Below are positions 1-64,000 of a DNA stretch of 64,000 bases, piece by piece (positions within the stretch are counted from its first letter, which is position 1; every line of letters begins with the position of its first letter). The position numbers and the translations under genes are program-made. The stretch spans positions 657,501-721,500 of the forward strand of contig NZ_CP015506.1 in the NCBI RefSeq assembly GCF_000294775.2, given 5' to 3'. Under the pieces are notes generated by a model that saw nothing but the letters and a program-made list of their open reading frames with translations, did not search any database and was not told the origin of the DNA. This stretch comes from Cytobacillus oceanisediminis 2691. GTDB taxonomy: Bacteria > Bacillota > Bacilli > Bacillales > Cytobacillaceae.

Positions 1-1
1 T

Positions 2-619
2 TTTGCCTCATTGATTCCATTGGGCAAGCTGGCACTTACTGTATATGGAGCCATGATCTTCTTTGTTCTTGTTGTGTTGGGGATAATGGCCAAAGTTGTC
101 GGGTTCAGCATCTTTAAATTATTGAAGATGATTAAAGAAGAATTGATTTTGGCATTCTCAACTGCAAGTTCTGAAACAGTGCTTCCGAGAATCATGGACA
201 AAATGGAGAAAGCGGGAAGCCCGAAACATATTTCGTCATTCGTTATTCCGACAGGCTATTCTTTTAACCTGGATGGATCCGTTTTATACCAGGCAATTGC
301 CTCTTTATTTATTGCACAGATGTTTGGCATAGAATTAAGCATAGGACAGCAAATTACGTTAATGTTAGTACTGATGGTGACATCCAAAGGAATGGCGGGC
401 GTGCCAGGCGTATCCTTTGTCGTGCTGCTGGCTACTTTCAGCACAATTGGATTACCTGCAGAAGGCCTTGCCTTTATTGCCGGCATCGACCGTATCCTTG
501 ATATGGGCCGAACAGCTGTTAACGTGGTGGGGAACTCACTTGCGGCTATTGTTATTGCCAAGTGGGAAGGGCAATTTAACCCTCCAGCAGAAGAAAGATT
601 TGAGCAACAAGCTTCATAA
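2..619 (+). CDS. Dicarboxylate/amino acid:cation symporter, C-terminal part
   Basis: The frame is open from the window edge, so the N-terminal half lies upstream. The visible 200 or so residues match the C-terminal core of the GltP/GltT/DctP family, membrane carriers that take up glutamate, aspartate or C4-dicarboxylates with Na+ or H+. Visible family motifs are the re-entrant segment with SSETVLPRIM, the NLDGS segment, the TSKGMAGVPG loop and the DRILDMGRTAVNVVGN helix that binds the substrate carboxylate. The tail is short and charged. A strong terminator follows 9 bases after the stop. The family is clear; the substrate is not decidable from this part. Confidence 0.93.
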   Translation, partial: FASLIPLGKLALTVYGAMIFFVLVVLGIMAKVVGFSIFKLLKMIKEELILAFSTASSETVLPRIMDKMEKAGSPKHISSFVIPTGYSFNLDGSVLYQAIASLFIAQMFGIELSIGQQITLMLVLMVTSKGMAGVPGVSFVVLLATFSTIGLPAEGLAFIAGIDRILDMGRTAVNVVGNSLAAIVIAKWEGQFNPPAEERFEQQAS

Positions 620-627
620 TAGATTGG

Positions 628-668
628 AAAACACTAACAAATGGCAGCATATTTGTTAGTGTTTTTTT
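628..668 (+). terminator. Rho-independent terminator of the symporter
   Basis: A 13-15 bp perfect stem (left arm AACACTAACAAAT at 630-642, right arm 651-663) with an 8-base loop is followed by nine T residues. Confidence 0.92.
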
Positions 669-702
669 TTGTATCTTTGTGTTATTCCATAAAGAGAGGA
701 TG

Positions 703-1174
703 ATGGAGCAGGTTCGGACAGAGAAGCGGGAAACCAACGTGAAGGAGTCCGAAGGTGGAGCAGGCTCGGACAGAAAGGGGAGAAATCAACGTGAGCGAGT
801 CCGAAGGTGGAGGAGGTTCGGACAGAAAGGGAAGAAATCAACGTGAGCGAGTCCGAAGGTGAAGGAGGCTCGGACAGAGAAGCTGGAAACCAACGTGAAG
901 GAGTCCGAAGGTGGAGAAGATTCGGACAGAAAGGGGAGAAATCAACGTGAGCGAGTCCGAAGGTGAAGCAGGTTCGGACAGTAAAGCGGGAAATCAACGT
1001 GAAGGAGTCCGAAGGTGGAGGAGGTTCGGACAGAAAAGGGAGAAATCAACTTGAGCGAGTCCGAAGGTGGAGCAGGTTCGGACAGAAAAGGGAGAAATCA
1101 ACGTGAGCGAGTCCGAAGGTGAAGGAGGTTCGGACAGAGAAGCGGGAAATCAACTTGAGCGAGTCCGAAGGTGG
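703..1174. repeat. Nine-copy 52-bp tandem repeat array
   Basis: The motif TTCGGACAG recurs with its CGGA at 715, 767, 819, 871, 923, 975, 1027, 1079 and 1131, an exact 52-bp period. Each unit also has GTCCGAA near its end, the reverse complement of TTCGGAC. Hairpins can therefore form within a unit (about 27-base loop) or across a unit boundary (11-base loop). Two unit flavours are mixed, with interior GAAGGAG or GAGCGAG. Since 52 is not a multiple of three, no frame reads through identically, so it is not a coding repeat. The array sits between the symporter terminator and the next gene. Confidence 0.95.
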
Positions 1175-1266
1175 CTTATGAAAAGTTAATGCTGTTCCAC
1201 TTTTATCAAATCGCCCTTAAGGGTCATAATTATATTATAATGGAGTACAAACTAGGAGGAGTTAAT

Positions 1267-1833
1267 TTGACAATGGGAAATATGGAGCTGTCACCAGAAC
1301 AGCGTGAAGAACTGCTGGAAACTCTGAAAGCGCGTTTTGAGAAAAACATGCACCGTCATGAAGGTGTGGAGTGGGCTGATGTACAAGCTAAGCTCGAGGC
1401 TAATCCTGAAAAATTGTGGTCACTCAATGAAATGGAAGCAACTGAAGGCGAACCGGATGTTGTACGCCATGATCAAGAGACCGGCGAATACATATTTTAT
1501 GATTGTTCAGCTGAAAGTCCAAAAGGCAGGAGAAGTGTTTGTTACGATCGTGAAGCGCTGGAGGCACGGAAGAAACACAAGCCGGAAAACAGTGCTATGG
1601 ATATGGCAGCTGCCATGGGCATTGAGCTTTTAACCGAAGAGCAATACCGGGAGCTTCAGGAGCTTGAACATGTCGATAAGAAAACCTCTAGCTGGGTGCA
1701 AACGCCTGAGAATATAAGAAAACTTGGCGGGGCGATCTTTTGTGACCGGCGCTACGACACTGTTTTTGTGTATCACAATGGAGCCGATTCGTACTATGGT
1801 GCAAGGGGTTTCCGGGGCTCGCTGAGGGTTTAG
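1267..1833 (+). CDS. DUF4256 family protein
   Basis: A soluble protein of 188 residues beginning LTMGNMELSPEQREELL. The pattern of an N-terminal helix, a central VCYDREALEARKKHKPEN segment and a C-terminal GFRGSLRV end matches what I recall of DUF4256, a family of unknown function in Bacilli. The frame is open back to 1171, inside the 52-bp array. The TTG at 1267 lies 6 bases after a perfect AGGAGGA (1254-1260), and ATG 1273 is the alternative. An intergenic element with a terminator hairpin follows. Family call is fairly sure; function unknown. Confidence 0.8.
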   Translation: MTMGNMELSPEQREELLETLKARFEKNMHRHEGVEWADVQAKLEANPEKLWSLNEMEATEGEPDVVRHDQETGEYIFYDCSAESPKGRRSVCYDREALEARKKHKPENSAMDMAAAMGIELLTEEQYRELQELEHVDKKTSSWVQTPENIRKLGGAIFCDRRYDTVFVYHNGADSYYGARGFRGSLRV

Positions 1834-1900
1834 ATTCATTGCAGAAATTTGGGGGCCTGACTTCCTGAAGACTACAGTTTAATGAACAGGTTTTGTATTT

Positions 1901-1953
1901 CGCTGCCATTACGGCGGCTTTTTCTTTATATAAAAACTGGCAGTTTAGTTGAA
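1901..1953 (+). repeat. Intergenic GGGGCAG-type element (terminator plus degenerate palindrome)
   Basis: GCTGCC...GGCGGC hairpin, T-rich run, then ACTGGCAGTTTAGTTGAA, a variant of the GGGGCAG palindrome. It ends the DUF4256 unit. First of about 34 copies or remnants in the window. Confidence 0.75.
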
Positions 1954-2001
1954 TATAGCACCAAATATCTGAATAATACAATATAAAGGAAACCCATTAG
2001 A

Positions 2002-2784
2002 ATGGGAGTGTTGTACTTGAAAATACTGGTCACCGGTTCCACAGGCCAACTAGGTTCAGCTTTACTTAATCAACTAAAGGAGTCTGGTTATAAAGTAAAA
2101 TTAACTTCTAGAAGAAAACCTGATGGAATTGAAGATTTCAAGTGGATTTATAGCGATTTATCGTCAGGTGAAGGGTTAGAAGAAGCAGTAAAAGATGCAG
2201 ATGTCATCCTTCACGCAGCAACAAGTCCAATGAAGAATTCAAAAAGTGTTGAGGTTTCAGGCTTTAAGGAGCTATTAAAAAAAGCACAGCACGTAAAACA
2301 TTTTATTTATCCGTCAATTGTTGGGATTGATGAAATACCATTTAACTATTATAAGCTAAAATTAGAAGCAGAAGAATTGCTGAAAAACAGCTCTATCTCT
2401 CATACAATTGTACGCGCAACTCAGTTCCACCATTTTATTGATCATTTATTCCTATCCAAATCCTTTCTTAAAAGATATATTGTCCCGGATAAATTTAAGT
2501 GCCAAAGTGTAGATGCGGGTGAATTCGCTGAGCATCTAATAGGTTTAGTGGATAAAGAACCACAAGGAAGAGCGGAGGATTTTGGCGGACCAGATGTAAT
2601 GACATTAAGAGAAATGGCTGAACTGAAAATCAAACTAAATAATGAACCAAATAAAGTTTTAAGCTTATCTCTAACTGGAAAACTATATAAATCTTTCTGT
2701 GATGGGAAAAATACCAATCCTGCTCGAAAAATGGGAAAAATCACTTTCGGTGAATATCTAAGTGAAAAGATAAAGGGGCAGTAG
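2002..2784 (+). CDS. NAD(P)-binding SDR / NmrA-like oxidoreductase
   Basis: About 255 residues of the atypical (extended, NmrA-like) short-chain dehydrogenase family. The N-terminal Rossmann strand and glycine motif read ILVTGSTGQLGSALL; the DADVILHAAT segment and the YYKLKLEAEELLKNS helix (active-site YxxxK-like) follow. Such proteins bind NAD(P)H and act as quinone reductases, epimerases or redox sensors. ATG 2002 is used here, but TTG 2017 after GGGAG would give the usual MKILVTG beginning and may be the real start. It is a single gene followed by an element-type terminator. Confidence 0.85.
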   Translation: MGVLYLKILVTGSTGQLGSALLNQLKESGYKVKLTSRRKPDGIEDFKWIYSDLSSGEGLEEAVKDADVILHAATSPMKNSKSVEVSGFKELLKKAQHVKHFIYPSIVGIDEIPFNYYKLKLEAEELLKNSSISHTIVRATQFHHFIDHLFLSKSFLKRYIVPDKFKCQSVDAGEFAEHLIGLVDKEPQGRAEDFGGPDVMTLREMAELKIKLNNEPNKVLSLSLTGKLYKSFCDGKNTNPARKMGKITFGEYLSEKIKGQ

Positions 2785-2868
2785 TGCGCTCTTAATGATT
2801 GAGGCGTTGATCCAGGAGGGGATTAACGCTATTTTTTTGGAACTGCCTTAATATACAGGTTAATAAGG
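2785..2868 (+). repeat. Intergenic element with terminator hairpin
   Basis: GCGTTGATCC (2804-2813) pairs with GGATTAACGC (2820-2829) before a T-run, so this works as the oxidoreductase terminator. A degenerate AACTGCC...GGTTAATAAGG palindrome follows. A near-identical hairpin recurs at 50376-50400. Confidence 0.65.
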
Positions 2869-2905
2869 ATCCAGATTAAAAAATACATAATAGAGGTAAT
2901 AACCT

Positions 2906-3184
2906 ATGATTTATTTTAGATTTTGTTTTTATCAATTCTTTTTATTTTCCACACTCTTTGTTATTAACATCAACTTTGATAAATATATCAGTAAACCATT
3001 TACTCGTGTTGATTTAATCGCCATATGTATAAGTTTGCCTATCCTGTTTATTCTTTTTACCGCTGTAAGTAAGTTATATAGACGATTCGAGGTTATTAAA
3101 TTACGAAATAAAATATTCATTTCAATACCTGTTTTTATCATATCAGTCCTATTTGCAGGGTTTCTGGGACAACTGTTCTTCTAG
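2906..3184 (+). CDS. Small three-helix membrane protein
   Basis: A 92-residue protein with three hydrophobic segments (about residues 7-25, 31-52 and 68-92) and basic loops between them. AGAGGT lies 8 bases before the ATG. I recognise no family. It stands alone between two copies of the dispersed intergenic element, like many other small genes here. It is probably real, given its start signal and membrane pattern. Confidence 0.6.
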   Translation: MIYFRFCFYQFFLFSTLFVININFDKYISKPFTRVDLIAICISLPILFILFTAVSKLYRRFEVIKLRNKIFISIPVFIISVLFAGFLGQLFF

Positions 3185-3253
3185 ATGGATTTTTAACATC
3201 GAAATCATTTATTTTTAAATAAAATAGACGAATTATTAATTTTGTTAAAGAGA

Positions 3254-3303
3254 GCTATTTCTGCGACCTGCTTTTTTTAACTAAATAGGCAGATTTGTTG
3301 AAA
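3254..3303 (+). repeat. Intergenic GGGGCAG-type element
   Basis: Degenerate CTGCGACCTGC hairpin, T-run, then TTTAACTAAAT / AGGCAG / ATTTGTTGAA, a clear copy of the palindrome. It follows the small membrane protein gene. Confidence 0.7.
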
Positions 3304-3329
3304 ATGTTACAAAGACCGATAAGGGGTTG

Positions 3330-3752
3330 TTAAAGAGAAAAATCTAATGTTTTTAGTAACGGATCAATTTTTGAGTCAAAGGTGAAAAAGTAAGATTTAT
3401 TTTCATCATCAAATAAGAGTAAATATGGCTTTTCGTTTTTTGGAATGATAATGATCATTTCATCAATCAAAGCATATATCCATTTGTTTTCTACTCGATG
3501 AGACGGCTCTAAGGGGATTTTAATCATGTAGCCTTTGTCTGGAATTGGTTTTAACTTTTTAACAACATTATCAATTTCTTTAATTATTTTTTCAGCTTCG
3601 AATTGTATCTTAGGATTTGTTGGGACTGTCTTTGTTATCTCATTTTTTTCAATATCAAGAAGTTCAATATTCGGCCTGGTTTGTGCATTTACTACGATTA
3701 GATTCATTAGCAAAAATATGTGAATGAATGAAAGCAATATTTTATGAACCAC
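3330..3752 (-). CDS. Predicted secreted or membrane-anchored protein, unknown
   Basis: About 140 residues on the minus strand. The GTG at 3752 is chosen because GAGGTG lies 6 bases upstream, giving a start at VVHKILLSFIHIF, a typical signal sequence ending near VVNA. The mature part is acidic-basic mixed, with a helix (EAEKIIKEIDNVVKKLK) and a strand-rich C-terminus (PYLLLFDDENKSYFFTF). I do not recognise the family. It is isolated, flanked by intergenic elements on both sides. Confidence 0.55.
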   Translation of the reverse strand: MVHKILLSFIHIFLLMNLIVVNAQTRPNIELLDIEKNEITKTVPTNPKIQFEAEKIIKEIDNVVKKLKPIPDKGYMIKIPLEPSHRVENKWIYALIDEMIIIIPKNEKPYLLLFDDENKSYFFTFDSKIDPLLKTLDFSL

Positions 3753-3807
3753 AAATTTCACCTCGTTTGTTATTATCACCATCGATTATTAAGTTATGTA
3801 TGAGCTT

Positions 3808-3872
3808 GTTGTGCTAATGAAATCTTGGCTGAAGGAGCCAGCTTTTTCTTGATTTAGCTAACGGGTGTTGGA
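3808..3872 (+). repeat. Intergenic GGGGCAG-type element
   Basis: GTGCT lead-in, TTGGCT/AGCCAG hairpin, T-run, then TTTAGCTAACGGGTGTTGGA. It lies upstream of the minus-strand gene 3330-3752, so it does not end any intact plus-strand gene. Confidence 0.6.
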
Positions 3873-3890
3873 TTCCGATTCTATAATAAT

Positions 3891-4065
3891 ATGAATTTCA
3901 TTATATTAACGAAAAACAGCAATGTTTTATACCATTCATTAACGGAATTATCTGAGGCGATAGGAGCTGCAGAGGACAGTAATAAGCTGTATTAGCGGGA
4001 TTCATTTAAGCATGCACTGCTGGTTCAAAAATATTAAAAGGAAGGCATTGTGCCTTCCCTTTTTA
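3891..4065 (+). other. Possible small gene remnant with terminator
   Basis: A 34-codon frame from ATG 3891 ends at an amber TAG (3993-3995), and the same frame then runs 13 more codons to TAA. A strong GGAAGGCA/TGCCTTCC terminator with a T-run follows at 4037-4065. The terminator suggests that a gene once ended here. There is no good ribosome site and no recognisable family, so this may be a decayed short gene. Confidence 0.3.
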
Positions 4066-4163
4066 GTATGTTTCATACTCCTGTCTTGGAAGTATTATAA
4101 TCCCTTAATGACTTACTTCTGACTGAAACTGTGTGGAAGATTGAATTTCTTTCATAATGGACA

Positions 4164-4289
4164 CTAGCTGGTTTCTTTCAGCTGTTTATAGAATATAGCT
4201 GTTGAAGCTTCCGGTAAAAAGATCTTATCGCCTTGCAGGCTGATTTTTTCACTGTATTTGCCCAGAGTATCTGACGATAACCAGGGCAT
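4164..4289 (-). other. Short minus-strand frame, possible gene fragment
   Basis: A 41-codon frame (MPWLSSDTLGKYSEKISL...) on the minus strand has protein-like composition but no clear ribosome site. It may be the tail of a decayed gene. The remaining bases between 4066 and 4344 hold only the modA leader. Confidence 0.25.
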
Positions 4290-4344
4290 TAGCAGTTATA
4301 ATTAGTTATAATCGGAAATAACAAATTGGGAAGGGAGATTTATA

Positions 4345-5154
4345 ATGAAAAAGCAGTACCTGTTATTTTTTTTATTAATAGTCCTTTTTTTATCATTGGC
4401 TGGATGTTCAAATAATGACCAAACTAAAAAATCAGGAGAGGAGAAGCAGGAAGGAACCGAAGAGAAAGTGGAATTGACTATTTCGGCAGCAGCAAGCCTG
4501 CAGGATGCCTTAATAGATATTGAAGCAAGCTTCGAAAAAGAACATCCGAATGTACTTGTAAACTTTAACTTTGGAGCATCAGGCTCTCTTCAGCAGCAAA
4601 TTTCGCAGGGAGCACCTGTTGATCTTTTCTTTTCAGCTGCAGAGGATAAATTTGATAAGTTAGTACAGGACGGGCTCATCGAGGAAAAGAATGGGATCGA
4701 TTTAGTTGGGAATGAACTTGTACTAGTGGTGCCGAAAGATTCAGCATTTGGAATCAAATCATTTAATGATCTTGCTGAAGCAGATAAAGTGTCTATCGGC
4801 ACTCCAGAATCTGTTCCTGCAGGGAAATATGCGAAGGAGTCTTTAGAAAATACGGGTATTTGGAAAAACGCAGAAGAAAAAGTGGTGTATGCCAAAGATG
4901 TTCGGCAAGTACTTACATATGTAGAGACAAATAATGTGGATGCTGGAATTGTTTATAAAACGGATGCATTAGTATCTGAAAAAGTTAACATCGTGGACAC
5001 GGCAGATGAAAACACTCACGATGCCATTATTTATCCTTTGGGCGTTGTTAAGGATACAAGTCATCCAAAGGAAGCCAAGTTATTCTATGATTATCTTCAG
5101 AATGAAAAATCAATGAGTATTTTTGAAGAGTATGGGTTTAAAGGCCTCAAATAA
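4345..5154 (+). CDS. modA: Molybdate ABC transporter substrate-binding lipoprotein
   Basis: A 269-residue lipoprotein: signal peptide with lipobox LAGC (about residues 17-20), a charged linker, then the ModA fold. Family motifs include LTISAAASLQDAL at the start of domain 1, FNFGASGSLQQQI, the SAAEDKFD loop, NELVLVVP and the hinge segments ending in YDYL. ModA captures molybdate or tungstate outside the membrane and delivers it to ModBC. The usual permease gene is present only as a fragment just downstream and no modC follows, so this copy is orphaned here. A GGGAAGGGAG ribosome site precedes the start. Confidence 0.93.
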   Translation: MKKQYLLFFLLIVLFLSLAGCSNNDQTKKSGEEKQEGTEEKVELTISAAASLQDALIDIEASFEKEHPNVLVNFNFGASGSLQQQISQGAPVDLFFSAAEDKFDKLVQDGLIEEKNGIDLVGNELVLVVPKDSAFGIKSFNDLAEADKVSIGTPESVPAGKYAKESLENTGIWKNAEEKVVYAKDVRQVLTYVETNNVDAGIVYKTDALVSEKVNIVDTADENTHDAIIYPLGVVKDTSHPKEAKLFYDYLQNEKSMSIFEEYGFKGLK

Positions 5155-5191
5155 ATTAATTCATAACAACTGGTGCCCAAAAATCATCAGC

Positions 5192-5350
5192 CATTTAGTT
5201 ACTGGAAATATCCCAGAAAAAACACAAACGATCCCAACAGCTATATTTGCAGCTATTAACTTAGGCAATATGGAGGTGGCCTGGTTATGGGGGCGAGCAT
5301 GATTGGGATGTCGTTTATCAAGTTAGTTTTAGTCCAGATAATAAATAAAA
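5192..5350 (+). pseudogene. modB C-terminal remnant
   Basis: Conceptual translation gives VTGNIPEKTQTIPTAIFAA..NLGNMEVAW, then after a one-base shift GASMIGMSFIKLVLVQII. This matches the end of ModB permeases (GNIPGKTQT-type loop followed by the last membrane helix). The first three quarters of modB are missing. Reading modA followed by this fragment, the locus was once modAB and has suffered a deletion and a frameshift. Confidence 0.72.
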
Positions 5351-5363
5351 ATTCTATTTATAA

Positions 5364-5395
5364 CAGGCATCCTTTTGGGGATGTCTATTTTATTG
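5364..5395 (+). terminator. Terminator after the modA-modB remnant
   Basis: AGGCATCC pairs with GGGATGTCT around TTTTG, followed by ATTTTATT. It is compatible with the end of the former modAB unit. Confidence 0.6.
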
Positions 5396-5454
5396 CAAGA
5401 AGACTGGAATTCGTAAAAAACATCAGGTGACACTACTAAAAGAGGCAAAAAAAG

Positions 5455-5474
5455 AGCTGCCAATATTGGCAGCT
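5455..5474 (-). terminator. Terminator of the minus-strand ABC exporter operon
   Basis: A perfect 20-bp palindrome, AGCTGCC with AATATT centre. On the minus strand it is followed by CTTTTTTT. The stem is the same GCTGCC type as in the dispersed element, but here it serves minus-strand genes. Confidence 0.72.
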
Positions 5475-5570
5475 AAAGCATATAACATATGCAGATTAAA
5501 ATCTGCGAAGGAGAATTTATGCGGTTATCCCGATATCAAAATGACCATCCTTTGTTAAACGCCAATCGGG

Positions 5571-7214
5571 TTATTCAACAATCTGTTCCCAACTAATATT
5601 GAAAGCCAGCTTCCAAAAAATACCCAGGCAAATAATCGAAATCCCCAAATACAGATAGATTCCATATGGCAATAATGTGCTGGCGAAATGAAGTCCGGCA
5701 AATAAGGCTACAATCAGCATTAATCCGAATATAATGGCACTATTGCCGTTTTGATTGTACTCATCAAAAGACTCCGAAAAGGGAAGAGCTTTCTTTAGGA
5801 CCATAAAACAAATGACCGCATATAGACAGGCACTGATAAATACAGCGACAAGATCAGGCAGAATTTTTGCCCCGAACAGGAAAAGGAATAGTGCACTTAA
5901 AAGCAAGTAAACTGGCAAATATAACTTAAAGATAAATGCCTTGATGGTACCGCTGAAAACCGGCTTTAGCTGTTTGAGGGGGGCAACCCGGTAAATAAAG
6001 GCACCCTTATATTTCCCTGAATACTTTAGAAGAATCATGATGGTCGGAATGATGATTAAGCTAAAGTAAATCGTTAAATACGACTTGCTGTCAGATAGCT
6101 GTACAAAATCTTCACGAACAGTATTCATTATAATAATAAACGGAATCACGATGGAAAAACCAAGAGACGGATAGGCTTTCAGCTTAAAATCCCGTTCATT
6201 TCTCATCATGCTGCCGGCAAATCTGAAAACTGCTCTTTCTTCAGGTGAGCAGCAAATGATGTTGAGAAGGAATTGCCCTACTATACTTCGTTTCTTTTCT
6301 TTGGATTTTCCATGATAAGCAAGCTTTTGCAGGTTTTGCTCGAAGGTGCTGGTAAATTTCATATAAATCCAGATGGACAGGATCGGAACAATGAGTCCTA
6401 ATGCTGAAAAAATGAGATAAAACGGCTGGAAGCTGCCCTTCATCATCATTTCGATATTTGCCCCAAACCACATTGGAAAGATGAACACCTGCCACCACTT
6501 TGGCTGAAGCGAGACCGTTAAGTCAATTAACTCAAAAGAGCGAATTAGCAATTGATAGCCAACCATGATCATAAGGGAAAGCCCAATTTGGACATAGTTG
6601 ATGATATCTTTTAATTTTTCCCCATCAAAAAATCGCAAAATCGATAAATAGATCAGTGCGGTTAAACCAACAACCAATAGGTCAATCAGGAAGATGTTTA
6701 CCGCAGCAATAAGGAAAAATAAGAGCCCATTTTTGATAAGTCCCACTATCAAAGGGATTCCAGCAAGCGCAATGGTAAGGAAAGAAAGATAAATCGTAAC
6801 ATGCACCATTTTTGCCGTGCTGATCGTTTTTCGGTCGACTGGCTTTGGAAACAGGATGTTTCGATCACGAATATCCAGTAAAACCGAAGAGAAATCGGAA
6901 ATCATGGAGGTCATAACGAAAAAGGTGAAAATCCCATAAAAGAGGCTCATCTGGAATAGGTAATTGTCCCCCATAAGTACAAATGGAATCAAAAACAGCC
7001 CAAACAATACATAAATCCATAAAGATTTTATGTACTGATTGTTTTTTTCCTTGTTTTCATTTTTGGCATTCTGCGAGAAAATGGTGGGCACACGCCGTCC
7101 ATCCATCGTCAGCTTTACTTGCAGGAGTCTTCTCATTATCTTGTAGTCTACGCCAAAGCCGCTGAAAATCCGCTCAAAACGATCCAATAGTTTAAGAGTG
7201 CGATAGTCCTGCAT
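5571..7214 (-). CDS. ABC exporter permease (ABC-2 type, large)
   Basis: A 547-residue polytopic membrane protein with about ten to twelve hydrophobic segments and a cytoplasmic N-terminus rich in charged residues. It has no ATPase motifs. It lies 2 bases downstream of an ABC ATPase gene on the same strand, so the two form an efflux or drug/peptide export operon. The size and layout resemble the large two-component Bacillus exporters (Ytr/Yxl-like), but I cannot assign a substrate. A degraded copy of its last coding part is visible at 19728-19806. Confidence 0.82.
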   Translation of the reverse strand: MQDYRTLKLLDRFERIFSGFGVDYKIMRRLLQVKLTMDGRRVPTIFSQNAKNENKEKNNQYIKSLWIYVLFGLFLIPFVLMGDNYLFQMSLFYGIFTFFVMTSMISDFSSVLLDIRDRNILFPKPVDRKTISTAKMVHVTIYLSFLTIALAGIPLIVGLIKNGLLFFLIAAVNIFLIDLLVVGLTALIYLSILRFFDGEKLKDIINYVQIGLSLMIMVGYQLLIRSFELIDLTVSLQPKWWQVFIFPMWFGANIEMMMKGSFQPFYLIFSALGLIVPILSIWIYMKFTSTFEQNLQKLAYHGKSKEKKRSIVGQFLLNIICCSPEERAVFRFAGSMMRNERDFKLKAYPSLGFSIVIPFIIIMNTVREDFVQLSDSKSYLTIYFSLIIIPTIMILLKYSGKYKGAFIYRVAPLKQLKPVFSGTIKAFIFKLYLPVYLLLSALFLFLFGAKILPDLVAVFISACLYAVICFMVLKKALPFSESFDEYNQNGNSAIIFGLMLIVALFAGLHFASTLLPYGIYLYLGISIICLGIFWKLAFNISWEQIVE

Positions 7215-7216
7215 CC

Positions 7217-7999
7217 CTACATCTCCCTTACTACTGAAACAAATCTGGCACCAAGTTCCTTATGTTCACTGAATCCCGTAAGCTGGTTGAAGATCTGTTC
7301 AAGTGAACCTTCCGTATTTTGCTGCCTTAACTCTTCAAAGGTGCCATCAGCAGCAATTCTGCCGTCATGCAGAAGAATAATGCGGCTGCTTATCTTTTCA
7401 ACCACATCCATAATATGAGAAGAATAAAAGATCGTTTTTCCCTGTTCGGCAAGCTGCGCCATGATTTCTTTGAATATCATAACACTGTTCGCATCCAGAC
7501 CATTGATGGGTTCATCAAAGAACAGAAGTTCCGGATTATGCAGTAAGCTAGAGATAATGAGGAGCTTTTGACGCATTCCTTTTGAATAGGAGGCTATCCG
7601 GGAATGGTAGACTTCCCCTATGCCGAATAGTTCCATCAGGCTTTTTGCCTTATCACTGGCGAGGTCCGTATCAAGGCCATACAATTCGCCAACAAAGGTT
7701 AAGTATTCCTGGCCGGTCAAATTATCGTATACTTCAGCGATTTCCGGCACATATCCGATCTTTCTTTTATATTCAATATTCCCATCTGAAATATCCTGGC
7801 CAAAGATTTTGACTTGTCCTGAATAATCATCTTCAATGCCAAGCATGATTTTGACAGTGGTGCTTTTCCCAGCGCCGTTCGGGCCGATATACCCGATGAT
7901 TTCCCCGCTTTTCACCTGAAAAGATACACCATTCAGCACGGACTTCGGACCATAGTTCTTTCTCAAATCACTAATTTCTAAAATAACTTCCTCCATCAC
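7217..7999 (-). CDS. ABC transporter ATP-binding protein
   Basis: A 260-residue nucleotide-binding domain with all expected motifs: Walker A GPNGAGKST (about residues 39-47), Q-loop region, signature YSKGMRQKL, Walker B LLFFDEP and switch His in YSSHIMD. It energises the permease encoded immediately downstream. The likely start is GTG 7999 or the adjacent ATG 7996; GGGG and AAGG lie just upstream. A near-palindromic sequence 30-50 bases upstream may be its operator. Confidence 0.93.
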   Translation of the reverse strand: MMEEVILEISDLRKNYGPKSVLNGVSFQVKSGEIIGYIGPNGAGKSTTVKIMLGIEDDYSGQVKIFGQDISDGNIEYKRKIGYVPEIAEVYDNLTGQEYLTFVGELYGLDTDLASDKAKSLMELFGIGEVYHSRIASYSKGMRQKLLIISSLLHNPELLFFDEPINGLDANSVMIFKEIMAQLAEQGKTIFYSSHIMDVVEKISSRIILLHDGRIAADGTFEELRQQNTEGSLEQIFNQLTGFSEHKELGARFVSVVREM

Positions 8000-8027
8000 C
8001 TTAACCCCATTTCAAAATTATTCCATT

Positions 8028-8050
8028 AATTCTAGTGTAACATTAGAATT
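8028..8050. promoter_or_regulatory. Near-perfect inverted repeat upstream of the ABC operon
   Basis: AATTCTAGTG and CATTAGAATT are inverted repeats (9 of 10 matched) separated by TAA. It sits between two divergent genes, 29 bases upstream of the ATPase start, and is a plausible repressor site. No cognate regulator is adjacent. Confidence 0.4.
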
Positions 8051-8194
8051 GTTGTTGGCTAAAGGGGATTTGGGAATTCTTTTTGGTTTTGTCCTGCTTA
8101 CTGGAGATGGAATAAAAAGGTTGTTAATTGAATGACCCTTTAAGATAATTAATCTGAAGGGATTTTGATAATGGAAAATATTTAGGGGGATTAA

Positions 8195-8704
8195 ATGTTG
8201 CGGAATCAGCAATGGAGCAAGGTAAAGAAAAGATTAGACAGTTTTAAATGTGATTCTCTGAAAGAAAGGCTGCAGTTTACAGTGACCAATTACAGGAGGG
8301 CTCACGATCAATTGGGGAGAGCCTATATTACGGTTGATAAAAAGGAAGTCATCAATATGTGTACCATTACTTCTGAGACCGCTCTAAACAGAAGAACTTA
8401 TGAAATAAAAAGAGAGAAACATATCCCTTATAACGATTGGGATGAAGCACATGAATGGGTATTAGACGAAGGGATTTTTGCTCAGTATGATTTCTTTGAT
8501 GCCGTAGAGGAATACTTTCTGCTGCCTATTGAAGAATCATTAAAATCCAACAACATGCTGATTAAAATATTTGCCTTGATAGATAGGCGGGTGGGGAAAA
8601 GGACTTTAGAAAAAATGAAGCAGTCTATTCTTTGCGAGAAAGAAATCGTCCAGTTCTTTTATACATTGCGATGTAAAGCTGAAGGTATAAGACTTCATGG
8701 TTAA
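8195..8704 (+). CDS. SF0329-like family protein, function unknown
   Basis: A 169-residue soluble protein starting MLRNQQWSKVKKRLDSF after a GGGGG ribosome site. The segment LGRAYITVDKKEVINMCTI resembles what I recall of the SF0329 family of Bacilli and enterics, with no known function. The C-terminal half is helical and ends with a basic tail. It is a single gene with a convergent terminator shared with the minus-strand gene at 8782. Confidence 0.7.
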   Translation: MLRNQQWSKVKKRLDSFKCDSLKERLQFTVTNYRRAHDQLGRAYITVDKKEVINMCTITSETALNRRTYEIKREKHIPYNDWDEAHEWVLDEGIFAQYDFFDAVEEYFLLPIEESLKSNNMLIKIFALIDRRVGKRTLEKMKQSILCEKEIVQFFYTLRCKAEGIRLHG

Positions 8705-8743
8705 TGGAGCAGGAGGTATCCTTGCATGCTAAAAGGCCAGGTT

Positions 8744-8773
8744 AGTGGAAGCATACCATTCGCTGCTTCCACT
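8744..8773. terminator. Bidirectional terminator
   Basis: AGTGGAAGC and GCTTCCACT form a 9-bp stem with a 12-base loop between two convergent genes. Confidence 0.75.
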
Positions 8774-8781
8774 ATTTAAGT

Positions 8782-9192
8782 TTACAAATTGTCTTTATGA
8801 TAGGGCGAATTCATTTCTTCGCTTACCACACTGAAGGTATTCCCATCAGGGTCAAAGAAATCAAACCCTTTCATAATCCCATAATCATGAATGTCTGTTG
8901 TTTCCACTCCATTTTGTTTTAACCGATTGTAAGCTTGCTGGATATTATCTACTTCGAAATTATAATATACGTTTTTATTTTTTCCTTTGACAGTAAATTC
9001 TGTTGGCTGAGGTTTTTCTGTTTTTATTAAAGCAAGACCTGTGACGTCATTCTCAAAAACATAACCCACACCATGATCAGCCCCATTTTCTTGCCACTCA
9101 TCGACCTTCGTTAGACCAAGGTTTACTTCATACCATTTTTTAGATCTTTCCAAATCTGTAACCGGAATAAAAATACTGCCTACCTTAAACAT
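8782..9192 (-). CDS. VOC (glyoxalase/bleomycin resistance) family protein
   Basis: A 136-residue protein with the paired beta-alpha-beta-beta-beta pattern of the vicinal oxygen chelate fold: FKVGSIFIPVTDLERSKKWYEVNLGL at the N-terminus and FDFFDPDGNTFSVVSEE at the C-terminus, where the last Glu is the usual metal ligand. Substrate is unknown; such proteins are dioxygenases, isomerases or drug binders. AAGGAGTG lies 8 bases before ATG 9192. The gene is monocistronic. Confidence 0.88.
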   Translation of the reverse strand: MFKVGSIFIPVTDLERSKKWYEVNLGLTKVDEWQENGADHGVGYVFENDVTGLALIKTEKPQPTEFTVKGKNKNVYYNFEVDNIQQAYNRLKQNGVETTDIHDYGIMKGFDFFDPDGNTFSVVSEEMNSPYHKDNL

Positions 9193-9281
9193 GCAAAATC
9201 ACACTCCTTATTTTTTGTTCCTATACAAACGATTATAATGAAAGAAAAGTTACAAAATAATGAAAATTTTTGGGGGATATA

Positions 9282-9977
9282 ATGATTACAGAGTCTTTAA
9301 CTATTGAGGAGATTTCTTTGAGGCTGTATAAATATTGTTTATCCTTATCATCCTCAGAATGGCTGGCCGAGGATTTAACCCAGGAGACACTGATTAAATT
9401 TTTCAAAATAAAAGAAAAAGAGCCAGACCGGGTGATTAACATAACCTTTTTGTACACCATTGCCAAAAATATTTTTATTGATGAAAAGCGCAAGAAAAGT
9501 GAAATGCTGATCGATCCTCATGAGTTATTTGAGAAAAGTTGGGATTTTACGGAGTGGGACAGTCTATTAGAAATCTTATATAGTACACTTCCACTCCGTC
9601 AGGCTATGCTAATAACGTTAAAAGATGTGTTCCAATATACTTCTGAGGAAATCGCCGCAATGCTGAGAGTCAGTAATGAATCAATTAAAACAGCCCTTCA
9701 CCGAGCAAGAACTTCATTAAAGAAAAATACTTCTCCAGATACTAATAAACAGCCATACAATGACAATATAATAAATGAATTTTCATCAGCAGTTAAAAAC
9801 CATCAGCCTTTAAAGATATTTTACTATTATCGACTGCTGCAAACAGAAAATTTCAAGGTGATGACCAATAGGGAGAAGGGTTTCCATGCCATTTTTATAT
9901 CAGATCCTGATGGAAATATTCTTCAGATATTTTCAAGAAAGAGTATAGCTATAGGAGTTAAGGGGAGAGAAAAGTGA
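9282..9977 (+). CDS. Sigma-70 family (ECF-like) RNA polymerase sigma factor
   Basis: About 231 residues. Region 2 is recognisable in WLAEDLTQETLIKFFK with FLYTIAKNIFIDEKRKK, and region 4 helix-turn-helix in YTSEEIAAMLRVSNESIKTALHRARTSLKK. The C-terminal 80 residues after the HTH are an extra domain ending in an FISDPDGNILQIFS strand pair. ATG 9282 after GGGGGAT is chosen over TTG 9270. The stop overlaps the next gene's GTG by two bases, so the two are translationally coupled. No anti-sigma gene is adjacent, and the extra C-terminal domain may play that role, as in some ECF groups (inference). Confidence 0.85.
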   Translation: MITESLTIEEISLRLYKYCLSLSSSEWLAEDLTQETLIKFFKIKEKEPDRVINITFLYTIAKNIFIDEKRKKSEMLIDPHELFEKSWDFTEWDSLLEILYSTLPLRQAMLITLKDVFQYTSEEIAAMLRVSNESIKTALHRARTSLKKNTSPDTNKQPYNDNIINEFSSAVKNHQPLKIFYYYRLLQTENFKVMTNREKGFHAIFISDPDGNILQIFSRKSIAIGVKGREK

Positions 9978-10531
9978 TACCGACATTAGAGACTAGAAGA
10001 TTAAAGCTGAGAGAAATAGTGAAAGAAGATGCCGAGAGTATATACGCTTGTTTTTCTAATGACAATGTAACTCGTTACTATGGGCAGGAAACATTAGAAA
10101 AGAGGGAACAAGCTGAAGCACTTGTTGACTTTTTTGCAAATAGCTACAGGGAGAAAAAAGGAATGCGCTGGGGAATTGAATTAAAAGGAAAGAAAGGAAT
10201 AATCGGGACTGTTGGCTTCAATGCATTGTCCCATAAACATAAGCGTGCAGAAATAGGATATGAAATACATCCTGAACATTGGAGAAAAGGGTATACTTTC
10301 GAAGCTGTGTCGAAAGTTATTCAATATGGATTTCAAGAATTGGATCTTACTCGTATTGGGGCAGTTGTATTTATGGATAATGAGGCATCTAATAAATTGC
10401 TGACTAAAGCCGGGTTTCAAAAAGAGGGTATTCTAAGAGGTTATATGCAGCAAAATGGGGAAGCACACGATACCTATGTATATTCTATTCTAAAAGATAA
10501 TAGGCAGGCTCTACATGATGAATTTATGTGA
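9974..10531 (+). CDS. GNAT acetyltransferase, RimJ/RimL type
   Basis: A 185-residue acetyl-CoA-dependent N-acetyltransferase. It starts IPTLETRRLKLREI, the usual opening of RimJ-type proteins. Motif A is EIGYEIHPEHWRKGYTFEAV and motif B is NEASNKLLTKAGFQKEGILRGY. Targets in this group are protein N-termini or small amines. GTG 9974 overlaps the sigma factor stop (GTGA), with AAGGGGAGAG upstream. Its coupling to a sigma factor suggests that they are co-produced in one response. Confidence 0.88.
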   Translation: MIPTLETRRLKLREIVKEDAESIYACFSNDNVTRYYGQETLEKREQAEALVDFFANSYREKKGMRWGIELKGKKGIIGTVGFNALSHKHKRAEIGYEIHPEHWRKGYTFEAVSKVIQYGFQELDLTRIGAVVFMDNEASNKLLTKAGFQKEGILRGYMQQNGEAHDTYVYSILKDNRQALHDEFM

Positions 10532-10540
10532 AAGATTCAA

Positions 10541-10590
10541 GAGCTGCCAGCCAGGTGTTTTTTTCATTTTACACAAGCGGGGAAAAAGAT
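10541..10590 (+). repeat. Degenerate intergenic element
   Basis: GAGCTGCCAGCCAGG hairpin remnant, eight T residues, then ACACAAGCGGGGAAAAAG, a degraded palindrome. It follows the GNAT stop by about 10 bases. Confidence 0.5.
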
Positions 10591-10615
10591 TTTATAACAT
10601 TTGAGGTGGCTTATA

Positions 10616-11095
10616 ATGAACACTTGCGCAGTTGAGGATTTACCGAGAAATAAAATAACAGAGTTTTTTAAGTTGCAATGGGGAAGCCCAGAAATGGTTA
10701 CATCCAGTGGAATTTATGATTGTAGTGCATTAGATGGTATTACTGTTGTAAATGAAGAAGACAATATCATTGGCTTAATCACATACATAATTAAAGATAA
10801 GGAATGCGAAATTATATCATTAGATAGTATGGAAGAAGGTAAGGGGATAGGTACATCGTTAGTTCAAGAAGTAGAAAGTCTTGCAATAAAGAATAATTGC
10901 AAAATCCTTAAACTCATAACAACAAACGATAATTTATTAGCATTAAAGTTTTATCAGAAACGAGGATTTATCCTGTCCAAAATTATTAATAATGCGGTGG
11001 AGAGAGCAAGAAAGTTAAAACCCGAGATACCCTTAATTGGAAATGATGGTATTCCGATCAGAGATGAAATTGAATTGGTAAAGGTATTGAATTAA
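10616..11095 (+). CDS. GNAT family N-acetyltransferase
   Basis: 159 residues. The GNAT core shows IIGLITYIIKDKECEIISLDSM, the acetyl-CoA loop EGKGIGTSLVQEVES and the final NLLALKFYQKRGF helix-strand. ATG 10616 is set by TGAGGTGG 6 bases upstream, while the longer frame from 10601 has no ribosome site. It is a single gene between two element copies, followed directly by one. Confidence 0.87.
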   Translation: MNTCAVEDLPRNKITEFFKLQWGSPEMVTSSGIYDCSALDGITVVNEEDNIIGLITYIIKDKECEIISLDSMEEGKGIGTSLVQEVESLAIKNNCKILKLITTNDNLLALKFYQKRGFILSKIINNAVERARKLKPEIPLIGNDGIPIRDEIELVKVLN

Positions 11096-11096
11096 T

Positions 11097-11176
11097 GGGT
11101 GCTTATATACAAAATTAGCTGCGAATCGAGCAGCTTTTTTCTTTTTAAACTAAGCGGGAAGTTTAGTTGAACAAGG
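11097..11176 (+). repeat. Intergenic GGGGCAG-type element
   Basis: GGGTGCTTATATAC lead-in, AGCTGC/GCAGCT hairpin, six T residues, then AACTAAGCGGGAAGTTTAGTTGAAC. It begins right at the stop codon of the preceding gene and is one of the most complete copies. Confidence 0.8.
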
Positions 11177-11247
11177 ATTCTAAAGATAGGGAGGCGAATA
11201 TAATATTAACAGTTGTTGCAGGTTAGGAAAGTTAAGGAGAGAAACTA

Positions 11248-11997
11248 ATGAAATTAGGTACTCCAATAGCAATAGGAAATACAGCAAAAATCTATCTATA
11301 TAAAAACAATATTTACAAAGTATTTAATGACTACCTGTCCGAAACGGAATCTCTTATTGAATGCGAAAAGCAAAAATATGCTTATTCGCGCGGACTTTCT
11401 GTACCCAAAATAATAGATGTTACGAAAATAGATGGGAAACAAGCTATAATAATGGAATACATCAAGGGTAGATCAATAGGCGATATTCTTTCCGAAAACA
11501 TGGAGCAAGCAGAATATTACATGAATATTTCAGTTGCCATTCAACAAGAAATTCATAAGATTGAGGCTCATTCAATTGAAAACATGACTGAAAAATTAAG
11601 CCGTCAGATTGAATCAGCTAACAGTTTGAATAATAAGCATAAGTCAGCTTTAATAAAAAGTTTAAATAGGATGACATTTAAGAGTAGGCTCTGTCATGGA
11701 GACTATCATTTGTTTAATTTGATTATGTCGGATAACAATGTGGCAATAATTGATTGGGTGGATTCCAGTGCAGGGGATATTCGCGCTGACGTTTACCGTA
11801 CATATCTTTTATATTCCCATTTTTCACATGAATTAGCTGAGATGTATTTGCAGATTTATTGTGAGAAAAGTGGTTTGGTAAAAGATGAAGTGTTACAATG
11901 GGCACCAATTATTGCGGCGGCAAGGCTGGCGGAAATTGTACCTTCTGAGAACCCAGAACGTCTTTTAAAAATAGTAAATCAATACTGTCCTTTATAG
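11248..11997 (+). CDS. Aminoglycoside phosphotransferase (APH) family kinase
   Basis: A 249-residue small-molecule kinase of the APH/choline kinase fold. The N-lobe has a YLYKNNIYKVFNDY lysine strand and the IIMEYIKG hinge; the catalytic loop reads LCHGDYHLFNLIM and the metal site AIIDWVDSSAGDIRADV. These match an active ATP- or GTP-dependent enzyme. It could confer drug tolerance or act on a metabolite; the sequence does not decide. AAGGAGAG precedes ATG. It is monocistronic. Confidence 0.87.
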   Translation: MKLGTPIAIGNTAKIYLYKNNIYKVFNDYLSETESLIECEKQKYAYSRGLSVPKIIDVTKIDGKQAIIMEYIKGRSIGDILSENMEQAEYYMNISVAIQQEIHKIEAHSIENMTEKLSRQIESANSLNNKHKSALIKSLNRMTFKSRLCHGDYHLFNLIMSDNNVAIIDWVDSSAGDIRADVYRTYLLYSHFSHELAEMYLQIYCEKSGLVKDEVLQWAPIIAAARLAEIVPSENPERLLKIVNQYCPL

Positions 11998-12195
11998 ATG
12001 AAAGTGATAACTGGGCATAAGGGTTCTAACATGGCGGCATTTTCTTATTGTTCAATTACGAATAAAAAAAATGATAACCCTTCCCCATTACTTGGTACTA
12101 TTCTTTTGCACCGACAGTCGAGATATCTTCAAATGAAAAACACAGACTTAAAATTTCTCTTAAATAGACCTTAAAATAATATGGTACAATATATC

Positions 12196-12212
12196 ATACC
12201 CCAGTTGAGTAT
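12196..12212. promoter_or_regulatory. CsoR-type operator upstream of csoR
   Basis: ATACCCCAGTTGAGTAT, 28 bases before the csoR start. It fits the ATACCC-N5-GGGTAT-like GC-centred palindromes bound by copper-sensing CsoR, and suggests autoregulation. Confidence 0.65.
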
Positions 12213-12240
12213 ACTTTAATGTATAAGAAGGAGAGAGTTT

Positions 12241-12546
12241 ATGCATAATTCTGAAGAAGAAAAGTTGACCCATAGGTCAACAAAAGAAAAGGATAAGTTA
12301 GTCACTCGATTAAAAAGGATTGAAGGGCAAGTACGCGGCATTCAAAATATGATTGAAAATGACCGGTATTGTGTAGATATCCTAACTCAAATATCTGCAA
12401 TTAATTCAGCCATGAATAATGTTGGGCTTCATCTGCTGGAAAATCATACAAGACATTGTGTTTCAGATGCTATTAAAGATGGTAATGGAGAAGAAGCGAT
12501 TCAGGAATTAATGGATGTATTTAAACGATTTTCTAAGTCACAATAA
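12241..12546 (+). CDS. csoR: Copper-sensing transcriptional repressor CsoR
   Basis: A 101-residue all-helical protein with the CsoR signature: LVTRLKRIEGQVRGIQNMIENDRYC (first Cu ligand Cys), then LHLLENHTRHC (His and second Cys ligands). CsoR tetramers bind GC-rich palindromes and release DNA on Cu(I) binding. It heads a copper cluster with copZ and copA downstream. AAGGAGAG precedes the ATG, an operator lies just upstream and a terminator follows. Confidence 0.95.
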   Translation: MHNSEEEKLTHRSTKEKDKLVTRLKRIEGQVRGIQNMIENDRYCVDILTQISAINSAMNNVGLHLLENHTRHCVSDAIKDGNGEEAIQELMDVFKRFSKSQ

Positions 12547-12548
12547 CA

Positions 12549-12578
12549 AAAGCCAGCACGCGATTGCTGGCTTTATTT
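12549..12578 (+). terminator. Terminator after csoR
   Basis: AAAGCCAGC pairs with GCTGGCTTT, followed by a T-rich run. Confidence 0.88.
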
Positions 12579-12591
12579 TTTACTTATTGAC

Positions 12592-12608
12592 ATACCCATC
12601 ATGGGTAT
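12592..12608. promoter_or_regulatory. CsoR-type operator
   Basis: ATACCCATCATGGGTAT is the most symmetrical of five such sites here. It precedes the damaged csoR-like gene. Confidence 0.7.
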
Positions 12609-12670
12609 GGTAAATTAAAAGCGTAATAAAAATTAATCACATAAACAAAAAAATGAAAGGGGTGGAATGA

Positions 12671-12986
12671 TTGGCATATCTACTTTTGCTTTCTAAGGAA
12701 TCCTGTTGTAGCAAGTCAAGAAAAAGGCACAGGTAATTATCTGAATAATTTACAGGAAAAGCTCATTAAAAGGATGAACAGAATAGAAGGGCAAATTAAA
12801 GGAATAAAAAATATGATGATTAAGCAAACTTATTGTGATAATATTTTGCATCAAATGCTCAGGCTGCATTATATTTCCCGAGTTTTGTTAGAGAGTCATA
12901 TAAACACGTGTGTAACAATGTTGAAGGAAGAAGATCCAGACATTGTGAAGGAGTTTTTAACGACCATTTCTAAAATTACTAAATAA
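12671..12986 (+). pseudogene. Second CsoR/RcnR-family gene, apparent +1 frameshift
   Basis: The C-terminal 70 codons from ATG 12774 encode RMNRIEGQIKGIKNMM...YCDNIL...LLESHINTCV, a second CsoR-family core with Cys, His and Cys ligands. The first helix continues upstream in the same frame (NNLQEKLIK) but has no start codon. A TTG at 12671 behind AAAGGGGTGG opens a Cys-containing frame (LLLLSKESCC) that stops after 21 codons. Skipping one base near the A5 run at 12721-12725 joins the two halves into a protein of about 105 residues. It is either a frameshift pseudogene, a truncated 70-residue product, or a case of slippage. Confidence 0.65.
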
Positions 12987-13003
12987 AATTTTTTGTTTAT
13001 TTT

Positions 13004-13020
13004 ATACCCAGCGTAGGTAT
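13004..13020. promoter_or_regulatory. CsoR-type operator upstream of copZ
   Basis: ATACCCAGCGTAGGTAT, 31 bases before the copZ start. Confidence 0.68.
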
Positions 13021-13051
13021 AGTATAAAAACAATGTTAAGGAGGAATTTTT

Positions 13052-13267
13052 TTGGAACAAGTAACACTTAACGTTCAAGGAATGTCTTGTGGGCATTGTG
13101 TCAATTCAATTGAAGGTAATGTAGGGAAGTTAAGGGGTGTTAAGTCTGTCAAGGTTCATCTTTCAGAAGGTAAGGTGGATGTGACATTTGATTCAAATAC
13201 AGTAAGCTTGAACGAAATTACAGATGTTATTGAAGAACAAGGATATGATATCGAACAACCAGCCTAA
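13052..13267 (+). CDS. copZ: Copper chaperone CopZ
   Basis: A 71-residue HMA domain protein with the Cu(I)-binding motif MSCGHC near residue 12 and the full ferredoxin-like beta-alpha-beta-beta-alpha-beta pattern. It carries Cu(I) in the cytosol to the CopA ATPase encoded next. The TTG start has AAGGAGGAA upstream. It has its own operator and is separated from copA by a terminator and a further operator, so copA is transcribed separately or at lower read-through. Confidence 0.95.
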   Translation: MEQVTLNVQGMSCGHCVNSIEGNVGKLRGVKSVKVHLSEGKVDVTFDSNTVSLNEITDVIEEQGYDIEQPA

Positions 13268-13293
13268 GTTTATGTATTTGTTAAATAAAAATG

Positions 13294-13328
13294 AAACAGA
13301 TCGTGCCCTTTTCAGCGCGATCTGTTTT
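13294..13328 (+). terminator. Terminator between copZ and copA
   Basis: AAACAGATCG and CGATCTGTTT form a 10-bp stem with a 14-base loop. Confidence 0.82.
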
Positions 13329-13340
13329 CGGAATAAAAAC

Positions 13341-13357
13341 ATACCCCACTGGAGTAT
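13341..13357. promoter_or_regulatory. CsoR-type operator upstream of copA
   Basis: ATACCCCACTGGAGTAT, 22 bases before the copA start, directly after the copZ terminator. Confidence 0.68.
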
Positions 13358-13379
13358 GGGGGCGATAGGAGTGAAAAAT

Positions 13380-15797
13380 ATGAGCCAGAAGGAAGCAACC
13401 CTTCAAATTGCTGGAATGACTTGTGCTGCTTGTGCAACAAGAATTGAAAAAGGATTGAAGAAAATCGATGGAGTCGAAGACGCCAACGTGAACTTTGCCC
13501 TTGAGAAAACAAACATCAAATATGATCCAGATAAAACTGGCACAGCAAAATTTAAGGAGAAAGTCGAATCTTTAGGGTATAACGTTGTAAGCGAGAAAGT
13601 GGAGTTTGATATTACAGGAATGACCTGTGCAGCCTGTGCCAATAAAATTGAAAAACGCTTAAATAAGTTGGATGGAGTTGAAAAAGCAGGGGTTAACTAT
13701 GCAATAGAAACTGTTCTGGTTGAATATAATCCTGAGCAAGTTTCTATCCCTGAAATGAAAGAGGCAATTAAAAAGTTAGGCTATAACCTTGAACAAAAGA
13801 AAGAAAATGCAGGGGAACAGGTTGACCATCGACAAAAAGAGATAGAAAAGCAGCAAGGAAAGTTTCTTTTCTCTGCCATTTTATCATTCCCGCTATTGTG
13901 GGCAATGGTTAGTCATTTTGAATTTACGTCATTCGTTTGGCTGCCCGACATGTTTATGAATCCTTGGGTACAGCTAGCCCTGGCGACACCAGTTCAATTT
14001 GTGGTTGGTAAACAGTTTTATGTTGGGGCCTATAAGGCGTTAAGAAACAAGAGTGCAAATATGGATGTGCTAGTTGCTCTTGGTACATCAGCTGCATATT
14101 TCTATAGTTTGTATCTAAGCTTTGCATCGATAGGCTCCGATGGCCACATGGTTGAGCTCTATTATGAAACGAGTGCTGTTCTTATTACCTTAATTCTATT
14201 AGGTAAACTGTTTGAGGCGAAGGCGAAAGGCCGCTCATCTGAGGCGATTAAGAAGTTAATGGGACTTCAGGCGAAAAATGCAACAGTCGTTCGTGATGGC
14301 CAAGAAATGATTATCCCAATCCAAGAAGTTTTAGAAGGGGATATTGTTTATGTGAAACCTGGTGAAAAGGTACCGGTAGATGGTGAGATTGTGGAAGGAA
14401 GATCAGCCCTTGATGAATCAATGTTAACGGGTGAAAGTATTCCAATTGATAAAACGATTGGAGATAGCGTTATTGGTTCAACAATTAATAAAAATGGATT
14501 CTTGAAAATTAAAGCAACAAAGGTTGGAAAAGATACAGCTTTAGCTCAAATCATTAAGGTAGTTGAAGAAGCCCAAGGCTCTAAAGCACCAATCCAGCGA
14601 TTGGCAGACGTAATTTCAGGTATTTTTGTACCGATTGTAGTTGGTATAGCGATTATTGCTTTCCTTGTGTGGTTTTTCTATATCAATCCTGGAGATTTTG
14701 CAGATGCTCTTGAAAAATTCATTGCGGTTCTAGTTATTGCTTGCCCTTGTGCCCTTGGTCTTGCAACACCAACTTCGATTATGGCCGGTTCAGGCCGTTC
14801 AGCTGAATTTGGGATTTTATTTAAAGGTGGGGAACACCTTGAAACAACACATCGTTTAGATACGATTATCCTGGATAAAACAGGGACAGTTACAAACGGT
14901 AAGCCGTCCTTAACGGATGTCATTTTAGCAGAAGGAATAGATGAAATCGAATTTCTTACGCTGGTTGGCACAGCTGAAAGAAACTCCGAACATCCACTTG
15001 CAGAAGCCATTGTGGAAGGTATCAAAGAAAAAGGAATTAATCTTGGGTCATCGGAGGCATTTGAAGCTATCCCTGGTTTCGGTATCCAGTCAACGGTGAA
15101 AGGTAAGCAGTTATTAATCGGGACACGAAGACTCATGGCTAAATATAGTGTCAATGTTCATGAAGTATTGTCCAAAATGGAGAACTTGGAGAAGCAAGGG
15201 AAGACAGCTATGTTAGTAGCAATTGATGGCAGCTATGCAGGTATGGTTGCCGTTGCTGATACCATTAAGGATACATCTAAAGAAGCCATTGCCCGCTTAA
15301 ACAAAATGGGCTTAGAAGTAGTAATGATCACAGGGGATAATACCCAAACAGCAAAAGCTATTGCGGACCAAGTTGGAATTAAGAAAGTCATTGCGGAGGT
15401 TTTACCAGAAGGCAAGGCTGAAGAAGTAAAAAAGCTTCAGCAAGCTGGTAAAAAAGTGGCCATGGTTGGGGATGGAATCAACGATGCCCCTGCACTTGCG
15501 ACAGCTGATATCGGTATGGCGATTGGTACAGGTACCGATGTGGCAATGGAAGCAGCCGACATCACCCTCATCCGAGGTGATTTATCGAGTATTGCAGATG
15601 CGATTTTCATGAGTAAGAAAACAATCACGAATATTAAACAAAATCTATTCTGGGCACTTGCCTATAACGTCATAGGAATTCCAATCGCAGCAGCTGGTTT
15701 CTTAGCTCCTTGGTTAGCGGGGGCAGCGATGGCGTTTAGTTCTGTATCGGTTGTTCTTAACGCACTAAGGCTTCAAAGGATTAAGTTAAAAGCTTAA
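13380..15797 (+). CDS. copA: Copper-exporting P1B-type ATPase CopA
   Basis: 805 residues. Two N-terminal HMA domains carry GMTCAAC (Cys at about 15/18 and 83/86). Then come the membrane helices with the CPC translocation motif (about 455-457), the actuator TGES loop, the phosphorylation site DKTGT (Asp about 499), the SEHP motif of heavy-metal pumps and the MVGDGINDAPAL hinge. It exports Cu(I) from the cytoplasm. The frame is open back to 13224, but AGGAG at 13367-13371 fixes ATG 13380, and the longer version would read through the terminator and operator. His-rich and UGA-containing genes follow closely. Confidence 0.96.
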   Translation: MSQKEATLQIAGMTCAACATRIEKGLKKIDGVEDANVNFALEKTNIKYDPDKTGTAKFKEKVESLGYNVVSEKVEFDITGMTCAACANKIEKRLNKLDGVEKAGVNYAIETVLVEYNPEQVSIPEMKEAIKKLGYNLEQKKENAGEQVDHRQKEIEKQQGKFLFSAILSFPLLWAMVSHFEFTSFVWLPDMFMNPWVQLALATPVQFVVGKQFYVGAYKALRNKSANMDVLVALGTSAAYFYSLYLSFASIGSDGHMVELYYETSAVLITLILLGKLFEAKAKGRSSEAIKKLMGLQAKNATVVRDGQEMIIPIQEVLEGDIVYVKPGEKVPVDGEIVEGRSALDESMLTGESIPIDKTIGDSVIGSTINKNGFLKIKATKVGKDTALAQIIKVVEEAQGSKAPIQRLADVISGIFVPIVVGIAIIAFLVWFFYINPGDFADALEKFIAVLVIACPCALGLATPTSIMAGSGRSAEFGILFKGGEHLETTHRLDTIILDKTGTVTNGKPSLTDVILAEGIDEIEFLTLVGTAERNSEHPLAEAIVEGIKEKGINLGSSEAFEAIPGFGIQSTVKGKQLLIGTRRLMAKYSVNVHEVLSKMENLEKQGKTAMLVAIDGSYAGMVAVADTIKDTSKEAIARLNKMGLEVVMITGDNTQTAKAIADQVGIKKVIAEVLPEGKAEEVKKLQQAGKKVAMVGDGINDAPALATADIGMAIGTGTDVAMEAADITLIRGDLSSIADAIFMSKKTITNIKQNLFWALAYNVIGIPIAAAGFLAPWLAGAAMAFSSVSVVLNALRLQRIKLKA

Positions 15798-15819
15798 ATG
15801 TAGAAAGGAGGGACCTATT

Positions 15820-16635
15820 TTGAAAAAAGGTATTTTGATTTGGACGCTTTCGGCTATCGTGTACCTTGGGGCAGTTATCGCAGGCTACAATGTGTATGCA
15901 AGTATAAATCCAAAAACTGAGGAACACGCTAATCAAAAAACTACTAATCAGGAGGGAGAAAATATGAACCACGACCACGGGGACCATAGTACAAATACTA
16001 TTAGCGAAGTTACACCAAAAGTATCCTACGCTAACGGAGAAATCACCATTGAGTTAAAAGATAAAAATAACCATGTTCCGGAACTGGAAGTTTCCCATGA
16101 AAAATACATGCACTTTATTGTCGTAGGTTCAGACTTACAAGAGTACCATCATTTACATCCAGAGAAAATGGGAGATGGAATCTACAAACAGAAAGTAAGT
16201 TTAGAGGGTAATTCATATAAAGCTTTCGTTGATATAAAACCAAAAGGTCTTCAATATTCAGTAATGCCTATTGAATTCCATGCTGGTGAAGCGCATCATG
16301 AACACGGTAATAACGATCTCGCTGCCGATACGGATTTTACAAAGACAATCAATGGTAAAACGGTTGAATTAACTGCTGAATCATTTGAGATCAGCAAAGA
16401 GGTTACTCTTAATTTTGATTTGAAGGATGCAAAACCTGAGCCTCATTTAGGCGCCTTAGGCCATGTTGTTGTCTTGGATGAAGATGGAGAAAAATATATC
16501 CATGTTCATCCTGTGGCAGATGATAAAACAGTATTTGACACGAAATTTGATAAGCCGGGCATTTATAAGATTTGGGCTGAATTCAAATTTGAAGGACAAG
16601 TGAATGTCTACCCATTCGTTATAGAAGTTAAATAA
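15820..16635 (+). CDS. Secreted/membrane-anchored His-rich protein of the copper cluster
   Basis: 271 residues with an N-terminal membrane anchor (ILIWTLSAIVYLGAVIAGYNVY) and an extracytoplasmic part with His clusters (NHDHGDHS, EYHHLHPE, HAGEAHHEHG, HVHPVAD). Two similar beta-rich halves resemble YtkA/FixH-like modules. Its place 22 bases after copA and its His clusters point to metal, probably copper, binding at the cell surface (inference). TTG start behind AAAGGAGGG. Confidence 0.75.
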   Translation: MKKGILIWTLSAIVYLGAVIAGYNVYASINPKTEEHANQKTTNQEGENMNHDHGDHSTNTISEVTPKVSYANGEITIELKDKNNHVPELEVSHEKYMHFIVVGSDLQEYHHLHPEKMGDGIYKQKVSLEGNSYKAFVDIKPKGLQYSVMPIEFHAGEAHHEHGNNDLAADTDFTKTINGKTVELTAESFEISKEVTLNFDLKDAKPEPHLGALGHVVVLDEDGEKYIHVHPVADDKTVFDTKFDKPGIYKIWAEFKFEGQVNVYPFVIEVK

Positions 16636-16658
16636 ACAAAAAAGGAGAAGTGATTATT

Positions 16659-16934
16659 ATGACAAAAGTTCAGCTTGAGCTTTATACAAGACCTACATGA
16701 ACAGACTGCCAGGCGGGGAAAGAGTTTCTTTCCCAAAATAAAATATCCTATATTGAATACAATTTAACAAAACAACCGCATAAAGAGGAAGATCTAATTA
16801 AAATTACGGGTACTAGAATTGTTCCAGCTTTTGTGTTTAAAAATAAATCCTTATTAGGTTGGATGAGTAAGCCTAAGGTCCTTATTGGGTTTGAACAAAA
16901 TATAGGTGAAATAAAGAAGATACTAAAAATATAA
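16659..16934 (+). CDS. Glutaredoxin-like protein with in-frame UGA, candidate selenoprotein
   Basis: From ATG 16659 (AAAGGAGAAG upstream) a 91-codon frame ends at TAA 16932 with a single in-frame TGA at 16698-16700. The context is YTRPT-UGA-TDCQAGKEF: the UGA stands at the first Cys of the CxxC redox motif of glutaredoxin-type proteins, where families have YTRPTCxxC. Downstream the fold is complete, with IKITGTRIVPAFVFKNKSLLGW including the cis-Pro strand. A perfect 8-bp hairpin begins 15 bases after the UGA. I read it as Sec-x-x-Cys, a known arrangement in thiol-redox selenoproteins. The alternative is a nonsense mutation in a Cys codon. It lies 23 bases after the His-rich copper gene, so it is probably in its operon. 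Confidence 0.75.
16716..16734 (+). promoter_or_regulatory. Candidate bacterial SECIS hairpin
   Basis: GGGAAAGA (16716-16723) and TCTTTCCC (16727-16734) pair perfectly around the loop GTT. The loop begins 23 bases after the UGA and its first base is G, as expected for SelB-recognised bacterial SECIS elements. Confidence 0.65.
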
Positions 16935-16990
16935 AATTAGATATTTCCTGCAGCTAGATACTGAGGAAGTTATACTTTTAACCATTTATT

Positions 16991-17007
16991 ATACCCTCCG
17001 TTGGTAG
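16991..17007. promoter_or_regulatory. CsoR-type operator upstream of the reductase-like gene
   Basis: ATACCCTCCGTTGGTAG, 32 bases before the next start, is a slightly degenerate member of the five-site set. It extends the copper regulon to the siroheme-reductase-like gene. Confidence 0.55.
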
Positions 17008-17039
17008 GGTAAATAAAGGAGTGTAAAGGGGAGAAAAAA

Positions 17040-17657
17040 ATGGAGAATGATTCAAAAAAAATAAAACTAGCTATAAACGGAGGAATTGGATTTGGTGCAA
17101 AACTCTCCTCTAAACAACTATTGATGATTTCAAAGTATATGGATGAAGATGAAGAACTTGAGCTAACAACTTTTCAACAACTCTATATAGAGATACCAGA
17201 AAATAAAAAGGAAGAGATTATAGCGGAATTCCAGCATGTCGGGTTAGCATGTTATCCAGTTGGATCCTTTATTAAAAGCTTAAGGACCTGTAATTTTTGC
17301 AAAGGGGAAGAGGAAGAGGGAATGCCAGTAGCAAAAGAGATAAATCGCCGTATAGCCGGCAAGCCTGTTCCCTTTACATTAAAGGTTGCGTATACTGGCT
17401 GCCCTATTGGCTGCGGTGAGCCCCTGTTAAGCGATATAGGTATTATGAAAATTAGAGAGCATTACAATTTATATGTTGGAGGCAAAGCAAAAGGCAAAGA
17501 CGCTGAGGTTGGTTCCTTGTTGGTGGAGAATCTTACGCCAGAAGAACTGTACGCTGTTGTAGAAAAGATTATATCTGTCTACTCACAAATGGGGAAAAAG
17601 CGGGAGACATTCTATAAATTTTTGAAACGGATTGGCAGAGGTCAATTAATCAGTTAA
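17040..17657 (+). CDS. Nitrite/sulfite reductase-like protein, single-module
   Basis: 205 residues. The N-terminal half (LSSKQLLMISKYMDEDEELELTTFQQLYIEI) is the ferredoxin-like half-domain of siroheme reductases, and the second half has TCNFCKG and TGCPIGCGE, the four-Cys pattern for a siroheme-4Fe4S centre. At this length it is one half-module, not a full 500-residue reductase. Function is unknown. A CsoR-type operator and its position after the glutaredoxin gene suggest a role in copper or thiol stress (inference). Confidence 0.75.
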   Translation: MENDSKKIKLAINGGIGFGAKLSSKQLLMISKYMDEDEELELTTFQQLYIEIPENKKEEIIAEFQHVGLACYPVGSFIKSLRTCNFCKGEEEEGMPVAKEINRRIAGKPVPFTLKVAYTGCPIGCGEPLLSDIGIMKIREHYNLYVGGKAKGKDAEVGSLLVENLTPEELYAVVEKIISVYSQMGKKRETFYKFLKRIGRGQLIS

Positions 17658-17715
17658 TAAAAACTGAAATATAGCTGTCAATTAACCTAACAGGAATTTT
17701 CATTCAATCTCTATA

Positions 17716-17946
17716 GTGATGAAAGATCAAAAGTATCCTGCTTTTGCTCAAGATGGAATTTCTTTTGGAGAAGAGTACCCCTTTGTATTTCAATTAAGTT
17801 CTAATGAAAAGGCCTATTTTAACATTGCAGACAGTTATATCAAGAAAAACATGACTGGATTGTGTCCTGTGATTTTTATTAGCCCTTTTTTAGTTAAAAA
17901 GAAAGCCATCTGTATTAAATACAGGCGGCTTTCTGTCAGCTATTAA
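17716..17946 (+). other. Unrecognised frame, probably a gene remnant
   Basis: A 76-codon frame (MKDQKYPAFAQDGISFGEEYPFVFQLSSNEKAYFNIADSY...) has protein-like composition at its N-terminal side but no ribosome site. It runs through the terminator hairpin at 17901-17933, so its end is an artefact. It may be a fragment of a lost gene. Confidence 0.3.
17901..17933 (-). terminator. Terminator of the MerR-family regulator gene
   Basis: GAAAGCC..CTGTAT pairs with ATACAG..GGCTTTC. On the minus strand a CTTTTTAAC run follows. It begins 2 bases after the regulator's stop. Confidence 0.82.
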
Positions 17947-18346
17947 TCTCTATTTTATCTTCTTTATGAATATCTTCCGTTCCGGCTTCCAGTGCAGTCT
18001 TGTAGTATAGGCATTTATGCTCGATGACTTCCATTGTTTTTCTTAGTTCTTCCATTTGTGCTTCTACATTTGCTCTTCGCTCCAGAAACATGTCATATCT
18101 TTGCTGCAGTGTGGCATCCCCTTCAGAACACCAATCAATGAAATTTTTTATCTCCTTAATAGGCATCCCGGTGGCTTTCAGGCATTCTATTACTTTTAGA
18201 GCGCTAAGGTCGGATTCTTTAAACAAGCGGTTTCCGCTGGGGGTACGTCCTACAAAAGGCATCAGACCTTCCTTATCATAGTAGCGGAGGGTATATACTG
18301 TCAGATTCAATTCCTTTGCCACTTCACTGATCGTGTATGTCTTCAT
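17936..18346 (-). CDS. MerR-family regulator, AdhR-like
   Basis: 136 residues: an N-terminal winged helix (YTISEVAKELNLTVYTLRYYDKEGLMPFVGRTPSGNRLF), then the long dimerisation helix. There is a Cys near FIDWCSEGD and another in EHKCLYY. It is divergent from a zinc alcohol dehydrogenase, the arrangement of B. subtilis adhR-adhA, where AdhR senses reactive carbonyls through a Cys. Two identical palindromes in the shared intergenic region are likely its binding sites. Confidence 0.87.
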   Translation of the reverse strand: MKTYTISEVAKELNLTVYTLRYYDKEGLMPFVGRTPSGNRLFKESDLSALKVIECLKATGMPIKEIKNFIDWCSEGDATLQQRYDMFLERRANVEAQMEELRKTMEVIEHKCLYYKTALEAGTEDIHKEDKIEINS

Positions 18347-18373
18347 TACTTATCTCCTATTCTTATGGATGTA

Positions 18374-18394
18374 GACCTAGAGTTAACTATAAGG
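18374..18394. promoter_or_regulatory. First AdhR-type binding site
   Basis: GACCTAGAGTTAACTATAAGG, an imperfect palindrome centred on GTTAAC, 28 bases from the regulator start. The same sequence recurs about 102 bases away. It probably autoregulates the regulator gene. Confidence 0.6.
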
Positions 18395-18473
18395 TATGAC
18401 GTGAGATTACCATGGTATTTTGTAAATGTCAAAGTCACTTTAATGAGCATGAAAAAAATTTTAAATTTATCGC

Positions 18474-18504
18474 TTGACCTAGAGTTAACTATAAGCCTTA
18501 ACAT
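18474..18504 (+). promoter_or_regulatory. MerR-type promoter of the alcohol dehydrogenase gene
   Basis: TTGACC (-35) and TAACAT (-10) are separated by 19 bp, the over-long spacer typical of MerR-activated promoters. The spacer holds the same TAGAGTTAACTATAAG palindrome. Confidence 0.7.
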
Positions 18505-18590
18505 GGTTGTGAAAAGAGATAAATGATGGGACATAATTGAGTACTATTTTAAATCTATCATTCTCTTAAAAAATACAGGAGGTCTTATTT

Positions 18591-19631
18591 ATGATAACTG
18601 CTAAAGCGCGGGCTGTTGATGGTCCCGACAAGCCGTTTAGAGCGGCTGAAATTAAAAGGCGTGATCTGGATTTGCATGATGTTCTGATTGAAATTAAATA
18701 TGCCGGCATTTGCCACTCCGATATTCATACTGCTCACGGGGAGTGGGGGCCTGTGAACTATCCGCTCGTACCCGGGCATGAGATTGCAGGAATTGTTGCG
18801 GAAGTAGGAGCTGAGGTGACAAAGTACAAGGCAGGAGACCGGGTAGGAGTCGGATGTATGGTTGACTCCTGCGGTGAGTGTGAAAACTGCCGTAAAGGAG
18901 AAGAACAATACTGCCTCAAAGGAAATATCCAAACCTATGCGGGTGTGGACAAATACGGCGAGCCTACTCAAGGCGGCTATTCTACGCACATTGTAGTACA
19001 GGAAGAGTTCGTACTCAGAATTCCTGATAGCATTGAGCTTGATGCGGCAGCCCCGCTGCTTTGTGCGGGTATTACTACTTATTCGCCGTTAAATCATTGG
19101 GAAGCTGGGCCGGGCAAGAAAGTAGCGGTTGTCGGTATGGGCGGCCTTGGCCATGTGGCTGTCAAAATTGCACATGCCATGGGTGCAGAAGTGACAGTCC
19201 TTTCGCAAACATTGAATAAAAAAGAAGACGGCCTGAAATTCGGAGCAGATCATTACTTTGCCACAAGCGACCCGGGAACTTTCAAAAAACTTGCCGGAAC
19301 GTTTGACTTAATTATTAACACGGTAAGTGCGAAAATCGACATAGATGCTTACTTCTCACTGCTCACGCTTGACGGAACATTGGTTAACGTGGGTGCTCCT
19401 GCAGAGCCATTGTCAGTCAATGTGTTCTCACTCATCGGCCATCGCCGTTCCTTTGCGGGTTCAATGATTGGAGGCATCCGTGAGACTCAGGAAATGCTGA
19501 ATTTCTGTGCAAAACATAACATCGTTCCAAAGATTGAAGTCATTACAGCTGATCAAATAGATGATGCTTACGAACGAGTATTAGCTTCAGATGTGAAGTA
19601 TCGATTTGTAATTGATATTAGTACAATGTGA
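18591..19631 (+). CDS. Zinc-dependent NAD(P) alcohol/aldehyde dehydrogenase (AdhA/YjgB type)
   Basis: 346 residues of the medium-chain zinc dehydrogenase family. The catalytic zinc motif is [15 protein letters not shown] and [10 protein letters not shown]; the four structural zinc cysteines are in [21 protein letters not shown]; the NADP-binding glycine motif is [10 protein letters not shown]. This group reduces or oxidises aldehydes and alcohols and in Bacilli protects against formaldehyde and methylglyoxal. CAGGAGGT precedes the ATG. The gene is expressed from a MerR-type promoter and ends at a very strong terminator. Confidence 0.92.
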
Positions 19632-19660
19632 TGTGTGAATGATAAGTTAATCATTGTAAG

Positions 19661-19698
19661 GTGTCTTGAAAGGCTGGCTTTCAAGACACTTTTTTTTC
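19661..19698 (+). terminator. Strong terminator after the dehydrogenase gene
   Basis: GTGTCTTGAAAG and CTTTCAAGACAC form a perfect 12-bp stem around GCTGG, followed by eight or more T residues. Confidence 0.95.
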
Positions 19699-19727
19699 GA
19701 ATGATCGTACAAAAAGTAGCTTATAGT

Positions 19728-19806
19728 TTTGAAGCCATTCTCCAATAATCCCCCAAACTACAGATAGATCCCATATGAATAAAGTGCTGACAAAAGCAGG
19801 TCAAAG
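19728..19806 (-). pseudogene. Degraded fragment of the ABC permease 3' end
   Basis: The stretch with CCCCCAAACTACAGATAGAT and CCATATGAATAAAGTGCTGAC closely follows 5595-5710, the 3' coding part of the ABC permease gene, with small deletions. It is non-coding now. The rest of 19807-19940 holds nothing I recognise. Confidence 0.55.
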
Positions 19807-19940
19807 TTTCGCTGTCCTTTTTTATTTATAAGTCTTTTAAATTAGATCCTAAATCTATGAAAATGAGAATCTTTTTAACGCCTATTTCAAGATCCTAACC
19901 AGTTCATCAATGAAAAATTAATCGATATTTTTAATAGGTT

Positions 19941-19979
19941 TTTACTAAAGCCTTACATATATTTAATATTCATTTAAGA
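19941..19979 (+). promoter_or_regulatory. Possible PhoP box
   Basis: Four TT-rich hexamers (TTTACT, CTTACA, TTAATA, TTAAGA) start at 19941, 19952, 19963 and 19974, an exact 11-bp spacing. PhoP boxes in Bacillus are TTAACA-like hexamers spaced in the same way. The downstream gene is a PhoX-type phosphatase. Confidence 0.5.
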
Positions 19980-20053
19980 ATAGTCTGATAACTTATGATA
20001 GTGGACACGGAAGCAAAGGATCATAAGTCATCAAATTATTTATCAGGAGGCGG

Positions 20054-21502
20054 ATGAGATTGAACAATAGCGGCATGAACAGACGGGACTTTTTAAAAGC
20101 TGGAGGAGCAGGTACGTTAGCAGTTGCTTTAGGAGCGTCGGGTGTCTATTCTTTAGGCGGCATCACAAAGACATTAGCTGCAGCACCAGGCAACAATCCA
20201 ACTAGTGGTTTTGGCGGATATGGCCCATTAGTAAAAGATCCAAACGGAATATTAGATCTTCCTAGAGGGTTCCATTACAAAATTATATCCAAAACGGGCG
20301 ATAAAATGTCAAACGGGGACCTCGTGCCTGCCATGCTAGATGGAATGGCTGCTTATAGAGGAGAGAAAAACACGACCATTCTTGTACGGAATCATGAAAA
20401 CAGCACAAATTCTCAATACCCTGTAAACGGAAAAAATCCTTGGAGCAAAGGTGCTGCAGGAGGTACAACCGCATTAGTCGTTGGTTCGAACCGAGAGGTT
20501 ATTCAGGAGTATGTGACAAGTTCTGGTACAATCCGCAACTGTGCCGGTGGCTCCACAACCTGGGGGACTTGGTTAACATGTGAAGAGACACGGGAATTGG
20601 GACATGGCTTTGTTTTTGAAGTCAACCCGCTTGATCCGGAAAACGAAATGTCGAAAACCCCAATCCGTGATATGGGTTACTTCTCTCATGAAGCCTGTGC
20701 AGTCGACCCTGCAACAGGGATATGGTATCTGACAGAAGATGCGAGCCCAAGCTTCCTTTATCGGTTTACTCCAAATGACCGTACCCAGACTCTCGGCTCC
20801 CTTCAAAAAGGAGGGAAATTGGAGGCATTGGCAATCGATGAACTTCCGGCATCTAAAGCAAGTTCGTTTGAAAAAGGACAAAAATTTGGCGTCGTGTGGA
20901 AGGAAATCAATCCAGAACGCGCACAGCAGGATGCCAAAGACAAAGGCTGTATTCAGTTTAGCCGCTTAGAAGGTGCGTTCTTTTCTGCTGGTGTGTTCTG
21001 GTTTGACGATACGAGTGCCGGGGATGGCAGCCTTGGCCGTGTTTACCGCTACTATCCTGCCACAAATACATTAGAACTTTTTTATGAATCCAATGATAAA
21101 AATGATTTGGAAATGCCAGACAATATTTGTATGAGTCCCTGGGGTGACCTTTGGATTGCTGAAGATGGCGGCGGGAATGACAGAATCATTGGCCTGACAC
21201 CTGAGGGAAAGGTTTATACCTTTGCTGAGAACACATTGAATGGCTCTGAATTTGCCGGACCGGCATTCTCCCCTGATGGAAATACGTTCTTTGTAAATAT
21301 TCAAACCCCAGGTATCACATTTGCGATTTGGGGACCATTTGCGAGGCGAAACTCTGCCCGCCAAAGGGCCATGGGACATGCTGCTCCGCCTGCCGGCCTC
21401 GGCCCGATTGTGTCCGGCAAAGTCGCATCACTTGCCGAAGAGCAAGGAATGAGCATACTGGAAGCAGCTGCATTAGAGCGTCATGGAATGCCAATTCTAT
21501 AA
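20054..21502 (+). CDS. PhoX family (DUF839) secreted phosphatase, Tat substrate
   Basis: 482 residues. The N-terminus has a twin-arginine signal (MNRRDFLKAGGAGTLAVALGASG). The body is a DUF839/PhoX beta-propeller with repeated acidic and aromatic motifs such as FVFEVNPLDPEN, WYLTEDASPSFLYRF, GVFWFDDTS and DNICMSPWGDLWIAEDGGG. PhoX enzymes are calcium-dependent extracytoplasmic phosphomonoesterases, though not every DUF839 protein has shown activity. A tatA gene follows at once. AGGAGG lies 3 bases before ATG 20054; TTG 20060 (MNNSGMNRR) is better spaced. Confidence 0.87.
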   Translation: MRLNNSGMNRRDFLKAGGAGTLAVALGASGVYSLGGITKTLAAAPGNNPTSGFGGYGPLVKDPNGILDLPRGFHYKIISKTGDKMSNGDLVPAMLDGMAAYRGEKNTTILVRNHENSTNSQYPVNGKNPWSKGAAGGTTALVVGSNREVIQEYVTSSGTIRNCAGGSTTWGTWLTCEETRELGHGFVFEVNPLDPENEMSKTPIRDMGYFSHEACAVDPATGIWYLTEDASPSFLYRFTPNDRTQTLGSLQKGGKLEALAIDELPASKASSFEKGQKFGVVWKEINPERAQQDAKDKGCIQFSRLEGAFFSAGVFWFDDTSAGDGSLGRVYRYYPATNTLELFYESNDKNDLEMPDNICMSPWGDLWIAEDGGGNDRIIGLTPEGKVYTFAENTLNGSEFAGPAFSPDGNTFFVNIQTPGITFAIWGPFARRNSARQRAMGHAAPPAGLGPIVSGKVASLAEEQGMSILEAAALERHGMPIL

Positions 21503-21574
21503 GTGCTAAATTTATATGAGTTTTAATGGGAATTCTCTGGAGGATAATAGCCATCCAGATTACGGAGGTGCAGG

Positions 21575-21811
21575 ATGCTGCAGAATATCGGGATACCCGG
21601 GCTCATTTTAATCCTGGTGATTGCGTTAATTATATTTGGACCTTCAAAGCTTCCGGAAATTGGACGAGCTTTTGGCAATACGTTGAAGGAATTCAAGAAA
21701 GCGACCCGTGACTTAGCAAATGGTGCTGAAGAGAATGAAGAAACGAAAAATGTGAAAGAGAAAGCCCATCTAAAGGCAATAGAGACAAAGGAAAGTAAGA
21801 CTGTGAATTAA
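21575..21811 (+). CDS. tatA: Twin-arginine translocase subunit TatA
   Basis: 78 residues: a short periplasmic end, one membrane helix ([14 protein letters not shown]), the [24 protein letters not shown] hinge and amphipathic helix, and a charged tail. It multimerises to form the Tat pore. The pairing with the Tat-dependent phosphatase 72 bases upstream parallels phoD-tatAd of B. subtilis, but no tatC follows here, so TatC must be encoded elsewhere. ACGGAGGTG ribosome site. Confidence 0.93.
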
Positions 21812-21848
21812 AGCCTGCTTTTTACCGGAATTCTCGCTTTTTTTAAAG

Positions 21849-21885
21849 AACAGGGAGGGGGATAGAGACAATTTCTCTCCCTGTT
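21849..21885 (+). terminator. Terminator after tatA
   Basis: AACAGGGAG and CTCCCTGTT pair around a 19-base loop. Confidence 0.7.
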
Positions 21886-21940
21886 TATCAAATGAATTGA
21901 AAAATTTCAACCTGTGTCCAATAGAAAGGGTGTTCTTTTA

Positions 21941-22093
21941 ATGACTGCCACTAGTCCACTCAAATTAAAAGAAGAAAGCAAGGAGACTTCCGTAAAAGAG
22001 ATTCATTGCAATAAGTGCTTCACCTGCCGTCTTTGTTCCAAAACAGGAAAGAATATAGCAAAAGTGATGGAGGCTGTCCCTGAAGATCGTTAA
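21941..22093 (+). CDS. Small Cys-rich protein
   Basis: A 50-residue frame too short for usual gene finders. Its core is HCNKCFTCRLCSKTG, with four Cys in a CxxCxxCxxC spacing that could hold Zn, Cu or an Fe-S cluster. The ribosome site is weak (AAAGGG, 12 bases upstream). A hairpin with GGCTGTCC/GGACAGCC overlaps its end. It may belong to the phoX-tatA surroundings or stand alone. The tight Cys spacing argues that it is real. Confidence 0.5.
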   Translation: MTATSPLKLKEESKETSVKEIHCNKCFTCRLCSKTGKNIAKVMEAVPEDR

Positions 22094-22130
22094 GTTACGG
22101 TCTTTTATGGACAGCCTTTAATTTTTTTTA
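22071..22130 (+). terminator. Long-loop terminator hairpin
   Basis: AGGCTGTCC (22071-22079) and GGACAGCCT (22109-22117), then a T-rich run. The left arm lies inside the Cys-rich frame. Confidence 0.55.
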
Positions 22131-22224
22131 AAACCTATACGATATAGAACCAAAATCATTTGAATATTCGATGGAGAACCAATAGTTGTTTTCGGGCCTG
22201 TACGAAAGATAGAAAAGGCAGGAC

Positions 22225-22377
22225 TTATTCAACTTCCCTTAGTCCCTTCCCTTCAAGTATCATTTGACCTGCCTTCTTCACAAATCCATATACGCCAGGA
22301 ACAACTTTTACATTGGCAATCAGAGAGTTCGACATACTCTTGAAGGTGCGATTTAATGTCCATAACAGAATGGCCAT
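22225..22377 (-). CDS. Small unknown protein, possibly a gene remnant
   Basis: A 50-codon minus-strand frame (MAILLWTLNRTFKSMSNSL...KKAGQMILEGKGLREVE) with AGAGG near the start. The same frame continues in protein-like fashion for about 16 codons upstream of the ATG, so it may be the C-terminal piece of a longer lost gene. No family recognised. Confidence 0.35.
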   Translation of the reverse strand: MAILLWTLNRTFKSMSNSLIANVKVVPGVYGFVKKAGQMILEGKGLREVE

Positions 22378-22470
22378 TGCGGCCTCTTTCCTTTGTTCGA
22401 ACCAGAATGAGAAACAAGTACTAAGAGGGGATTATGCGGGTGTAATATTATCTTAAATAGTTCTTATATT

Positions 22471-22512
22471 GGGCGCTGCCGTGAAGGCGGCTTTTCTTTT
22501 GGACTAATGAAT
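22471..22512 (+). repeat. Intergenic element, hairpin half
   Basis: GCGCTGCC...GGCGGC hairpin with TTTTCTTTT, then GGACTAATGAATA, a poor palindrome. It precedes the next operon. Confidence 0.6.
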
Positions 22513-22588
22513 ATAAAAATTGAAAAATATGGAACCCTCGACAATGAAATTCGTAATAGTAATAAAGAAATGTATAAGGGGGGATTAC

Positions 22589-22771
22589 ATGGTCTGGTTA
22601 CTCATGCTTCCAGTGGTTATCTGGTTTATTTTATTTTTGCGAAAAAAGGTCTCATTTAAATTTGGTTTATCTCCAAAATCATTAGATATAAAGCCGATTA
22701 AAGGGTTAAAAAAGCTAAGTGATCACCTGGAGAGATCTCTTAGTAAAACTTATATGGGGAACGTAGAATAG
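22589..22771 (+). CDS. Small membrane protein partnered with the Cys-rich-tail protein
   Basis: A 60-residue protein with one N-terminal membrane helix (MVWLLMLPVVIWFILFL) and a basic cytoplasmic tail. ATG 22589 is fixed by AGGGGGG 6 bases upstream, while the longer frame from 22520 has no ribosome site. Seven bases separate it from the next gene, so the two form an operon. Unknown family. Confidence 0.6.
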   Translation: MVWLLMLPVVIWFILFLRKKVSFKFGLSPKSLDIKPIKGLKKLSDHLERSLSKTYMGNVE

Positions 22772-22777
22772 AGGGTA

Positions 22778-23476
22778 ATGAAAGAAATTAAACTAAAAGA
22801 AAATGAGTACAGCTGGCGTTTGCTGGATTTAAAACGCTACTTTATTTTGACTTCTCTTTTAAAAGAGTCCCCTATGTTCAGCGAAAAGGTTGATGATTTG
22901 TGGCATCAGATGCTCATGTTTACCCGTGAATATGATGATTTTTCAAAAGAATATTTAGGAAGCACTCTTCATCATAGTCCGAATCTAAAAAAGTCGCCTG
23001 AACCTGATTTACGCGGATTTTTTGATTGGGTGTATGGTGAGCTCTTTTTCATAAGAAATGAAAATATCCATCTTTATAAGGGATTTTACAGATTCCCTGT
23101 ACCTCCAAATATAATTGATGAGTTTAAACGTTTGCCGGAAAATGAACTAATAGAGCTCTATTTTAAGAGTGATAGCAAGTATATGGCTACTGTGATCTCA
23201 CTTATTTCTGCCATGAAAAAAACAGCAAAGAAAGTAAAAAATTACGAAAAAAGCGCTATACAAGAAATGATGAGAAAAAGAAAAAATCAGCAAAATTATA
23301 ACGCAATGCTTGTTCCTTTTTTATCTGTGTCCTATTTTCATTATGATGATTTTTCCAGTTACATGAAAATCAGCAGCAAGCTTTTATCAAGCAGTACAAG
23401 CTGCGGGTCGGGCAGCTCCTGCAGTTCCTGCTCATCCTGCAGTTCCTGTTCAAGCTGCGGCGGGGGCGGAGATTAA
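22778..23476 (+). CDS. DUF1399/GRDP-like protein with Ser-Cys-Gly-rich tail
   Basis: 232 residues. The N-terminal half contains VDDLWHQMLMFTREYDDFSKEYLGSTLHHSP, resembling the VDxxWHxHxxxxxxY segment of glycine-rich-domain (DUF1399-type) proteins. The last 35 residues are a low-complexity tail with repeated SSC units and a GGGGD end, holding seven Cys. Similar Cys/Gly tails occur on bacterial proteins with a preceding membrane partner, as here. Role unknown: surface anchoring, metal binding or cross-linking are possibilities. Confidence 0.65.
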   Translation: MKEIKLKENEYSWRLLDLKRYFILTSLLKESPMFSEKVDDLWHQMLMFTREYDDFSKEYLGSTLHHSPNLKKSPEPDLRGFFDWVYGELFFIRNENIHLYKGFYRFPVPPNIIDEFKRLPENELIELYFKSDSKYMATVISLISAMKKTAKKVKNYEKSAIQEMMRKRKNQQNYNAMLVPFLSVSYFHYDDFSSYMKISSKLLSSSTSCGSGSSCSSCSSCSSCSSCGGGGD

Positions 23477-23484
23477 TAAAAAGA

Positions 23485-23543
23485 GAGCCGAGCTGGTCGA
23501 AAGGTCAAGCCCGGCTCAGCTGCCGGTAAAACATTGACTGGGG
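23485..23543. pseudogene. 60-bp fragment copied from the 3D-domain protein gene
   Basis: GAGCTGGTCGAAAGGTCAAG through GCCGGTAAAACATTGACTG matches 25327-25386 inside the secreted 3D-domain protein gene, with a few substitutions and one deletion. It is non-coding here. It can also fold as a GC-rich hairpin. Confidence 0.55.
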
Positions 23544-23574
23544 GAACATCGCTCACACAAATGAGGGGGAAAAC

Positions 23575-23793
23575 TTATTTATCCTGAGCAAGCTCTTTTC
23601 TATTGGGAGCAAGTGGCGGCTGTTCAAACCACTTGTTTTTCGCCATGATACCGAACCATTTTCTGGTGATTCCCAATGTCTTTAGATTGGCTTCTTCATA
23701 AGCTAAGGCCAAGTCTGTTCGCTTGGATTCGGCTAGGCCTGTTCCGTAATATCCTTGAGCAGTTTGAGCCAGAAAACCCATATGGTACAACAT
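23575..23793 (-). pseudogene. DUF3231 family, C-terminal fragment
   Basis: 72 codons ending NKWFEQPPLAPNRKELAQDK match the C-terminus of DUF3231 proteins, including the intact copy at 41383-42411 that ends KGWFEQPPAAADRDKLS. The N-terminal three quarters are missing and the 5' end abuts the ArsR promoter, so this is a truncated pseudogene. Confidence 0.75.
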
Positions 23794-23830
23794 TGGTGCT
23801 TACCGTCGAGTTTGATACGGCATCACCATT

Positions 23831-23889
23831 ACGCAACCCTTAAGTTGCTTGTGTTGACAAGTAACCGCAAGGTTGCTTATAATCGAAAT
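23831..23889 (+). promoter_or_regulatory. Promoter-operator of the ArsR-type gene, probably leaderless
   Basis: TTGACA (23854-23859) and TATAAT (23878-23883) with 18-bp spacing. The ATG begins 6 bases after the -10, so transcription probably starts at or next to the A of ATG. Inverted repeats GCAACC..GTTGC and GTAACC..GGTTGC overlap the promoter and look like repressor sites. Confidence 0.72.
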
Positions 23890-24168
23890 ATGAATTGGGA
23901 CAAAGACGCTATATTCAAAGCACTTGGTGATTCGACTCGGCGGCTTATATTGGACGAACTGTCCGAACGTAAAGAGATGACGCTGTATGAATTAACGGCT
24001 CGTCTCATTATGAAGCACGATCTTTCCATTTCGCGGCAGGGAATAGCTAAACATCTTTCTGTATTGGAAGATGCAGAGCTTATAAAATCCGAACGAAAGG
24101 GTAAATATCGCGTAATTATTTTCAATAACCAGCCACTTAAAAATTTGCTGAAAGGATGGCTAGAGTAA
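23890..24168 (+). CDS. ArsR-family winged-helix repressor
   Basis: 92 residues (MNWDKDAIFKALGDSTRRLILDELSER...). The recognition helix is ISRQGIAKHLSVLEDAELIKSERKGKYRVI. No metal-binding Cys pair is visible, so it probably belongs to the ArsR branch paired with SRPBCC or glyoxalase-like genes. No ribosome site precedes the ATG, consistent with a leaderless mRNA. The VOC gene 108 bases downstream is the likely co-regulated partner. Confidence 0.88.
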   Translation: MNWDKDAIFKALGDSTRRLILDELSERKEMTLYELTARLIMKHDLSISRQGIAKHLSVLEDAELIKSERKGKYRVIIFNNQPLKNLLKGWLE

Positions 24169-24276
24169 TTTACTAAAGGCGGAATAGGGATTCTAACTAA
24201 TGTGCGGGCTTGTTTTGCTGGGGCTCAGATTGTTAGTACAGAATCATCCTTCACAAATATCAAAGGAGGCAAAAAC

Positions 24277-24663
24277 ATGATGAAAGTAATTGTTACCAGT
24301 ATTTTCGTCCAGGATCAGGATAAGGCATTAAAATTTTATACAGAAACGCTGGGGTTTGTAAAAAAGCATGACATTCCAGTCGGGGAACACAGGTGGATCG
24401 CCCTTGTTTCTCCAGAAGATCAAGAAGGTACGGAACTATTGCTGGAACCGAATGCACATCCGGCCGCCAAAGAATACCAAAAGAAGATATTTGCAGAAGG
24501 AATTCCGGCAACAATGTTTGGCGTTGCTGATGTTCACGAAGAATATAACCGATTAATAAAACTGGGAGTGAAGTTTACGATTGAGCCGACAGTAATGGGC
24601 GATGTCACATTGGCTGTCTTCGATGATACATGCGGCAACCTTATTCAAATAGCGCAGAATTAG
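24277..24663 (+). CDS. VOC family protein (glyoxalase-like)
   Basis: 128 residues (MMKVIVTSIFVQDQDKALKFYTETLGFVKKHDIP...). Two beta-alpha-beta-beta-beta modules end in FDDTCGNLIQI. AAAGGAGG lies 7 bases before ATG 24277, and the extended frame from 24202 is not supported. It follows the ArsR gene and is probably controlled by it. Substrate unknown. Confidence 0.9.
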   Translation: MMKVIVTSIFVQDQDKALKFYTETLGFVKKHDIPVGEHRWIALVSPEDQEGTELLLEPNAHPAAKEYQKKIFAEGIPATMFGVADVHEEYNRLIKLGVKFTIEPTVMGDVTLAVFDDTCGNLIQIAQN

Positions 24664-24856
24664 CTTGAAAAAAAGGCACTTTTTGTGATCTTTTTTCTCA
24701 TTATGTCGCGTAATATTTACTCAGACAAAATAGAACACATTATTTCAAATTAATGGATTATACAGGGCCGAACGTTGTGATTCTGCTTTCTATACACGAA
24801 TAATGTCATCTCCTCCCGAATTCTTTTATGTAAAAAGAAATTGGGGAGGATTTTTT

Positions 24857-25657
24857 ATGTTAAAGAGATTTAGAAACATGCTAATGGTTTTTGCGGCTGG
24901 AGTTCTCATGCTTGCCGCTCCTTCATTTACAGAAGCGGCGCTTGGAGATCGGACACTTGCCAATGGATCATCAGGGTCAGATGTGACCGAATTGCAGGAT
25001 TACCTGATGACAAAAGGGGTTTTCCCGTACCATACATCGACAGGATACTATGGATCTATCACAGTGGAAGCCGTCAAGGATTTTCAGCGTAAGCGCCATC
25101 TGAAGGTTGATGGAATTGCAGGATCGCAAACAAGCCATGCGTTAAAAGTGCTGAGATATGGAGACATTGGGAAGCAGGTCATCCAAATTCAATATCAATT
25201 GAAACAAACAGGTCACTATAAATCTAATTTAGATGGAATTTATGGAAATGGCACAGTGAGCGCCGTCAAGAGCTTTCAAAAACAGCGAGGTCTAACTGCA
25301 GACGGAATTGCCGGCCCGAGAACAAGAGCAGAGCTGGACCGAAAGGCCAAGCGCGGTTCAGCAGCCGGTAAAACATTGACTGTGGAAAGCACAGCGTACA
25401 CGGCAGATTGTGAGGGCTGTTCAGGTGTGACACGGATGGGTCTGGATTTAAATAAGTACCCTGATGCGAAAGTGATTGCTGTCGATCCCAGTGTTATTCC
25501 GCTAGGATCTATCGTAAAAGTTGAAGGCTATGGAGTTGCGATAGCAGCGGACATAGGCGGCGGCATAAACGGAAGTTCAATAGATGTGTTTATTCCTAAC
25601 CGCAGCGATGCCCTCCAATGGGGGCGAAAAAGCGTGCGTGTGGAAGTAATCGAATAG
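24857..25657 (+). CDS. Secreted protein with two peptidoglycan-binding repeats and a 3D domain
   Basis: 266 residues: a signal peptide ending near TEAALG, two PG_binding_1 repeats (about 35-90 and 95-155, each with YG.I...AVK.FQ...L..DGIAG), then a 3D domain (TVESTAYTADCEGCSG...IAVDPSVIPLGSIVKVEGYG..IAADIGGGINGSSIDVF). The Asp triad that names the 3D domain is in AADIGGG and SIDVF. Such proteins (YocH/YuiC-like) act as lytic transglycosylases on cell wall. GGGGAGGA fixes ATG 24857. Confidence 0.9.
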   Translation: MLKRFRNMLMVFAAGVLMLAAPSFTEAALGDRTLANGSSGSDVTELQDYLMTKGVFPYHTSTGYYGSITVEAVKDFQRKRHLKVDGIAGSQTSHALKVLRYGDIGKQVIQIQYQLKQTGHYKSNLDGIYGNGTVSAVKSFQKQRGLTADGIAGPRTRAELDRKAKRGSAAGKTLTVESTAYTADCEGCSGVTRMGLDLNKYPDAKVIAVDPSVIPLGSIVKVEGYGVAIAADIGGGINGSSIDVFIPNRSDALQWGRKSVRVEVIE

Positions 25658-25661
25658 GTAT

Positions 25662-25699
25662 GGGCTGTCCTGCACAATCATGCGGGGCAGCTTTTTTGT
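25662..25699 (+). terminator. Terminator after the 3D-domain protein gene
   Basis: GGCTGTCCTGC pairs with GCGGGGCAGC, followed by six T residues. Confidence 0.85.
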
Positions 25700-25823
25700 T
25701 TTGGAAAGTCCTTAAGAGGTCAATACGTTTAAAGCAGTAGAAATTATCATCCATATTGTGGACGAAATATGGATCCGTTACTGGTATATTAATGCTAAGA
25801 AAATGAAGGACAGGAGTGAAAAA

Positions 25824-26279
25824 ATGATTAAAGGACTGTACGAAGCACATTTACCGGTAAGTAATATCAGCAAGTCAATTGAGTTTTACAGGGGCTTGGG
25901 AATGGAATTAGCCATAAAATATGAGAAAACTGCATTTTTTTGGATCGTTAAGAATGAAAGCTGGCTTGGGTTATGGGAATGTGAACAAGCACAATTTTCT
26001 TATCATCCATCCATCAGACATATTGCATTTAGAGTAGATTTAGAAGATCTAAAGAATGCCAAAACGTGGCTGGAAAAGCGCGGCATTGAAATGCGTGAAG
26101 AATTCGGCTTTAAACCTCTTGAACCCATTGTAATGCCAGACCAGACACACGCAATGGTTTATTTTCATGACCCAGATGGAAACTCATTGGAGTTTATCTG
26201 TAAATTACCATCTAAGCCTGAAGATAAATCTATGATGTATCTAAGCGATTGGGAAAGGTATTTGAAGAATAAAAACTAA
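25824..26279 (+). CDS. VOC family protein
   Basis: 151 residues. IKGLYEAHLPVSNISKSIEFYRGLGMELAIKYE opens the first module, and MVYFHDPDGNSLEFICKLP closes the second with the metal-ligand Glu. The extra C-terminus SMMYLSDWERYLK is common in Bacillus dioxygenase-like VOC proteins. CAGGAGTGA sets ATG 25824. It stands alone before the MocR gene. Confidence 0.9.
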   Translation: MIKGLYEAHLPVSNISKSIEFYRGLGMELAIKYEKTAFFWIVKNESWLGLWECEQAQFSYHPSIRHIAFRVDLEDLKNAKTWLEKRGIEMREEFGFKPLEPIVMPDQTHAMVYFHDPDGNSLEFICKLPSKPEDKSMMYLSDWERYLKNKN

Positions 26280-26377
26280 AATTTTTCTTTTTTCAATGAA
26301 ATGGGCAGTGGAGTGGAACAAGGGTTATAATTGGAGAAACAGCTCATTGAAAACTTGTACAAAAAAGGGTGCGTACC

Positions 26378-27766
26378 ATGCCGACTAATTCTTTTGAAAA
26401 CTATCCTATGACCTGGAAGCCATCCATTGATAAAACAGAAAAGCCCATTTATCAAGCGCTGGCAGGGCAATTGGAACAGGATATTTTAAACGGAGTGCTA
26501 TTGCCCGGAACCAAGCTCCCTCCACAGCGGGAATTGGCTGATTATTTAGATTTAAATTTGAGCACTATTTCAAAAGCATTTAAAGTTTGTGAGTTAAAGG
26601 GCTTATTAAGTGCAACGGTCGGAAGCGGCACTTTTGTATCGTATGGTGCGTTATCGAATGCGTATTTACTAGAAGATACAAAGCCGAAGCACTTAATTGA
26701 AATGGGGGCAACACTTCCGGATAATGCTTCTTTCGAGCCGCTGATGCTCCAGCTGAAAAGTATGCTGCAGGAGACAGATTATGAAAAATGGTTTGGTTAT
26801 GGCAGGGGAGGAGAAAGCCATTGGCAAAAGGATGCAGCGGTAAAGCTAATCCGCAGAGGCGGGTTAGAAACTACCGCTGATCACATTTTATTTGCGAATG
26901 GGGGTCAAAATGCCATTGCTGCTGCACTGGCAAGTCTATGTATGCCCGGAGACCGCATTGGAGTAGACCAGCATACATACCCTGGCTTAAAAACGGCTGC
27001 AGCAATGCTTAGTGTGCAGCTGGTGCCAATAAAAACAGAGAACTATGAAATGTGTCCAGCGTCTTTTGAATATGCGTGTAAAACTGAAAATATTAAAGGC
27101 ATTTACTTGATTCCGGATTATCATAATCCAACAGCTTCCTTTATGTCGGTTGAGACTCGAAAAATGATCGCAGTCATTGCCAAAAAGTATAATCAGTTCA
27201 TTATCGAAGATGCTTCATACCATCTTCTCAGCAAAGAACCACTGCCGGCAGTCGCATCATTTGCACCTGAACAGGTCATCTATATTGCAAGTTTATCCAA
27301 ATCGTTTGCACCGGGTCTGCGGCTGGCCTATGCTGCAGTGCCGAGTCAATTCAAGGAGCCAATTTCAAGGGCACTTTATAATTTGAATGTTTCCGTTTCG
27401 CCATTATTGGCAGAACTGGCAGCACGTACAATTGTATCAAATCAATTTGAAGCCTTGATTGAGGGCCATCAGGAGCAGACGATTCGCAGAAATCAACTTG
27501 TAAACAGGTACCTGGCAGACTTTACGTGCTTAGGTGCTGAAACAGGCATCTTTCGCTGGCTGCTATTGCCAGGCAAGATTACAGGGGCTGAATTTGAAGC
27601 GTTAGCTAAACAGCAAGGAATTCAGGTATTTGCAGCAGAACGGTTTGTAGTAGGAAACAGTTGTCCGGAGAGGGCAGTAAGAGTTTCTGTTTGTGCCCCG
27701 GAAACGCTTGAAGAGCTTGAGAGAGGATTGATTATCCTTAAACGACTGTTAGACAGTCTTATCTAA
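26378..27766 (+). CDS. MocR-type regulator (GntR HTH fused to aminotransferase fold)
   Basis: 462 residues. The N-terminal GntR winged helix (PIYQALAGQLEQDILNGVLLPGTKLPPQRELADYLDLNLSTISKAF) is joined to a fold-type I PLP domain containing GGQNAIAAAL, the DYHNPT motif and the Schiff-base Lys region YIASLSKSFAPGLRLAY. MocR regulators use PLP or an amino compound as effector. The genes downstream encode an MFS carrier and an aminotransferase, probably its targets. ATG 26378 is preferred, 9 bases after AAAAAAGG. Confidence 0.92.
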   Translation: MPTNSFENYPMTWKPSIDKTEKPIYQALAGQLEQDILNGVLLPGTKLPPQRELADYLDLNLSTISKAFKVCELKGLLSATVGSGTFVSYGALSNAYLLEDTKPKHLIEMGATLPDNASFEPLMLQLKSMLQETDYEKWFGYGRGGESHWQKDAAVKLIRRGGLETTADHILFANGGQNAIAAALASLCMPGDRIGVDQHTYPGLKTAAAMLSVQLVPIKTENYEMCPASFEYACKTENIKGIYLIPDYHNPTASFMSVETRKMIAVIAKKYNQFIIEDASYHLLSKEPLPAVASFAPEQVIYIASLSKSFAPGLRLAYAAVPSQFKEPISRALYNLNVSVSPLLAELAARTIVSNQFEALIEGHQEQTIRRNQLVNRYLADFTCLGAETGIFRWLLLPGKITGAEFEALAKQQGIQVFAAERFVVGNSCPERAVRVSVCAPETLEELERGLIILKRLLDSLI

Positions 27767-27774
27767 TATTGTTT

Positions 27775-27805
27775 GCCATACAATTATAATATTGTATGGC
27801 TTTTT
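27775..27805 (+). terminator. Terminator after the MocR gene
   Basis: GCCATACAAT and ATTGTATGGC form a 10-bp stem around TATAAT, followed by six T residues. Confidence 0.9.
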
Positions 27806-27866
27806 TGCACGTGTTAAGATGATTGAAATCTAGTTGGAATATTATGAAAATAAGGGAGGTTAGATT

Positions 27867-29183
27867 TTGCCGGTTAAAAATAGTGAAAAAGTTTTAGCCC
27901 CCCAATCTGCTTGGCTGCAGAGCTGCATAAATTCTTCAGAAAAACAGCAGCAACTATACAAAAGAACATTAATTGTCATTGTCATATCCCAGATTTTTGG
28001 TGGAGCAGGACTTGCAGCCGGGATAACAGTAGGGGCACTTTTGGCGCAAAACATGATGGGGACAGATAGTGTAACTGGAATTCCAACGGCGTTATTTACT
28101 TTAGGGTCAGCAGGGACTGCGCTGCTGGTAGGACGGCTTTCTCAGCGGTTTGGCCGCCGTCCTGGACTTGCCGCCGGATTTTTGGCTGGAGGCATCGGTG
28201 CCATTGGGGTAGTGGTTTCATCATTAACAAACAGCATTCTGCTATTATTTATTTCACTGCTCATCTACGGGGCTGGAACGGCTACAAACTTACAAGCACG
28301 CTACGCTGGAACTGACATGGCAAACCCGGCACAAAGGGCAAAGGCTATTAGCATGGCCATGGTCTCCACCACATTCGGAGCTGTTGCCGGGCCAAACCTG
28401 GTGGGTGTAATGGGGGATTTTGCTATATCCATAGGAGTTCCTGCTTTAGCAGGTCCCTTTATATTAGCGGCTGCAGCGTATATACTTGCTGGTTTCGTTC
28501 TATTTATGTTCCTCCGTCCTGATCCCTTTATTGTGGCAAAAGCAATATCAGATGCACGAAATAAAACGAATCATTTAGAGAAAAGTTCTAATTTGGCATC
28601 GATAAAAAGGCGAGGCATTTTTGCAGGAGCTGGCATAATGGTTTTAACTCAATTTGTGATGATGGCCATTATGACGATGACACCCATTCATATGGGACAC
28701 CATGGCCATGCTTTGAATGAAGTTGGGCTTGTCATTGGATTTCATATAGGTGCGATGTTTTTGCCTTCGTTACTTACTGGTTTCCTTGTTGATAAAATTG
28801 GCCGTGCTCCTATGGCTATTGCTTCTGCTATTACGCTGCTTGCTTCTGGCATTCTGGCTGCAGCGGGACCTGCTGATTCAATGGCCGCACTCAATTTAGC
28901 CCTTGTTTTACTCGGGCTTGGCTGGAATTTTGGCTTAATTAGCGGAACGGCCATTCTTGTAGATTCAACTCACGCTTCTACTCGGGCTAAGACGCAGGGT
29001 TCTATCGATGTATGGATTGCTTTATCAGGAGCATTAGGAGGAGGTGTGTCCGGAATAGTTGTAGCATATTCCAGCTATGCAGCCCTTTCAATTTCTGGTG
29101 CTATTCTTTCATTACTGTTGATTCCCATTGTTTTTTGGGCAGGTATCCATCAAAAAGAGAAAAGTATAAGTGTAAGTGACTGA
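27867..29183 (+). CDS. MFS transporter
   Basis: 438 residues with twelve predicted helices. The N-terminal cytoplasmic part is unusually long (about 38 residues). The loop 2-3 motif is GRLSQRFGRRPG and its counterpart in the second half is GFLVDKIGRAP. A His-rich loop (MGHHGHALN) occurs near helix 7. It lies between a MocR regulator and an aminotransferase, suggesting transport of an amino compound or drug. TTG start behind GGGAGG. Confidence 0.9.
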   Translation: MPVKNSEKVLAPQSAWLQSCINSSEKQQQLYKRTLIVIVISQIFGGAGLAAGITVGALLAQNMMGTDSVTGIPTALFTLGSAGTALLVGRLSQRFGRRPGLAAGFLAGGIGAIGVVVSSLTNSILLLFISLLIYGAGTATNLQARYAGTDMANPAQRAKAISMAMVSTTFGAVAGPNLVGVMGDFAISIGVPALAGPFILAAAAYILAGFVLFMFLRPDPFIVAKAISDARNKTNHLEKSSNLASIKRRGIFAGAGIMVLTQFVMMAIMTMTPIHMGHHGHALNEVGLVIGFHIGAMFLPSLLTGFLVDKIGRAPMAIASAITLLASGILAAAGPADSMAALNLALVLLGLGWNFGLISGTAILVDSTHASTRAKTQGSIDVWIALSGALGGGVSGIVVAYSSYAALSISGAILSLLLIPIVFWAGIHQKEKSISVSD

Positions 29184-29233
29184 ATTTTCAGTATGATCAT
29201 CAACTCCAAAAAATATAAAAGGAATGTTTATAA

Positions 29234-30439
29234 ATGGAACATAAATTTGCTGAGAGAGCTCGATTTGTAACATCTTCTGAGACACGTGAGATATTAAAAG
29301 TAACAGAAAGACCAGAAGTAATCTCTTTTGCGGGAGGACTGCCAGCTCCAGAGCTGTTTCCTGTAGACCCTTTAAAGGATGCTTGCAGTGCTGTATTGAA
29401 CGAAGAAGGTGCGGCTGCCCTTCAATATAGTACGACTGAAGGATATATTCCTTTGAGAGAAGCTATTTGTCAGAGAATGAAAATGGCTGGGATTGACTCT
29501 AGCCTTGAAAATGTTCTTATTACATCAGGATCCCAGCAGGCAATCGACCTTACTGGAAGATTATTTATCAATGAGGGAGATACTATTATTTGCGAAAGTC
29601 CGACTTATCTAGCTGCCATTAATGTATTCAAGTCATATAAGGCCCAATTTATTGAAGTGGCAATGGATGATGATGGAATGCTGATGGAAGAGCTGGAGAA
29701 AAGGCTGCAGGAGCATCCCAATGCAAAATTTATTTATACGATTCCTGATTTCCAAAACCCTACTGGCCGGACCTTAAAACTCGAAAGGCGAAAAAGAATG
29801 ATTGAGCTTGCTAATCAATATGATGTGCTGATTGTTGAGGATAATCCCTACGGTGCTGTAAGATTTGCTGGAAAGGAACTCCCTCCAGTAAAACATTATG
29901 ACACAGAAGGCAGAGTCATTTATTTAAGCACTTTCTCGAAGATTTTCACTCCCGGTCTTCGGCTTGGATGGATTTGTGCACACCCATTTTTCATTGATAA
30001 GTATGTTGCTTTCAAGCAAACAGCTGACTTGCACACTGATAGTTTTGCTCAAAGAATTACGGCAAAGTATATGGAGCTTTACGATATCGAAGAGCACATT
30101 CATAAAATAAAAGCTGTTTATAAAGAAAGATGCACAGCTATGTTATCTTGCATTGAAGAATTTTTCCCCAATAATATATCTTACAGTAAGCCGGAAGGCG
30201 GATTATTTATTTGGGTTGAGCTTCCAGAGGGCATTGATTCAGCACATATATTTACAGAGTGCCTGAAAAACAATGTTGCTTGTGTACCTGGTGCTCCCTT
30301 TTTCCCAAATGGCACACAAACAAATACATTGCGTTTAAATTACTCTAATATGCCTAAAGAGAAAATCATTGAAGGGATGAAGCGCATGGGAGAAGTATTG
30401 CATCGGGAATTAGCAAATGATTCAATGATGACAGTCTGA
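29234..30439 (+). CDS. PLP-dependent aminotransferase (2-aminoadipate/LysN type)
   Basis: 401 residues of fold type I, subgroup Ib. Landmarks are SFAGGLPAPELFP, the GSQQAIDL cofactor loop, YTIPDFQNPTGRT, VEDNPYGAVRF and the Schiff-base Lys in STFSKIFTPGLRLGW. Relatives transaminate 2-aminoadipate, aromatic or branched amino acids. AAAGGAATG lies upstream of ATG. It is co-oriented 51 bases after the MFS gene and probably shares its operon. Confidence 0.92.
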   Translation: MEHKFAERARFVTSSETREILKVTERPEVISFAGGLPAPELFPVDPLKDACSAVLNEEGAAALQYSTTEGYIPLREAICQRMKMAGIDSSLENVLITSGSQQAIDLTGRLFINEGDTIICESPTYLAAINVFKSYKAQFIEVAMDDDGMLMEELEKRLQEHPNAKFIYTIPDFQNPTGRTLKLERRKRMIELANQYDVLIVEDNPYGAVRFAGKELPPVKHYDTEGRVIYLSTFSKIFTPGLRLGWICAHPFFIDKYVAFKQTADLHTDSFAQRITAKYMELYDIEEHIHKIKAVYKERCTAMLSCIEEFFPNNISYSKPEGGLFIWVELPEGIDSAHIFTECLKNNVACVPGAPFFPNGTQTNTLRLNYSNMPKEKIIEGMKRMGEVLHRELANDSMMTV

Positions 30440-30558
30440 CGGAAACAAGATGCTGTGTCACAATCCTGTAAAGTTTATTGTCTGTGAGCCTCAATAATTA
30501 CTGCATTGCCTGCATTCAATCTGAACCTCAACAATATTGACAAAATTGGGGGTATATC

Positions 30559-30684
30559 ATGGAGTTTGAAATTTGGATGAGCGGGAATACTCAATCAGAA
30601 AGAGGCCCATCTTTCACACGTGCATTCATACAGCATAGACACTGCAAGAAAGAGGAATGTAAAAAAATCCTGGAAGACCCATAA
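30559..30684 (+). CDS. Small hypothetical protein
   Basis: 41 codons (MEFEIWMSGNTQSERG...HCKKEECKKILEDP) with GGGGG 6 bases before the ATG. The C-terminal half has a CxxxxC spacing. Too short for normal gene finding and of unknown family. The remaining bases of 30440-31406 hold one degenerate element at 30758 and a TATC microsatellite near 31188-31202; I see no other gene there. Confidence 0.4.
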   Translation: MEFEIWMSGNTQSERGPSFTRAFIQHRHCKKEECKKILEDP

Positions 30685-30757
30685 GTTTCCTCACCCAATA
30701 ACTGGCCATCATTAAAGGTAAGGTGCCGGTATATTGTTAAATAATGATAAGAAAAGA

Positions 30758-30818
30758 AGAGCCCAATTTTTTCATAAAAGCGGGCTTTTCTTAATTAAGT
30801 TAAAAAGCGGCAGTTGGA
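30758..30818 (+). repeat. Degenerate intergenic element
   Basis: AGCCC...GCGGGCT hairpin with TTTTCTTAATTAAG, then AAAGCGGCAGTTGGAAA, a partial palindrome. Confidence 0.5.
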
Positions 30819-31406
30819 AATGATAGTGAAATTCCGATATCCATTATTTCCTTATCTGCAAAAAATACTTCAAACATTATTTATAGTGCTCCCAATAAAA
30901 TCACTTTTGAAAGTATTGAAGGAGACAGGAGGGTTTTAAGCCGTGTGAAATCAGGATTTTAAACCGCTGAAAACTGTTCTCTCTTGAAATATGGACTCTT
31001 TTAGAGGATTCGGGAGTTATATTAAGATTATGTCCTATAGAATCTTTCTGAGCAGGGAATGAAAGTCTAGAATCCCAAATAAGCCTCTTTTTTGTATGTG
31101 ATTGGTTTAGCGCATTTTGTTAAAATTTAAATATTCCCCAACAAGCCAGTAAAAATATTTCACAACCAAAATACCTCTGCCGTATTTATCTATCTATCTA
31201 TTTTTCCAATACCCAAAAGATGGACAATGGTGATTTTATGTTAGTAAGAATGACGAAGATAATAATAAATGAATTTTCGCAAATTTTTTAAGGGTGCGTT
31301 TCGTAATACTTCACAAAAAATATTTTTGTTTGTTTTGCATTTTTATTTGTTCACCATTCGAAGTAACCCACTGCGAATATATCAAAGATGGGAGTTAAAA
31401 CTTTAT

Positions 31407-32954
31407 ATGAGAAATGCTTCAACTGTTTTTTATGTATCATTAGCAATAATGGCTGGTCTTGTTCTTATGGGAATTACAATGCCAGCGTCGTTAGAAAAGG
31501 TCACGAGCAGTACACAAGGCGTGATTACGGATTCGTTTGGGTGGTATTACCTAGTGATTGTTTCGCTATTTGTGTTCGTCTGCTTCTATTTATTAGTAAG
31601 TCCAGTTGGCCGGATAAAGCTCGGGAAGCAGGAGGATAAGCCTGAGTTTTCCCGTCCAACTTGGCTTGCGATGCTTTTTAGTGCAGGTATCGGGATTGGG
31701 TTAATTTTCTATGGAACATTTGAACCCATTAGCCATTACATGATAAGTTCTCCTACAGGCCAAGAGGGTACTGATCAGGGAATTAAGGATGCAATGAGAT
31801 TTACCTTCTTTCATTATGGGGTCCATGCATGGGCTATCTATGGTTCGATTGCGATGGCTCTGGCTTATTTTACTTTCAGAAAAGGGGAGCTGAGTTTAAT
31901 AAGCCGAACCTTACGGCCGCTGATTGGAAAACATGCGGATGGGGCAGTCGGGAAGGCAATTGATGTCATTGCGGTTATTGCTACGGTTTTAGGGGTATCT
32001 ACCTCTTTGGGATTTGGTGCCATGCAAATCAACGGGGGACTGTCCTACCTTTTTGATGTACCTAGTACGATAACAAACCAAACCATTATTATCCTCATTG
32101 TGACAGTCTTATTTATGATTTCGGCTTTAACAGGTCTAAGTAAGGGAATTAAAGTGCTAAGCAATTTGAATATGGGGCTTGCGGCTGTCCTTTTCTTGAT
32201 TGTCTTTAGCTTTGGACCGACACTTTTTATCCTTAATTTATTCACCGATACGATCGGGACTTATATGCAAAACTTCATTGACATGAGTTTTAGGATAGCA
32301 CCCCTGAATGAAGAGGGACGCAGCTGGATTAATGGATGGACGATTTTTTATTGGGCATGGTGGATTGCCTGGTCTCCATTTGTTGGTGTGTTTATTGCCA
32401 GAGTCTCAAAGGGCCGAACAATTCGTGAGTTTGTTGTAGGTGTCCTTCTCGTTCCGTCACTAATAGGATTCCTTTGGTTTACAACTTTTGGGGGGACAGC
32501 CATTTTCACTGAATCTACAGGGCTGCTTTCGATTTCGTCATTATCTCCCGAGGAATCTCTTTTTGGCGTGTTAGAAGGGTTTCCGCTCAGCATGGCAATA
32601 TCTCTGTTAGCCATTTTGATCATTGTTACGTTCTTTGTGACATCAGCTGACTCTGGTACATTTGTTCTAGGGATGATGACAACGAATGGATCGCAAAATC
32701 CAAGTACACCCATAAAAGTAACTTGGGGAGTTCTTCTCTCGATTATTGCGATTGCTCTCCTTTATTCTGGGGGCCTGCAGGCTCTTCAAAACACCATGAT
32801 CATCGCAGCTCTTCCATTCTCAGTCATTTTAGTGTTAATGACAGTCAGCTTGCTAAAATCTTTAAAACAGGAAGCAAAACAGCTCGGACTAGGTCAGATT
32901 AGAATGAATCGGAAGGAAAAGCAAAGCAAAGAGGATGTTCAGGAAGCTGGATAA
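31407..32954 (+). CDS. BCCT-family betaine/choline/carnitine transporter
   Basis: 515 residues with twelve helices. The family signature is visible: [15 protein letters not shown], the [31 protein letters not shown]-like segment and [14 protein letters not shown]. BCCT carriers (OpuD, BetL) take up osmoprotectants with Na+ or H+. The frame extends back to 31269, adding an unusual 46-residue hydrophobic leader without a ribosome site. ATG 31407 gives the usual length, although its GGGAG is 13 bases away. A strong terminator follows. Confidence 0.93.
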   Translation: [515 protein letters not shown]

Positions 32955-32972
32955 ACAATATTTATTAAACTG

Positions 32973-33010
32973 GCAACATGTCAACTTCGGTTGGGATGTT
33001 GCTTTTTTTT
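32973..33010 (+). terminator. Terminator after the BCCT gene
   Basis: GCAACAT and ATGTTGC, with an inner CAAC-TTCG-GTTG tetraloop stem, then eight T residues. Confidence 0.9.
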
Positions 33011-33162
33011 AGTAAATCAATAATTTGATCGTATATCGTAATCTGTTTCCAAATTGCCTTCTCTTTTGTACAACCGGGACAGGTTGGTTAATATAATACG
33101 TGAGTCTATTAATTTCCAATATTAACAAATTATGAAAAACAGAACGAGAGGTGTATTATTGA

Positions 33163-33675
33163 ATGATTTTAGATTTAAAAGGCGAGCTAACAATGGAACC
33201 TATTGTAGGGCTGCTCTATTCTATGGTGGATGGGAATTATCGACGGCTGAAATCTATCGTGGGAGGTATGTCCCAAAGGGAGTTGGATTATAAAGGCCCT
33301 AAACAGAATTATAACAGCACAGCCCAATTGCTTAGACATCTAGCTTTGGTCGACCTGAACTGGGTGTTTAGAATAAAGGGTGAGATAATGCCGTTAAATC
33401 TGGAGAATAAATATGGACCAATATTGGATGAAGACAACCGATTACCACAGTTTGATGGAATCCCCTTGGATGTGCTGCTTAAAGAATACGATGATGTTAT
33501 GGATATGATTAAGACGTTATGTCAGCAGTTAACAGATTTGCAATTAACTCGAATAATTGAATATGAAAATGGAAACCAAGCAACAATCCAATGGGGTATA
33601 TGGCATATAGCAGACCATAGCAGGTATCATCAGGCTCATATAAATCAATTACGCAAATGGTTTAATGAAAGTTGA
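33163..33675 (+). CDS. DinB family protein
   Basis: 170 residues forming a four-helix bundle. The three metal-ligand histidines fit RHLALVDLNWVFR and IWHIADHSRYHQAHINQL, the DinB/YfiT pattern. Members are thiol-dependent transferases or unknown. ATG 33163 follows AGAGGTG by 9 bases; ATG 33193 (MEPIVGLLYSMVDG) is a possible internal start. Monocistronic. Confidence 0.88.
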   Translation: MILDLKGELTMEPIVGLLYSMVDGNYRRLKSIVGGMSQRELDYKGPKQNYNSTAQLLRHLALVDLNWVFRIKGEIMPLNLENKYGPILDEDNRLPQFDGIPLDVLLKEYDDVMDMIKTLCQQLTDLQLTRIIEYENGNQATIQWGIWHIADHSRYHQAHINQLRKWFNES

Positions 33676-33864
33676 AATTTTCACTTTGATCAACATAAGG
33701 GGTGAGTCTTCTATAATGGAGGAATCACCTGTATTATTATCCTAATGGGCTGCATTCCTTTAATAAATGAAGTATGGAAAATAATTAGAACATTCTCTTG
33801 TAATCATTAATCAGAAATCGGAACTATACAGTAAATGAACAATCAGGGAAAGGGGATAATTTAC

Positions 33865-34158
33865 ATGATTTTAGAAGCAGTAATGCTACAAGTAAAAGAA
33901 GGGATGGAGGAAGAATATGAACAAGCATTCCGTGAGGCATCAAAAATTATTGCTTCCATGAAAGGGTACATATCTCACGAGCTGCAGAGATGTATGGAAA
34001 TTAAGGGGAAATATCTATTACTTGTGAAGTGGGAATCATTAGAGGCCCATACAGTTGGGTTTAGACAATCGAAAGAGTATCAGGAATGGAAAAGACAGCT
34101 GCATCATTTTTATGATCCGTTTCCTGCAGTTGAACATTTTGAAAACGTTCCTCTTTAA
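33865..34158 (+). CDS. Antibiotic biosynthesis monooxygenase (ABM) family protein
   Basis: 97 residues, ferredoxin-like dimeric alpha-beta barrel. MILEAVMLQVKEGMEEEYEQAFREASKIIASMKGYISHELQRC and VKWESLEAHTVGFRQSKEY are typical of ABM/YgiN-like proteins. AAAGGGG sets ATG 33865, while the longer frame from 33835 lacks a site. A terminator follows about 17 bases after the stop. Confidence 0.88.
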   Translation: MILEAVMLQVKEGMEEEYEQAFREASKIIASMKGYISHELQRCMEIKGKYLLLVKWESLEAHTVGFRQSKEYQEWKRQLHHFYDPFPAVEHFENVPL

Positions 34159-34175
34159 TTGGTTTTTAATTAAAC

Positions 34176-34205
34176 AGCCTCCATACAGACATAAGGAGGC
34201 TATCA
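34176..34205 (+). terminator. Terminator after the ABM gene
   Basis: AGCCTCC pairs with GGAGGCT around a 12-base loop, then TATCATTTTA. TTTAGCTAACCCC follows, slightly reminiscent of the dispersed palindrome. Confidence 0.65.
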
Positions 34206-34311
34206 TTTTAATATTTAGCTAACCCCATTGGCGGATCATCCAGTTTCTCTCGTATGAAGGAAACCTCATCATTGTCTGAGATCATATAGGAGGTCCTGCT
34301 ATTCTGGTTTA

Positions 34312-34488
34312 TTATTTTGGGTCAGGTGTAAAACTTGGGTAAAATTCATCGTCTCCATGATTGGAGATTTCTCTACTGGTTTTCCAGTCTTGCTTACGAC
34401 CCGAAGAAGTGGCCGTAAAGGTACAAAGGTTATCCATCATTTTCTTGGCCAGGTTTGTTGAAAAGTGCCATTCATAGTTTTTGTCGAG
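34312..34488 (-). pseudogene. Unidentified minus-strand gene fragment
   Basis: A 58-codon open frame without a start codon (LDKNYEWHFSTNLAKKMMDN...SREISNHGDDEFYPSF) ends at TAA 34314. The composition is protein-like, and the 5' side is cut by a stop. It looks like the C-terminal remnant of a lost gene; family not recognised. Confidence 0.45.
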
Positions 34489-34554
34489 TTTATATATCTA
34501 ATATACAATTAATAATATATGATACTGGATCAGAAACTGTTTGGAGGAATTATT

Positions 34555-34845
34555 TTGACAGCAGATAAAAGTTTAAGGGTTTGTGAAAAGGGACATAAGT
34601 TTTACAAAAGCAGTGAGTGTAAAAGCTGTCCTATCTGTGATAAAGAGAATAAGCCTAAAGGTGGCTTCCTTTCGAAGCTCAGCGCTCCTGCAAGGAATGC
34701 ATTGGTTCACGAAGGAATAGACACTTTGAAAAAACTGTCAAAGTTCACTGAAAAAGAAATATTAAAAATTCATGGTATTGGACCAGCTTCCTTACCTATT
34801 ATGAGAACTTCCTTAAAAGAGGAAGGGCTTTCATTTAAAGAATAA
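34555..34845 (+). CDS. Zinc-ribbon plus RNAP alpha-CTD-like helix-hairpin-helix protein
   Basis: 96 residues. The N-terminal part has CEKGHKFYKSSECKSCPIC, a zinc-ribbon Cys/His set. The C-terminal part (LSAPARNALVHEGIDTLKKLSKFTEKEILKIHGIGPASL) is the helix-hairpin-helix fold of the RNA polymerase alpha C-terminal domain. Such small proteins may bind DNA; the role is unknown. TTG 34555 lies behind TTGGAGGAA. An intergenic element follows. Confidence 0.82.
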   Translation: MTADKSLRVCEKGHKFYKSSECKSCPICDKENKPKGGFLSKLSAPARNALVHEGIDTLKKLSKFTEKEILKIHGIGPASLPIMRTSLKEEGLSFKE

Positions 34846-34870
34846 AAGCTTCACTGGCAGGTTTTTCAAG

Positions 34871-34929
34871 AACTGCTGCTGATCAGGCAGTTTTGTTCTT
34901 TTTATACTAAAGGGCAAGATTGTTGAACA
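34871..34929 (+). repeat. Intergenic GGGGCAG-type element
   Basis: AACTGC...GGCAGTT hairpin, TTTTGTTCTTTT, then ATACTAAAGGGCAAGATTGTTGAAC. It begins about 25 bases after the stop. Confidence 0.75.
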
Positions 34930-35076
34930 CTTTAAGATTATTGTTTTTTTAGTTAAAAAAATGTTTTGTAAAAGAAACAATTCTGAATATAGTGATGTTT
35001 TTTCTGAACCTATACAAATTTTTAATTTTATTTGTTTTAGCAACACCTCAAGGATTAGAAGAAGGAGGATGAAGGG

Positions 35077-35556
35077 ATGAATGAAATTGGTGCATTACAT
35101 GAGTCAAATGGCAGTTATGCTTTAAGATTTGAGCGATTTTTTTCCCATAATCCAGAAGATGTTTTCCTTGTCATTACAAATCCCAATTCCTTCTCTCAAT
35201 GGTACCCTTTTGCAAAAGGGGAGATGGATCTCAGACTGGGTGGAAAAATTGCCTTCGATGATGGGGAAGGAACGACATATGAGGGTATCATTACAGAATT
35301 AGAAAAGCCATATTTATTTGGTTTCCGTGAAGTTGATGATCTGATAAACATTTCATTGCAGGAAGAGGGGAAAGGATGTCGAATGATCTTTACCCATACT
35401 TTTAAAGATGATTCATGGGCAGTTAATACAGCGGCAGGATGGCATAGGTGTCTGGATGTATTGGTCCTAATCGTCAATGGTGAACCAATTAAGTGGGACG
35501 ATAACTCAATTAAGCTGCGTAAAATCTATAGTGAAGCATTTAATATGGGAAATTAA
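35077..35556 (+). CDS. SRPBCC (START/AHSA1-like) family protein
   Basis: 159 residues. LRFERFFSHNPEDVFLVITNPNSFSQWYPFAKGEMDLRLGGKIAFD and the AGWHRCLDVLVLIVNGEP helix are typical of AHSA1-type START domains that bind hydrophobic ligands or chaperones. GAAGGAGG lies upstream of ATG. It is a single gene between an element copy and a terminator. Ligand unknown. Confidence 0.9.
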   Translation: MNEIGALHESNGSYALRFERFFSHNPEDVFLVITNPNSFSQWYPFAKGEMDLRLGGKIAFDDGEGTTYEGIITELEKPYLFGFREVDDLINISLQEEGKGCRMIFTHTFKDDSWAVNTAAGWHRCLDVLVLIVNGEPIKWDDNSIKLRKIYSEAFNMGN

Positions 35557-35561
35557 TATAG

Positions 35562-35590
35562 TGCGCCTTTCTTATAAAGAAGGCGTATTT
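35562..35590 (+). terminator. Terminator after the SRPBCC gene
   Basis: GCGCCTT and AAGGCGT pair around CTTATAAAG, then ATTTC. The following 500 bases hold two element remnants and no convincing gene. Confidence 0.65.
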
Positions 35591-35772
35591 CGGTGTCCCC
35601 TATACATTAAGAGTTTAGTTATTATTACGGGAGGGCGATATAGTGAGTATCTCACTTAATCAAACAGTGGCGTTTCTGCAAGAGTGGAGACACCATTAAG
35701 CTTCAGGGCAGATAAGATGAACAAGGGTGAGCGGTATTCATAGATGAATCATAAAAAGGTCTTAAGGTGTTT

Positions 35773-35803
35773 TCCTGTTAAAAGGGGCAGGTTTATTAGG
35801 ATA
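35773..35803 (+). repeat. Intergenic element, palindrome half only
   Basis: CCTGTTAAAAGGGGCAGGTT followed by TATTAGG retains the GGGGCAG centre but no terminator hairpin. Confidence 0.55.
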
Positions 35804-35978
35804 CTTAAGCTGTCTTTGTTGAATGAAGGGCTGAAACAATAATTAATTCTTGAGCCAGTATTATATATAGATATTAACTACTACATTATTTGCAATGACT
35901 ATAAAAAACAGATCCAGCTGCCAGCTTAGGCCGATTTTCTATTGTGCTGACATTAAGCAGCTTAACTGTATTATTGAC

Positions 35979-36037
35979 ATTACGGTCACGTTTCCACAGG
36001 ACGTGTCTTTTTTATTTGGGCCAAATTATTGAAGATG
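35979..36037 (+). repeat. Degenerate intergenic element
   Basis: TCACGT...ACGTG hairpin, CTTTTTTATT, then GGGCCAAATTATTGAAG in the palindrome position. It precedes the MscS gene. A separate GCTGCC hairpin remnant without a clear palindrome lies at 35917-35940. Confidence 0.45.
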
Positions 36038-36135
36038 AATGGGGAATGATAAAGAAAATATATGTTAAGGAAACGATATTTAAGGAGAAGGTAACAGATG
36101 ATCCTTGATATGTTCCTTTTTAAGGAGTGGCTGGG

Positions 36136-37026
36136 ATGGACCTGCTAACTTTTACAGAGGAATTTTTTAATTATATAAGGGAGTTTTTACTTTTAAGATT
36201 TACTCTATTTGCTTTGATTCTCATCACCTTTTCATTTGTCATAAACCGTATGATTGATTGGTTCTTTAGGAAGTCTAATTTCTTTGATGAAGAGGTAGAA
36301 CAGACGATACAAGGTGTAACCCGATCTATTTTTAGGTATGGAATTGCGATTAGCCTTGTTATTTATCTAATTAGTCAATTTGTAGATATAAAAGGTATTC
36401 TTGCAGGTGCAGGAATTGCCGGTGTGGTCATCGGTTTTGCTGCACAGCAGATGTTAAAGGACGTTATTTTGGGGTTCGCAAGATTAACGGATAAAGAGTT
36501 TCGTGTCGGTGATTTTGTTACTTTCAACGGGACAAGTTCAGGTACCATTGAGGAGATAAGTATTCGCTTTATGCAAATTCGGGAATGGTCGGGAAAACTC
36601 CTTACGATCCCGCATGGAGAGATTAGAGCGATACAAAATTTTAATAAAGGCTGGATGCGGGTTATTGAACGGATTACGGTAAGTTATCAGGAAGATCCAG
36701 CAAGAATAAAGGAATTGTTAGAGAAAGCAAGTGTGATCTGCAATGAAAAATTAGTTCATAGCCTGTATCGGTTAGGGGACGAGGCTGTTGAACCCTTTCA
36801 ATATATCGGGATTACAGACTTAAATCCAAACCATAAACATGTCGGGTACGAATTTTGTATTGTTGGCCTGGTTAAGCCTGAAGAGTATTTTGAAACGTCC
36901 AGGCAGGTAAGATTTGAACTAATGTCTTTATTTCATAAGAGTCAAGTACAAATGCCAACCGCGAACATGTTCATTCAAACTGAGAATTCACAGGACACTC
37001 TTGAGCAGCCTTCACCCAGCACGTAA
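36136..37026 (+). CDS. MscS-family mechanosensitive ion channel
   Basis: 296 residues. Three N-terminal helices lead to the pore-lining segment ILAGAGIAGVVIGFAAQQMLKDVILGFARLTDKEFRVGD, followed by the beta domain (GTIEEISIRFMQIREWSGKLLTIPHGEI) and the alpha-beta C-terminal domain. MscS channels open on hypo-osmotic shock. It resembles YkuT. AAGGAG 8 bases upstream sets ATG 36136. Confidence 0.93.
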   Translation: MDLLTFTEEFFNYIREFLLLRFTLFALILITFSFVINRMIDWFFRKSNFFDEEVEQTIQGVTRSIFRYGIAISLVIYLISQFVDIKGILAGAGIAGVVIGFAAQQMLKDVILGFARLTDKEFRVGDFVTFNGTSSGTIEEISIRFMQIREWSGKLLTIPHGEIRAIQNFNKGWMRVIERITVSYQEDPARIKELLEKASVICNEKLVHSLYRLGDEAVEPFQYIGITDLNPNHKHVGYEFCIVGLVKPEEYFETSRQVRFELMSLFHKSQVQMPTANMFIQTENSQDTLEQPSPST

Positions 37027-37206
37027 AAGAACCAGCTGATTTGGGAGCCCAGCCGTTTATGAGGAGCGGCAGCAAATTATTTAAAGTGTGGATTTCTGCA
37101 GTGATCTTGGTCTATTCACAGTTTTAGAAAGCACTTTTGAACATAATTTATGGTGATAAAATTTTGTGAATCAGAAAAAATAGGTTTAGGAAAGGAGGGA
37201 TTGCGA

Positions 37207-37584
37207 ATGTCTGTGAAAAAGCGGGTAACAGGATTGGCCTTTGTGTTTGCAATGCTTGTGGTTTTGTCAACTCCAGGCTCATTCGGCGTATTTGCCGAAT
37301 CCGATGTTTCAACTAAGGGGAAATCGATTGAGGTCGAGTTGAACGATGATTACTTTAATCCGAAGGTCATCACTATTCCGAATGGAACATCCACAACATT
37401 AATATTGAAAAATAAAGGTAAGAAGGAGCACACCTTTACAGTAGAAAAGCTCGGAATTGACGCCGAGATTCAGCCAGGAAAAGAAACGAGTATTTCCGTG
37501 AAGCCAAAACAGCCCGGTACATATGAACTGATATGCCGGTACCATTTCCAGGAAGGAATGGTTGGAAACGTAATAGTCAAATAA
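37207..37584 (+). CDS. Secreted cupredoxin-domain protein
   Basis: 125 residues with a signal peptide ending near FAES. The mature cupredoxin fold carries the type-1-like copper ligands His in KKEHTF, Cys and His in ELICRYHFQEGM and Met in the same loop. It probably binds copper or takes part in electron or iron transfer outside the membrane (EfeO/cupredoxin_1 type). AAAGGAGGG fixes ATG 37207. Terminator GGGGCC..GGCCC follows at once. Confidence 0.88.
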   Translation: MSVKKRVTGLAFVFAMLVVLSTPGSFGVFAESDVSTKGKSIEVELNDDYFNPKVITIPNGTSTTLILKNKGKKEHTFTVEKLGIDAEIQPGKETSISVKPKQPGTYELICRYHFQEGMVGNVIVK

Positions 37585-37589
37585 TAACC

Positions 37590-37616
37590 GGGGCCAATAA
37601 GGCCCTTGTTTTTTTA
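37590..37616 (+). terminator. Terminator after the cupredoxin gene
   Basis: GGGGCC-AATAA-GGCCC, then a T-run. Confidence 0.82.
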
Positions 37617-37763
37617 TGGTTGCAGGTATTTGCATAGTATTATCCAGATAGCACCATAACAGCTAACTTTCCTCTGCAAATGGATCATAAAAAGTTGTTC
37701 CGCCTCTATAAAATGCAAATATAATGTAGGGTAACATATAACCATTATAGAAGAGGTGAACAG

Positions 37764-38324
37764 GTGTATTTTTTAAAGCCTATCACGGATGAGGTTTATC
37801 TATTTCAAAAAATATTGAATAAATATAAAAAAACAATGAAGCTCATTCTAGTGTCTATTTTTACCTGTATTGCTGCTATTCTGCAGGCTGCTGGCGGCCT
37901 CTTGCCAGGTATAGGATATTTTTTAAGTCCGCTTGCCACTGCACCTATTCTGTTATGTTCCATGTTTTCCATTCCATTTGGAGTAATGTCCTATTCTCTG
38001 ACAATTATGTTGTTATTGATCCTGCAGCCATCTGAACTAATTATTTTTCCTTTTACTACAGGATTGTTAGGGCTTGGCATCGGGGCATCTTTTTCCTTTT
38101 TCAGGATGAGAATAAGTATTATTGCTGCTGGTGCAATCCTTTTAATGCTAGGAATTATGGGTTTACTATTTATTTTTCACTTTCCAGTTTTAGGTCCAGC
38201 CGTCTCTGATTCCTTTTCATTTCTTTCAGCGGGAGGTATCTTTTTATTTGTTTTCCTTTATAGCTGGTTATGGGTTGAGATTGCTTTAATCATTATTAAA
38301 AGATTAAAAATGATGATCATGTAG
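37764..38324 (+). CDS. Membrane protein of unknown function
   Basis: 186 residues with five hydrophobic segments (about 25-50, 55-75, 80-105, 112-135 and 150-175) and a charged cytoplasmic N-terminus. The layout and glycine-rich helices resemble small substrate-binding (ECF S-type) or DUF2232-like proteins, but no signature is decisive. GTG start behind GAGGTGA. Monocistronic. Confidence 0.7.
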   Translation: MYFLKPITDEVYLFQKILNKYKKTMKLILVSIFTCIAAILQAAGGLLPGIGYFLSPLATAPILLCSMFSIPFGVMSYSLTIMLLLILQPSELIIFPFTTGLLGLGIGASFSFFRMRISIIAAGAILLMLGIMGLLFIFHFPVLGPAVSDSFSFLSAGGIFLFVFLYSWLWVEIALIIIKRLKMMIM

Positions 38325-38391
38325 TGGTTTTCATTTAGATGGCAATCCATATAAGATATTTATCAGATTAAGCAGAATTCTATCATTATAC

Positions 38392-39816
38392 TTATGGAAC
38401 TATTTCAAAAACAGTGCCTTGATGTAAATCAGTCACTTTCATAGAGCCATAAACCCCTAAATATAATCTGGTCTGTTTCAGATTCGTCCCCAAATTAACA
38501 TAATAGGCTGATTGCGACCCAAAATCATAATCGGTTTGTATCACACTAAAGTCATTTTGTTTACCATTAGGTCTAATGATGGTATAAGCTAAAGCCCCTC
38601 TAACCTGAGGCTGTGATTCTTTCCGGGCAAGATCGGTAAACACAACGCTTCCTGTTAAAGCAGGGATTCTTTTCCCCATATAGACTTGCACTCCTGTCAG
38701 TGCAGTTCCTCCAAACTTATCGGGTCTGGGATCTTTATGAAAATAACTAGTTAAAGGCTGAAGACGACTCGCTGAAAGTGCTGCTGCTTCATTGTAAAAA
38801 GCCATTGTCTTCTCATCCAAATTCTGATTATTAGTGCAGTCTCTTATAATCGAAGCAGGAAAATCACCTTCCCAGCCCCGCCAGCCAAAGTTTATAAATC
38901 CTTCCTTGTCAGGTTCAGAATTCATCAAAGATGCTTGAATAAGCTGAGTAACCGGTATGGGTTTATAATGAACAAATGAATAAATCGACTCGACCAAATC
39001 CTGGCCGACATTTCCTGCATATTTAATATACTGATTATAAAACCTTTGAAATGAAATACCTGGAATATTGCGAACCCCTTTGGCCATTACCGTGAGGGTT
39101 TCCTGAATCGCTGCGGGAAGTTCATTAAAGCGTGTGACAATAGGGGGATCTAGGATATAAGTATTCTTATCTACATCAATTTCAATTATTTTACCGGCAA
39201 TCTCCAGATCATCCTGGCTTAAGTTAAATGGATCATAGCCTGATCCGCCATCTCCGGTTGTTAAAACAAGTCTGCCTGTTTCTGGTGAAAAATTTAAACT
39301 ATTGACCCCATTATGATTTGAAAATGGCCTTCTTAAGTTAAGTAAAGTCCTTCGTTTTTGGGGCCCGCCATTGGATTGTATAATCCATTCTTCGATTGTA
39401 TCAATATGGTCATATTGTGTTTCCCTATTCATCCATCTTAGGTTAAAAGTTTTAGGATCACAAGGGTCAGGATTAAACGATTCAGAAAGTGCACCCGGTC
39501 CTTGTGCTCCGGCTGCTGAATAATGAAGATAAAACAGACCGTTATAATAAAATTCGGGATGAAAGGCTAGTCCCAGCAATCCCCGTTCATCATATCCGCC
39601 ACCAGAAGCACCTAGTTTTAGGATTCTAGGGCGAATATCTAAAAAAGTCCTGATGCTTGAGTCTCTTATGTAAAAGATCTCTCCTACCTGGGTTGCAATA
39701 AATAGCCTTTCCTTGGAATCACCAGGAAGTATAGCTGTTTTCAAAACAGTAGGTAAATTTATCTTACTGGCAATGGGCCGTAAACCAACCTTAACTTTTA
39801 TCAACTGACTTTGCAC
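38392..39816 (-). CDS. PQQ-dependent sugar dehydrogenase-like (sorbosone dehydrogenase) beta-propeller
   Basis: 474 residues without an obvious export signal. LFIATQVGEIFYI, DERGLLGLAFHPEFYYNGLFYLHYSA, FSNHNGVNSLNFSPETGRLVLTTGDGG and INFGWRGWEGDFP follow the blades of soluble glucose/sorbosone dehydrogenases. It may oxidise sugars, but PQQ use cannot be shown here. The start is uncertain: GTG 39816 sits directly on AAGGGG, and TTG 39804 is better spaced. Monocistronic. Confidence 0.82.
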   Translation of the reverse strand: MQSQLIKVKVGLRPIASKINLPTVLKTAILPGDSKERLFIATQVGEIFYIRDSSIRTFLDIRPRILKLGASGGGYDERGLLGLAFHPEFYYNGLFYLHYSAAGAQGPGALSESFNPDPCDPKTFNLRWMNRETQYDHIDTIEEWIIQSNGGPQKRRTLLNLRRPFSNHNGVNSLNFSPETGRLVLTTGDGGSGYDPFNLSQDDLEIAGKIIEIDVDKNTYILDPPIVTRFNELPAAIQETLTVMAKGVRNIPGISFQRFYNQYIKYAGNVGQDLVESIYSFVHYKPIPVTQLIQASLMNSEPDKEGFINFGWRGWEGDFPASIIRDCTNNQNLDEKTMAFYNEAAALSASRLQPLTSYFHKDPRPDKFGGTALTGVQVYMGKRIPALTGSVVFTDLARKESQPQVRGALAYTIIRPNGKQNDFSVIQTDYDFGSQSAYYVNLGTNLKQTRLYLGVYGSMKVTDLHQGTVFEIVP

Positions 39817-39952
39817 CCCTTCATTTTTTTTCTTTTATAAGAATATGATTAGAACTGGCTATTAGTACCAAATTAGGCAGGGAACAAATCGGAACAAGAT
39901 AACGGATGTAAGTTCTCGTGTTAAAATGAAATAAAAAAATCAAGGAGCAGCA

Positions 39953-40165
39953 ATGTTTACGAAAAAGGATTACATAAGTTTAAAAGAACAGTTCATTGCA
40001 TGGCCACGCTGCGTTTAAGTGACAGAAGGCAAGCATCGGATTGTCATTTTAAGTGAGGATGAGCCTGCAGGCTTCTTCTATTTACCTTCAACAGAACGAG
40101 TAAGGAAGTATTGAGATAATCCGAACACTATAATTGCACTGCACTATCTGTTAATCATGGGAAAG
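39953..40165 (+). pseudogene. GNAT acetyltransferase pseudogene
   Basis: From ATG 39953 (AAGGAGCAG upstream) the translation runs with two in-frame stops (TAA, then TGA) and contains VTEGKHRIVIL..DEPAGFF...STERVRKY-stop-DNP. This aligns with VTEGQHRIVILFDGEPVGFF and STERVKEYSDNP of the intact GNAT gene at 60616-61092. The acetyl-CoA part is lost. It is a decayed paralogue. Confidence 0.8.
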
Positions 40166-40248
40166 TCTTTAACTATTTAGCGTGAAAAATAATGTCTATT
40201 GACTTAAAATCGCAGGGGGCAAATAACATAGAGGGTGGGGGAAGTCGA

Positions 40249-41181
40249 ATGAACATACATAATATATTGGTTGCAGGAAGCTATGAAAAGGAATTCCAGG
40301 AACAGCTGCCAGTTAATACATCTCAGAGCTTTCGTTTTAAGCAGGTTGCTGATATTACAGAAGAGGATTTATCATGGGCAGATGCCTATGTCGGTTCCAA
40401 GCCGTGTCGTGGCTTCCGCTTGGCCGATATGAAATGGGTACATTCCTTTAATGCGGGTGTAAATAATTATTTGGAAATTGATGGATGGAAGGAACATGAG
40501 ATTCTTCTAACCAGAACTGTTTGCTCGTTTGGACAAAGAATAAGCGAGTATTGTTTAAGCTATATTTTAAGAGATCTTCAAGCTCACCACTACTTTGAAG
40601 GAAAACAAAGGGAGAAGGAATGGGCTCCAAAAACTCCGAAAATGATGAAGGATCAAACGATTGTTATCTATGGTACAGGGGAGATTGGGCAGGAGACTGC
40701 CAGAGTATTTTCAAGCTTTGGATCCGCCGTCTATGGTGTCTCGCAAAGCGGGCAACCAAAGGAGTATTTCGAAAAGGTGGCAAAAACCAGTACTGGAAGC
40801 ACGCTGGCTGCAGAGGCAGATTGGATTATTAGCACATTGCCTTTGACAAAAGAAACAAGTAAGCTATTTAATCGTGAGTTTTTCAGTCATTTAAACGGAG
40901 CGGTCTTTATCAATGTCGGCAGAGGCCAAACAGTGGACGAGCAATCCCTTATTGAAGCGCTCAATTCCAAAAAAGTCCGTTATGCTGTGTTAGATGTTCT
41001 TGAAACAGAACCGCTGCCAGAGACTTCCGAGTTATGGGGAAGAGACGATATCATCATCACTCCTCATATATCGGCTGTGACAGAGCTGAATGAAGCGATC
41101 TCATGCTTTTGGGATACATTAAAGAGAATCGAAAATAATGATGCCATACCTAATAGGGTGGATTTTTTGAAGGGGTACTAA
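40249..41181 (+). CDS. D-2-hydroxyacid dehydrogenase family protein
   Basis: 310 residues. The NAD-binding domain has GTGEIGQETARVF, and the catalytic Arg, Glu and His lie in INVGRGQTVDE, VLETEPLP and ITPHISA. These enzymes reduce 2-keto acids to D-2-hydroxy acids. GGGTGGGGGAAG precedes ATG 40249, while the longer frame from 40192 has no ribosome site. A strong terminator follows after about 90 bases. Substrate unknown. Confidence 0.92.
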   Translation: MNIHNILVAGSYEKEFQEQLPVNTSQSFRFKQVADITEEDLSWADAYVGSKPCRGFRLADMKWVHSFNAGVNNYLEIDGWKEHEILLTRTVCSFGQRISEYCLSYILRDLQAHHYFEGKQREKEWAPKTPKMMKDQTIVIYGTGEIGQETARVFSSFGSAVYGVSQSGQPKEYFEKVAKTSTGSTLAAEADWIISTLPLTKETSKLFNREFFSHLNGAVFINVGRGQTVDEQSLIEALNSKKVRYAVLDVLETEPLPETSELWGRDDIIITPHISAVTELNEAISCFWDTLKRIENNDAIPNRVDFLKGY

Positions 41182-41272
41182 TAAAAGGCAAGTATGCCGA
41201 TTGGAAACTGAAAAAACGAAGCAGATAATAAAGGTAAGGTGAATTAATAACTGTTATAAAAATAAAAGGAGG

Positions 41273-41303
41273 AAGCCCTTCTCATTTGAGAAGGGCTTTT
41301 TAT
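41273..41303 (+). terminator. Terminator after the hydroxyacid dehydrogenase gene
   Basis: AAGCCCTTCTC and GAGAAGGGCTT form an 11-bp perfect stem around ATTT, then TTTT. Confidence 0.92.
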
Positions 41304-41382
41304 GTCTAAAAAAACGAAATGGACATTAGTAAGTATATGAATTTAAAGGGAGGAAATATTAAATAAAAAAGGAGGTGTTCAC

Positions 41383-42411
41383 ATGAAAAAGATTAAACCC
41401 ATTAAATTAAGTTCTTACAAAACAAACACCTCCGAAAAACTAACATCAGCAGAAATGGGAAAGCTTTGGGCTACTTATATGGGAAATAGCATGGCATCAT
41501 TTATTTTAAAATACTTTCTGCAGCATGTTGATGATAAACATATTAAGACCTTATTAGAAAATGCCTTACAACTATCAGAAGAATTCATGAAAACCATTAA
41601 AGGTATTTTCGAGAAAGATGGATTTCCCATCCCTAAGGGTTTTACGGAAGAGGATGTGAATTTAGGTGCTCCCAGACTGTTTTTGGATGAATTCTATGTC
41701 CACTACTTGAAGTATGCATCAAAAGCTGGATTGAGTATTTACAGTATTGCAATACCTCTTGTGTTTAGAGAGGACGTAAAAGAATTTTTTAGGCATTGTA
41801 TGGATTCCACCATGGATTTGATGGAGCAAATCAAAGAAATATTAATGCATAAAGGGCTAATAAGTAAACCCCCATTGATTCCAGTTCCAGAAAAAGTGGA
41901 ATTTGTTCATAAGGATTTTTTAAACGGCTATCTTGGAAATAAACGCCCTTTGCATGCTATGGAAATCACACATCTTTACGATAACATAGAAAATAATGTA
42001 ACAAGTAAAGCACTCATTATGGCATTCGCACAAGTAGCAAAGGATGAAAAGATACGCAAATTGTTCGAACGAGGAAAAGATCTTACCACAAATAATATTG
42101 AGAATTATAAGCAAAAACTGCATGATGAAGATTTGCCTTCCCCACCTTATCTGGATGACTTAATAACTAATACCATTTTTTCACCTTTTTCTGATAAGTT
42201 AATGCTCTTTCATAAGATGGATATGTTTTCAATAAAAGTTAGATCCTTCGGAAATTCTGTGGCTGTAAATGGCCGGCATGATATCGGGATGGTTTATTTG
42301 AAGGCAATTATGAAAAATTCATATTTTGTTGAGAATGCTGCAAGAATTATGATTGAGAAAGGATGGTTTGAACAACCTCCAGCTGCAGCTGATAGAGACA
42401 AGTTATCCTAA
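41383..42411 (+). CDS. DUF3231 family protein, two-module
   Basis: 342 residues with two similar four-helix modules (about 10-165 and 185-335). Each starts with a LTSAEMGKLWATYMGNSM-like helix, has a middle FLQHVDD or FAQVAKDEK helix, and the second ends ARIMIEKGWFEQPPAA. DUF3231 proteins are common in Bacilli and were linked to spore coats; the fold resembles ferritin-like bundles. GGAGGTG site upstream. A truncated relative lies at 23575-23793. Confidence 0.9.
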   Translation: MKKIKPIKLSSYKTNTSEKLTSAEMGKLWATYMGNSMASFILKYFLQHVDDKHIKTLLENALQLSEEFMKTIKGIFEKDGFPIPKGFTEEDVNLGAPRLFLDEFYVHYLKYASKAGLSIYSIAIPLVFREDVKEFFRHCMDSTMDLMEQIKEILMHKGLISKPPLIPVPEKVEFVHKDFLNGYLGNKRPLHAMEITHLYDNIENNVTSKALIMAFAQVAKDEKIRKLFERGKDLTTNNIENYKQKLHDEDLPSPPYLDDLITNTIFSPFSDKLMLFHKMDMFSIKVRSFGNSVAVNGRHDIGMVYLKAIMKNSYFVENAARIMIEKGWFEQPPAAADRDKLS

Positions 42412-42428
42412 TTACTGCTATGATTTTG

Positions 42429-42489
42429 AGAGCCCCCTCGCCGGAGAGGGGCTTTCTTCGCATTAAATGGTGCAGTATAGTTAAAAAGG
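42429..42489 (+). repeat. Intergenic element with terminator
   Basis: CCCCTC-GCCGGA-GAGGGG hairpin and TTTCTT, then ATTAAATGGTGCAGTATAG and TTAAAAAGG in palindrome position. Confidence 0.7.
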
Positions 42490-42552
42490 TCTTCTCCTAA
42501 TAAAGTCCGTCAGAAATCCTTTCTCTCCACGACCCCTATTCGCCTCGTATAT

Positions 42553-42637
42553 TACGAACGGGTGCATTAATATAGAGTTCCAGCTGCCAATTGGCGGTCT
42601 TTTTATTGCATAAAAGGTGCAGGCAGTTCAAGAAGGT
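42553..42637 (+). repeat. Intergenic GGGGCAG-type element with lead-in
   Basis: AACGGGTGCATTAATATAGA lead-in, GCTGCCAATTGGCGGT hairpin, TTTTTATTG, then AAAAGGTGCAGGCAGTTC and AAGAAGG. The lead-in is nearly repeated at 46439-46462. Confidence 0.82.
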
Positions 42638-42698
42638 AATGGTTTCATTAAACAAGAATATATATAATAGTCCGAGACTAATATGAGGTGGATTAAAA

Positions 42699-42911
42699 AT
42701 GGATAAAAGAGTGATATTCGATTTTGAAATTGAATTTACTAACGGCGGTGGATTACAAGGACAGGATTTCCGTCTTGATATTGATGGTGACGACATTACT
42801 GATGAAGAATTAGCGAATTATATTGTAGAGGATATGAGGTTGCTTATGGTTGGAGAAGTTAGAATACTTAACAAAAAAATAATTATTGAAAAACACAAAC
42901 GTAAATCATAA
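42699..42911 (+). CDS. Small conserved-looking soluble protein
   Basis: 70 residues (MDKRVIFDFEIEFTNGGGLQ...DIDGDDITDEELANYIVEDMRLLMVGEVRI...). Alternating strands and one acidic helix suggest a compact alpha-beta fold. No catalytic motif is recognisable. GAGGTGG ribosome site. It is a one-gene unit between two element copies. Confidence 0.7.
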   Translation: MDKRVIFDFEIEFTNGGGLQGQDFRLDIDGDDITDEELANYIVEDMRLLMVGEVRILNKKIIIEKHKRKS

Positions 42912-42921
42912 CAACTTACAA

Positions 42922-43004
42922 GACATGGAATTAAACTTTTACATCAAGCTGCCAATAGGCGGCTATTTTTCTTGTCTAATTAATGGGGCAGGCTAGTAAA
43001 GGAG
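42922..43004 (+). repeat. Intergenic GGGGCAG-type element
   Basis: AAGCTGCCAATAGGCGGCT hairpin, TTTTTCTTG, then TCTAATTAATGGGGCAGGCT and AGTAAAGGAGGG. Confidence 0.85.
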
Positions 43005-43106
43005 GGAATAGAGTTGTTTCGCTCTCGCCTTTCTTATATTTGTAAATGTTGGTATGGCTTTTGGGAATAATACATGTATCTGACAGCAATTTAAAGGATG
43101 ATCACT

Positions 43107-43580
43107 ATGTCAATCGCTGTTTTAGCAATGTTTGCCTGGTTAGTAATGATTGTATTCGCTATTGTTCCCAAAGGATTAACTCTTACTGAGATGGTTTTTT
43201 TGTACTTCATTATCGGAATATTAACTATTACCCAATTCACCATACTTGATGTCAATCTGCACTGGGTTCCAGTCACCCGAAGTGTGGAAGGGTCTTTCGC
43301 GATTTATATTTGCCGCTTTATTGTGATACCTTTTCAAATTCTTTTGTCAGTATGCATACTGAATTCGCACATGAAAGCAAAATGGCGATGGGTTTTATCA
43401 GCTACAATCGTAATCTCCCTATGCTTGGGAGACCGGATATATTTGTGGACTGGCCTCATTACTTTCCAAAGGTGGAATGAATTGTACTCTGCTCTTATGT
43501 ATGTGGTATCTATAGCCTTAGTATGGTTGATAGCCCGCTGGTTTGTTTGCCTGGAAAAAGGAGAATTCAAAAAAACATGA
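43107..43580 (+). CDS. Membrane protein, CBO0543-like
   Basis: 157 residues with five hydrophobic segments and few charged loops. The layout matches small CBO0543-type integral membrane proteins of Bacilli, function unknown. AAAGG lies 9 bases before ATG 43107; the alternative ATG 43098 overlaps it. The stop overlaps the next start (ATGA), so the two membrane proteins are translationally coupled and probably form a complex. Confidence 0.7.
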   Translation: MSIAVLAMFAWLVMIVFAIVPKGLTLTEMVFLYFIIGILTITQFTILDVNLHWVPVTRSVEGSFAIYICRFIVIPFQILLSVCILNSHMKAKWRWVLSATIVISLCLGDRIYLWTGLITFQRWNELYSALMYVVSIALVWLIARWFVCLEKGEFKKT

Positions 43581-44041
43581 ATGAAATTCGTTATTACGAT
43601 CATAATTTTAATGCTAATGAGTGGTTTATGCCAAAACGTTTTTCAAATAAGAAAACCTTCTTATACCTCCTATGTGGCGTGTTTACTGGTTTCTTTTTCG
43701 ATCACATTTTAAGTGTGCTGCCAGTTAGTTATTATGATATAAATGATAATTCTTCCTTTCAATTGATGGATTTTTTATCCCATGTGATGTATGCACCATT
43801 CAGCTATCTATTCTTTTATATATATGACTTCTTTAATATAAAGCCAAATCTTTCTCTGTTATTCATTTTGATATGGGCGTTTATAAGTGTTGGGATAGAG
43901 CGATTCACTGAGTACATAGGGATCTTTCACTATCAACATGGATATAACAGCTATTATTCTTTTGTTATTTATTTAGTGGTCCAAAGTTTATGGGTGATAT
44001 TTTACAGGATTATTAAAGTATATGGAGAAAAACAATTTTAA
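43577..44041 (+). CDS. CBO0543 family membrane protein
   Basis: 154 residues. After a short cytoplasmic start (MNEIRYYDHNFNANEWFMPKRFSNKKTF) come four hydrophobic segments, with FTGFFFDHILSVLPVSYYDIND and IERFTEYIGIFHYQHGYNSYYSF, typical of CBO0543 proteins. AAAAGGAG lies upstream and the start overlaps the previous stop. No function is known. Confidence 0.75.
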   Translation: MNEIRYYDHNFNANEWFMPKRFSNKKTFLYLLCGVFTGFFFDHILSVLPVSYYDINDNSSFQLMDFLSHVMYAPFSYLFFYIYDFFNIKPNLSLLFILIWAFISVGIERFTEYIGIFHYQHGYNSYYSFVIYLVVQSLWVIFYRIIKVYGEKQF

Positions 44042-44349
44042 ATGGAATGGAGATGTTTGGGAATTGTCAGGAATTATTTATAGAAAAGGTATTCTTAAGC
44101 TAATCATATTTTGAAATAGAACAATTCTGCCGCAACTTCCTCCAAAGTTCTTTTAGTTATGACATATCTATATTGTTCCAAATCTTTGTTAGCAATTTGC
44201 TTTGATAGCATTTTCCCTCTTTGCTGCATCCATAAAAATACAGAAAAATAAATCAAATTCATTATGATATGTACCTAGACCCGGTATGATAAGGCTGCTT
44301 TTATCTTCCTTAGTAGTAGGAGCATTTTCATTATTGATAATTAAATACA

Positions 44350-44413
44350 AAGAGTGCAGCAATAGAGACAAACATCTTCATTCTTATTTATAAATGGGCA
44401 GGTAACTTTCATA
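44350..44413 (+). repeat. Intergenic element, palindrome half
   Basis: AGAGTGCAGC lead-in remnant and CTTATTTATAAATGGGCAGG with TAACTTTCATAAC. The hairpin is lost. The 44042-44349 stretch contains only a minus-strand frame (44189-44371) with no start signal, which I do not call. Confidence 0.55.
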
Positions 44414-44519
44414 ACAATTATGGGTTTCTATGGTGAAGTGAGTTGAAAAATAGTATTTGCTCTGGATATTAAAGGGAAAGTTGGAAAACCTATAATGAAT
44501 TCTAAAAGGAGGGATTCGA

Positions 44520-44666
44520 ATGAAAGACAATGAGCAGGAAACTAGCGAAGGACTGAATCAGATATTTGAAATAATAAATGCCAAAGGCGATGTTGGCGAA
44601 ATCAATGAAATTCTGAAAAATGGAAGTTCTGACTCTATAGCGGCAAACTCCTCTCCTAATTCCTAA
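44520..44666 (+). CDS. Small acidic protein
   Basis: 48 codons (MKDNEQETSEGLNQIFEIINAKGDVGEINEILKNGSSDSIAANSS...) with AGGAGGG 6 bases before the ATG, a strong start signal. The predicted product is a soluble helical peptide. Unknown family. It sits between two element copies, in the same arrangement as its larger neighbours. Confidence 0.6.
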   Translation: MKDNEQETSEGLNQIFEIINAKGDVGEINEILKNGSSDSIAANSSPNS

Positions 44667-44730
44667 GACAAAGAAAACCCGTTAAAAAAGAACCGGCCAC
44701 TGCAGCAATGGTTTTTGAGAATATAGATAG

Positions 44731-44780
44731 ATGCAGCGAAGCTGCCTTTTTTTTATCTCTTTAACGACTTTGTCAATACT
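44731..44780 (+). repeat. Degenerate intergenic element after the small acidic gene
   Basis: GCAGC-GAA-GCTGC hairpin, eight T residues, then CTTTAACGACTTTGTCAA. Confidence 0.5.
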
Positions 44781-44786
44781 TGTACT

Positions 44787-44853
44787 TAAGCTAAGGGTGC
44801 TTATGCTCAAGATCAGCTGCCAAGCAAGGCAGCTTTTTCTTATTTAACTAAAT
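44787..44853 (+). repeat. Intergenic element, truncated in the palindrome
   Basis: CTAAGGGTGCTTATGCTCAA lead-in, GCTGCCAAGCAAGGCAGC hairpin, TTTTTCTTATTTAACTAA, then divergence at the palindrome centre. It contains all modules except the right arm. Confidence 0.8.
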
Positions 44854-45011
44854 CTTTCACATAATTTCCTTTTACTGCTGGGAAAGAGCGGGGAAAAGAA
44901 GGCTGGAAAGGCAATGGCCTAGCTGCCCGGAATCCCTTTATACTCTCAGCTTTTTTTCCCGCAGCTTAATCATCCGCTATTTTATATAAAGACCATAATA
45001 AACGTTTAATA

Positions 45012-45070
45012 TCTTGGTGCCATCGCAGGCGGCTTTTCTATTGCACTAAAGGGGCAGGTTTATTCGGTAA
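45012..45070 (+). repeat. Intergenic GGGGCAG-type element
   Basis: GGTGCCATCGCAGGCGGC hairpin, TTTTCTATTG, then ACTAAAGGGGCAGGTTTATT and CGGTAAG. The stretch 44854-45011 has a poly-T hairpin region but no gene. Confidence 0.8.
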
Positions 45071-45122
45071 GAAATTGGATTATTATGGTAAAATAAATTA
45101 TAAAGGGGGGCAAAGTTTTATT

Positions 45123-45359
45123 ATGAAAAAAGGTTGGGTTTCGCTTATTAGTGGCTTAATTTTAGGTTTAATAATTTCGTTCTTTACTCTTGATTATAAT
45201 GGCTGGAAAATGCAACGAATAGGGGAAAATGGTGAAGTTATTAATACAATAAATGAGTTGGATTTTGATTTAATAACTAATTGCTTTTTAATAGTGCTTA
45301 TTTCAATTTTAGTTATTTATATACTCTTGACAGTCTTAGAAAAAATAAGAAAAACATAA
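45123..45359 (+). CDS. Small membrane protein
   Basis: 78 residues with two membrane helices (MKKGWVSLISGLILGLIISFF and LITNCFLIVLISILVIYILL) joined by a polar loop of about 28 residues. AAGGGGGGC lies 12 bases before ATG 45123. Unknown family. A one-gene unit between element copies. Confidence 0.62.
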   Translation: MKKGWVSLISGLILGLIISFFTLDYNGWKMQRIGENGEVINTINELDFDLITNCFLIVLISILVIYILLTVLEKIRKT

Positions 45360-45363
45360 ATTT

Positions 45364-45455
45364 ACTTATTTAGCTAACGATGCAATGGTGAAGTAACATG
45401 CGCCAATACAGTTGGGTTTTTTCTTGTTTAACAAACGGGGCAGGCTAGTGCGGTT
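45364..45455 (+). repeat. Intergenic GGGGCAG-type element
   Basis: GCTAACGATGCAATGG lead-in, GCGCCAATACAGTTGGG hairpin, TTTTTTCTTG, then TTTAACAAACGGGGCAGGCT and AGTGCGG. Confidence 0.82.
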
Positions 45456-45538
45456 ATCGTAATGTTTTTCCCTTAAATTTAAATGCAATATATAGTACCT
45501 TATATAAAATATTACAAATGCAAAAAAGGAGAGAAATT

Positions 45539-46420
45539 ATGGGGAAAATAAATTATTCCATTGTTGATGTTTTTTCACAAGGAAAATATACAGGGAATCA
45601 ACTTGCTGTTTTTAAAAATGCTGGAAACATTCCCGATGATGAGATGCAACAAATAGCTAAGGAAATTAATTTTTCAGAGACTACTTTTATTTTATCTGAC
45701 AAAGAAAAAGCTGGCGGTTACGACGTTCGTATCTTTACGCCTAACGAAGAAGTCCCTTTTGCTGGGCATCCAACTTTAGGAACCGCCTATATCATTCAAA
45801 GCGAAGTATTAACCGACCCCTCCGATAAACTTATATTAAATTTTAAAGGCGGACAGATTCCCGTCTCGTTTGATAATCAAGAAGAAATACTATGGATGAA
45901 ACAAAGCAAACCAACTTTTGGTCAGATTTTAGATGCAAATAAAGTTTCTGATGTTTTAAGTATAGATAAAGAATACATAGATAATAGATTTCCTATCCAA
46001 GAGGTTTCAACTGGACTTCCAGTGATTGTTGTGCCTTTAACATCTTTAGAAGGAGTTAAAAAAGTAAGCGTAAATAAAGAAAAATACTTTGAATTAATTG
46101 AAGATACTGATGCAAAAGCCATAATGGTGTTTTCTCCTGAAGCGTATAAATCCGAAAATGATTTAAATGTTCGAGACTTTGCAGATTATTATGGTGTTCC
46201 TGAAGATGCAGCTACTGGAAGTTCTAATGGATGTTTAGCTTCTTACTTAGTTAAGTATCGATATTTTGAAAAAAGTGAAATAAATATTCGCGTAGAACAG
46301 GGATATGAAATAAAAAGACCATCCTTATTGTTTTTGAAAGCAAGTGAAGATAACGGGGAAATCATTATATATGTAGGTGGAAAGGTAGAAAAAATTGCCC
46401 AGGGTGAATGGTTTCTATAA
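45539..46420 (+). CDS. PhzF family isomerase
   Basis: 293 residues: two diaminopimelate-epimerase-like lobes. The N-terminal INYSIVDVFSQGKYTGNQLAVF, the catalytic Glu in INFSETTFIL, RIFTPNEEVPFAGHPTLGTAY and the second lobe signature DAATGSSNGCLASYL are all present. PhzF-type enzymes isomerise 2,3-unsaturated acids or act on unknown small molecules. AAAGGAG fixes ATG 45539. It lies alone between element copies. Confidence 0.92.
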   Translation: MGKINYSIVDVFSQGKYTGNQLAVFKNAGNIPDDEMQQIAKEINFSETTFILSDKEKAGGYDVRIFTPNEEVPFAGHPTLGTAYIIQSEVLTDPSDKLILNFKGGQIPVSFDNQEEILWMKQSKPTFGQILDANKVSDVLSIDKEYIDNRFPIQEVSTGLPVIVVPLTSLEGVKKVSVNKEKYFELIEDTDAKAIMVFSPEAYKSENDLNVRDFADYYGVPEDAATGSSNGCLASYLVKYRYFEKSEINIRVEQGYEIKRPSLLFLKASEDNGEIIIYVGGKVEKIAQGEWFL

Positions 46421-46429
46421 TTTCTCCTT

Positions 46430-46518
46430 CTTCAACAACGAGTGCATTAATTTAAGATACGGCTGCCAAATTTGGTGGTCTTTTCTTATTAAACAAAAGG
46501 GGCAGGTTTGTTTAAGGA
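46430..46518 (+). repeat. Intergenic GGGGCAG-type element with lead-in
   Basis: AACGAGTGCATTAATTTAAG lead-in, GGCTGCCAAATTTGGTGGTC hairpin, TTTTCTTATT, then AAACAAAAGGGGCAGGTTTG and TTTAAGGAGGG. Confidence 0.85.
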
Positions 46519-46602
46519 GGGAAAAATTTAAATTTTACAGGTTTGGTGCAATGATGATACCTTCTATCGTCTTAATCGTCTAATTAATCGTAAGGAGTAA
46601 AT

Positions 46603-46719
46603 ATTGTTAATTTGTTTATAAGTGGCTTTTTTACATTACTTATTATGTTTACCATAGGTAAGATCCCTATAAAGTGTAAAAAATTCAGAAGCGAGGAGGG
46701 GATAGGAAGGTCATACTAA
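46603..46719 (+). other. Possible small membrane peptide with ATT start
   Basis: AAGGAG stands 6 bases before an ATT that opens a 38-codon frame (VNLFISGFFTLLIMFTIGKIP...) with one membrane helix and a basic tail. No standard start is in place. It could be a real peptide with a rare start or a decayed one. The rest of 46720-46931 holds only a 26-codon frame at about 46731 without a site. Confidence 0.3.
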
Positions 46720-46931
46720 AAAGAAATTATATGGTTGGTTGTGGCAGAAGGGTTTGGCCCGGGCAACAGCAACTCGTAAAATGGGGAAATAATCGTATCA
46801 ACTTTAACTAATAAGAAGTACAATTCGAAAAGATACTTCGATATTTCATGAAAAATTTCTAAATATTGTAATTTATATCGTCAGAAATGTATCATGGAGA
46901 TATTACATCTTTTCTTAAAGGGGGATTTTAA

Positions 46932-47420
46932 ATGAAAGTAATATTGCCTTTTGCAATAGCCCTGCTTGCACTAACAGGATGTTCTGCATTAGCAAGTGAT
47001 GAATCTACTGAAACGAAATGGTTTGAAACCAAAGAAGAAACAATTGATTATGGCATTAAAGAAGAAAAGATTAAAAAAGAAGACATTATTGGGAAAGTTA
47101 GTGAAAACGGAGAAACATTTATTATTTATAAGAAACAATTAGAGGGAGGCTTAGGCGTAGGTGTATCAAGCATAAGTGAAAATGAAGGGCAATATGCCTG
47201 GTATGATCCTGATCAAGATGTACTTGTTAAGAATGATGAGGTCAAACAATATTCTTCTCAAATAAGTTGGGGAACAGAAACACAGTCAGGAAAAACTTTT
47301 ACAATTTATACCGGAGTAAGTGAAGCAGAAGCTCCTGTCGTTAAAACAAAAACTGGCGAAGTAAGTCCCACAATTGACAACAAAACAGGAATTTATTTTT
47401 ATATCCAACCAACTAAATAG
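46932..47420 (+). CDS. Predicted lipoprotein
   Basis: 162 residues with a lipoprotein signal (lipobox LTGC, Cys near residue 17). The mature part is acidic, with two similar beta-rich segments (ENGETFIIYKKQ and QSGKTFTIYTGV). I recognise no family. It lies 70 bases upstream of a second secreted-protein gene, and the two probably work together at the cell surface (inference). AAAGGGGG site. Confidence 0.7.
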   Translation: MKVILPFAIALLALTGCSALASDESTETKWFETKEETIDYGIKEEKIKKEDIIGKVSENGETFIIYKKQLEGGLGVGVSSISENEGQYAWYDPDQDVLVKNDEVKQYSSQISWGTETQSGKTFTIYTGVSEAEAPVVKTKTGEVSPTIDNKTGIYFYIQPTK

Positions 47421-47490
47421 GCCCAAAGACCCTTTACCAAATTTTAACAAAATTGGATAATTTAGATAATTCTGGTAAAGGAGGAAAAGT

Positions 47491-48222
47491 ATGAGAAGAA
47501 GTATTAAAAATGTTTTTGCTGTCTTAAGTTTGAGTGTTGTTTTTTTAGGGGGATTTGGAGGATCTACATTCGCTGCAGGGTCGAAGGATGCTAATAAACC
47601 TGTAAAAATCGAGAAGAGAAATGCCATTTATGATGAATCTCTAGGAAAGTATGTAACACCTCTTAAGGAAGTAGATGGACAATTAGTTCCAGTTTCAAAA
47701 GAAGAATATGTAAATGAGATTGAAAATTCTGAAGAAGTTGACACTGAGGGTATGTTTACTGATGAGGATGCAACTGGTGATGGTGATGTATCAATCTTAA
47801 GGGATTATTACGAATACTACAGATACACTCCTTCTTCAACTACCAATGTGACTGGTGGTACTAAAAAGGTAACTGCAGACATCGGTTGTACTACATCTAC
47901 TTGTAGAATTGATAAAGCAGTTAGTGTAACAGTATCCGCTACGTATAGTGTTTCTCTAACAGCAGAAAAAGATGCGATTAAGGCTAATGCAGGCTTTTCA
48001 TGGACTAGTAGCGCATCTGACTCTAGCACATATTCTTTCACACTATCAAAAGGTGACTCTGGCTATATTGGATTCAAGCCATACTTAAAGAAAACTTCTG
48101 GAACTTTAAAAAGATATTCAAATTGGGATGGTTTACTATCTAGTAAATCAGCTTATGCTTATTCTCCGAGAAAAACCTCATCTGGTGAAGCAGATGGTTA
48201 TTACTACTTTGTACATTATTAA
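47491..48222 (+). CDS. Secreted protein with Ser/Thr-rich beta domain, unknown
   Basis: 243 residues. The signal peptide ends at FAAG. An acidic propeptide-like stretch (about 30-100) precedes a beta-rich domain (about 105-243) with one Cys pair (GCTTSTC) and alternating Ser/Thr strands (AVSVTVSATYSVSLTAEKD, SASDSSTYSFTLSKGDSGYIGF). The pattern would fit a secreted beta-barrel, bacteriocin-like or pore-forming protein, but there is no recognised signature. AAAGGAGG ribosome site and a strong terminator. Confidence 0.65.
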   Translation: MRRSIKNVFAVLSLSVVFLGGFGGSTFAAGSKDANKPVKIEKRNAIYDESLGKYVTPLKEVDGQLVPVSKEEYVNEIENSEEVDTEGMFTDEDATGDGDVSILRDYYEYYRYTPSSTTNVTGGTKKVTADIGCTTSTCRIDKAVSVTVSATYSVSLTAEKDAIKANAGFSWTSSASDSSTYSFTLSKGDSGYIGFKPYLKKTSGTLKRYSNWDGLLSSKSAYAYSPRKTSSGEADGYYYFVHY

Positions 48223-48230
48223 TAGCTGAA

Positions 48231-48262
48231 CAAAAGGGTGTCTTGATAAGGACACCCTTTTG
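48231..48262 (+). terminator. Terminator after the secreted protein gene
   Basis: CAAAAGGGTGTC and GACACCCTTTTG, 12-bp stem with loop TTGATAAG. Confidence 0.93.
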
Positions 48263-48323
48263 TGTTTAAATAATTCGAAAAAACAGCTAGTTCCAATAGA
48301 GGATGTTATACAAAAGGTAAATG

Positions 48324-48400
48324 TAGGCATTACTTTAACATCAAGCTGCACAATGGTGGCCTATTCTTACTTAACTAACGGGGCAGTTTTGTCGAATAAG
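48324..48400 (+). repeat. Intergenic GGGGCAG-type element
   Basis: AAGCTGCACAATGGTGGCC hairpin, TATTCTTACTTAACTAACGG with GGCAGTTTTGTCGAATAAG. Confidence 0.82.
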
Positions 48401-48554
48401 AACTTGTTATAACATTGCATATTTATTAGTGGAGGATTCTTATATTAGCAAATTAATTAATGGCAGGTTATAAAACAATCAGGTATTTTAATAAAGGAGT
48501 GGGGCACAATTTTTAGAAAGTTATTCTTTAAAATATGAAGAGTTTGCTTCTGAA

Positions 48555-48851
48555 ATGGGCTTTCCTGATTGGAAATCAGCTTGTGAATATACATATTTTG
48601 TCTTCCATATTCCTGAAGATGCTCAATGGAGTGTCACTGAGCTGCCAAATAGAACTTGGGCAGTTTGGAATGACATAGGTGAACCTCCATATTCATTTCA
48701 CCTTTTCTCAACTTGGCGAGAAGCAATTACCTTTTTAAGAAGTATTTTTGAAAAAGAGAAATACTTAGAGGATTATTGGGACCCAGAAGGATATGATCCA
48801 GGAGAAGATGTATTTTTAAAACCACCAGATAAACACAAAAAAGACGATTAA
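48555..48851 (+). CDS. Small acidic/aromatic protein, start uncertain
   Basis: 98 residues from ATG 48555. The frame continues convincingly upstream (FLESYSLKYEEFASE-M) towards AAAGGAG at about 48495, where a TTT stands in place of a start codon. Either the true start is lost (for example TTG to TTT) or translation begins at ATG 48555 with a weak GAAGAG. Trp- and acid-rich composition (VFHIPEDAQWSVTELPNRTWAVWND). No family recognised. Confidence 0.6.
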   Translation: MGFPDWKSACEYTYFVFHIPEDAQWSVTELPNRTWAVWNDIGEPPYSFHLFSTWREAITFLRSIFEKEKYLEDYWDPEGYDPGEDVFLKPPDKHKKDD

Positions 48852-48865
48852 TTATTTATTTTTTG

Positions 48866-48911
48866 ATTGAATCCCTTATTCAATAAACGGGGCAGTTTAG
48901 TGCAAGAAGAA
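48866..48911 (+). repeat. Intergenic element, palindrome half
   Basis: CTTATTCAATAAACGGGGCA and GTTTAGTGCAAGAAG; the terminator hairpin is missing. Confidence 0.65.
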
Positions 48912-48976
48912 TAAAAGTAAAATGTTATAATGAATTTATTATTTTTTTAAAGGGGCAGCATAGGAATAAAAATCTT

Positions 48977-49237
48977 ATGTCTTATTCTATTATCTTCTTA
49001 GGATTATGTATTCTTGTAGGTTCTTGGTTTATTTTACAATCTATACAATCCAATCAATTTAAAACATCACAGAAAGAACAATTTCGGTATGAATTAATTT
49101 CCCCAAATGATAGTAACATCATTATTTTTGATAAACAAAGTGGAGACTATTTTTCGAAATATATTGAACCTAATGAGGGACCGACCGAATGGCAAAAACA
49201 AAAATCACCAATATCTACTTCACCAAAGTTAATCTGA
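48977..49237 (+). CDS. Small membrane-anchored protein
   Basis: 86 residues with one N-terminal membrane helix (YSIIFLGLCILVGSWFILQ) and a polar, probably extracytoplasmic, part. The ribosome site is weak (ATAGGA 11 bases upstream). No family recognised. It lies between element copies. Confidence 0.55.
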   Translation: MSYSIIFLGLCILVGSWFILQSIQSNQFKTSQKEQFRYELISPNDSNIIIFDKQSGDYFSKYIEPNEGPTEWQKQKSPISTSPKLI

Positions 49238-49246
49238 GATTTTATT

Positions 49247-49336
49247 GAGCTATGGAATGCCCTATGTACAAGGACTGCTGCCGAACTAGGCGGCTATTTT
49301 TTTGTTGAACTACAGGGGCAGGTTAGTGAAATAAGG
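49247..49336 (+). repeat. Intergenic GGGGCAG-type element
   Basis: GCTGCCGAACTAGGCGGC hairpin, TATTTTTTTG, then TTGAACTACAGGGGCAGGTT and AGTGAAATAAGG. Confidence 0.85.
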
Positions 49337-49398
49337 TAGGACATTGGAATAAGACTTGAGAATATATATTTTTAAAAAGAAATATAGGGGTGATTACA

Positions 49399-49695
49399 AT
49401 ACAAAAATGCGATACTTGCAACAATCCATTTAAGTGGATTAAAATTTTTAGAGCTAATTGGTTTTACAGCACAATAAACTGCGACAGATGCGGCACAGAA
49501 TATAAGATAGCATTTCCTTCTAGGTTTATTTGCGTCTCTTTTACAATAATACCAATGTGGATATATGGTTTGTTTGCATCTCCTTTCAGTAATGTTTTTA
49601 CTACAATTGTTATATGTATCGCCACTGCGATTATTGGTTCTTTGTTCTCGCCTTTTTTAGTAAAATATAAGAAAGTTGCGAAGGTTTCACCGTAA
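49399..49695 (+). CDS. TIGR04104-like putative zinc finger membrane protein
   Basis: About 98 residues. Two CxxC knuckles (CDTCNNPFKW and CDRCGTEY) are followed by two membrane helices, the pattern of TIGR04104 family proteins. An AGGGGTG site stands 6 bases before ATA 49399, giving the family-like start (ATA)QKCDTC. The conventional alternative is GTG 49390, which overlaps that site and has none of its own. A second case of an ATA in start position. Confidence 0.68.
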   Translation: MQKCDTCNNPFKWIKIFRANWFYSTINCDRCGTEYKIAFPSRFICVSFTIIPMWIYGLFASPFSNVFTTIVICIATAIIGSLFSPFLVKYKKVAKVSP

Positions 49696-49788
49696 GCTAA
49701 AGGGTACTTTTGTCAAAATTAACTGCTAATCGAGCAGTTTTTTTTCTTTATAAACTAACAGGGCATTTAGTTGAATAAGGACAACCCA
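49693..49788 (+). repeat. Intergenic GGGGCAG-type element
   Basis: CTAAAGGGTACTTTTGTC lead-in, AACTGCTAATCGAGCAGTT hairpin, T-run, then AAACTAACAGGGCATTTAG and TTGAATAAGG. Very like the copy at 11097. Confidence 0.85.
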
Positions 49789-49945
49789 ATAATCCTTATT
49801 GTGATATCCATTCCCTCTCTAGACATGCTTAGAATATGGATAAAATTTAATATATTGTTTATGAGCCTGATTAGCTATAATAGCGGAGGGACGTGACAGC
49901 AAGGCAAACAAATATCAAAATAATATGAAAAAATGAGGAGTATAT

Positions 49946-50308
49946 ATGGTTGACGTTTTATGGACAATTTATTTGGGGTTGCTAGCGACAGCATCTCTCA
50001 CTTTTTTAATAAGAGGACAATATAAGACAAAGCTTTCCAAAATAGATTTCGTCGTATCCATCATAACTTGGATTGGTCTTTTCGGATACGTAACGGAAAC
50101 AGCTATCCTGAGTCCTACTGTCTGGAAGTTTGTATCCGTGGCAGCCTTTGTTTGGGATTTATCGTTCACGATGCTTCTAAAAGGTTATGAAGGGGAAGAA
50201 CTCCTGGAGGAAATGCCGGTTTTGGTGAGGAGAATCTGGATGTTAGTTACATTTATTGTCATGGTCGGACCTCTGTACTACGGGTTGTTCAAATATGCTT
50301 TCGCGTGA
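49946..50308 (+). CDS. Four-helix membrane protein
   Basis: 120 residues with four hydrophobic segments and a short acidic loop (GYEGEELLEEMP) between helices 3 and 4. GAGGAGT sits 6 bases before the ATG. I recognise no family. It is a one-gene unit after a 157-base leader that follows the element. Confidence 0.68.
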   Translation: MVDVLWTIYLGLLATASLTFLIRGQYKTKLSKIDFVVSIITWIGLFGYVTETAILSPTVWKFVSVAAFVWDLSFTMLLKGYEGEELLEEMPVLVRRIWMLVTFIVMVGPLYYGLFKYAFA

Positions 50309-50352
50309 TGTCGAGTATTGGAAGAGGATACCGAGCAGATAAAAACCTCTCA

Positions 50353-50454
50353 GGGATTCTCTTATTGAAAATAGGTGCGTTGATCCATGAAGGATTAACG
50401 TCTTTTTTGTAGTTATTGAATAATACGGTGCAGGATAATTCAATAAATGAAAAA
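50353..50454 (+). repeat. Intergenic element, second hairpin type
   Basis: GCGTTGATCC...GGATTAACG hairpin with CTTTTTTG, as at 2804-2829, then TTATTGAATAATACGGTGCA and GGATAATTCAATAA. Confidence 0.7.
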
Positions 50455-50494
50455 ATAGCAAGAGTGATTAACGTAATGGTAGGAAGTGATGTAA

Positions 50495-50701
50495 ATGTCG
50501 GTATTCATTCAATATAGTCATAAAAGTATAATTAACTCAATTAAGTATAGAGAGAAAGATTTCGCAGTTTTGAGTATTGGAGTTATGTTAAGAGATTTTG
50601 AAGGGTTTACTTATAACTTTATAAAAGGTACTTTCAAGTTTCCTTTATTCTTTGTTTTACCAACGGTGTTTATTGATGATGAAGAAACAGGAAAGATGTA
50701 A
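50495..50701 (+). CDS. Small hypothetical protein
   Basis: 68 residues (MSVFIQYSHKSIINSIKYREKDFAVLSIG...), mixed charged and aromatic, ending in an acidic DDEETGKM. AGGAAGTG precedes the ATG. No family recognised; perhaps a fragment. It is followed after 42 bases by the next small gene without an element between them. Confidence 0.45.
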   Translation: MSVFIQYSHKSIINSIKYREKDFAVLSIGVMLRDFEGFTYNFIKGTFKFPLFFVLPTVFIDDEETGKM

Positions 50702-50743
50702 CAGCTTCAAATCGAATATCATATTTATAAAAAAAGTAAGTGG

Positions 50744-51082
50744 GTGATTCTTAAAGTAGATTCTAATGCTCAATTAAAACTAATAACCGAATATTGTGAG
50801 TGGTTTGCTTGTAATGGTTTTGGTTCGTTTATGTTCCAAGGTGAAAACATCCTTTATGATGACTTATATCCAGATGTGCATTGGGATCATCCAACTGAGT
50901 TCCCTAATCTTAATTGGGATAAGGTAGCAGCGTTAATTGAAATACGTGAAGTTGGATACACCGTAATTACAAACGATAATAAAATCAATAGCACAATAAA
51001 ATTGTTAAACCATATTCCTAAAGAGTACGAAATTGATTTAGAGATCAAGGTGCTTCAACCGAGAGCGGGGGCATTGACATAA
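50744..51082 (+). CDS. Small hypothetical protein
   Basis: 112 residues from GTG 50744, with poor ribosome-site context. ILKVDSNAQLKLITEYCEWFACNGFGSFMFQGENILYDDLYPDVHWDHPTEFPNLNWDK is rich in aromatic and acidic residues, like immunity or small regulatory proteins, but I cannot assign a family. The second half is alpha-beta (IKLLNHIPKEYEIDLEIKVLQ). Confidence 0.55.
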   Translation: MILKVDSNAQLKLITEYCEWFACNGFGSFMFQGENILYDDLYPDVHWDHPTEFPNLNWDKVAALIEIREVGYTVITNDNKINSTIKLLNHIPKEYEIDLEIKVLQPRAGALT

Positions 51083-51084
51083 GA

Positions 51085-51150
51085 ACGATTGATGCCTTTC
51101 TATCTTGAATTTTCTCATTGTAGAAACGGGGCAGGCAATATTAAATCAAA
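51085..51150 (+). repeat. Intergenic element, palindrome half
   Basis: GATGCCTTTCTATCTTG lead-in remnant, then CTCATTGTAGAAACGGGGCA and GGCAATATTAAATC. Confidence 0.65.
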
Positions 51151-51176
51151 AGGAAGTTCCGAATGGGGGAATCGTG

Positions 51177-51551
51177 ATGAAAATAAATATTTGGAACCGA
51201 ATAAGGCAAATGATTGCCAGTAGGGTGTATTACAGGCATCCCCTAATTTGGGAGACAGAAACAGATGGGTTTACATATGGTGAAATAACTGATCACTTTG
51301 ATTTTGATGAAGAAGTAGGCTGTACGTTTGGTGATGGTTTTGTTCAAGCACCTAATGGTAGCAGGGCAGGTATTATATGGGAACTGGCTGAAAAGCCATA
51401 TATATCTACGTGTATTGAAGCTGACAACGAGAGATGGGGAGTATACAATGTCGGGTTCGTTAGACCAATAAAAACAGTAGATGACTTAGTATACAATTTT
51501 AAAACCATATATCCATTGATAAAAGAAGTATATAACAATGCCAGAAAGTAA
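51177..51551 (+). CDS. Small soluble protein, immunity-like features
   Basis: 124 residues (MKINIWNRIRQMIASRVYYRHPLIWETETDGFTYGEITDHFDFDEEVGC...). The C-terminal helix follows a strand-rich acidic centre. GGGGGAATC lies just before GTG 51174 and ATG 51177. No family recognised. The acidic, aromatic composition is reminiscent of immunity proteins (inference, weak). Confidence 0.58.
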   Translation: MKINIWNRIRQMIASRVYYRHPLIWETETDGFTYGEITDHFDFDEEVGCTFGDGFVQAPNGSRAGIIWELAEKPYISTCIEADNERWGVYNVGFVRPIKTVDDLVYNFKTIYPLIKEVYNNARK

Positions 51552-51557
51552 CTACTT

Positions 51558-51632
51558 GATCTAAAGGGTGTAAGAGCTTAAGGACTGGCTGCTGTTTGCA
51601 CAAAAGGGGCAGGATAGTTCAACAAGAGATTG
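51558..51632 (+). repeat. Intergenic element
   Basis: CTAAAGGGTGTAAGAGC lead-in, GGCTGCTGTTTGC hairpin remnant directly joined to ACAAAAGGGGCAGGATAG and TTCAACAAGAG. The T-run is deleted. Confidence 0.72.
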
Positions 51633-51671
51633 GGGTAATTTGGTAAAATGAATTTAAAGGGGGGGAATACA

Positions 51672-52244
51672 ATGAAAAAATTAAAATTTATTTCTATTTT
51701 AATTATAACTTTCTTAGTTCTTCTACTATCTGATGTGTATATCAACAAAAAAGACGTTGTTACCAAAGATGATAGTAAAGCTCGAGCCGATCGTATCGCA
51801 TCTGCCCTAAATATTGGATTTGAAGAATATGGCTTATTCAGCTTTGAAATAGGTGAAACAAACCCAACCATCTGGATTGTAATGGACGAAGCCAATAGTG
51901 AAAAAGAGCTACAGAAATATTTAGAAAAAAATGTATCTAAAGCAGATTTAAACCATTACAATATAGACATTTCAAAAAGAAACTTACAAGAAGTGCAGAC
52001 AGAGCATGCGATGCTGTTGCGTGAAGGTATTGCAATTGATTACATAAAGGAAAAAAATTATAATGATGTCAAAGTTTATTATCCTAATGGTAAACCAGAA
52101 CAAGTATTAAAAGTAATTATTAATGAAACAAGTGAACGATCCAGTAAAGATTTAAAAGCTGAGTTAGAAAATCTTTTAGCTACTAAGGGTGCTGAACTGC
52201 CAGTACAACTGAGAGGTATTTCGTATGAAATTCAGATAGAATGA
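51672..52244 (+). CDS. Membrane-anchored extracytoplasmic protein
   Basis: 190 residues: one N-terminal anchor (FISILIITFLVLLLSDVYI), then an alpha-beta extracytoplasmic part with charged helices (SEKELQKYLEKNVSKADLNHYNIDISKRNLQEVQTEHAMLL and KDLKAELENLLATKGAELPVQLRGISYEIQIE). AGGGGGGAA sets ATG 51672. No known family. Last gene of the element-separated block. Confidence 0.68.
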   Translation: MKKLKFISILIITFLVLLLSDVYINKKDVVTKDDSKARADRIASALNIGFEEYGLFSFEIGETNPTIWIVMDEANSEKELQKYLEKNVSKADLNHYNIDISKRNLQEVQTEHAMLLREGIAIDYIKEKNYNDVKVYYPNGKPEQVLKVIINETSERSSKDLKAELENLLATKGAELPVQLRGISYEIQIE

Positions 52245-52252
52245 TTTTCCTC

Positions 52253-52304
52253 AGGAAAGTCGCTATCATTATTCAACTATAGGGTGCGTTAGTTCAATAA
52301 GACA
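52253..52304 (+). repeat. Intergenic element, palindrome half
   Basis: TTATTCAACTATAGGGTGC and GTTAGTTCAATAAGAC form an 11-12 bp stem (two mismatches) around the GGGTGC centre. The terminator hairpin is not present. Confidence 0.7.
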
Positions 52305-52489
52305 TAGTAATTAAGAACTTCAACAATCGGGCGCTTTTTGAAATAAGAAATACGTTTTTTCTTTGTGAAGGAGCAAAATTGCTGGATAGGCTTTAGCCCT
52401 TTTCTGGTATAGTGTAATCTAAAATTTTTAAACAAATGCACTTATCACAATGGCTGTTTTATTTTAATGCCGTAATTCTGAAGTAAAAG

Positions 52490-52530
52490 CAGCCCAATTT
52501 CCCGCTCATAACATTGAGAAATTGGGCTTT
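52490..52530. terminator. Terminator between convergent genes
   Basis: AGCCCAATTTC and GAAATTGGGCT form an 11-bp stem with a 16-base loop. The flanks 52305-52489 and 52531-52608 contain no gene. Confidence 0.8.
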
Positions 52531-52608
52531 GAACTTTCCTTAAAAAAACAATTCAATCTAAACCAAGACTTCTTGCGTGAAGGTGTATTTTCTTTCCACT
52601 TATTCTTC

Positions 52609-53451
52609 TTATCTCGAACTAAGCTTTATAACAGAATCTATAATCTGATTCCAGTCTTCACTATGAATCTCATGCCCAGTTCCATCAAGTGTCACTAATT
52701 CAGAATGAGGGATGGCTTTCTTAAGAGCAAGCCCGTGCTCGTATGGGAGAGCTGGGTCTTCTGTGCCATGAATAATGAGCACCGGTACACTGATCTCATC
52801 CATTCTATCGAAATATACGTCTCCACCTTGCAGCATGGCATGGTTAAATCTGCTCGGCAGATGTTTGGCGCGGTTTGCTTCTCTTGCAGCAAGTTTATAT
52901 ATTCTTTCCTGCTCGAAAGGTTTGGAGCCGGCTAAAGTTTTCCAGCCGCCCGCGAGATAAGCAATTGCAGCATCCCGATTCAACCAATCGACGGAAGCAC
53001 TCTTCGCGTGGTAATCCAGTATGTTCTGATCCATTGGAGGCAGCTTTTCCATCTCAGTCCCGAACACACTTGATGCAATCAGCGTAAGCGTCAGTACACG
53101 GTCCGGATATCTTAAGGCAAGAATTTGGCCAGTTAGGCCGCCCATGGACATGCCAACGATATGTGCCTGCTCTATATGATAAGCATCCAGTACACCGGCC
53201 GCATCGTCAGCCAAGTCCGTTATTGTATAATTTGAAGTACCAGGTTCATAAATGGTCGATCGTCCCAGATCCCGGTGATCGTATCGAATCACAAATCTAC
53301 CCTTATCAGCAAGGCGGAGACAGAATTCCTCATCCCACCAGTCCAGTGAAGTCATTGCGCCCATAATCAAAAGGATAGCTGGATCCTTAGCATTTCCAAA
53401 GCTTTCTGTACATATATCCACATTATTTATTTTCAGAATTCGTTCAGTCAT
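52609..53451 (-). CDS. Alpha/beta hydrolase
   Basis: 280 residues. The nucleophile elbow is GMSMGGL (Ser about 97), the oxyanion segment MGAMTSLDWWDEEF, and the acid and His lie in VPVLIIHGTEDPALP and GTGHEIHSEDW. RYDHRDLGRSTIYEPG is typical of esterase/epoxide-hydrolase-like members. GGAGGT lies 6 bases before ATG 53451. Monocistronic; substrate unknown. Confidence 0.93.
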   Translation of the reverse strand: MTERILKINNVDICTESFGNAKDPAILLIMGAMTSLDWWDEEFCLRLADKGRFVIRYDHRDLGRSTIYEPGTSNYTITDLADDAAGVLDAYHIEQAHIVGMSMGGLTGQILALRYPDRVLTLTLIASSVFGTEMEKLPPMDQNILDYHAKSASVDWLNRDAAIAYLAGGWKTLAGSKPFEQERIYKLAAREANRAKHLPSRFNHAMLQGGDVYFDRMDEISVPVLIIHGTEDPALPYEHGLALKKAIPHSELVTLDGTGHEIHSEDWNQIIDSVIKLSSR

Positions 53452-53713
53452 TTTTTACCTCCGTATTATCTAGTCATCGTTACTATGTCGAAGATCAAAT
53501 TCTTTCCGGAGCATGGTTGCCCTGCCCCTGTTAATTATCTGTGCCGAATCCCCTTGATAATCATGACGTGGCCTCCTTTTAAATCTTATTTAACAAGGGA
53601 CTCATCTCTATATTTATTCCTTAACATATGACTAATCACTAAAAAACCAAAATTCCCATGTGTTTTTTTTCTGGATATGCCACTTGTCATACTATATTTA
53701 GGCAGTGAATTAA

Positions 53714-53926
53714 ATAGGTACCTATCTATGAGTTGCAGACTTCGTATAAACAGCATAGGGAGGCTGCTTATACGTATGTTTTCTGAAAAAACCTCTCCCT
53801 ATATGTAGGTTACATGGACTATATATAAATTTCCCCTCAAATAAAAAATGGAAATCTTTAGCCAAAATTACTCTTTTTAAACTACTTTGTTTAGAGTAAT
53901 GTAATAACGGAAGGTACATTTACCTT
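53714..53926. promoter_or_regulatory. Two palindromes upstream of the P450 gene
   Basis: ATAGGTACCTAT (53714-53725) is a perfect 12-bp palindrome, and AAGGTACATTTACCTT (53911-53926) has 6-bp arms around CATT-type centre and is close to PadR-type sites. A PadR gene lies downstream of the P450. The 53452-53998 stretch contains no convincing gene. Confidence 0.42.
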
Positions 53927-53998
53927 AGTAGATTATTAAATCTTATTTTGCTGCAGCCCAGTGAATCCACATCATCTTAAAGGAGGAAAAGAAATAGT

Positions 53999-55231
53999 AT
54001 GTTGAAAGAAGTCATTCCCGTAAATGAGATTACTAATTTTAAGTCACGTGCAGAAGAGTTTTTTCCTATTGAGTGGTATAAGGACATGCTTCACCATCAT
54101 CCCGTGTATTATCATGAACAAACGAATACATGGAATGTGTTTACCTATGAGGGTGTGAAACAGGTGCTGGGCAACTATGAATTTTTTTCAAGTGCCGGAC
54201 CGAGAACAACGATATTTGTTGGGGCAAATGACAAGCATGAGAAAGCGTCGCCTTTAACAAATCTTACACTTGTAGATCCGCCGGATCATCGGAAAGGGCG
54301 TTCCTTGTTAGCAGCAGCTTTTACTCCCCGCAGTTTAAAGAATTGGGAGCCGCGCATCAAGCAGATTGCCGAGGAGCTAGTAGAAAACATCCAGGATAAT
54401 AATGAAATTAATATTGTTGAGGCTTTAGCAGCCCCGCTGCCAAGTATGGTTATTGCAGATTTATTCGGCGTGCCGATACAGGACAGAGCTCAATTCAAAG
54501 AATGGGTGGATATCCTTTTCCAGCCTTACGATAAAGAGAGACTGGAAGACATAGAGCTTCAAAAACAGAATGCTGCGAAAGAATATTTCCAATATCTCTA
54601 TCCGATTGTTGTTCAAAAGCGGTCGAACCTTTCGGATGATATTATCTCTGATTTAATTCAAGCTGAAGTAGATGGTGAAAAGTTTACCGATAATGAAATT
54701 GTGCAGGTGACCATGCTGCTTTTAGGCGCAGGAGTGGAAACAACCAGTCATGCGATTGCCAATACGTTTTATTCATTGCTTTATGATGATGAGTCTTTAT
54801 ATGGAGAACTGCGTAATGACCTGGAATTAGTGCCAAACGCAGTTGAAGAAATGCTCCGCTATCGTTTTCATATGTCGAGAAGAGACCGAACTGTGAAAAA
54901 AGATAACAATTTATTGGGCGTTGAGTTAAAAGAAGGGGATGTCGTTATTGCCTGGATGAGTGCATGCAATATGGACCATCGGATGTTTGAAGATCCTTTT
55001 TCTATAAACATACATCGTCCTAACAATAAAAAGCATCTAACATTCGGAAATGGCCCGCATTTCTGTTTGGGTGCACCTCTGGCACGCCTGGAAATGAAAA
55101 TAGCACTGGAGACCTTCGTGAAGAAGTTCTCCAGCATCGAACCAGTGGAAGGGTTTGAATTAGAAAAGAATTTAACGGCATCAGCCACTGGCCAGTCTTT
55201 AACGAATCTGCCGATGAACGTGTATAAGTAA
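53999..55231 (+). CDS. Cytochrome P450 (CYP109/107-like)
   Basis: 410 residues. The I-helix reads LLLGAGVETTSHAI (acid replaced by Glu before Thr-Thr), the EXXR motif is EEMLRYRFHMSRRDR-adjacent, and the heme Cys is in FGNGPHFCLGAPLARLEM. This is a soluble class I bacterial P450 that needs separate ferredoxin partners, not encoded nearby. Relatives such as YjiB hydroxylate fatty acids and terpenoids. AAAGGAGG site; terminator CTCCCTTAAAGCAG/CTGCTTTAAGGGAG follows. Confidence 0.94.
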   Translation: MLKEVIPVNEITNFKSRAEEFFPIEWYKDMLHHHPVYYHEQTNTWNVFTYEGVKQVLGNYEFFSSAGPRTTIFVGANDKHEKASPLTNLTLVDPPDHRKGRSLLAAAFTPRSLKNWEPRIKQIAEELVENIQDNNEINIVEALAAPLPSMVIADLFGVPIQDRAQFKEWVDILFQPYDKERLEDIELQKQNAAKEYFQYLYPIVVQKRSNLSDDIISDLIQAEVDGEKFTDNEIVQVTMLLLGAGVETTSHAIANTFYSLLYDDESLYGELRNDLELVPNAVEEMLRYRFHMSRRDRTVKKDNNLLGVELKEGDVVIAWMSACNMDHRMFEDPFSINIHRPNNKKHLTFGNGPHFCLGAPLARLEMKIALETFVKKFSSIEPVEGFELEKNLTASATGQSLTNLPMNVYK

Positions 55232-55241
55232 GGAATAAAGG

Positions 55242-55279
55242 CTCCCTTAAAGCAGGCACACTGACTGCTTTAAGGGAGT
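55242..55279 (+). terminator. Terminator after the P450 gene
   Basis: CTCCCTTAAAGCAG and CTGCTTTAAGGGAG form a perfect 14-bp stem around GCACACTGA, then TTTTAAT. Confidence 0.93.
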
Positions 55280-55366
55280 TTTAATATTGGAGAGGTAAAG
55301 GATGAGGCTGAAATGCCAGCTTCATTTTGCTAAAATAAGGGTAATTCTCTTGAAGGAGCATAAAGA

Positions 55367-55906
55367 ATGACCATTCAAATATTTATATTAACCAAACTGA
55401 TGGAGGGTAAGAATTATCCTTATAAAATAAAAAAGCAGCTTTCAGAGCCTATTCCATTTGATCAGCTAGCTGGATTGACAGAAAGCAAGCTGTACTACCA
55501 TTTCGATTCATTAGCGAAACAGGGCTTAATTGCAACAGTCGAAATAATTAAAGAAGAACATCGGCCGGATAAACAAATATTTGAAATCACAGCTAAAGGC
55601 CGGGAAGAGCTGCCGAAAAAAATCTACAAATTGTTTGAAACGGCCGATTCGATCGGTGAAATGTTGGTGGGTTTAGCCAACATCAAATATGTAGATCAAG
55701 ATAAAGCAGTCGCTATCCTTGAAGAGAAATTAAAGAGCTCCAAGGCTAAGTGGGAGTATTATAAAAGTTTTGAACAGCTGGTTGAAAAAGACAAAGATAA
55801 TGAGAAACTGATCGAGTTTCTTGGCGGGTATGTGTCGACCAAAGCAGAGCACGCTATTTATTGGCTGGATAAGCTGATTGGGCAGATTAGAGAAGGGAAG
55901 ATATGA
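55367..55906 (+). CDS. PadR family transcriptional regulator
   Basis: 179 residues: an N-terminal winged helix (TIQIFILTKLMEGKNYPYKIKKQLSEPIPFDQLAGLTESKLYYHFDSLAKQGLI) and a C-terminal helical dimerisation part. PadR proteins usually repress detoxification genes and release DNA on ligand binding; the P450 upstream is a likely target. GAAGGAG precedes ATG. It ends near a convergent terminator. Confidence 0.9.
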   Translation: MTIQIFILTKLMEGKNYPYKIKKQLSEPIPFDQLAGLTESKLYYHFDSLAKQGLIATVEIIKEEHRPDKQIFEITAKGREELPKKIYKLFETADSIGEMLVGLANIKYVDQDKAVAILEEKLKSSKAKWEYYKSFEQLVEKDKDNEKLIEFLGGYVSTKAEHAIYWLDKLIGQIREGKI

Positions 55907-55978
55907 GGGGTGTTATAACTAATGTATTCACATGAATGTTAGATTAACAACCTTTTTTGTGCTATTGAGACAAGTTAA

Positions 55979-56017
55979 GAAAGCACATATTCATAAATAA
56001 AAAGGATATGTGCTTTC
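55979..56017. terminator. Bidirectional terminator
   Basis: GAAAGCACATAT and ATATGTGCTTTC, 12-bp perfect stem with a 15-base loop between convergent genes. Confidence 0.88.
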
Positions 56018-56021
56018 ATTC

Positions 56022-56975
56022 TTATGTTCTTTTCTCTTTAGTGATAAATAATAAAATCTGGGTGATGACGGCCAGGATAGGCAATTCCAGCAGAGGGCCT
56101 ACTACTAAGGTCAACGCAATCAAAGGCTGGTCTGGAAATGCAGTCATAGCAATGGCTAAAGCAATCGGGGAATTTCTGGCTAAAGTGGTCAAGCTTAAAC
56201 TGGCTCTGTCGGAGTTCGGGAATCTCATAAGCTGTCCAGCTTTTTGACTGACAAAAAGATTAATCATAAAAAATAAAAGAATAGGTATTGTTATTTTCCA
56301 CAGTAAATCTAAATGGTTAAGCAATAATTGTCCCTGTGACGCAAACATTGCCACGATGGCAAAGTTTAGAAAAATAATTGGCAGCACGCTAAGGCTGGAT
56401 ACAAGGCTTTCTCTTAACTGATCCTTGTTTTTTAAGAGTATCTTTGTTAAAACAGCCAGAACTAACGGTATGATTAATGCAACCAGAATACTTTCAACTA
56501 AAAACCCCAGTTCTATTACTCCTGTCGTTCCGCCAAAGATCAGAAGGCAGATAGGCAGCAATATGACCTGTAAGATTAAGTTTAGAGGCAGGATAGCAGT
56601 TGATAAGGCAACATTTCCTTTTGCTATGCCTGTAAAGATTAGGTACCAATCAGTGCATGGTGTAACCATCAGCATAATAAATCCAATATATAGTGATGGA
56701 TTATCGCCTAAAAATACCATTGCCAGCAGCCATGCCAGGATGGGTGTCCAGACAAAGTTTATGAGGATTGAAGTGTATGTAAATTTTATGTTCTTAAAAG
56801 CTATCTTGATATCTTCAATAGGAATTTGTAAGAAAGTAATATATAGCATTGCTACTAATAAAGGCACAATAAAACTTTCCGCATTAGCCCTTATTAACTC
56901 TGCTTGCCCTATACTAATACCAAAAATCACTGCTAAAAATATTATAACAGTATATAATTTTTCAATTAAGTTCAA
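56022..56975 (-). CDS. ACR3-like / bile acid:sodium symporter family exporter
   Basis: 317 residues with ten hydrophobic segments. LMVTPCTDWYLIFTGIAKGN carries the Cys used by ACR3 arsenite exporters, and ARNSPIALAIAMTAFPDQPLI is the second discontinuous helix. It could export arsenite or a related oxyanion, but no arsR or arsC is adjacent, so the substrate is open. The frame begins with TTG 56975, with GTGAG upstream. A 16-bp perfect palindrome lies 23 bases before it. Confidence 0.85.
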   Translation of the reverse strand: MNLIEKLYTVIIFLAVIFGISIGQAELIRANAESFIVPLLVAMLYITFLQIPIEDIKIAFKNIKFTYTSILINFVWTPILAWLLAMVFLGDNPSLYIGFIMLMVTPCTDWYLIFTGIAKGNVALSTAILPLNLILQVILLPICLLIFGGTTGVIELGFLVESILVALIIPLVLAVLTKILLKNKDQLRESLVSSLSVLPIIFLNFAIVAMFASQGQLLLNHLDLLWKITIPILLFFMINLFVSQKAGQLMRFPNSDRASLSLTTLARNSPIALAIAMTAFPDQPLIALTLVVGPLLELPILAVITQILLFITKEKRT

Positions 56976-56997
56976 TTTGACTCACAGCCTCTGAAAA

Positions 56998-57013
56998 TAT
57001 CTATGCATAGATA
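56998..57013. promoter_or_regulatory. 16-bp perfect palindrome upstream of the ACR3-like gene
   Basis: TATCTATGCATAGATA, positioned as an operator for the minus-strand exporter gene. The regulator is not evident. Confidence 0.5.
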
Positions 57014-57033
57014 ACTTTAGCATAGTTACATTC

Positions 57034-57066
57034 GAATTGCTTATTTAAGCAGCGGGTGCTGCAAAT
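57034..57066 (+). repeat. Degenerate intergenic element
   Basis: TTGCTTATTTAAGCAGCGGG followed by TGCTGCAAATC retains the TTATTTAA and CGGGTGC parts. Located in the cueP leader. Confidence 0.4.
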
Positions 57067-57157
57067 CATTTCTCCATAATTTCTCCATATTTATTTGCTA
57101 TTGTTTACTTTGGCAATAGTTATTTAAGCATGAAACTGAATAAGGATGTGAACAAAG

Positions 57158-57685
57158 ATGAAGGTAAAACTATTTCTGTCTGTCTTACTCATTTCAATAG
57201 TATTAGCTGGCTGTGGACAAGCCGATTCAAATGATGAGGCCGCTTTGAAGGCTGATAACATCAAGGAATTGGTGAATGATTATAGTGCAGGAAACGTTAA
57301 GAGCGAGTCTGCTTCGATTACCTCACAGCAGCTACTGGTAAAAAAAGCGGATGGTGAAGAATTAGTCTATGATCTGCCGAAAGAAGAGTTTTTCGTTTCA
57401 ATTGCACCTTACGTTAATGAAACCCACCCTTGAACTAATCATAGCTTGACAGGTTGTCAAGGTGAATTAGCTGATAAAGAGTTTGATGTATATATCGAAG
57501 ATACGGAAGGCAATGTCATTTTGAACGAAAAAGTAAAGTCCCAAGCAAATGGATTTTTTGATTTATGGCTCCCAAGAGATGAAACATATCAAATAAAGAT
57601 TAAGTATGATGGAAAAACATCGGAATCAGAAATTTCAACTTTTGAGAATGAGGGTACTTGTATTACAACCATGCAATTAACTTAA
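57158..57685 (+). CDS. cueP: CueP-family copper-binding lipoprotein with in-frame UGA, candidate selenoprotein
   Basis: A 175-residue reading frame with a single in-frame TGA at 57431-57433 (codon 92). Residues 1-91 hold a lipoprotein signal (LAGC) and the CueP N-terminal domain (IKELVNDYSAG...DLPKEEFFVSIAPYVNETHP). The same frame resumes TNHSLTGCQGELADKEFDVYIED and ends GTCITTMQLT. CueP has three conserved metal-binding cysteines (96, 104 and 172 in Salmonella). Here codon 92 is UGA, with Cys at 100 and 168, the same spacing. A 7-bp hairpin follows the UGA. I read codon 92 as selenocysteine; a nonsense mutation is the alternative. CueP handles copper outside the membrane. Confidence 0.8.
57445..57461 (+). 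promoter_or_regulatory. Candidate bacterial SECIS hairpin in cueP
   Basis: CTTGACA and TGTCAAG pair perfectly around loop GGT, starting 11 bases after the UGA. The E. coli fdhF element also begins 11 bases after its UGA, with a 7-base left arm and a GGUC loop, so the geometry is almost the same. Confidence 0.75.
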
Positions 57686-57725
57686 AGGGGCCTTCGGTTC
57701 ATTGACAAAGAAGGTCCATTTTTTA
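57686..57725 (+). terminator. Terminator after cueP
   Basis: GGCCTTC and GAAGGTCC pair around a 14-base loop, followed by ATTTTTTATG. Confidence 0.7.
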
Positions 57726-57762
57726 TGAACAGCTGCCAAGAGGCAGCTGTTTTTATTTTTAA
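57724..57762 (+). repeat. Intergenic element, hairpin half
   Basis: AACAGCTGCC-AAGA-GGCAGCTGTT followed by TTTATTTTT. A second terminator directly after the first; the palindrome part is missing. Confidence 0.7.
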
Positions 57763-57845
57763 AATGTGTATTCCTTTTTCTGGTTATTATATAATAATAT
57801 TCAAATCAATATTTGAATAACTTTTGTGTGAGAGGAGTGAGAACC

Positions 57846-58916
57846 ATAATAAATTATGAAGTGGCCATTATTGGTGGAGTTCAGGCAGGATTAGCAATGG
57901 GATATTATTTAAAAAAAGAATATGTATCCTTTGTCATATTAGAAAAAAATGGGGACGTGGGGTATCCCTGGAGGAAAAGATACCATTCCCTGGTTTTATT
58001 TACCCCACGCCGATATAGCAGTTTGCCTGGATTACAAATGGGAGGTTCATCAAATGAACTTCCAGCGAAAGATGAGATGGCGGACTATTTGATTGATTAT
58101 GTTAAGCATTTTGATCTTCCAGTCATGCTTAACACTAATGTAATTAAGTTAAATAAGCAGCCTGATGGTTCATTTCTCTTAGAAACTAATAGCGGGAAGA
58201 TGATAGCTAAGCAAGTAATCATTGCAACTGGAGCATTTCAAAAACCATATATACCTAATGCCATAAAAAAGGGGGCAAATACTTTTCAGCTTCACTCTTC
58301 TGAATATCATTCCCCAGGTGAAGTGCCAGGAAGTAAGATATTGGTTGTGGGCGGCGGCAATTCCGGGGCACAAATCGCCGTGGAATTAGCAAAAGATAAG
58401 AGCGTCACAATAGCTGTTGGTCACAGCATGAAATTTTTGCCATTAACGATACTTGGAAGAAGTGTTTTTTATTGGCTGGATAAACTCGGTCTGCTGTTTG
58501 CAGGAAAAGATACAGGAAAAGGCAGCTGGTTTCAAAAACAGAAGGACCCGATTTTTGGAAAGGAACTGAAAGAACTCATAAAAATCAAAAAGGTTGATGT
58601 AAAACCTAAAGTTTTACACATCAATGATACAGAAGTTCTATTTGAAGATCAGACTCGGAGGAAATTCGATAGTATTATCTGGTCCACTGGTTTCGTTCCT
58701 TCATACGACTGGATTAATATAAAAGGTGTCATCTCCAATGAAGGAAAACCAATACATAAAAGGGGGATCACTGAAGTTAAGGGCCTGTATTTTATAGGCT
58801 TACCCTGGCAATATCAGCGAGGCTCGGCTTTGATTTGCGGAGTAGGATTGGACGCTGAATATTTGCTTTCGGCAATTCTTTCTATTAGATCCCAAAAGTC
58901 AGAGTGCCTTTGTTGA
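57846..58916 (+). CDS. FAD/NAD(P)-dependent oxidoreductase (CzcO/YpdA-like)
   Basis: About 356 residues. The FAD-binding motif is VAIIGGVQAGLAMGYYL (third Gly position is Val), and the NADPH motif is ILVVGGGNSGAQIAVEL. GYPWRKRYHSLVLFTP and IWSTGFVPSYDWI are typical of flavin monooxygenase-like CzcO proteins. The expected start, MINYEVAIIGG, falls on ATA 57846, 8 bases after GAGAGGAG. Conventional starts TTG 57813 and GTG 57828 or 57837 would add residues upstream of or within the ribosome site. Third ATA case. Confidence 0.85.
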   Translation: MINYEVAIIGGVQAGLAMGYYLKKEYVSFVILEKNGDVGYPWRKRYHSLVLFTPRRYSSLPGLQMGGSSNELPAKDEMADYLIDYVKHFDLPVMLNTNVIKLNKQPDGSFLLETNSGKMIAKQVIIATGAFQKPYIPNAIKKGANTFQLHSSEYHSPGEVPGSKILVVGGGNSGAQIAVELAKDKSVTIAVGHSMKFLPLTILGRSVFYWLDKLGLLFAGKDTGKGSWFQKQKDPIFGKELKELIKIKKVDVKPKVLHINDTEVLFEDQTRRKFDSIIWSTGFVPSYDWINIKGVISNEGKPIHKRGITEVKGLYFIGLPWQYQRGSALICGVGLDAEYLLSAILSIRSQKSECLC

Positions 58917-58928
58917 GTAACTCCTGTG

Positions 58929-59175
58929 ATGAGATTGAAAGAATTTAAACGGTATCCTAGTCTTTATTATTTTTTCATTTGATTGTTATTGATTGCAAAT
59001 TTTGGTTTTTATTTTCCCTATGGGGCATGATTACATGGATTATTTCGATCGTGTCGGGACTTACCCTTTATAAACAAATAAGAGAGCCAAAATTGGTATT
59101 GTATTCTAGCTTTTTCATGGTTTTTTAGTTTTTGCAATCGTTTTTATTGATTTGGCTGTATCTTCTATGCCATAA
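58929..59175 (+). pseudogene. Decayed small membrane protein gene
   Basis: From ATG 58929 the translation MRLKEFKRYPSLYYFFI-stop-LLLIANF continues in another frame as WGMITWIISIVSGLTLYKQIREPKLVLYSSFFMVF-stop, and again as FAIVFIDLAVSSMP. Together the pieces make a plausible 80-residue membrane protein with three helices, broken by one stop and two frameshifts. Confidence 0.55.
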
Positions 59176-59209
59176 AATTGTTTCTTTTAGTGGAGAGGAA
59201 AAAGCGTAT

Positions 59210-59626
59210 ATGCAAAATATTTTCACCCGTGTCCTGATAAAAGATGAGGACCATCATATTTTAGTAGTACAAGATAGAGGGGATCTGTGGAATTTTCCAG
59301 GGGGAAAACAGGAATTAGGCGAAACTCCATCAAAGTGTGCAAAACGGGAAGTAAAAGAGGAAATCGGATTAACCGTTCATGCACTTACTGAGGTGTATCA
59401 GGGAAATTTCTATTTCAGAGATATCCAGTGGACGGGTTACTTCTACTTTGCAGATTCTGTCAGCGGTGTACCTTGTATGAATGAATTAAATAAGATAAAG
59501 GGAATCCGATTTGTAAGTGATGCTGGGATAGTGAAATTTCCGGATGAGTTATCGGCTGTATATGAAGAATTATTTAAAAACGATCTTATCTTGAGGAAAA
59601 CTACTTATTGGGTTGAAGGTACATAA
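59210..59626 (+). CDS. Nudix hydrolase
   Basis: 138 residues. The Nudix box GKQELGETPSKCAKREVKEEIGL (about residues 33-55) is complete, with the catalytic Glu residues of REVKEEIG. It hydrolyses a nucleoside-diphosphate derivative of unknown identity. GAGAGG sets ATG 59210; the frame back to 59132 overlaps the decayed membrane gene. A one-gene unit followed by an element. Confidence 0.92.
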   Translation: MQNIFTRVLIKDEDHHILVVQDRGDLWNFPGGKQELGETPSKCAKREVKEEIGLTVHALTEVYQGNFYFRDIQWTGYFYFADSVSGVPCMNELNKIKGIRFVSDAGIVKFPDELSAVYEELFKNDLILRKTTYWVEGT

Positions 59627-59639
59627 TATCGCTCCTTAA

Positions 59640-59722
59640 TTATCATGTGCTTTTTCATAGCAGCTGCCAAATCAGGCAGCTTTTTGTTTACTTAAAGGAG
59701 CAGGCTGGCTTAACTTAATTGT
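59640..59722 (+). repeat. Intergenic GGGGCAG-type element
   Basis: ATGTGCTTTTTCATAGC lead-in, AGCTGCCAAATCAGGCAGCT hairpin, TTTTGTTTAC, then TTAAAGGAGCAGGCTGGCTT and AACTT. Confidence 0.82.
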
Positions 59723-59884
59723 AGTAAAGAATACATTCTGTTAATTGTTAAGGAATTACATTTACAAAAAAATAAAAAACAATTATAGTTATTAAAGAGT
59801 CATTATGTCTATTATTAAAAAATATATAAGTGTTAAGCCGCTAGTGCTGCAATGAAAATAAAACATAAAGGAGATAGAGATCTA

Positions 59885-60508
59885 ATGGAATTCTGGGAAT
59901 CCAGTTTTATAGAAAAACAAACGATGTGGGGATTTGAGGCTGCAGATTCCGCTATCTTAACAAAGGACTTTTTCCTTGAAGAGAATGTTAAGGATATACT
60001 GTTGCCGGGTTTTGGATATGGAAGAAATGCGAAGGTTTTTATTGAAAATGGCATAAATGTGACAGGCATTGAGATTTCAAAAACAGCCATTGATCTGGCA
60101 AGCCAACATGGGATTGACAGCAGAATTTTTCATGGCTCAGTAACTGACATGCCTTTTGATGACCAGCTTTACACTGGTGTATTCTCCCATGCCCTTATTC
60201 ACTTATTGAATAAGGATGAGAGAGAGAAGTTTATTAAAGATTGCTATGATCAATTAAAGCCAAATGGCTATATGATTTTTACAGCTGTTTCAAAAAAAGC
60301 CCCCATGTTTGGCAAGGGCAAACAATTGGATAAAGATTATTTTGAGATCATGGAAGGTGTGAAAATGTTTTTTTATGATTCTCACACCATAAAACAAGAA
60401 TTTGGACATTACGGCCTGATAGAGATTTCAGAAATTGACGAGCCAAATAAGGATATGAAAAATAAACCATCAATAAATTTCTTCATGATAAAATGCAAGA
60501 AAAAATAG
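59885..60508 (+). CDS. Class I SAM-dependent methyltransferase
   Basis: 207 residues. The SAM motif I is DILLPGFGYGRNAKVF, the acidic loop VTGIEISKTAIDLA, and motif IV reads GVFSHALIHLLNKDEREKF. The layout resembles methyltransferase_11/25 members; substrate unknown. AAAGGAGAT sets ATG 59885, while the longer frame from 59852 overlaps the site. A one-gene unit between elements. Confidence 0.9.
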   Translation: MEFWESSFIEKQTMWGFEAADSAILTKDFFLEENVKDILLPGFGYGRNAKVFIENGINVTGIEISKTAIDLASQHGIDSRIFHGSVTDMPFDDQLYTGVFSHALIHLLNKDEREKFIKDCYDQLKPNGYMIFTAVSKKAPMFGKGKQLDKDYFEIMEGVKMFFYDSHTIKQEFGHYGLIEISEIDEPNKDMKNKPSINFFMIKCKKK

Positions 60509-60560
60509 TGCCAGCTGCCATCACGGCAGCTTATTGTTTGTTTTGGTTTAATAACTAAAT
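60508..60560 (+). repeat. Intergenic element, hairpin with weak palindrome
   Basis: CCAGCTGCCATCACGGCAGC hairpin starts right at the methyltransferase stop, followed by TTATTGTTTG and TTTAATAACTAAATTTTAAC. Confidence 0.65.
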
Positions 60561-60615
60561 TTTAACTGTACAAACATTTGTTCTTATCATACTATTGTAC
60601 CGAGGGGGAGAATAA

Positions 60616-61092
60616 ATGAAAAAGACAAATTATTTGGAATTGAAACATTTCTCTAATGAACATATGGATATCTTGAATTCTTTTGAGCTTCCTAAAGAGC
60701 AGGTTCAATTCACTTCACTGCCAAGCAATTATAAAGAAGTAACAGAAGGCCAGCATCGGATCGTTATCCTTTTTGATGGAGAACCAGTAGGCTTCTTTTT
60801 ATTGCATTCAACTGAAAGAGTAAAGGAGTATTCGGACAATCCGCAGGCGATGCTGCTAACATCATTATCCATTAACCAGGCTAAGCAAGGACGAGGATAT
60901 GCAAAGCAGGCTATGTTATTATTAAGAAAATTTGCTGCTGACGAATTCCCTGACTGTAATGAAATCGTGTTAGCTGTTAATCACAAAAACATTGCTGCTC
61001 AAAAACTGTATGTAAAAGTTGGATTTCAGGATACAGGACGCAGAAAAATGGGGCCAATTGGCGAACAGTACATTATGAATTTAATGATGTAA
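60616..61092 (+). CDS. GNAT family N-acetyltransferase
   Basis: 158 residues. EGQHRIVILFDGEPVGFFLLHS forms the central strands, LTSLSINQAKQGRGYAKQAMLLLRKFA the acetyl-CoA loop, and NHKNIAAQKLYVKVGFQDTGR the last motif. GAGGGGGAG precedes the ATG. A decayed paralogue lies at 39953-40165. The role may be spermidine-type or protein acetylation. Confidence 0.92.
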   Translation: MKKTNYLELKHFSNEHMDILNSFELPKEQVQFTSLPSNYKEVTEGQHRIVILFDGEPVGFFLLHSTERVKEYSDNPQAMLLTSLSINQAKQGRGYAKQAMLLLRKFAADEFPDCNEIVLAVNHKNIAAQKLYVKVGFQDTGRRKMGPIGEQYIMNLMM

Positions 61093-61130
61093 ATACATCT
61101 TTTCTTATTTGCCATTGGGAGGTTTCAACT

Positions 61131-61694
61131 ATAACAAATTTAAGAACTCATCAATTCAATGGGGCTGAAATAATAGAAAGAAAAATAAGGTATGATTCCG
61201 AAGTCGTGGAATATAATTGTATGCTGTTGACAGTGCAAAATCAAAGTGCGGTGCTTTTTCATATTATTGAAGACACTTTTACAATGAAAGCCAATCAAGC
61301 TCAATTAACAATACCGAAAGGCAGCTATACAATTGCTTATTACTGGGAAAATCGCCCATATAATCTATATTTCTGGAGAGACCATAAAGGAAAGTATTTG
61401 GGCTCATATTTTAACATTGTAAAAAATACATTGATAAGCGATAGAATGGTATGTTTTGAAGATTTAATAATCGATATTTTAGTACTTCCGAATGGAGAAT
61501 ATTTTATTCTAGACGAGGATGAATTGCCTGAGTCATTGGAGAAATTTGAGAATGGTTCTGTCCAGCAGGCTTTAAACTTATTAACAAAATCTATTCATCA
61601 TGTTCTTCTTCAAACGATTTCAGAATCTGAAGGCATTTATGCGCATGAGAAATTTATTCCTTTGTTGGAGCAGTTTGTGAAAAAGCATACGTAA
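61131..61694 (+). CDS. DUF402 family protein
   Basis: About 187 residues. The DUF402 core is visible: YYWENRPYNLYFWRDHKGKYLGSYFNIVKNT and FEDLIIDILVLPNGEYFILDEDEL, with the conserved acidic residues of the FomD-like nucleotide/phosphonate hydrolases. The conventional start is GTG 61206, but the frame continues upstream (TNLRTHQFNGAEIIERKIRYDSEVVEY) to ATA 61131, 8 bases after a perfect GGGAGG. I take ATA as the position of the original or actual start. Confidence 0.78.
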   Translation: MTNLRTHQFNGAEIIERKIRYDSEVVEYNCMLLTVQNQSAVLFHIIEDTFTMKANQAQLTIPKGSYTIAYYWENRPYNLYFWRDHKGKYLGSYFNIVKNTLISDRMVCFEDLIIDILVLPNGEYFILDEDELPESLEKFENGSVQQALNLLTKSIHHVLLQTISESEGIYAHEKFIPLLEQFVKKHT

Positions 61695-61754
61695 AGTCAT
61701 TATCCCGAAATCATAGGGGATTTAAGTGATATTTATATAAATAAAAGTTCATGG

Positions 61755-61922
61755 ATGTTATGTAATGTAAAATTGCCTGACTGTGTGTCTTTTTCGCTGA
61801 CCTCATCCTGGAGAATCACGGCAAGGACCACATTAGTGAAAAGAATTTATGAGGATTCTGCTAAAGTAAAAAAATTGGAGGAATTAGTTCAGGCCGAAGC
61901 TTGTCAGCATTTATGCGTTTGA
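61755..61922 (+). other. Short frame, possible gene remnant
   Basis: A 55-codon frame (MLCNVKLPDCVSFSL...KRIYEDSAKVKKLEELVQAEACQHLCV) without a ribosome site. Its C-terminal helix is protein-like and it may be the tail of a lost gene. The rest of 61695-62041 holds nothing else recognisable. Confidence 0.3.
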
Positions 61923-62041
61923 TAAAAATATTCAAGTTAATGAAAAGTAGCCGAGCATGTCTTGATAATGACTGCGACCCCAGGCAGATTATAAATGGAT
62001 GCAAATGACCAAATGAAACCATAAGTAAATATCTTATTAAA

Positions 62042-62085
62042 TAGTGTGCGATTGCTCAATAAGGCAGTCGCTTTTCTTGTTTAAA
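62042..62085 (+). repeat. Intergenic element, hairpin half
   Basis: TGTGCGATTGCTCAATAAGG with CAGTCGC forms a hairpin, then TTTTCTTGTTTAAAAAT. The GGGGCAG centre is absent. Confidence 0.5.
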
Positions 62086-62142
62086 AATATTTATAATAGA
62101 ATAGTGGGAATTATAAAAATATTAAACTGGAGGAAACAATGT

Positions 62143-62469
62143 ATGAATGGAATTGTAAAAACTCCTGAACCACCTTATTACGCAGTAATATTTTCATCAC
62201 AGAGAACTGAGGGAGATAGAGGTTACGGAAAAATGGCGGAAAAAATGGCAGAGTTAGCTTCTCAGCAAAAGGGATTCTTAGGCCTGGAAAGTGCTCGTGA
62301 TGAAGGGTTGGGAATTACAGTTTCATATTGGGCTTCATTGGATGCAATAAAGAATTGGAAGGAATACTCGGCACATCAAGTTGCACAGGATAGAGGTAAA
62401 AATGAATGGTATAAGAGCTTCGCACTAAGAGTGTGTAAAGTAGAAAGGGATAACTTTTTCGAAATATAA
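62143..62469 (+). CDS. Antibiotic biosynthesis monooxygenase (YqjZ-like)
   Basis: 108 residues. PPYYAVIFSSQRTEGDRGYGKMAEKMAELASQQKGFLGLESARDEGLGITVSYWASLDAIKNWK matches YqjZ-type ABM proteins, small dimeric alpha-beta barrels of unknown substrate. ATG 62143 is chosen since GGAGG lies 9 bases upstream; the longer frame from 62044 runs through an element. Single gene. Confidence 0.9.
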   Translation: MNGIVKTPEPPYYAVIFSSQRTEGDRGYGKMAEKMAELASQQKGFLGLESARDEGLGITVSYWASLDAIKNWKEYSAHQVAQDRGKNEWYKSFALRVCKVERDNFFEI

Positions 62470-62560
62470 TATTCTTGTCTTATACAATGGTGGATGCTAA
62501 TGTTCGAGATCAGCAGAATTAAATATAGGATGCTGTTGTTCAGGAAATTTTTTGCAGATT

Positions 62561-62592
62561 TATAGGGTGATACAAATAATATGCATCACCCT
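62561..62592 (-). terminator. Terminator of the citrate transporter gene
   Basis: AGGGTGAT and ATCACCCT pair around a 12-base loop, just past the minus-strand stop. Confidence 0.7.
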
Positions 62593-62597
62593 AACTA

Positions 62598-63923
62598 TTA
62601 AATCGAAATAACGCCAAATGCAATGGCAGCAATAATCATAAATACTGAAGAGCCAACTGCCCATTTTAAAGCAAAACGCTGATTCTGGCCATAGTCAATT
62701 CCGATCATGCCGACTAGAAGGTAACCTGCGGCATAGAGCGGGCTTAACACGTGAGCGGGCTGGCCGAGTACTGATGCACGGGCAATTTCAGCCATAGGAA
62801 TATTGTAGCTGGCAGCAGTTTCTCCAATGATCGGGATAATTCCATAGTAATAGGGATCGTTTGCCATGAAATACGTAAATGGCATGCTCGTGATAGCTGT
62901 AATTAAAGGCAGCTGGGTTCCCAATTGTTCTGGAATGACTTGAACAAGTGCTGTCGCCATTGCATCTACCATTCCAGTCCCGTTCATGATTCCTGTGAAT
63001 ATACCAGAGGCAAAGACTAATGCGACCACTGCGAGAACATTTCCAGCATGGGCGGCAATGCGTTCTTTTTGCTGTACCAGGTTTGGATAGTTGATCATCG
63101 CCGCAATCGCGAACCCTAACATAAATAGAACAGGGAGAGGCAGCAATCCGGCAATTAAGGCAATCAGCAGGCCTATTGTCAGTCCGGCGTTAACCCAAAT
63201 TAACTTTGGACGCTGCAGCTCTGCGGACTTTTCTCCATGATCTATAGCGGCAGCGGTTTGTTCCTTTGCCGCTTGAATCTCACTGGCAATTGGATCATCC
63301 ATTTTGAAGATCCCAATCCGTTTCCGTTCCTTTAATCCAAAATGCCAAGCAACGAGAAAGGCAAAGGCTATTCCAGCTGCCATTACAGGAATAAGCGGAA
63401 GGAATACTTCCTCGGTTGTGAGCTGCAAAGAACTGATGACTCGGGCTGTCGGTCCGCCCCATGGTGTCATGTTCATGACGCCGATGGAGAGAAGTGCGAG
63501 TGTTGAGAGCATGTATAAATTCATATTTAGCTTTTTGTATAGAGGCAGCATGGCTGTGACAGTAATAATAAATGTTGTTGTCCCATCTCCGTCCAGGGCA
63601 ACAAGTGACGCGAGAGCAACTGTTCCGAGGGCAATCTTTAGCGGATCCCCTTTTACAATCCGCAAAATCGTATTCACAATTGGTTCAAATAAGCCGGCAT
63701 CAATCATGATACCGAAATAAAGGATAGCAAACACAAGCATAACGCCTGTAGGAGCAACTTGCTTTATCCCTTCGAGCATCATATCCCCGATTCCGGTATA
63801 AAAACCTCCAATTAAAGCAAAGACAATTGGTACAATAATTAATGCCAGTAGTGCAGACATTCGTTTTGTCATAATTAAAGCCATAAAAACAGCAACCATA
63901 ATATATCCAAGCAACGCGAGCAT
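62598..63923 (-). CDS. CitMHS-family citrate (divalent metal-citrate) transporter
   Basis: 441 residues with about twelve hydrophobic segments. VALDGDGTTTFIITVTAMLPLYKKL and MNMTPWGGPTARVISSL in the first half, and SMPFTYFMANDPYYYGIIPIIGETA and LGQPAHVLSPLYAAGYLLVG in the second, are signatures of CitM/CitN-type carriers that import citrate complexed with Mg or Ca. AGGAGGG precedes ATG 63923, and a catabolite repression site lies just upstream. No adjacent sensor kinase is visible before the window ends. Confidence 0.94.
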   Translation of the reverse strand: MLALLGYIMVAVFMALIMTKRMSALLALIIVPIVFALIGGFYTGIGDMMLEGIKQVAPTGVMLVFAILYFGIMIDAGLFEPIVNTILRIVKGDPLKIALGTVALASLVALDGDGTTTFIITVTAMLPLYKKLNMNLYMLSTLALLSIGVMNMTPWGGPTARVISSLQLTTEEVFLPLIPVMAAGIAFAFLVAWHFGLKERKRIGIFKMDDPIASEIQAAKEQTAAAIDHGEKSAELQRPKLIWVNAGLTIGLLIALIAGLLPLPVLFMLGFAIAAMINYPNLVQQKERIAAHAGNVLAVVALVFASGIFTGIMNGTGMVDAMATALVQVIPEQLGTQLPLITAITSMPFTYFMANDPYYYGIIPIIGETAASYNIPMAEIARASVLGQPAHVLSPLYAAGYLLVGMIGIDYGQNQRFALKWAVGSSVFMIIAAIAFGVISI

Positions 63924-63941
63924 ATGAACCCTCCTAAATAG

Positions 63942-63955
63942 TTGTAAGCGCTTCC
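63942..63955. promoter_or_regulatory. CcpA cre site of the citrate transporter gene
   Basis: TTGTAAGCGCTTCC fits the cre consensus (TGNAANCGNTTNCA-like), 18 bases upstream of the start. This indicates carbon catabolite repression, as known for B. subtilis citM. Confidence 0.7.
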
Positions 63956-64000
63956 TTTCGAATTACTTTAACAGGGCTGCTCTCGTAAGAATAGATTAGT

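What the first reader, a model, noticed from the sequence alone, without database searches (positions are those of the whole stretch)
57158..57685. CueP with an in-frame UGA at a conserved copper-ligand cysteine, plus a SECIS-like hairpin
Seen: one frame of 176 codons interrupted only by TGA at codon 92 (57431-57433). Other Cys codons at 100 and 168 give the same 8 and 76-residue spacings as C96, C104 and C172 of Salmonella CueP. Immediately downstream CTTGACA-GGT-TGTCAAG forms a perfect stem with a GG-first loop starting 11 bases after the UGA, nearly the fdhF SECIS geometry. Known: Sec commonly replaces catalytic or metal-binding Cys. Inferred: a selenoprotein CueP, in which selenolate would bind Cu(I) tightly; I know of no described case.
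Basis: partly seen in the sequence, partly recalled or inferred. Interest (0 to 1): 0.95.

Follow-up and report, generated by a model that had tools for sequence, protein, structure and literature searches.

The report
Selenium-containing copper protein CueP
In 117 genomes of the Bacillus group the gene of the copper-handling protein CueP carries a UGA stop codon exactly where relatives have a conserved cysteine, each time followed by the same kind of RNA hairpin, so these cells likely insert selenium-bearing selenocysteine there and likely make a selenium form of a copper protein that is absent from the selenoprotein catalogue we read.

Summary
Confirmed, and wider than the finding. The window's cueP (57158-57685) is open except for UGA at codon 92; read through, it matches Pfam CueP at 147 bits, cut-off 27. 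The genome has SelA, SelB, SelD and tRNA-Sec. Of 196 CueP loci read at codon 92, 123 have UGA, 72 Cys, 1 is broken; none has Trp. A 7-bp hairpin with GGU loop is intact in 123 of 123 UGA copies; 4 of 72 Cys copies keep the 7 pairs, 3 of them with GGU. Its paired synonymous sites change together: 110 T-A, 13 C-G, 0 mismatched. SelA is found for 121 of 123 UGA loci; the other two lie in incomplete assemblies with tRNA-Sec. Corrected for relatedness, the association tests are not significant; the case rests on position, invariance and compensatory change. A 2026 catalogue of 119 prokaryotic selenoprotein families lacks CueP; two searches found no paper linking them. Selenocysteine insertion, and whether it binds copper or does redox work, are untested.

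The parts
57158..57685 (+). cueP, read-through frame of 175 residues plus TAA, UGA predicted to encode Sec at codon 92
   Evidence: PF21172, 147 bits, cut-off 27; NF038094, 192.3 bits, cut-off 60
57142..57146 (+). AAGGA, possible ribosome-binding site 11 bases before the ATG
   Evidence: by eye
57212..57214 (+). Cys19 of a lipobox (LAGC): predicted exported lipoprotein
   Evidence: by eye; C at this column in 111 of 114 UGA rows that reach it
57425..57427 (+). His90, invariant
   Evidence: 123 of 123 UGA rows and 72 of 72 Cys rows
57431..57433 (+). in-frame UGA, predicted selenocysteine codon 92, aligned to a Cys of Salmonella CueP (C96 by my count)
57440..57442 (+). His95, invariant
   Evidence: 123 of 123 and 72 of 72 rows
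57445..57461 (+). SECIS-like hairpin, 7 bp, loop GGU at 57452-57454, 18 nt after the UGA
57455..57457 (+). Cys100 (Salmonella C104 by my count)
   Evidence: 123 of 123 and 72 of 72 rows
57659..57661 (+). Cys168, third conserved Cys
   Evidence: 122 of 122 UGA rows that reach it, 72 of 72 Cys rows
57727..57752 (+). terminator-like hairpin with T run downstream of cueP
   Evidence: 1 found, mean 0.4 in shuffles; consensus match only

Best explanation
This is cueP, the gene of a predicted copper-binding lipoprotein, in which an in-frame UGA at codon 92 is predicted to be read as selenocysteine by the cell's own SelA, SelB, SelD and tRNA-Sec, guided by the 7-bp hairpin with a GGU loop that starts 11 bases downstream. 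Shown by sequence: the UGA stands at the column of a conserved Cys, the reading frame goes on under purifying selection, the hairpin is kept with compensatory changes, and the machinery is encoded. Inferred: SelB binds the hairpin and delivers Sec; the protein is exported and anchored to the membrane; Sec92 with Cys100, Cys168 and the invariant His90 and His95 would form the Cu(I) site of CueP, where a selenolate would hold or reduce copper better than a thiolate. Confidence: about 0.95 for Sec insertion; about 0.55 that the main role of the Sec is as a copper ligand, the rest mostly for a redox role.
For: Machinery in the same genome: SelA 551.2 bits (cut-off 267.9), SelB 371 (242.25), SelD 430.8 (125); tRNA-Sec 58.3 bits (cut-off 47), anticodon TCA. 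selD carries its own in-frame UGA with a downstream hairpin whose loop region reads GGUU. Codon 92 in 196 loci: TGA 123, TGT 49, TGC 23, TAC 1 (broken copy); C100 and H95 invariant in the 195 others. Hairpin 7/7 with GGT in 123 of 123 UGA copies; 7/7 in 4 of 72 Cys copies, 3 with GGT. Synonymous covariation 97.1/101.3 in UGA copies: 110 T-A, 13 C-G, 0 other; in Cys copies 44 of 72 Watson-Crick, 11 wobble, 17 unpaired. Median dN/dS 0.13 after and 0.20 before the UGA (740 usable pairs of 121 rows), no other in-frame stop in the aligned parts of these rows. SelA for 121 of 123 UGA loci and 26 of 65 Cys loci of known status; both SelA-less UGA genomes are 80-81% complete and have tRNA-Sec over the cut-off, whereas G911, a Cys copy with a whole hairpin, has neither. 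UGA+hairpin pattern in GTDB contigs: 99 of 100 matches lie in CueP.
Against: No protein or selenium data. Tree-corrected tests are weak: hairpin with Sec 5:0 with 2 ties in 7 starred pairs (p 0.0625), SelA with Sec about 2.6:1 with 3.4 ties (p 0.6). The isolated hairpin is only -5.9 kcal/mol, short of the -7.5 in the published bacterial SECIS model; the 47 bases after the UGA reach -7.5 in 116 of 123 UGA copies but also in 37 of 72 Cys copies. Few neighbours point to copper. At least four of the 123 UGA copies are damaged or cut short (L125, L123, L216, L195).
Confidence: 0.94

Rival explanations
1. Nonsense mutation, decaying gene or sequencing error.
For: The UGA would be called a stop; single broken copies exist (L191 with two stops, in a genome without tRNA-Sec over the cut-off).
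Against: The same codon in 123 loci of 117 genomes, frame kept under purifying selection, hairpin kept in every copy.
Confidence: 0.01
2. UGA is read as Trp or by ordinary near-cognate read-through, not as Sec.
For: Three of five public relatives that I opened carry Trp at this place (P0001, P0002, P0004); I take this for gene calling with code 4, untested.
Against: Sense codons at the site are Cys in 72 of 72 intact non-UGA copies, Trp in none; hairpin and Sec machinery go with UGA.
Confidence: 0.02
3. Selenium-dependent switch: the UGA mainly terminates, so that the 91-residue N-terminal piece is the usual product and full-length CueP appears only when selenium is plentiful.
For: UGA recoding competes with termination (general knowledge).
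Against: H95, C100 and C168 lie after the UGA, and that part has the lower dN/dS.
Confidence: 0.05
4. Sec is inserted, but its role is redox (reducing Cu(II), peroxide or chlorine oxidants, with a selenenylsulfide to Cys100) rather than holding Cu(I).
For: The 2026 review thinks redox functions likely for most uncharacterised selenoproteins (PMC13188914, section 7 part 1). Reference lists of PMC8966772 and PMC13201067 cite a paper titled as direct ROS scavenging by Salmonella CueP (the paper itself not held); cueP there is induced by N-chlorotaurine (passages).
Against: Only 4gqz (CueP) matches the model at E <= 0.001, no redox fold. A C104S change loses copper resistance in Salmonella (passage of PMC13201067).
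Confidence: 0.35

Closest known systems
CueP of Salmonella (PDB 4gqz; Pfam PF21172, NCBIfam NF038094)
   Same: Sequence family, predicted fold (Foldseek TM 0.73-0.75 by query, E about 1e-14), the Cys/His set
   Different: Cys at position 96 (my count) where this one has UGA; the Salmonella protein is periplasmic, this one a predicted lipoprotein of a Gram-positive group
Cys-form CueP of the same order and phylum
   Same: H90, H95, C100, C168; 33-67% identity to the window protein in 72 loci
   Different: Cys at 92; whole hairpin with GGU in only 3 of 72; 39 of 65 with known status lie in genomes without SelA
Copper- or metal-linked selenoproteins in the 2026 catalogue (CopZ-like 2Fe-2S proteins, SO_0444 Cu/Zn efflux transporter, E1-E2 ATPase, MbdU)
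   Same: Predicted Sec in proteins that handle metals
   Different: None is CueP; none of these entries has its Pfam or NCBIfam number
E. coli formate dehydrogenase SECIS (recalled, no call)
   Same: Short stem-loop with GGU in the loop, soon after the UGA
   Different: Host gene; exact loop and bulge not compared here

Membership tests
Bacterial selenoprotein gene | In-frame UGA aligned with Cys in homologues | tested here: met
   TGA 123, Cys 72 of 196 loci
Bacterial selenoprotein gene | Conserved coding sequence after the UGA | tested here: met
   median dN/dS 0.13
Bacterial selenoprotein gene | bSECIS: loop 3-9 nt, stem 4-16 bp, G in the first two loop places, 16-37 nt from the UGA | tested here: met
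   3 nt, 7 bp, GG, 18 nt
Bacterial selenoprotein gene | bSECIS: folding energy at or below -7.5 kcal/mol | tested here: inconclusive
   window hairpin alone -5.9; 47-base stretch meets it in 116 of 123 UGA and 37 of 72 Cys copies
Bacterial selenoprotein gene | SelA, SelB, SelD and tRNA-Sec in the genome | tested here: met
Bacterial selenoprotein gene | Selenium present in the protein | not testable with these tools
   needs 75Se or mass spectrometry
CueP family | Profile score over the curated cut-off | tested here: met
   PF21172 147 over 27 bits; NF038094 192.3 over 60; the narrower NF038095 145.2, below its 195
CueP family | Conserved Cys and His set | tested here: met
   H90, H95, C100, C168 present; the remaining Cys position is the UGA
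CueP family | CueP fold | tested here: met
   AlphaFold model, mean pLDDT 81.8, best match 4gqz; predicted only
CueP family | Export | tested here: inconclusive
   lipobox by motif only
CueP family | Copper binding | not testable with these tools
   -

The most novel reading that the evidence does not exclude
Selenocysteine is the usual form of CueP in selenium-using Bacillaceae (121 of 147 sampled loci in SelA-positive genomes): an exported selenolate-thiolate Cu(I) protein in largely aerobic soil and marine bacilli, a main user of the Sec machinery where formate dehydrogenase does not need it, so that copper tolerance depends on selenium supply and Sec and Cys forms have swapped many times.
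Probability: 0.45. Interest if true: 0.87.

Novelty: new variant of a known kind. Interest (0 to 1): 0.8.

Why it matters
It would add a widespread family to the selenoproteins and join selenium to copper homeostasis. It is predicted to be exported and occurs in bacilli that are often aerobic (general knowledge), while a 2026 review says aerobic bacteria rarely retain selenoproteins (PMC13188914, passage). In the window's genome none of the 7 formate dehydrogenase matches has an internal stop, so CueP may help explain why such bacteria keep the machinery. Gene callers would cut the protein at residue 91; among the 120 relatives listed by one protein search none was above 78% identity, though DNA of UGA copies up to 98% identical exists, so the full-length form seems to have been missed by annotation (a record bearing U might not be held there). 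The Sec/Cys swaps make a natural experiment on what selenium adds to a metal site.

Tried and rejected
Conserved operon: 130 neighbour proteins (126 of 156 neighbour frames, from 38 of the 39 UGA loci picked at up to two per genus code, plus 4 of the window) gave no common family; the commonest had 6 members, and 25 of 189 families were shown. A motif look, with motifs recalled, over up to three neighbours per side of 121 loci (94 UGA, 27 Cys) found a multicopper oxidase next upstream on the same strand in L102, L118, L112 and L212, and a P1B-type ATPase next upstream in L077 and third upstream (partial) in L109; Pfam agreed.

Shared operator upstream: k-mers in 143 upstream stretches gave nothing that I found convincing. 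Plasmids: 23 records with CueP, all below 60% identity; the codon at the Sec site was not read there. Rfam found nothing in the window at gathering scores. L283, the one pattern match outside CueP, lies in another frame of what looks like an unrelated gene: probably chance.

Rows dropped: L127 and L132 as repeats of G085 and G000, L124 and L135 without column 92; four fragmentary matches (two on G783 C13, one on G766 C1, one on G787 C263) were not fetched; L125, L186, L195 and broken L191 left out of the tree, L125 and L195 out of dN/dS; 7 phylum-sample Cys loci have no SelA status.

Literature: PMC13188914: outline, section 5, section 7 parts 1 and 2 of 3 (the whole Table 1), and passages; PMC9312934, PMC12013277, PMC5029168, PMC7558416, PMC13201067 and PMC8966772: passages only; others: search listings. 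Not held: Haft papers PMC12013261 and PMC9879109, PMC6827279, PMC2919089, the ROS paper (98); the Haft families are covered only through the review's table. Ten paper searches were answered.

Full report
Observation. The frame 57158-57685 has one internal stop, TGA at 57431-57433, codon 92. Read through, it matches CueP in Pfam (147 bits, cut-off 27; residues 49-173) and NCBIfam (NF038094), on both sides of the UGA. The one solved relative found, Salmonella CueP 4gqz, aligns with Cys at the UGA and Cys at residues 100 and 168. The hairpin is at 57445-57461. Taken alone it is not very rare: 6 of 200 shuffles fold as well, and 8463 of 200000 synonymous recodings make a 7/7 stem with a G-first loop, 1381 with GGT.

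Machinery. The window's genome (5.85 Mb, 2 contigs) encodes SelB, SelA, SelD and a tRNA-Sec over Rfam's score with anticodon TCA. selD has its own UGA in a KGG-U-GC context, followed by a hairpin whose loop region reads GGUU. None of the 7 formate dehydrogenase alpha matches in this genome has an internal stop.

Spread. CueP was sought in 193 genomes of the family (104 with a match), 397 of the order (88) and 398 of the phylum (10, of which 9 over the cut-off). I read codon 92 in 196 of the 198 sequences compared: TGA 123, TGT 49, TGC 23, TAC 1. The UGA copies are in 117 genomes, 26 genus codes and 13 family codes; all come from the family and order samples. In the thin phylum sample both UGA copies belong to the window's own family. 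The pattern of UGA plus hairpin gave 100 stretches in GTDB contigs, 99 of them inside CueP; 97 of these 99 are named as Caryophanales, including Ammoniphilus resinae of the Paenibacillaceae; the other two bear names of unrelated groups and are probably mislabelled. The named records nearest to the window over the full length are a Lysinibacillus bin (98.3%) and Cytobacillus oceanisediminis 13_TX (92%).

Hairpin. All 123 UGA copies keep 7 of 7 pairs and the GGT loop (118 with Watson-Crick pairs only); of 72 Cys copies 4 keep 7 pairs, 3 of these with GGT. The first base of codon 97 and the third of codon 101, both synonymous sites, are T-A in 110 and C-G in 13 UGA copies and never mismatched; in Cys copies 44 of 72 form a Watson-Crick pair (T-A 35, C-G 9), 11 a wobble pair, 17 none. 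Of five UGA copies with Ala instead of Thr98, two have TGC instead of TGT at Cys100, which restores a G-C pair, and three keep a G-T pair. On the best tree the first pair type changes at least 5 times and the second at least 4. Codon diversity collapses in codons 97-101 of UGA copies only: Gly99 is GGT in 123 of 123, against four Gly codons in Cys copies. Against the published bacterial SECIS model (PMC13188914, section 5) loop, stem, G and spacing fit; the energy limit is met by the 47-base stretch in 116 of 123, but this does not discriminate (37 of 72 Cys copies), and the window's hairpin alone is -5.9.

Sec and Cys. SelA is found for 121 of 123 UGA loci and 26 of 65 Cys loci of known status (Fisher 1.6e-20, not corrected for relatedness). 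The two exceptions, G179 and G183, are 81% and 80% complete and hold tRNA-Sec over the cut-off. The tree of 192 rows needs 23 Sec/Cys changes, 7 of them forced by starred branches. On independent pairs the associations are not significant: hairpin 5:0 with 2 ties (p 0.0625), SelA about 2.6:1 with 3.4 ties (p 0.6). Three Cys copies keep the whole hairpin: L031 is 92.5% identical to a UGA copy (L083); L212 sits in a genome without SelA and without tRNA-Sec over the cut-off; L030 is the third. I read these as recent UGA-to-Cys changes (inference).

Selection and structure. In 740 usable pairs of 121 UGA rows the median dN/dS is 0.13 after the UGA and 0.20 before it. H90, H95 and C100 are invariant in all 195 rows and C168 in all 194 that reach it. 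The model (mean pLDDT 81.8) finds 4gqz first, E about 1e-14, TM 0.73-0.75 by query. A lipobox-like motif, loosely defined, is found in 112 of 122 UGA rows.

Function. In Salmonella CueP is a periplasmic copper protein that supplies Cu,Zn-SOD and protects against copper (PMC7558416 passages; PMC13201067 passages), with conserved Cys and His clustered as the copper site; C104S loses the protection. The window's genome has a Cu,Zn-SOD-like gene over the Pfam cut-off whose frame shows the usual His and Asp motifs by eye. Three UGA copies and one Cys copy with whole hairpin lie next downstream of a multicopper oxidase, and one UGA copy next to a metal P-type ATPase, but no common neighbourhood was found and the window's own neighbours (SBF transporter, flavoprotein, P450) say nothing about copper. 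I commit to a Sec-Cys-Cys-His copper site as the likelier role (about 0.55), with redox chemistry as the rival (about 0.35).

Novelty. The May 2026 review counts 119 prokaryotic selenoprotein families and subfamilies; its table has no CueP. CueP occurs together with selenoprotein or selenocysteine in one unrelated paper of 5.39 million open ones. NCBIfam's two CueP models bear no mention of Sec in name or description; the narrower one is not reached. The protein search listed the best 120 of 1230 relatives; no name listed says selenoprotein, the best was 78% identical, and three of the five that I opened have Trp at the UGA site. The papers of Haft and co-workers, and RefSeq records with U, could not be read directly, so prior annotation of single records is not excluded.

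Noticed in passing
L191 (genome G741): Broken CueP copy: TAC at codon 92 and a stop at the C100 codon, in a genome without SelA and without tRNA-Sec over the cut-off.
   Followed up: partly
L103 and L110 (G045); L169 and L138 (G619): One genome carries both a UGA copy and a Cys copy of CueP, on different contigs; G182 has three UGA copies.
   Followed up: no
L218:3121-5295: A family-4 glycosyltransferase lies directly before selD in one frame without a stop between; nearest NCBIfam models GPMC glycosyltransferase (266.6 bits, cut-off 400) and SenB (61, cut-off 300), both below cut-off.
   Followed up: partly
L228 and L309: Records named Chryseobacterium sp. ISL-80 and Pseudomonas sp. ISL-84 hold UGA cueP like that of bacilli, so are probably mislabelled.
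   Followed up: no
P0001, P0002, P0004: Public proteins with Trp at the UGA site, probably from gene calling with code 4.
   Followed up: no
window 53999-56975: Cytochrome P450, a frame that resembles a PadR-type regulator and an SBF-family transporter upstream of cueP; no link to copper seen.
   Followed up: no
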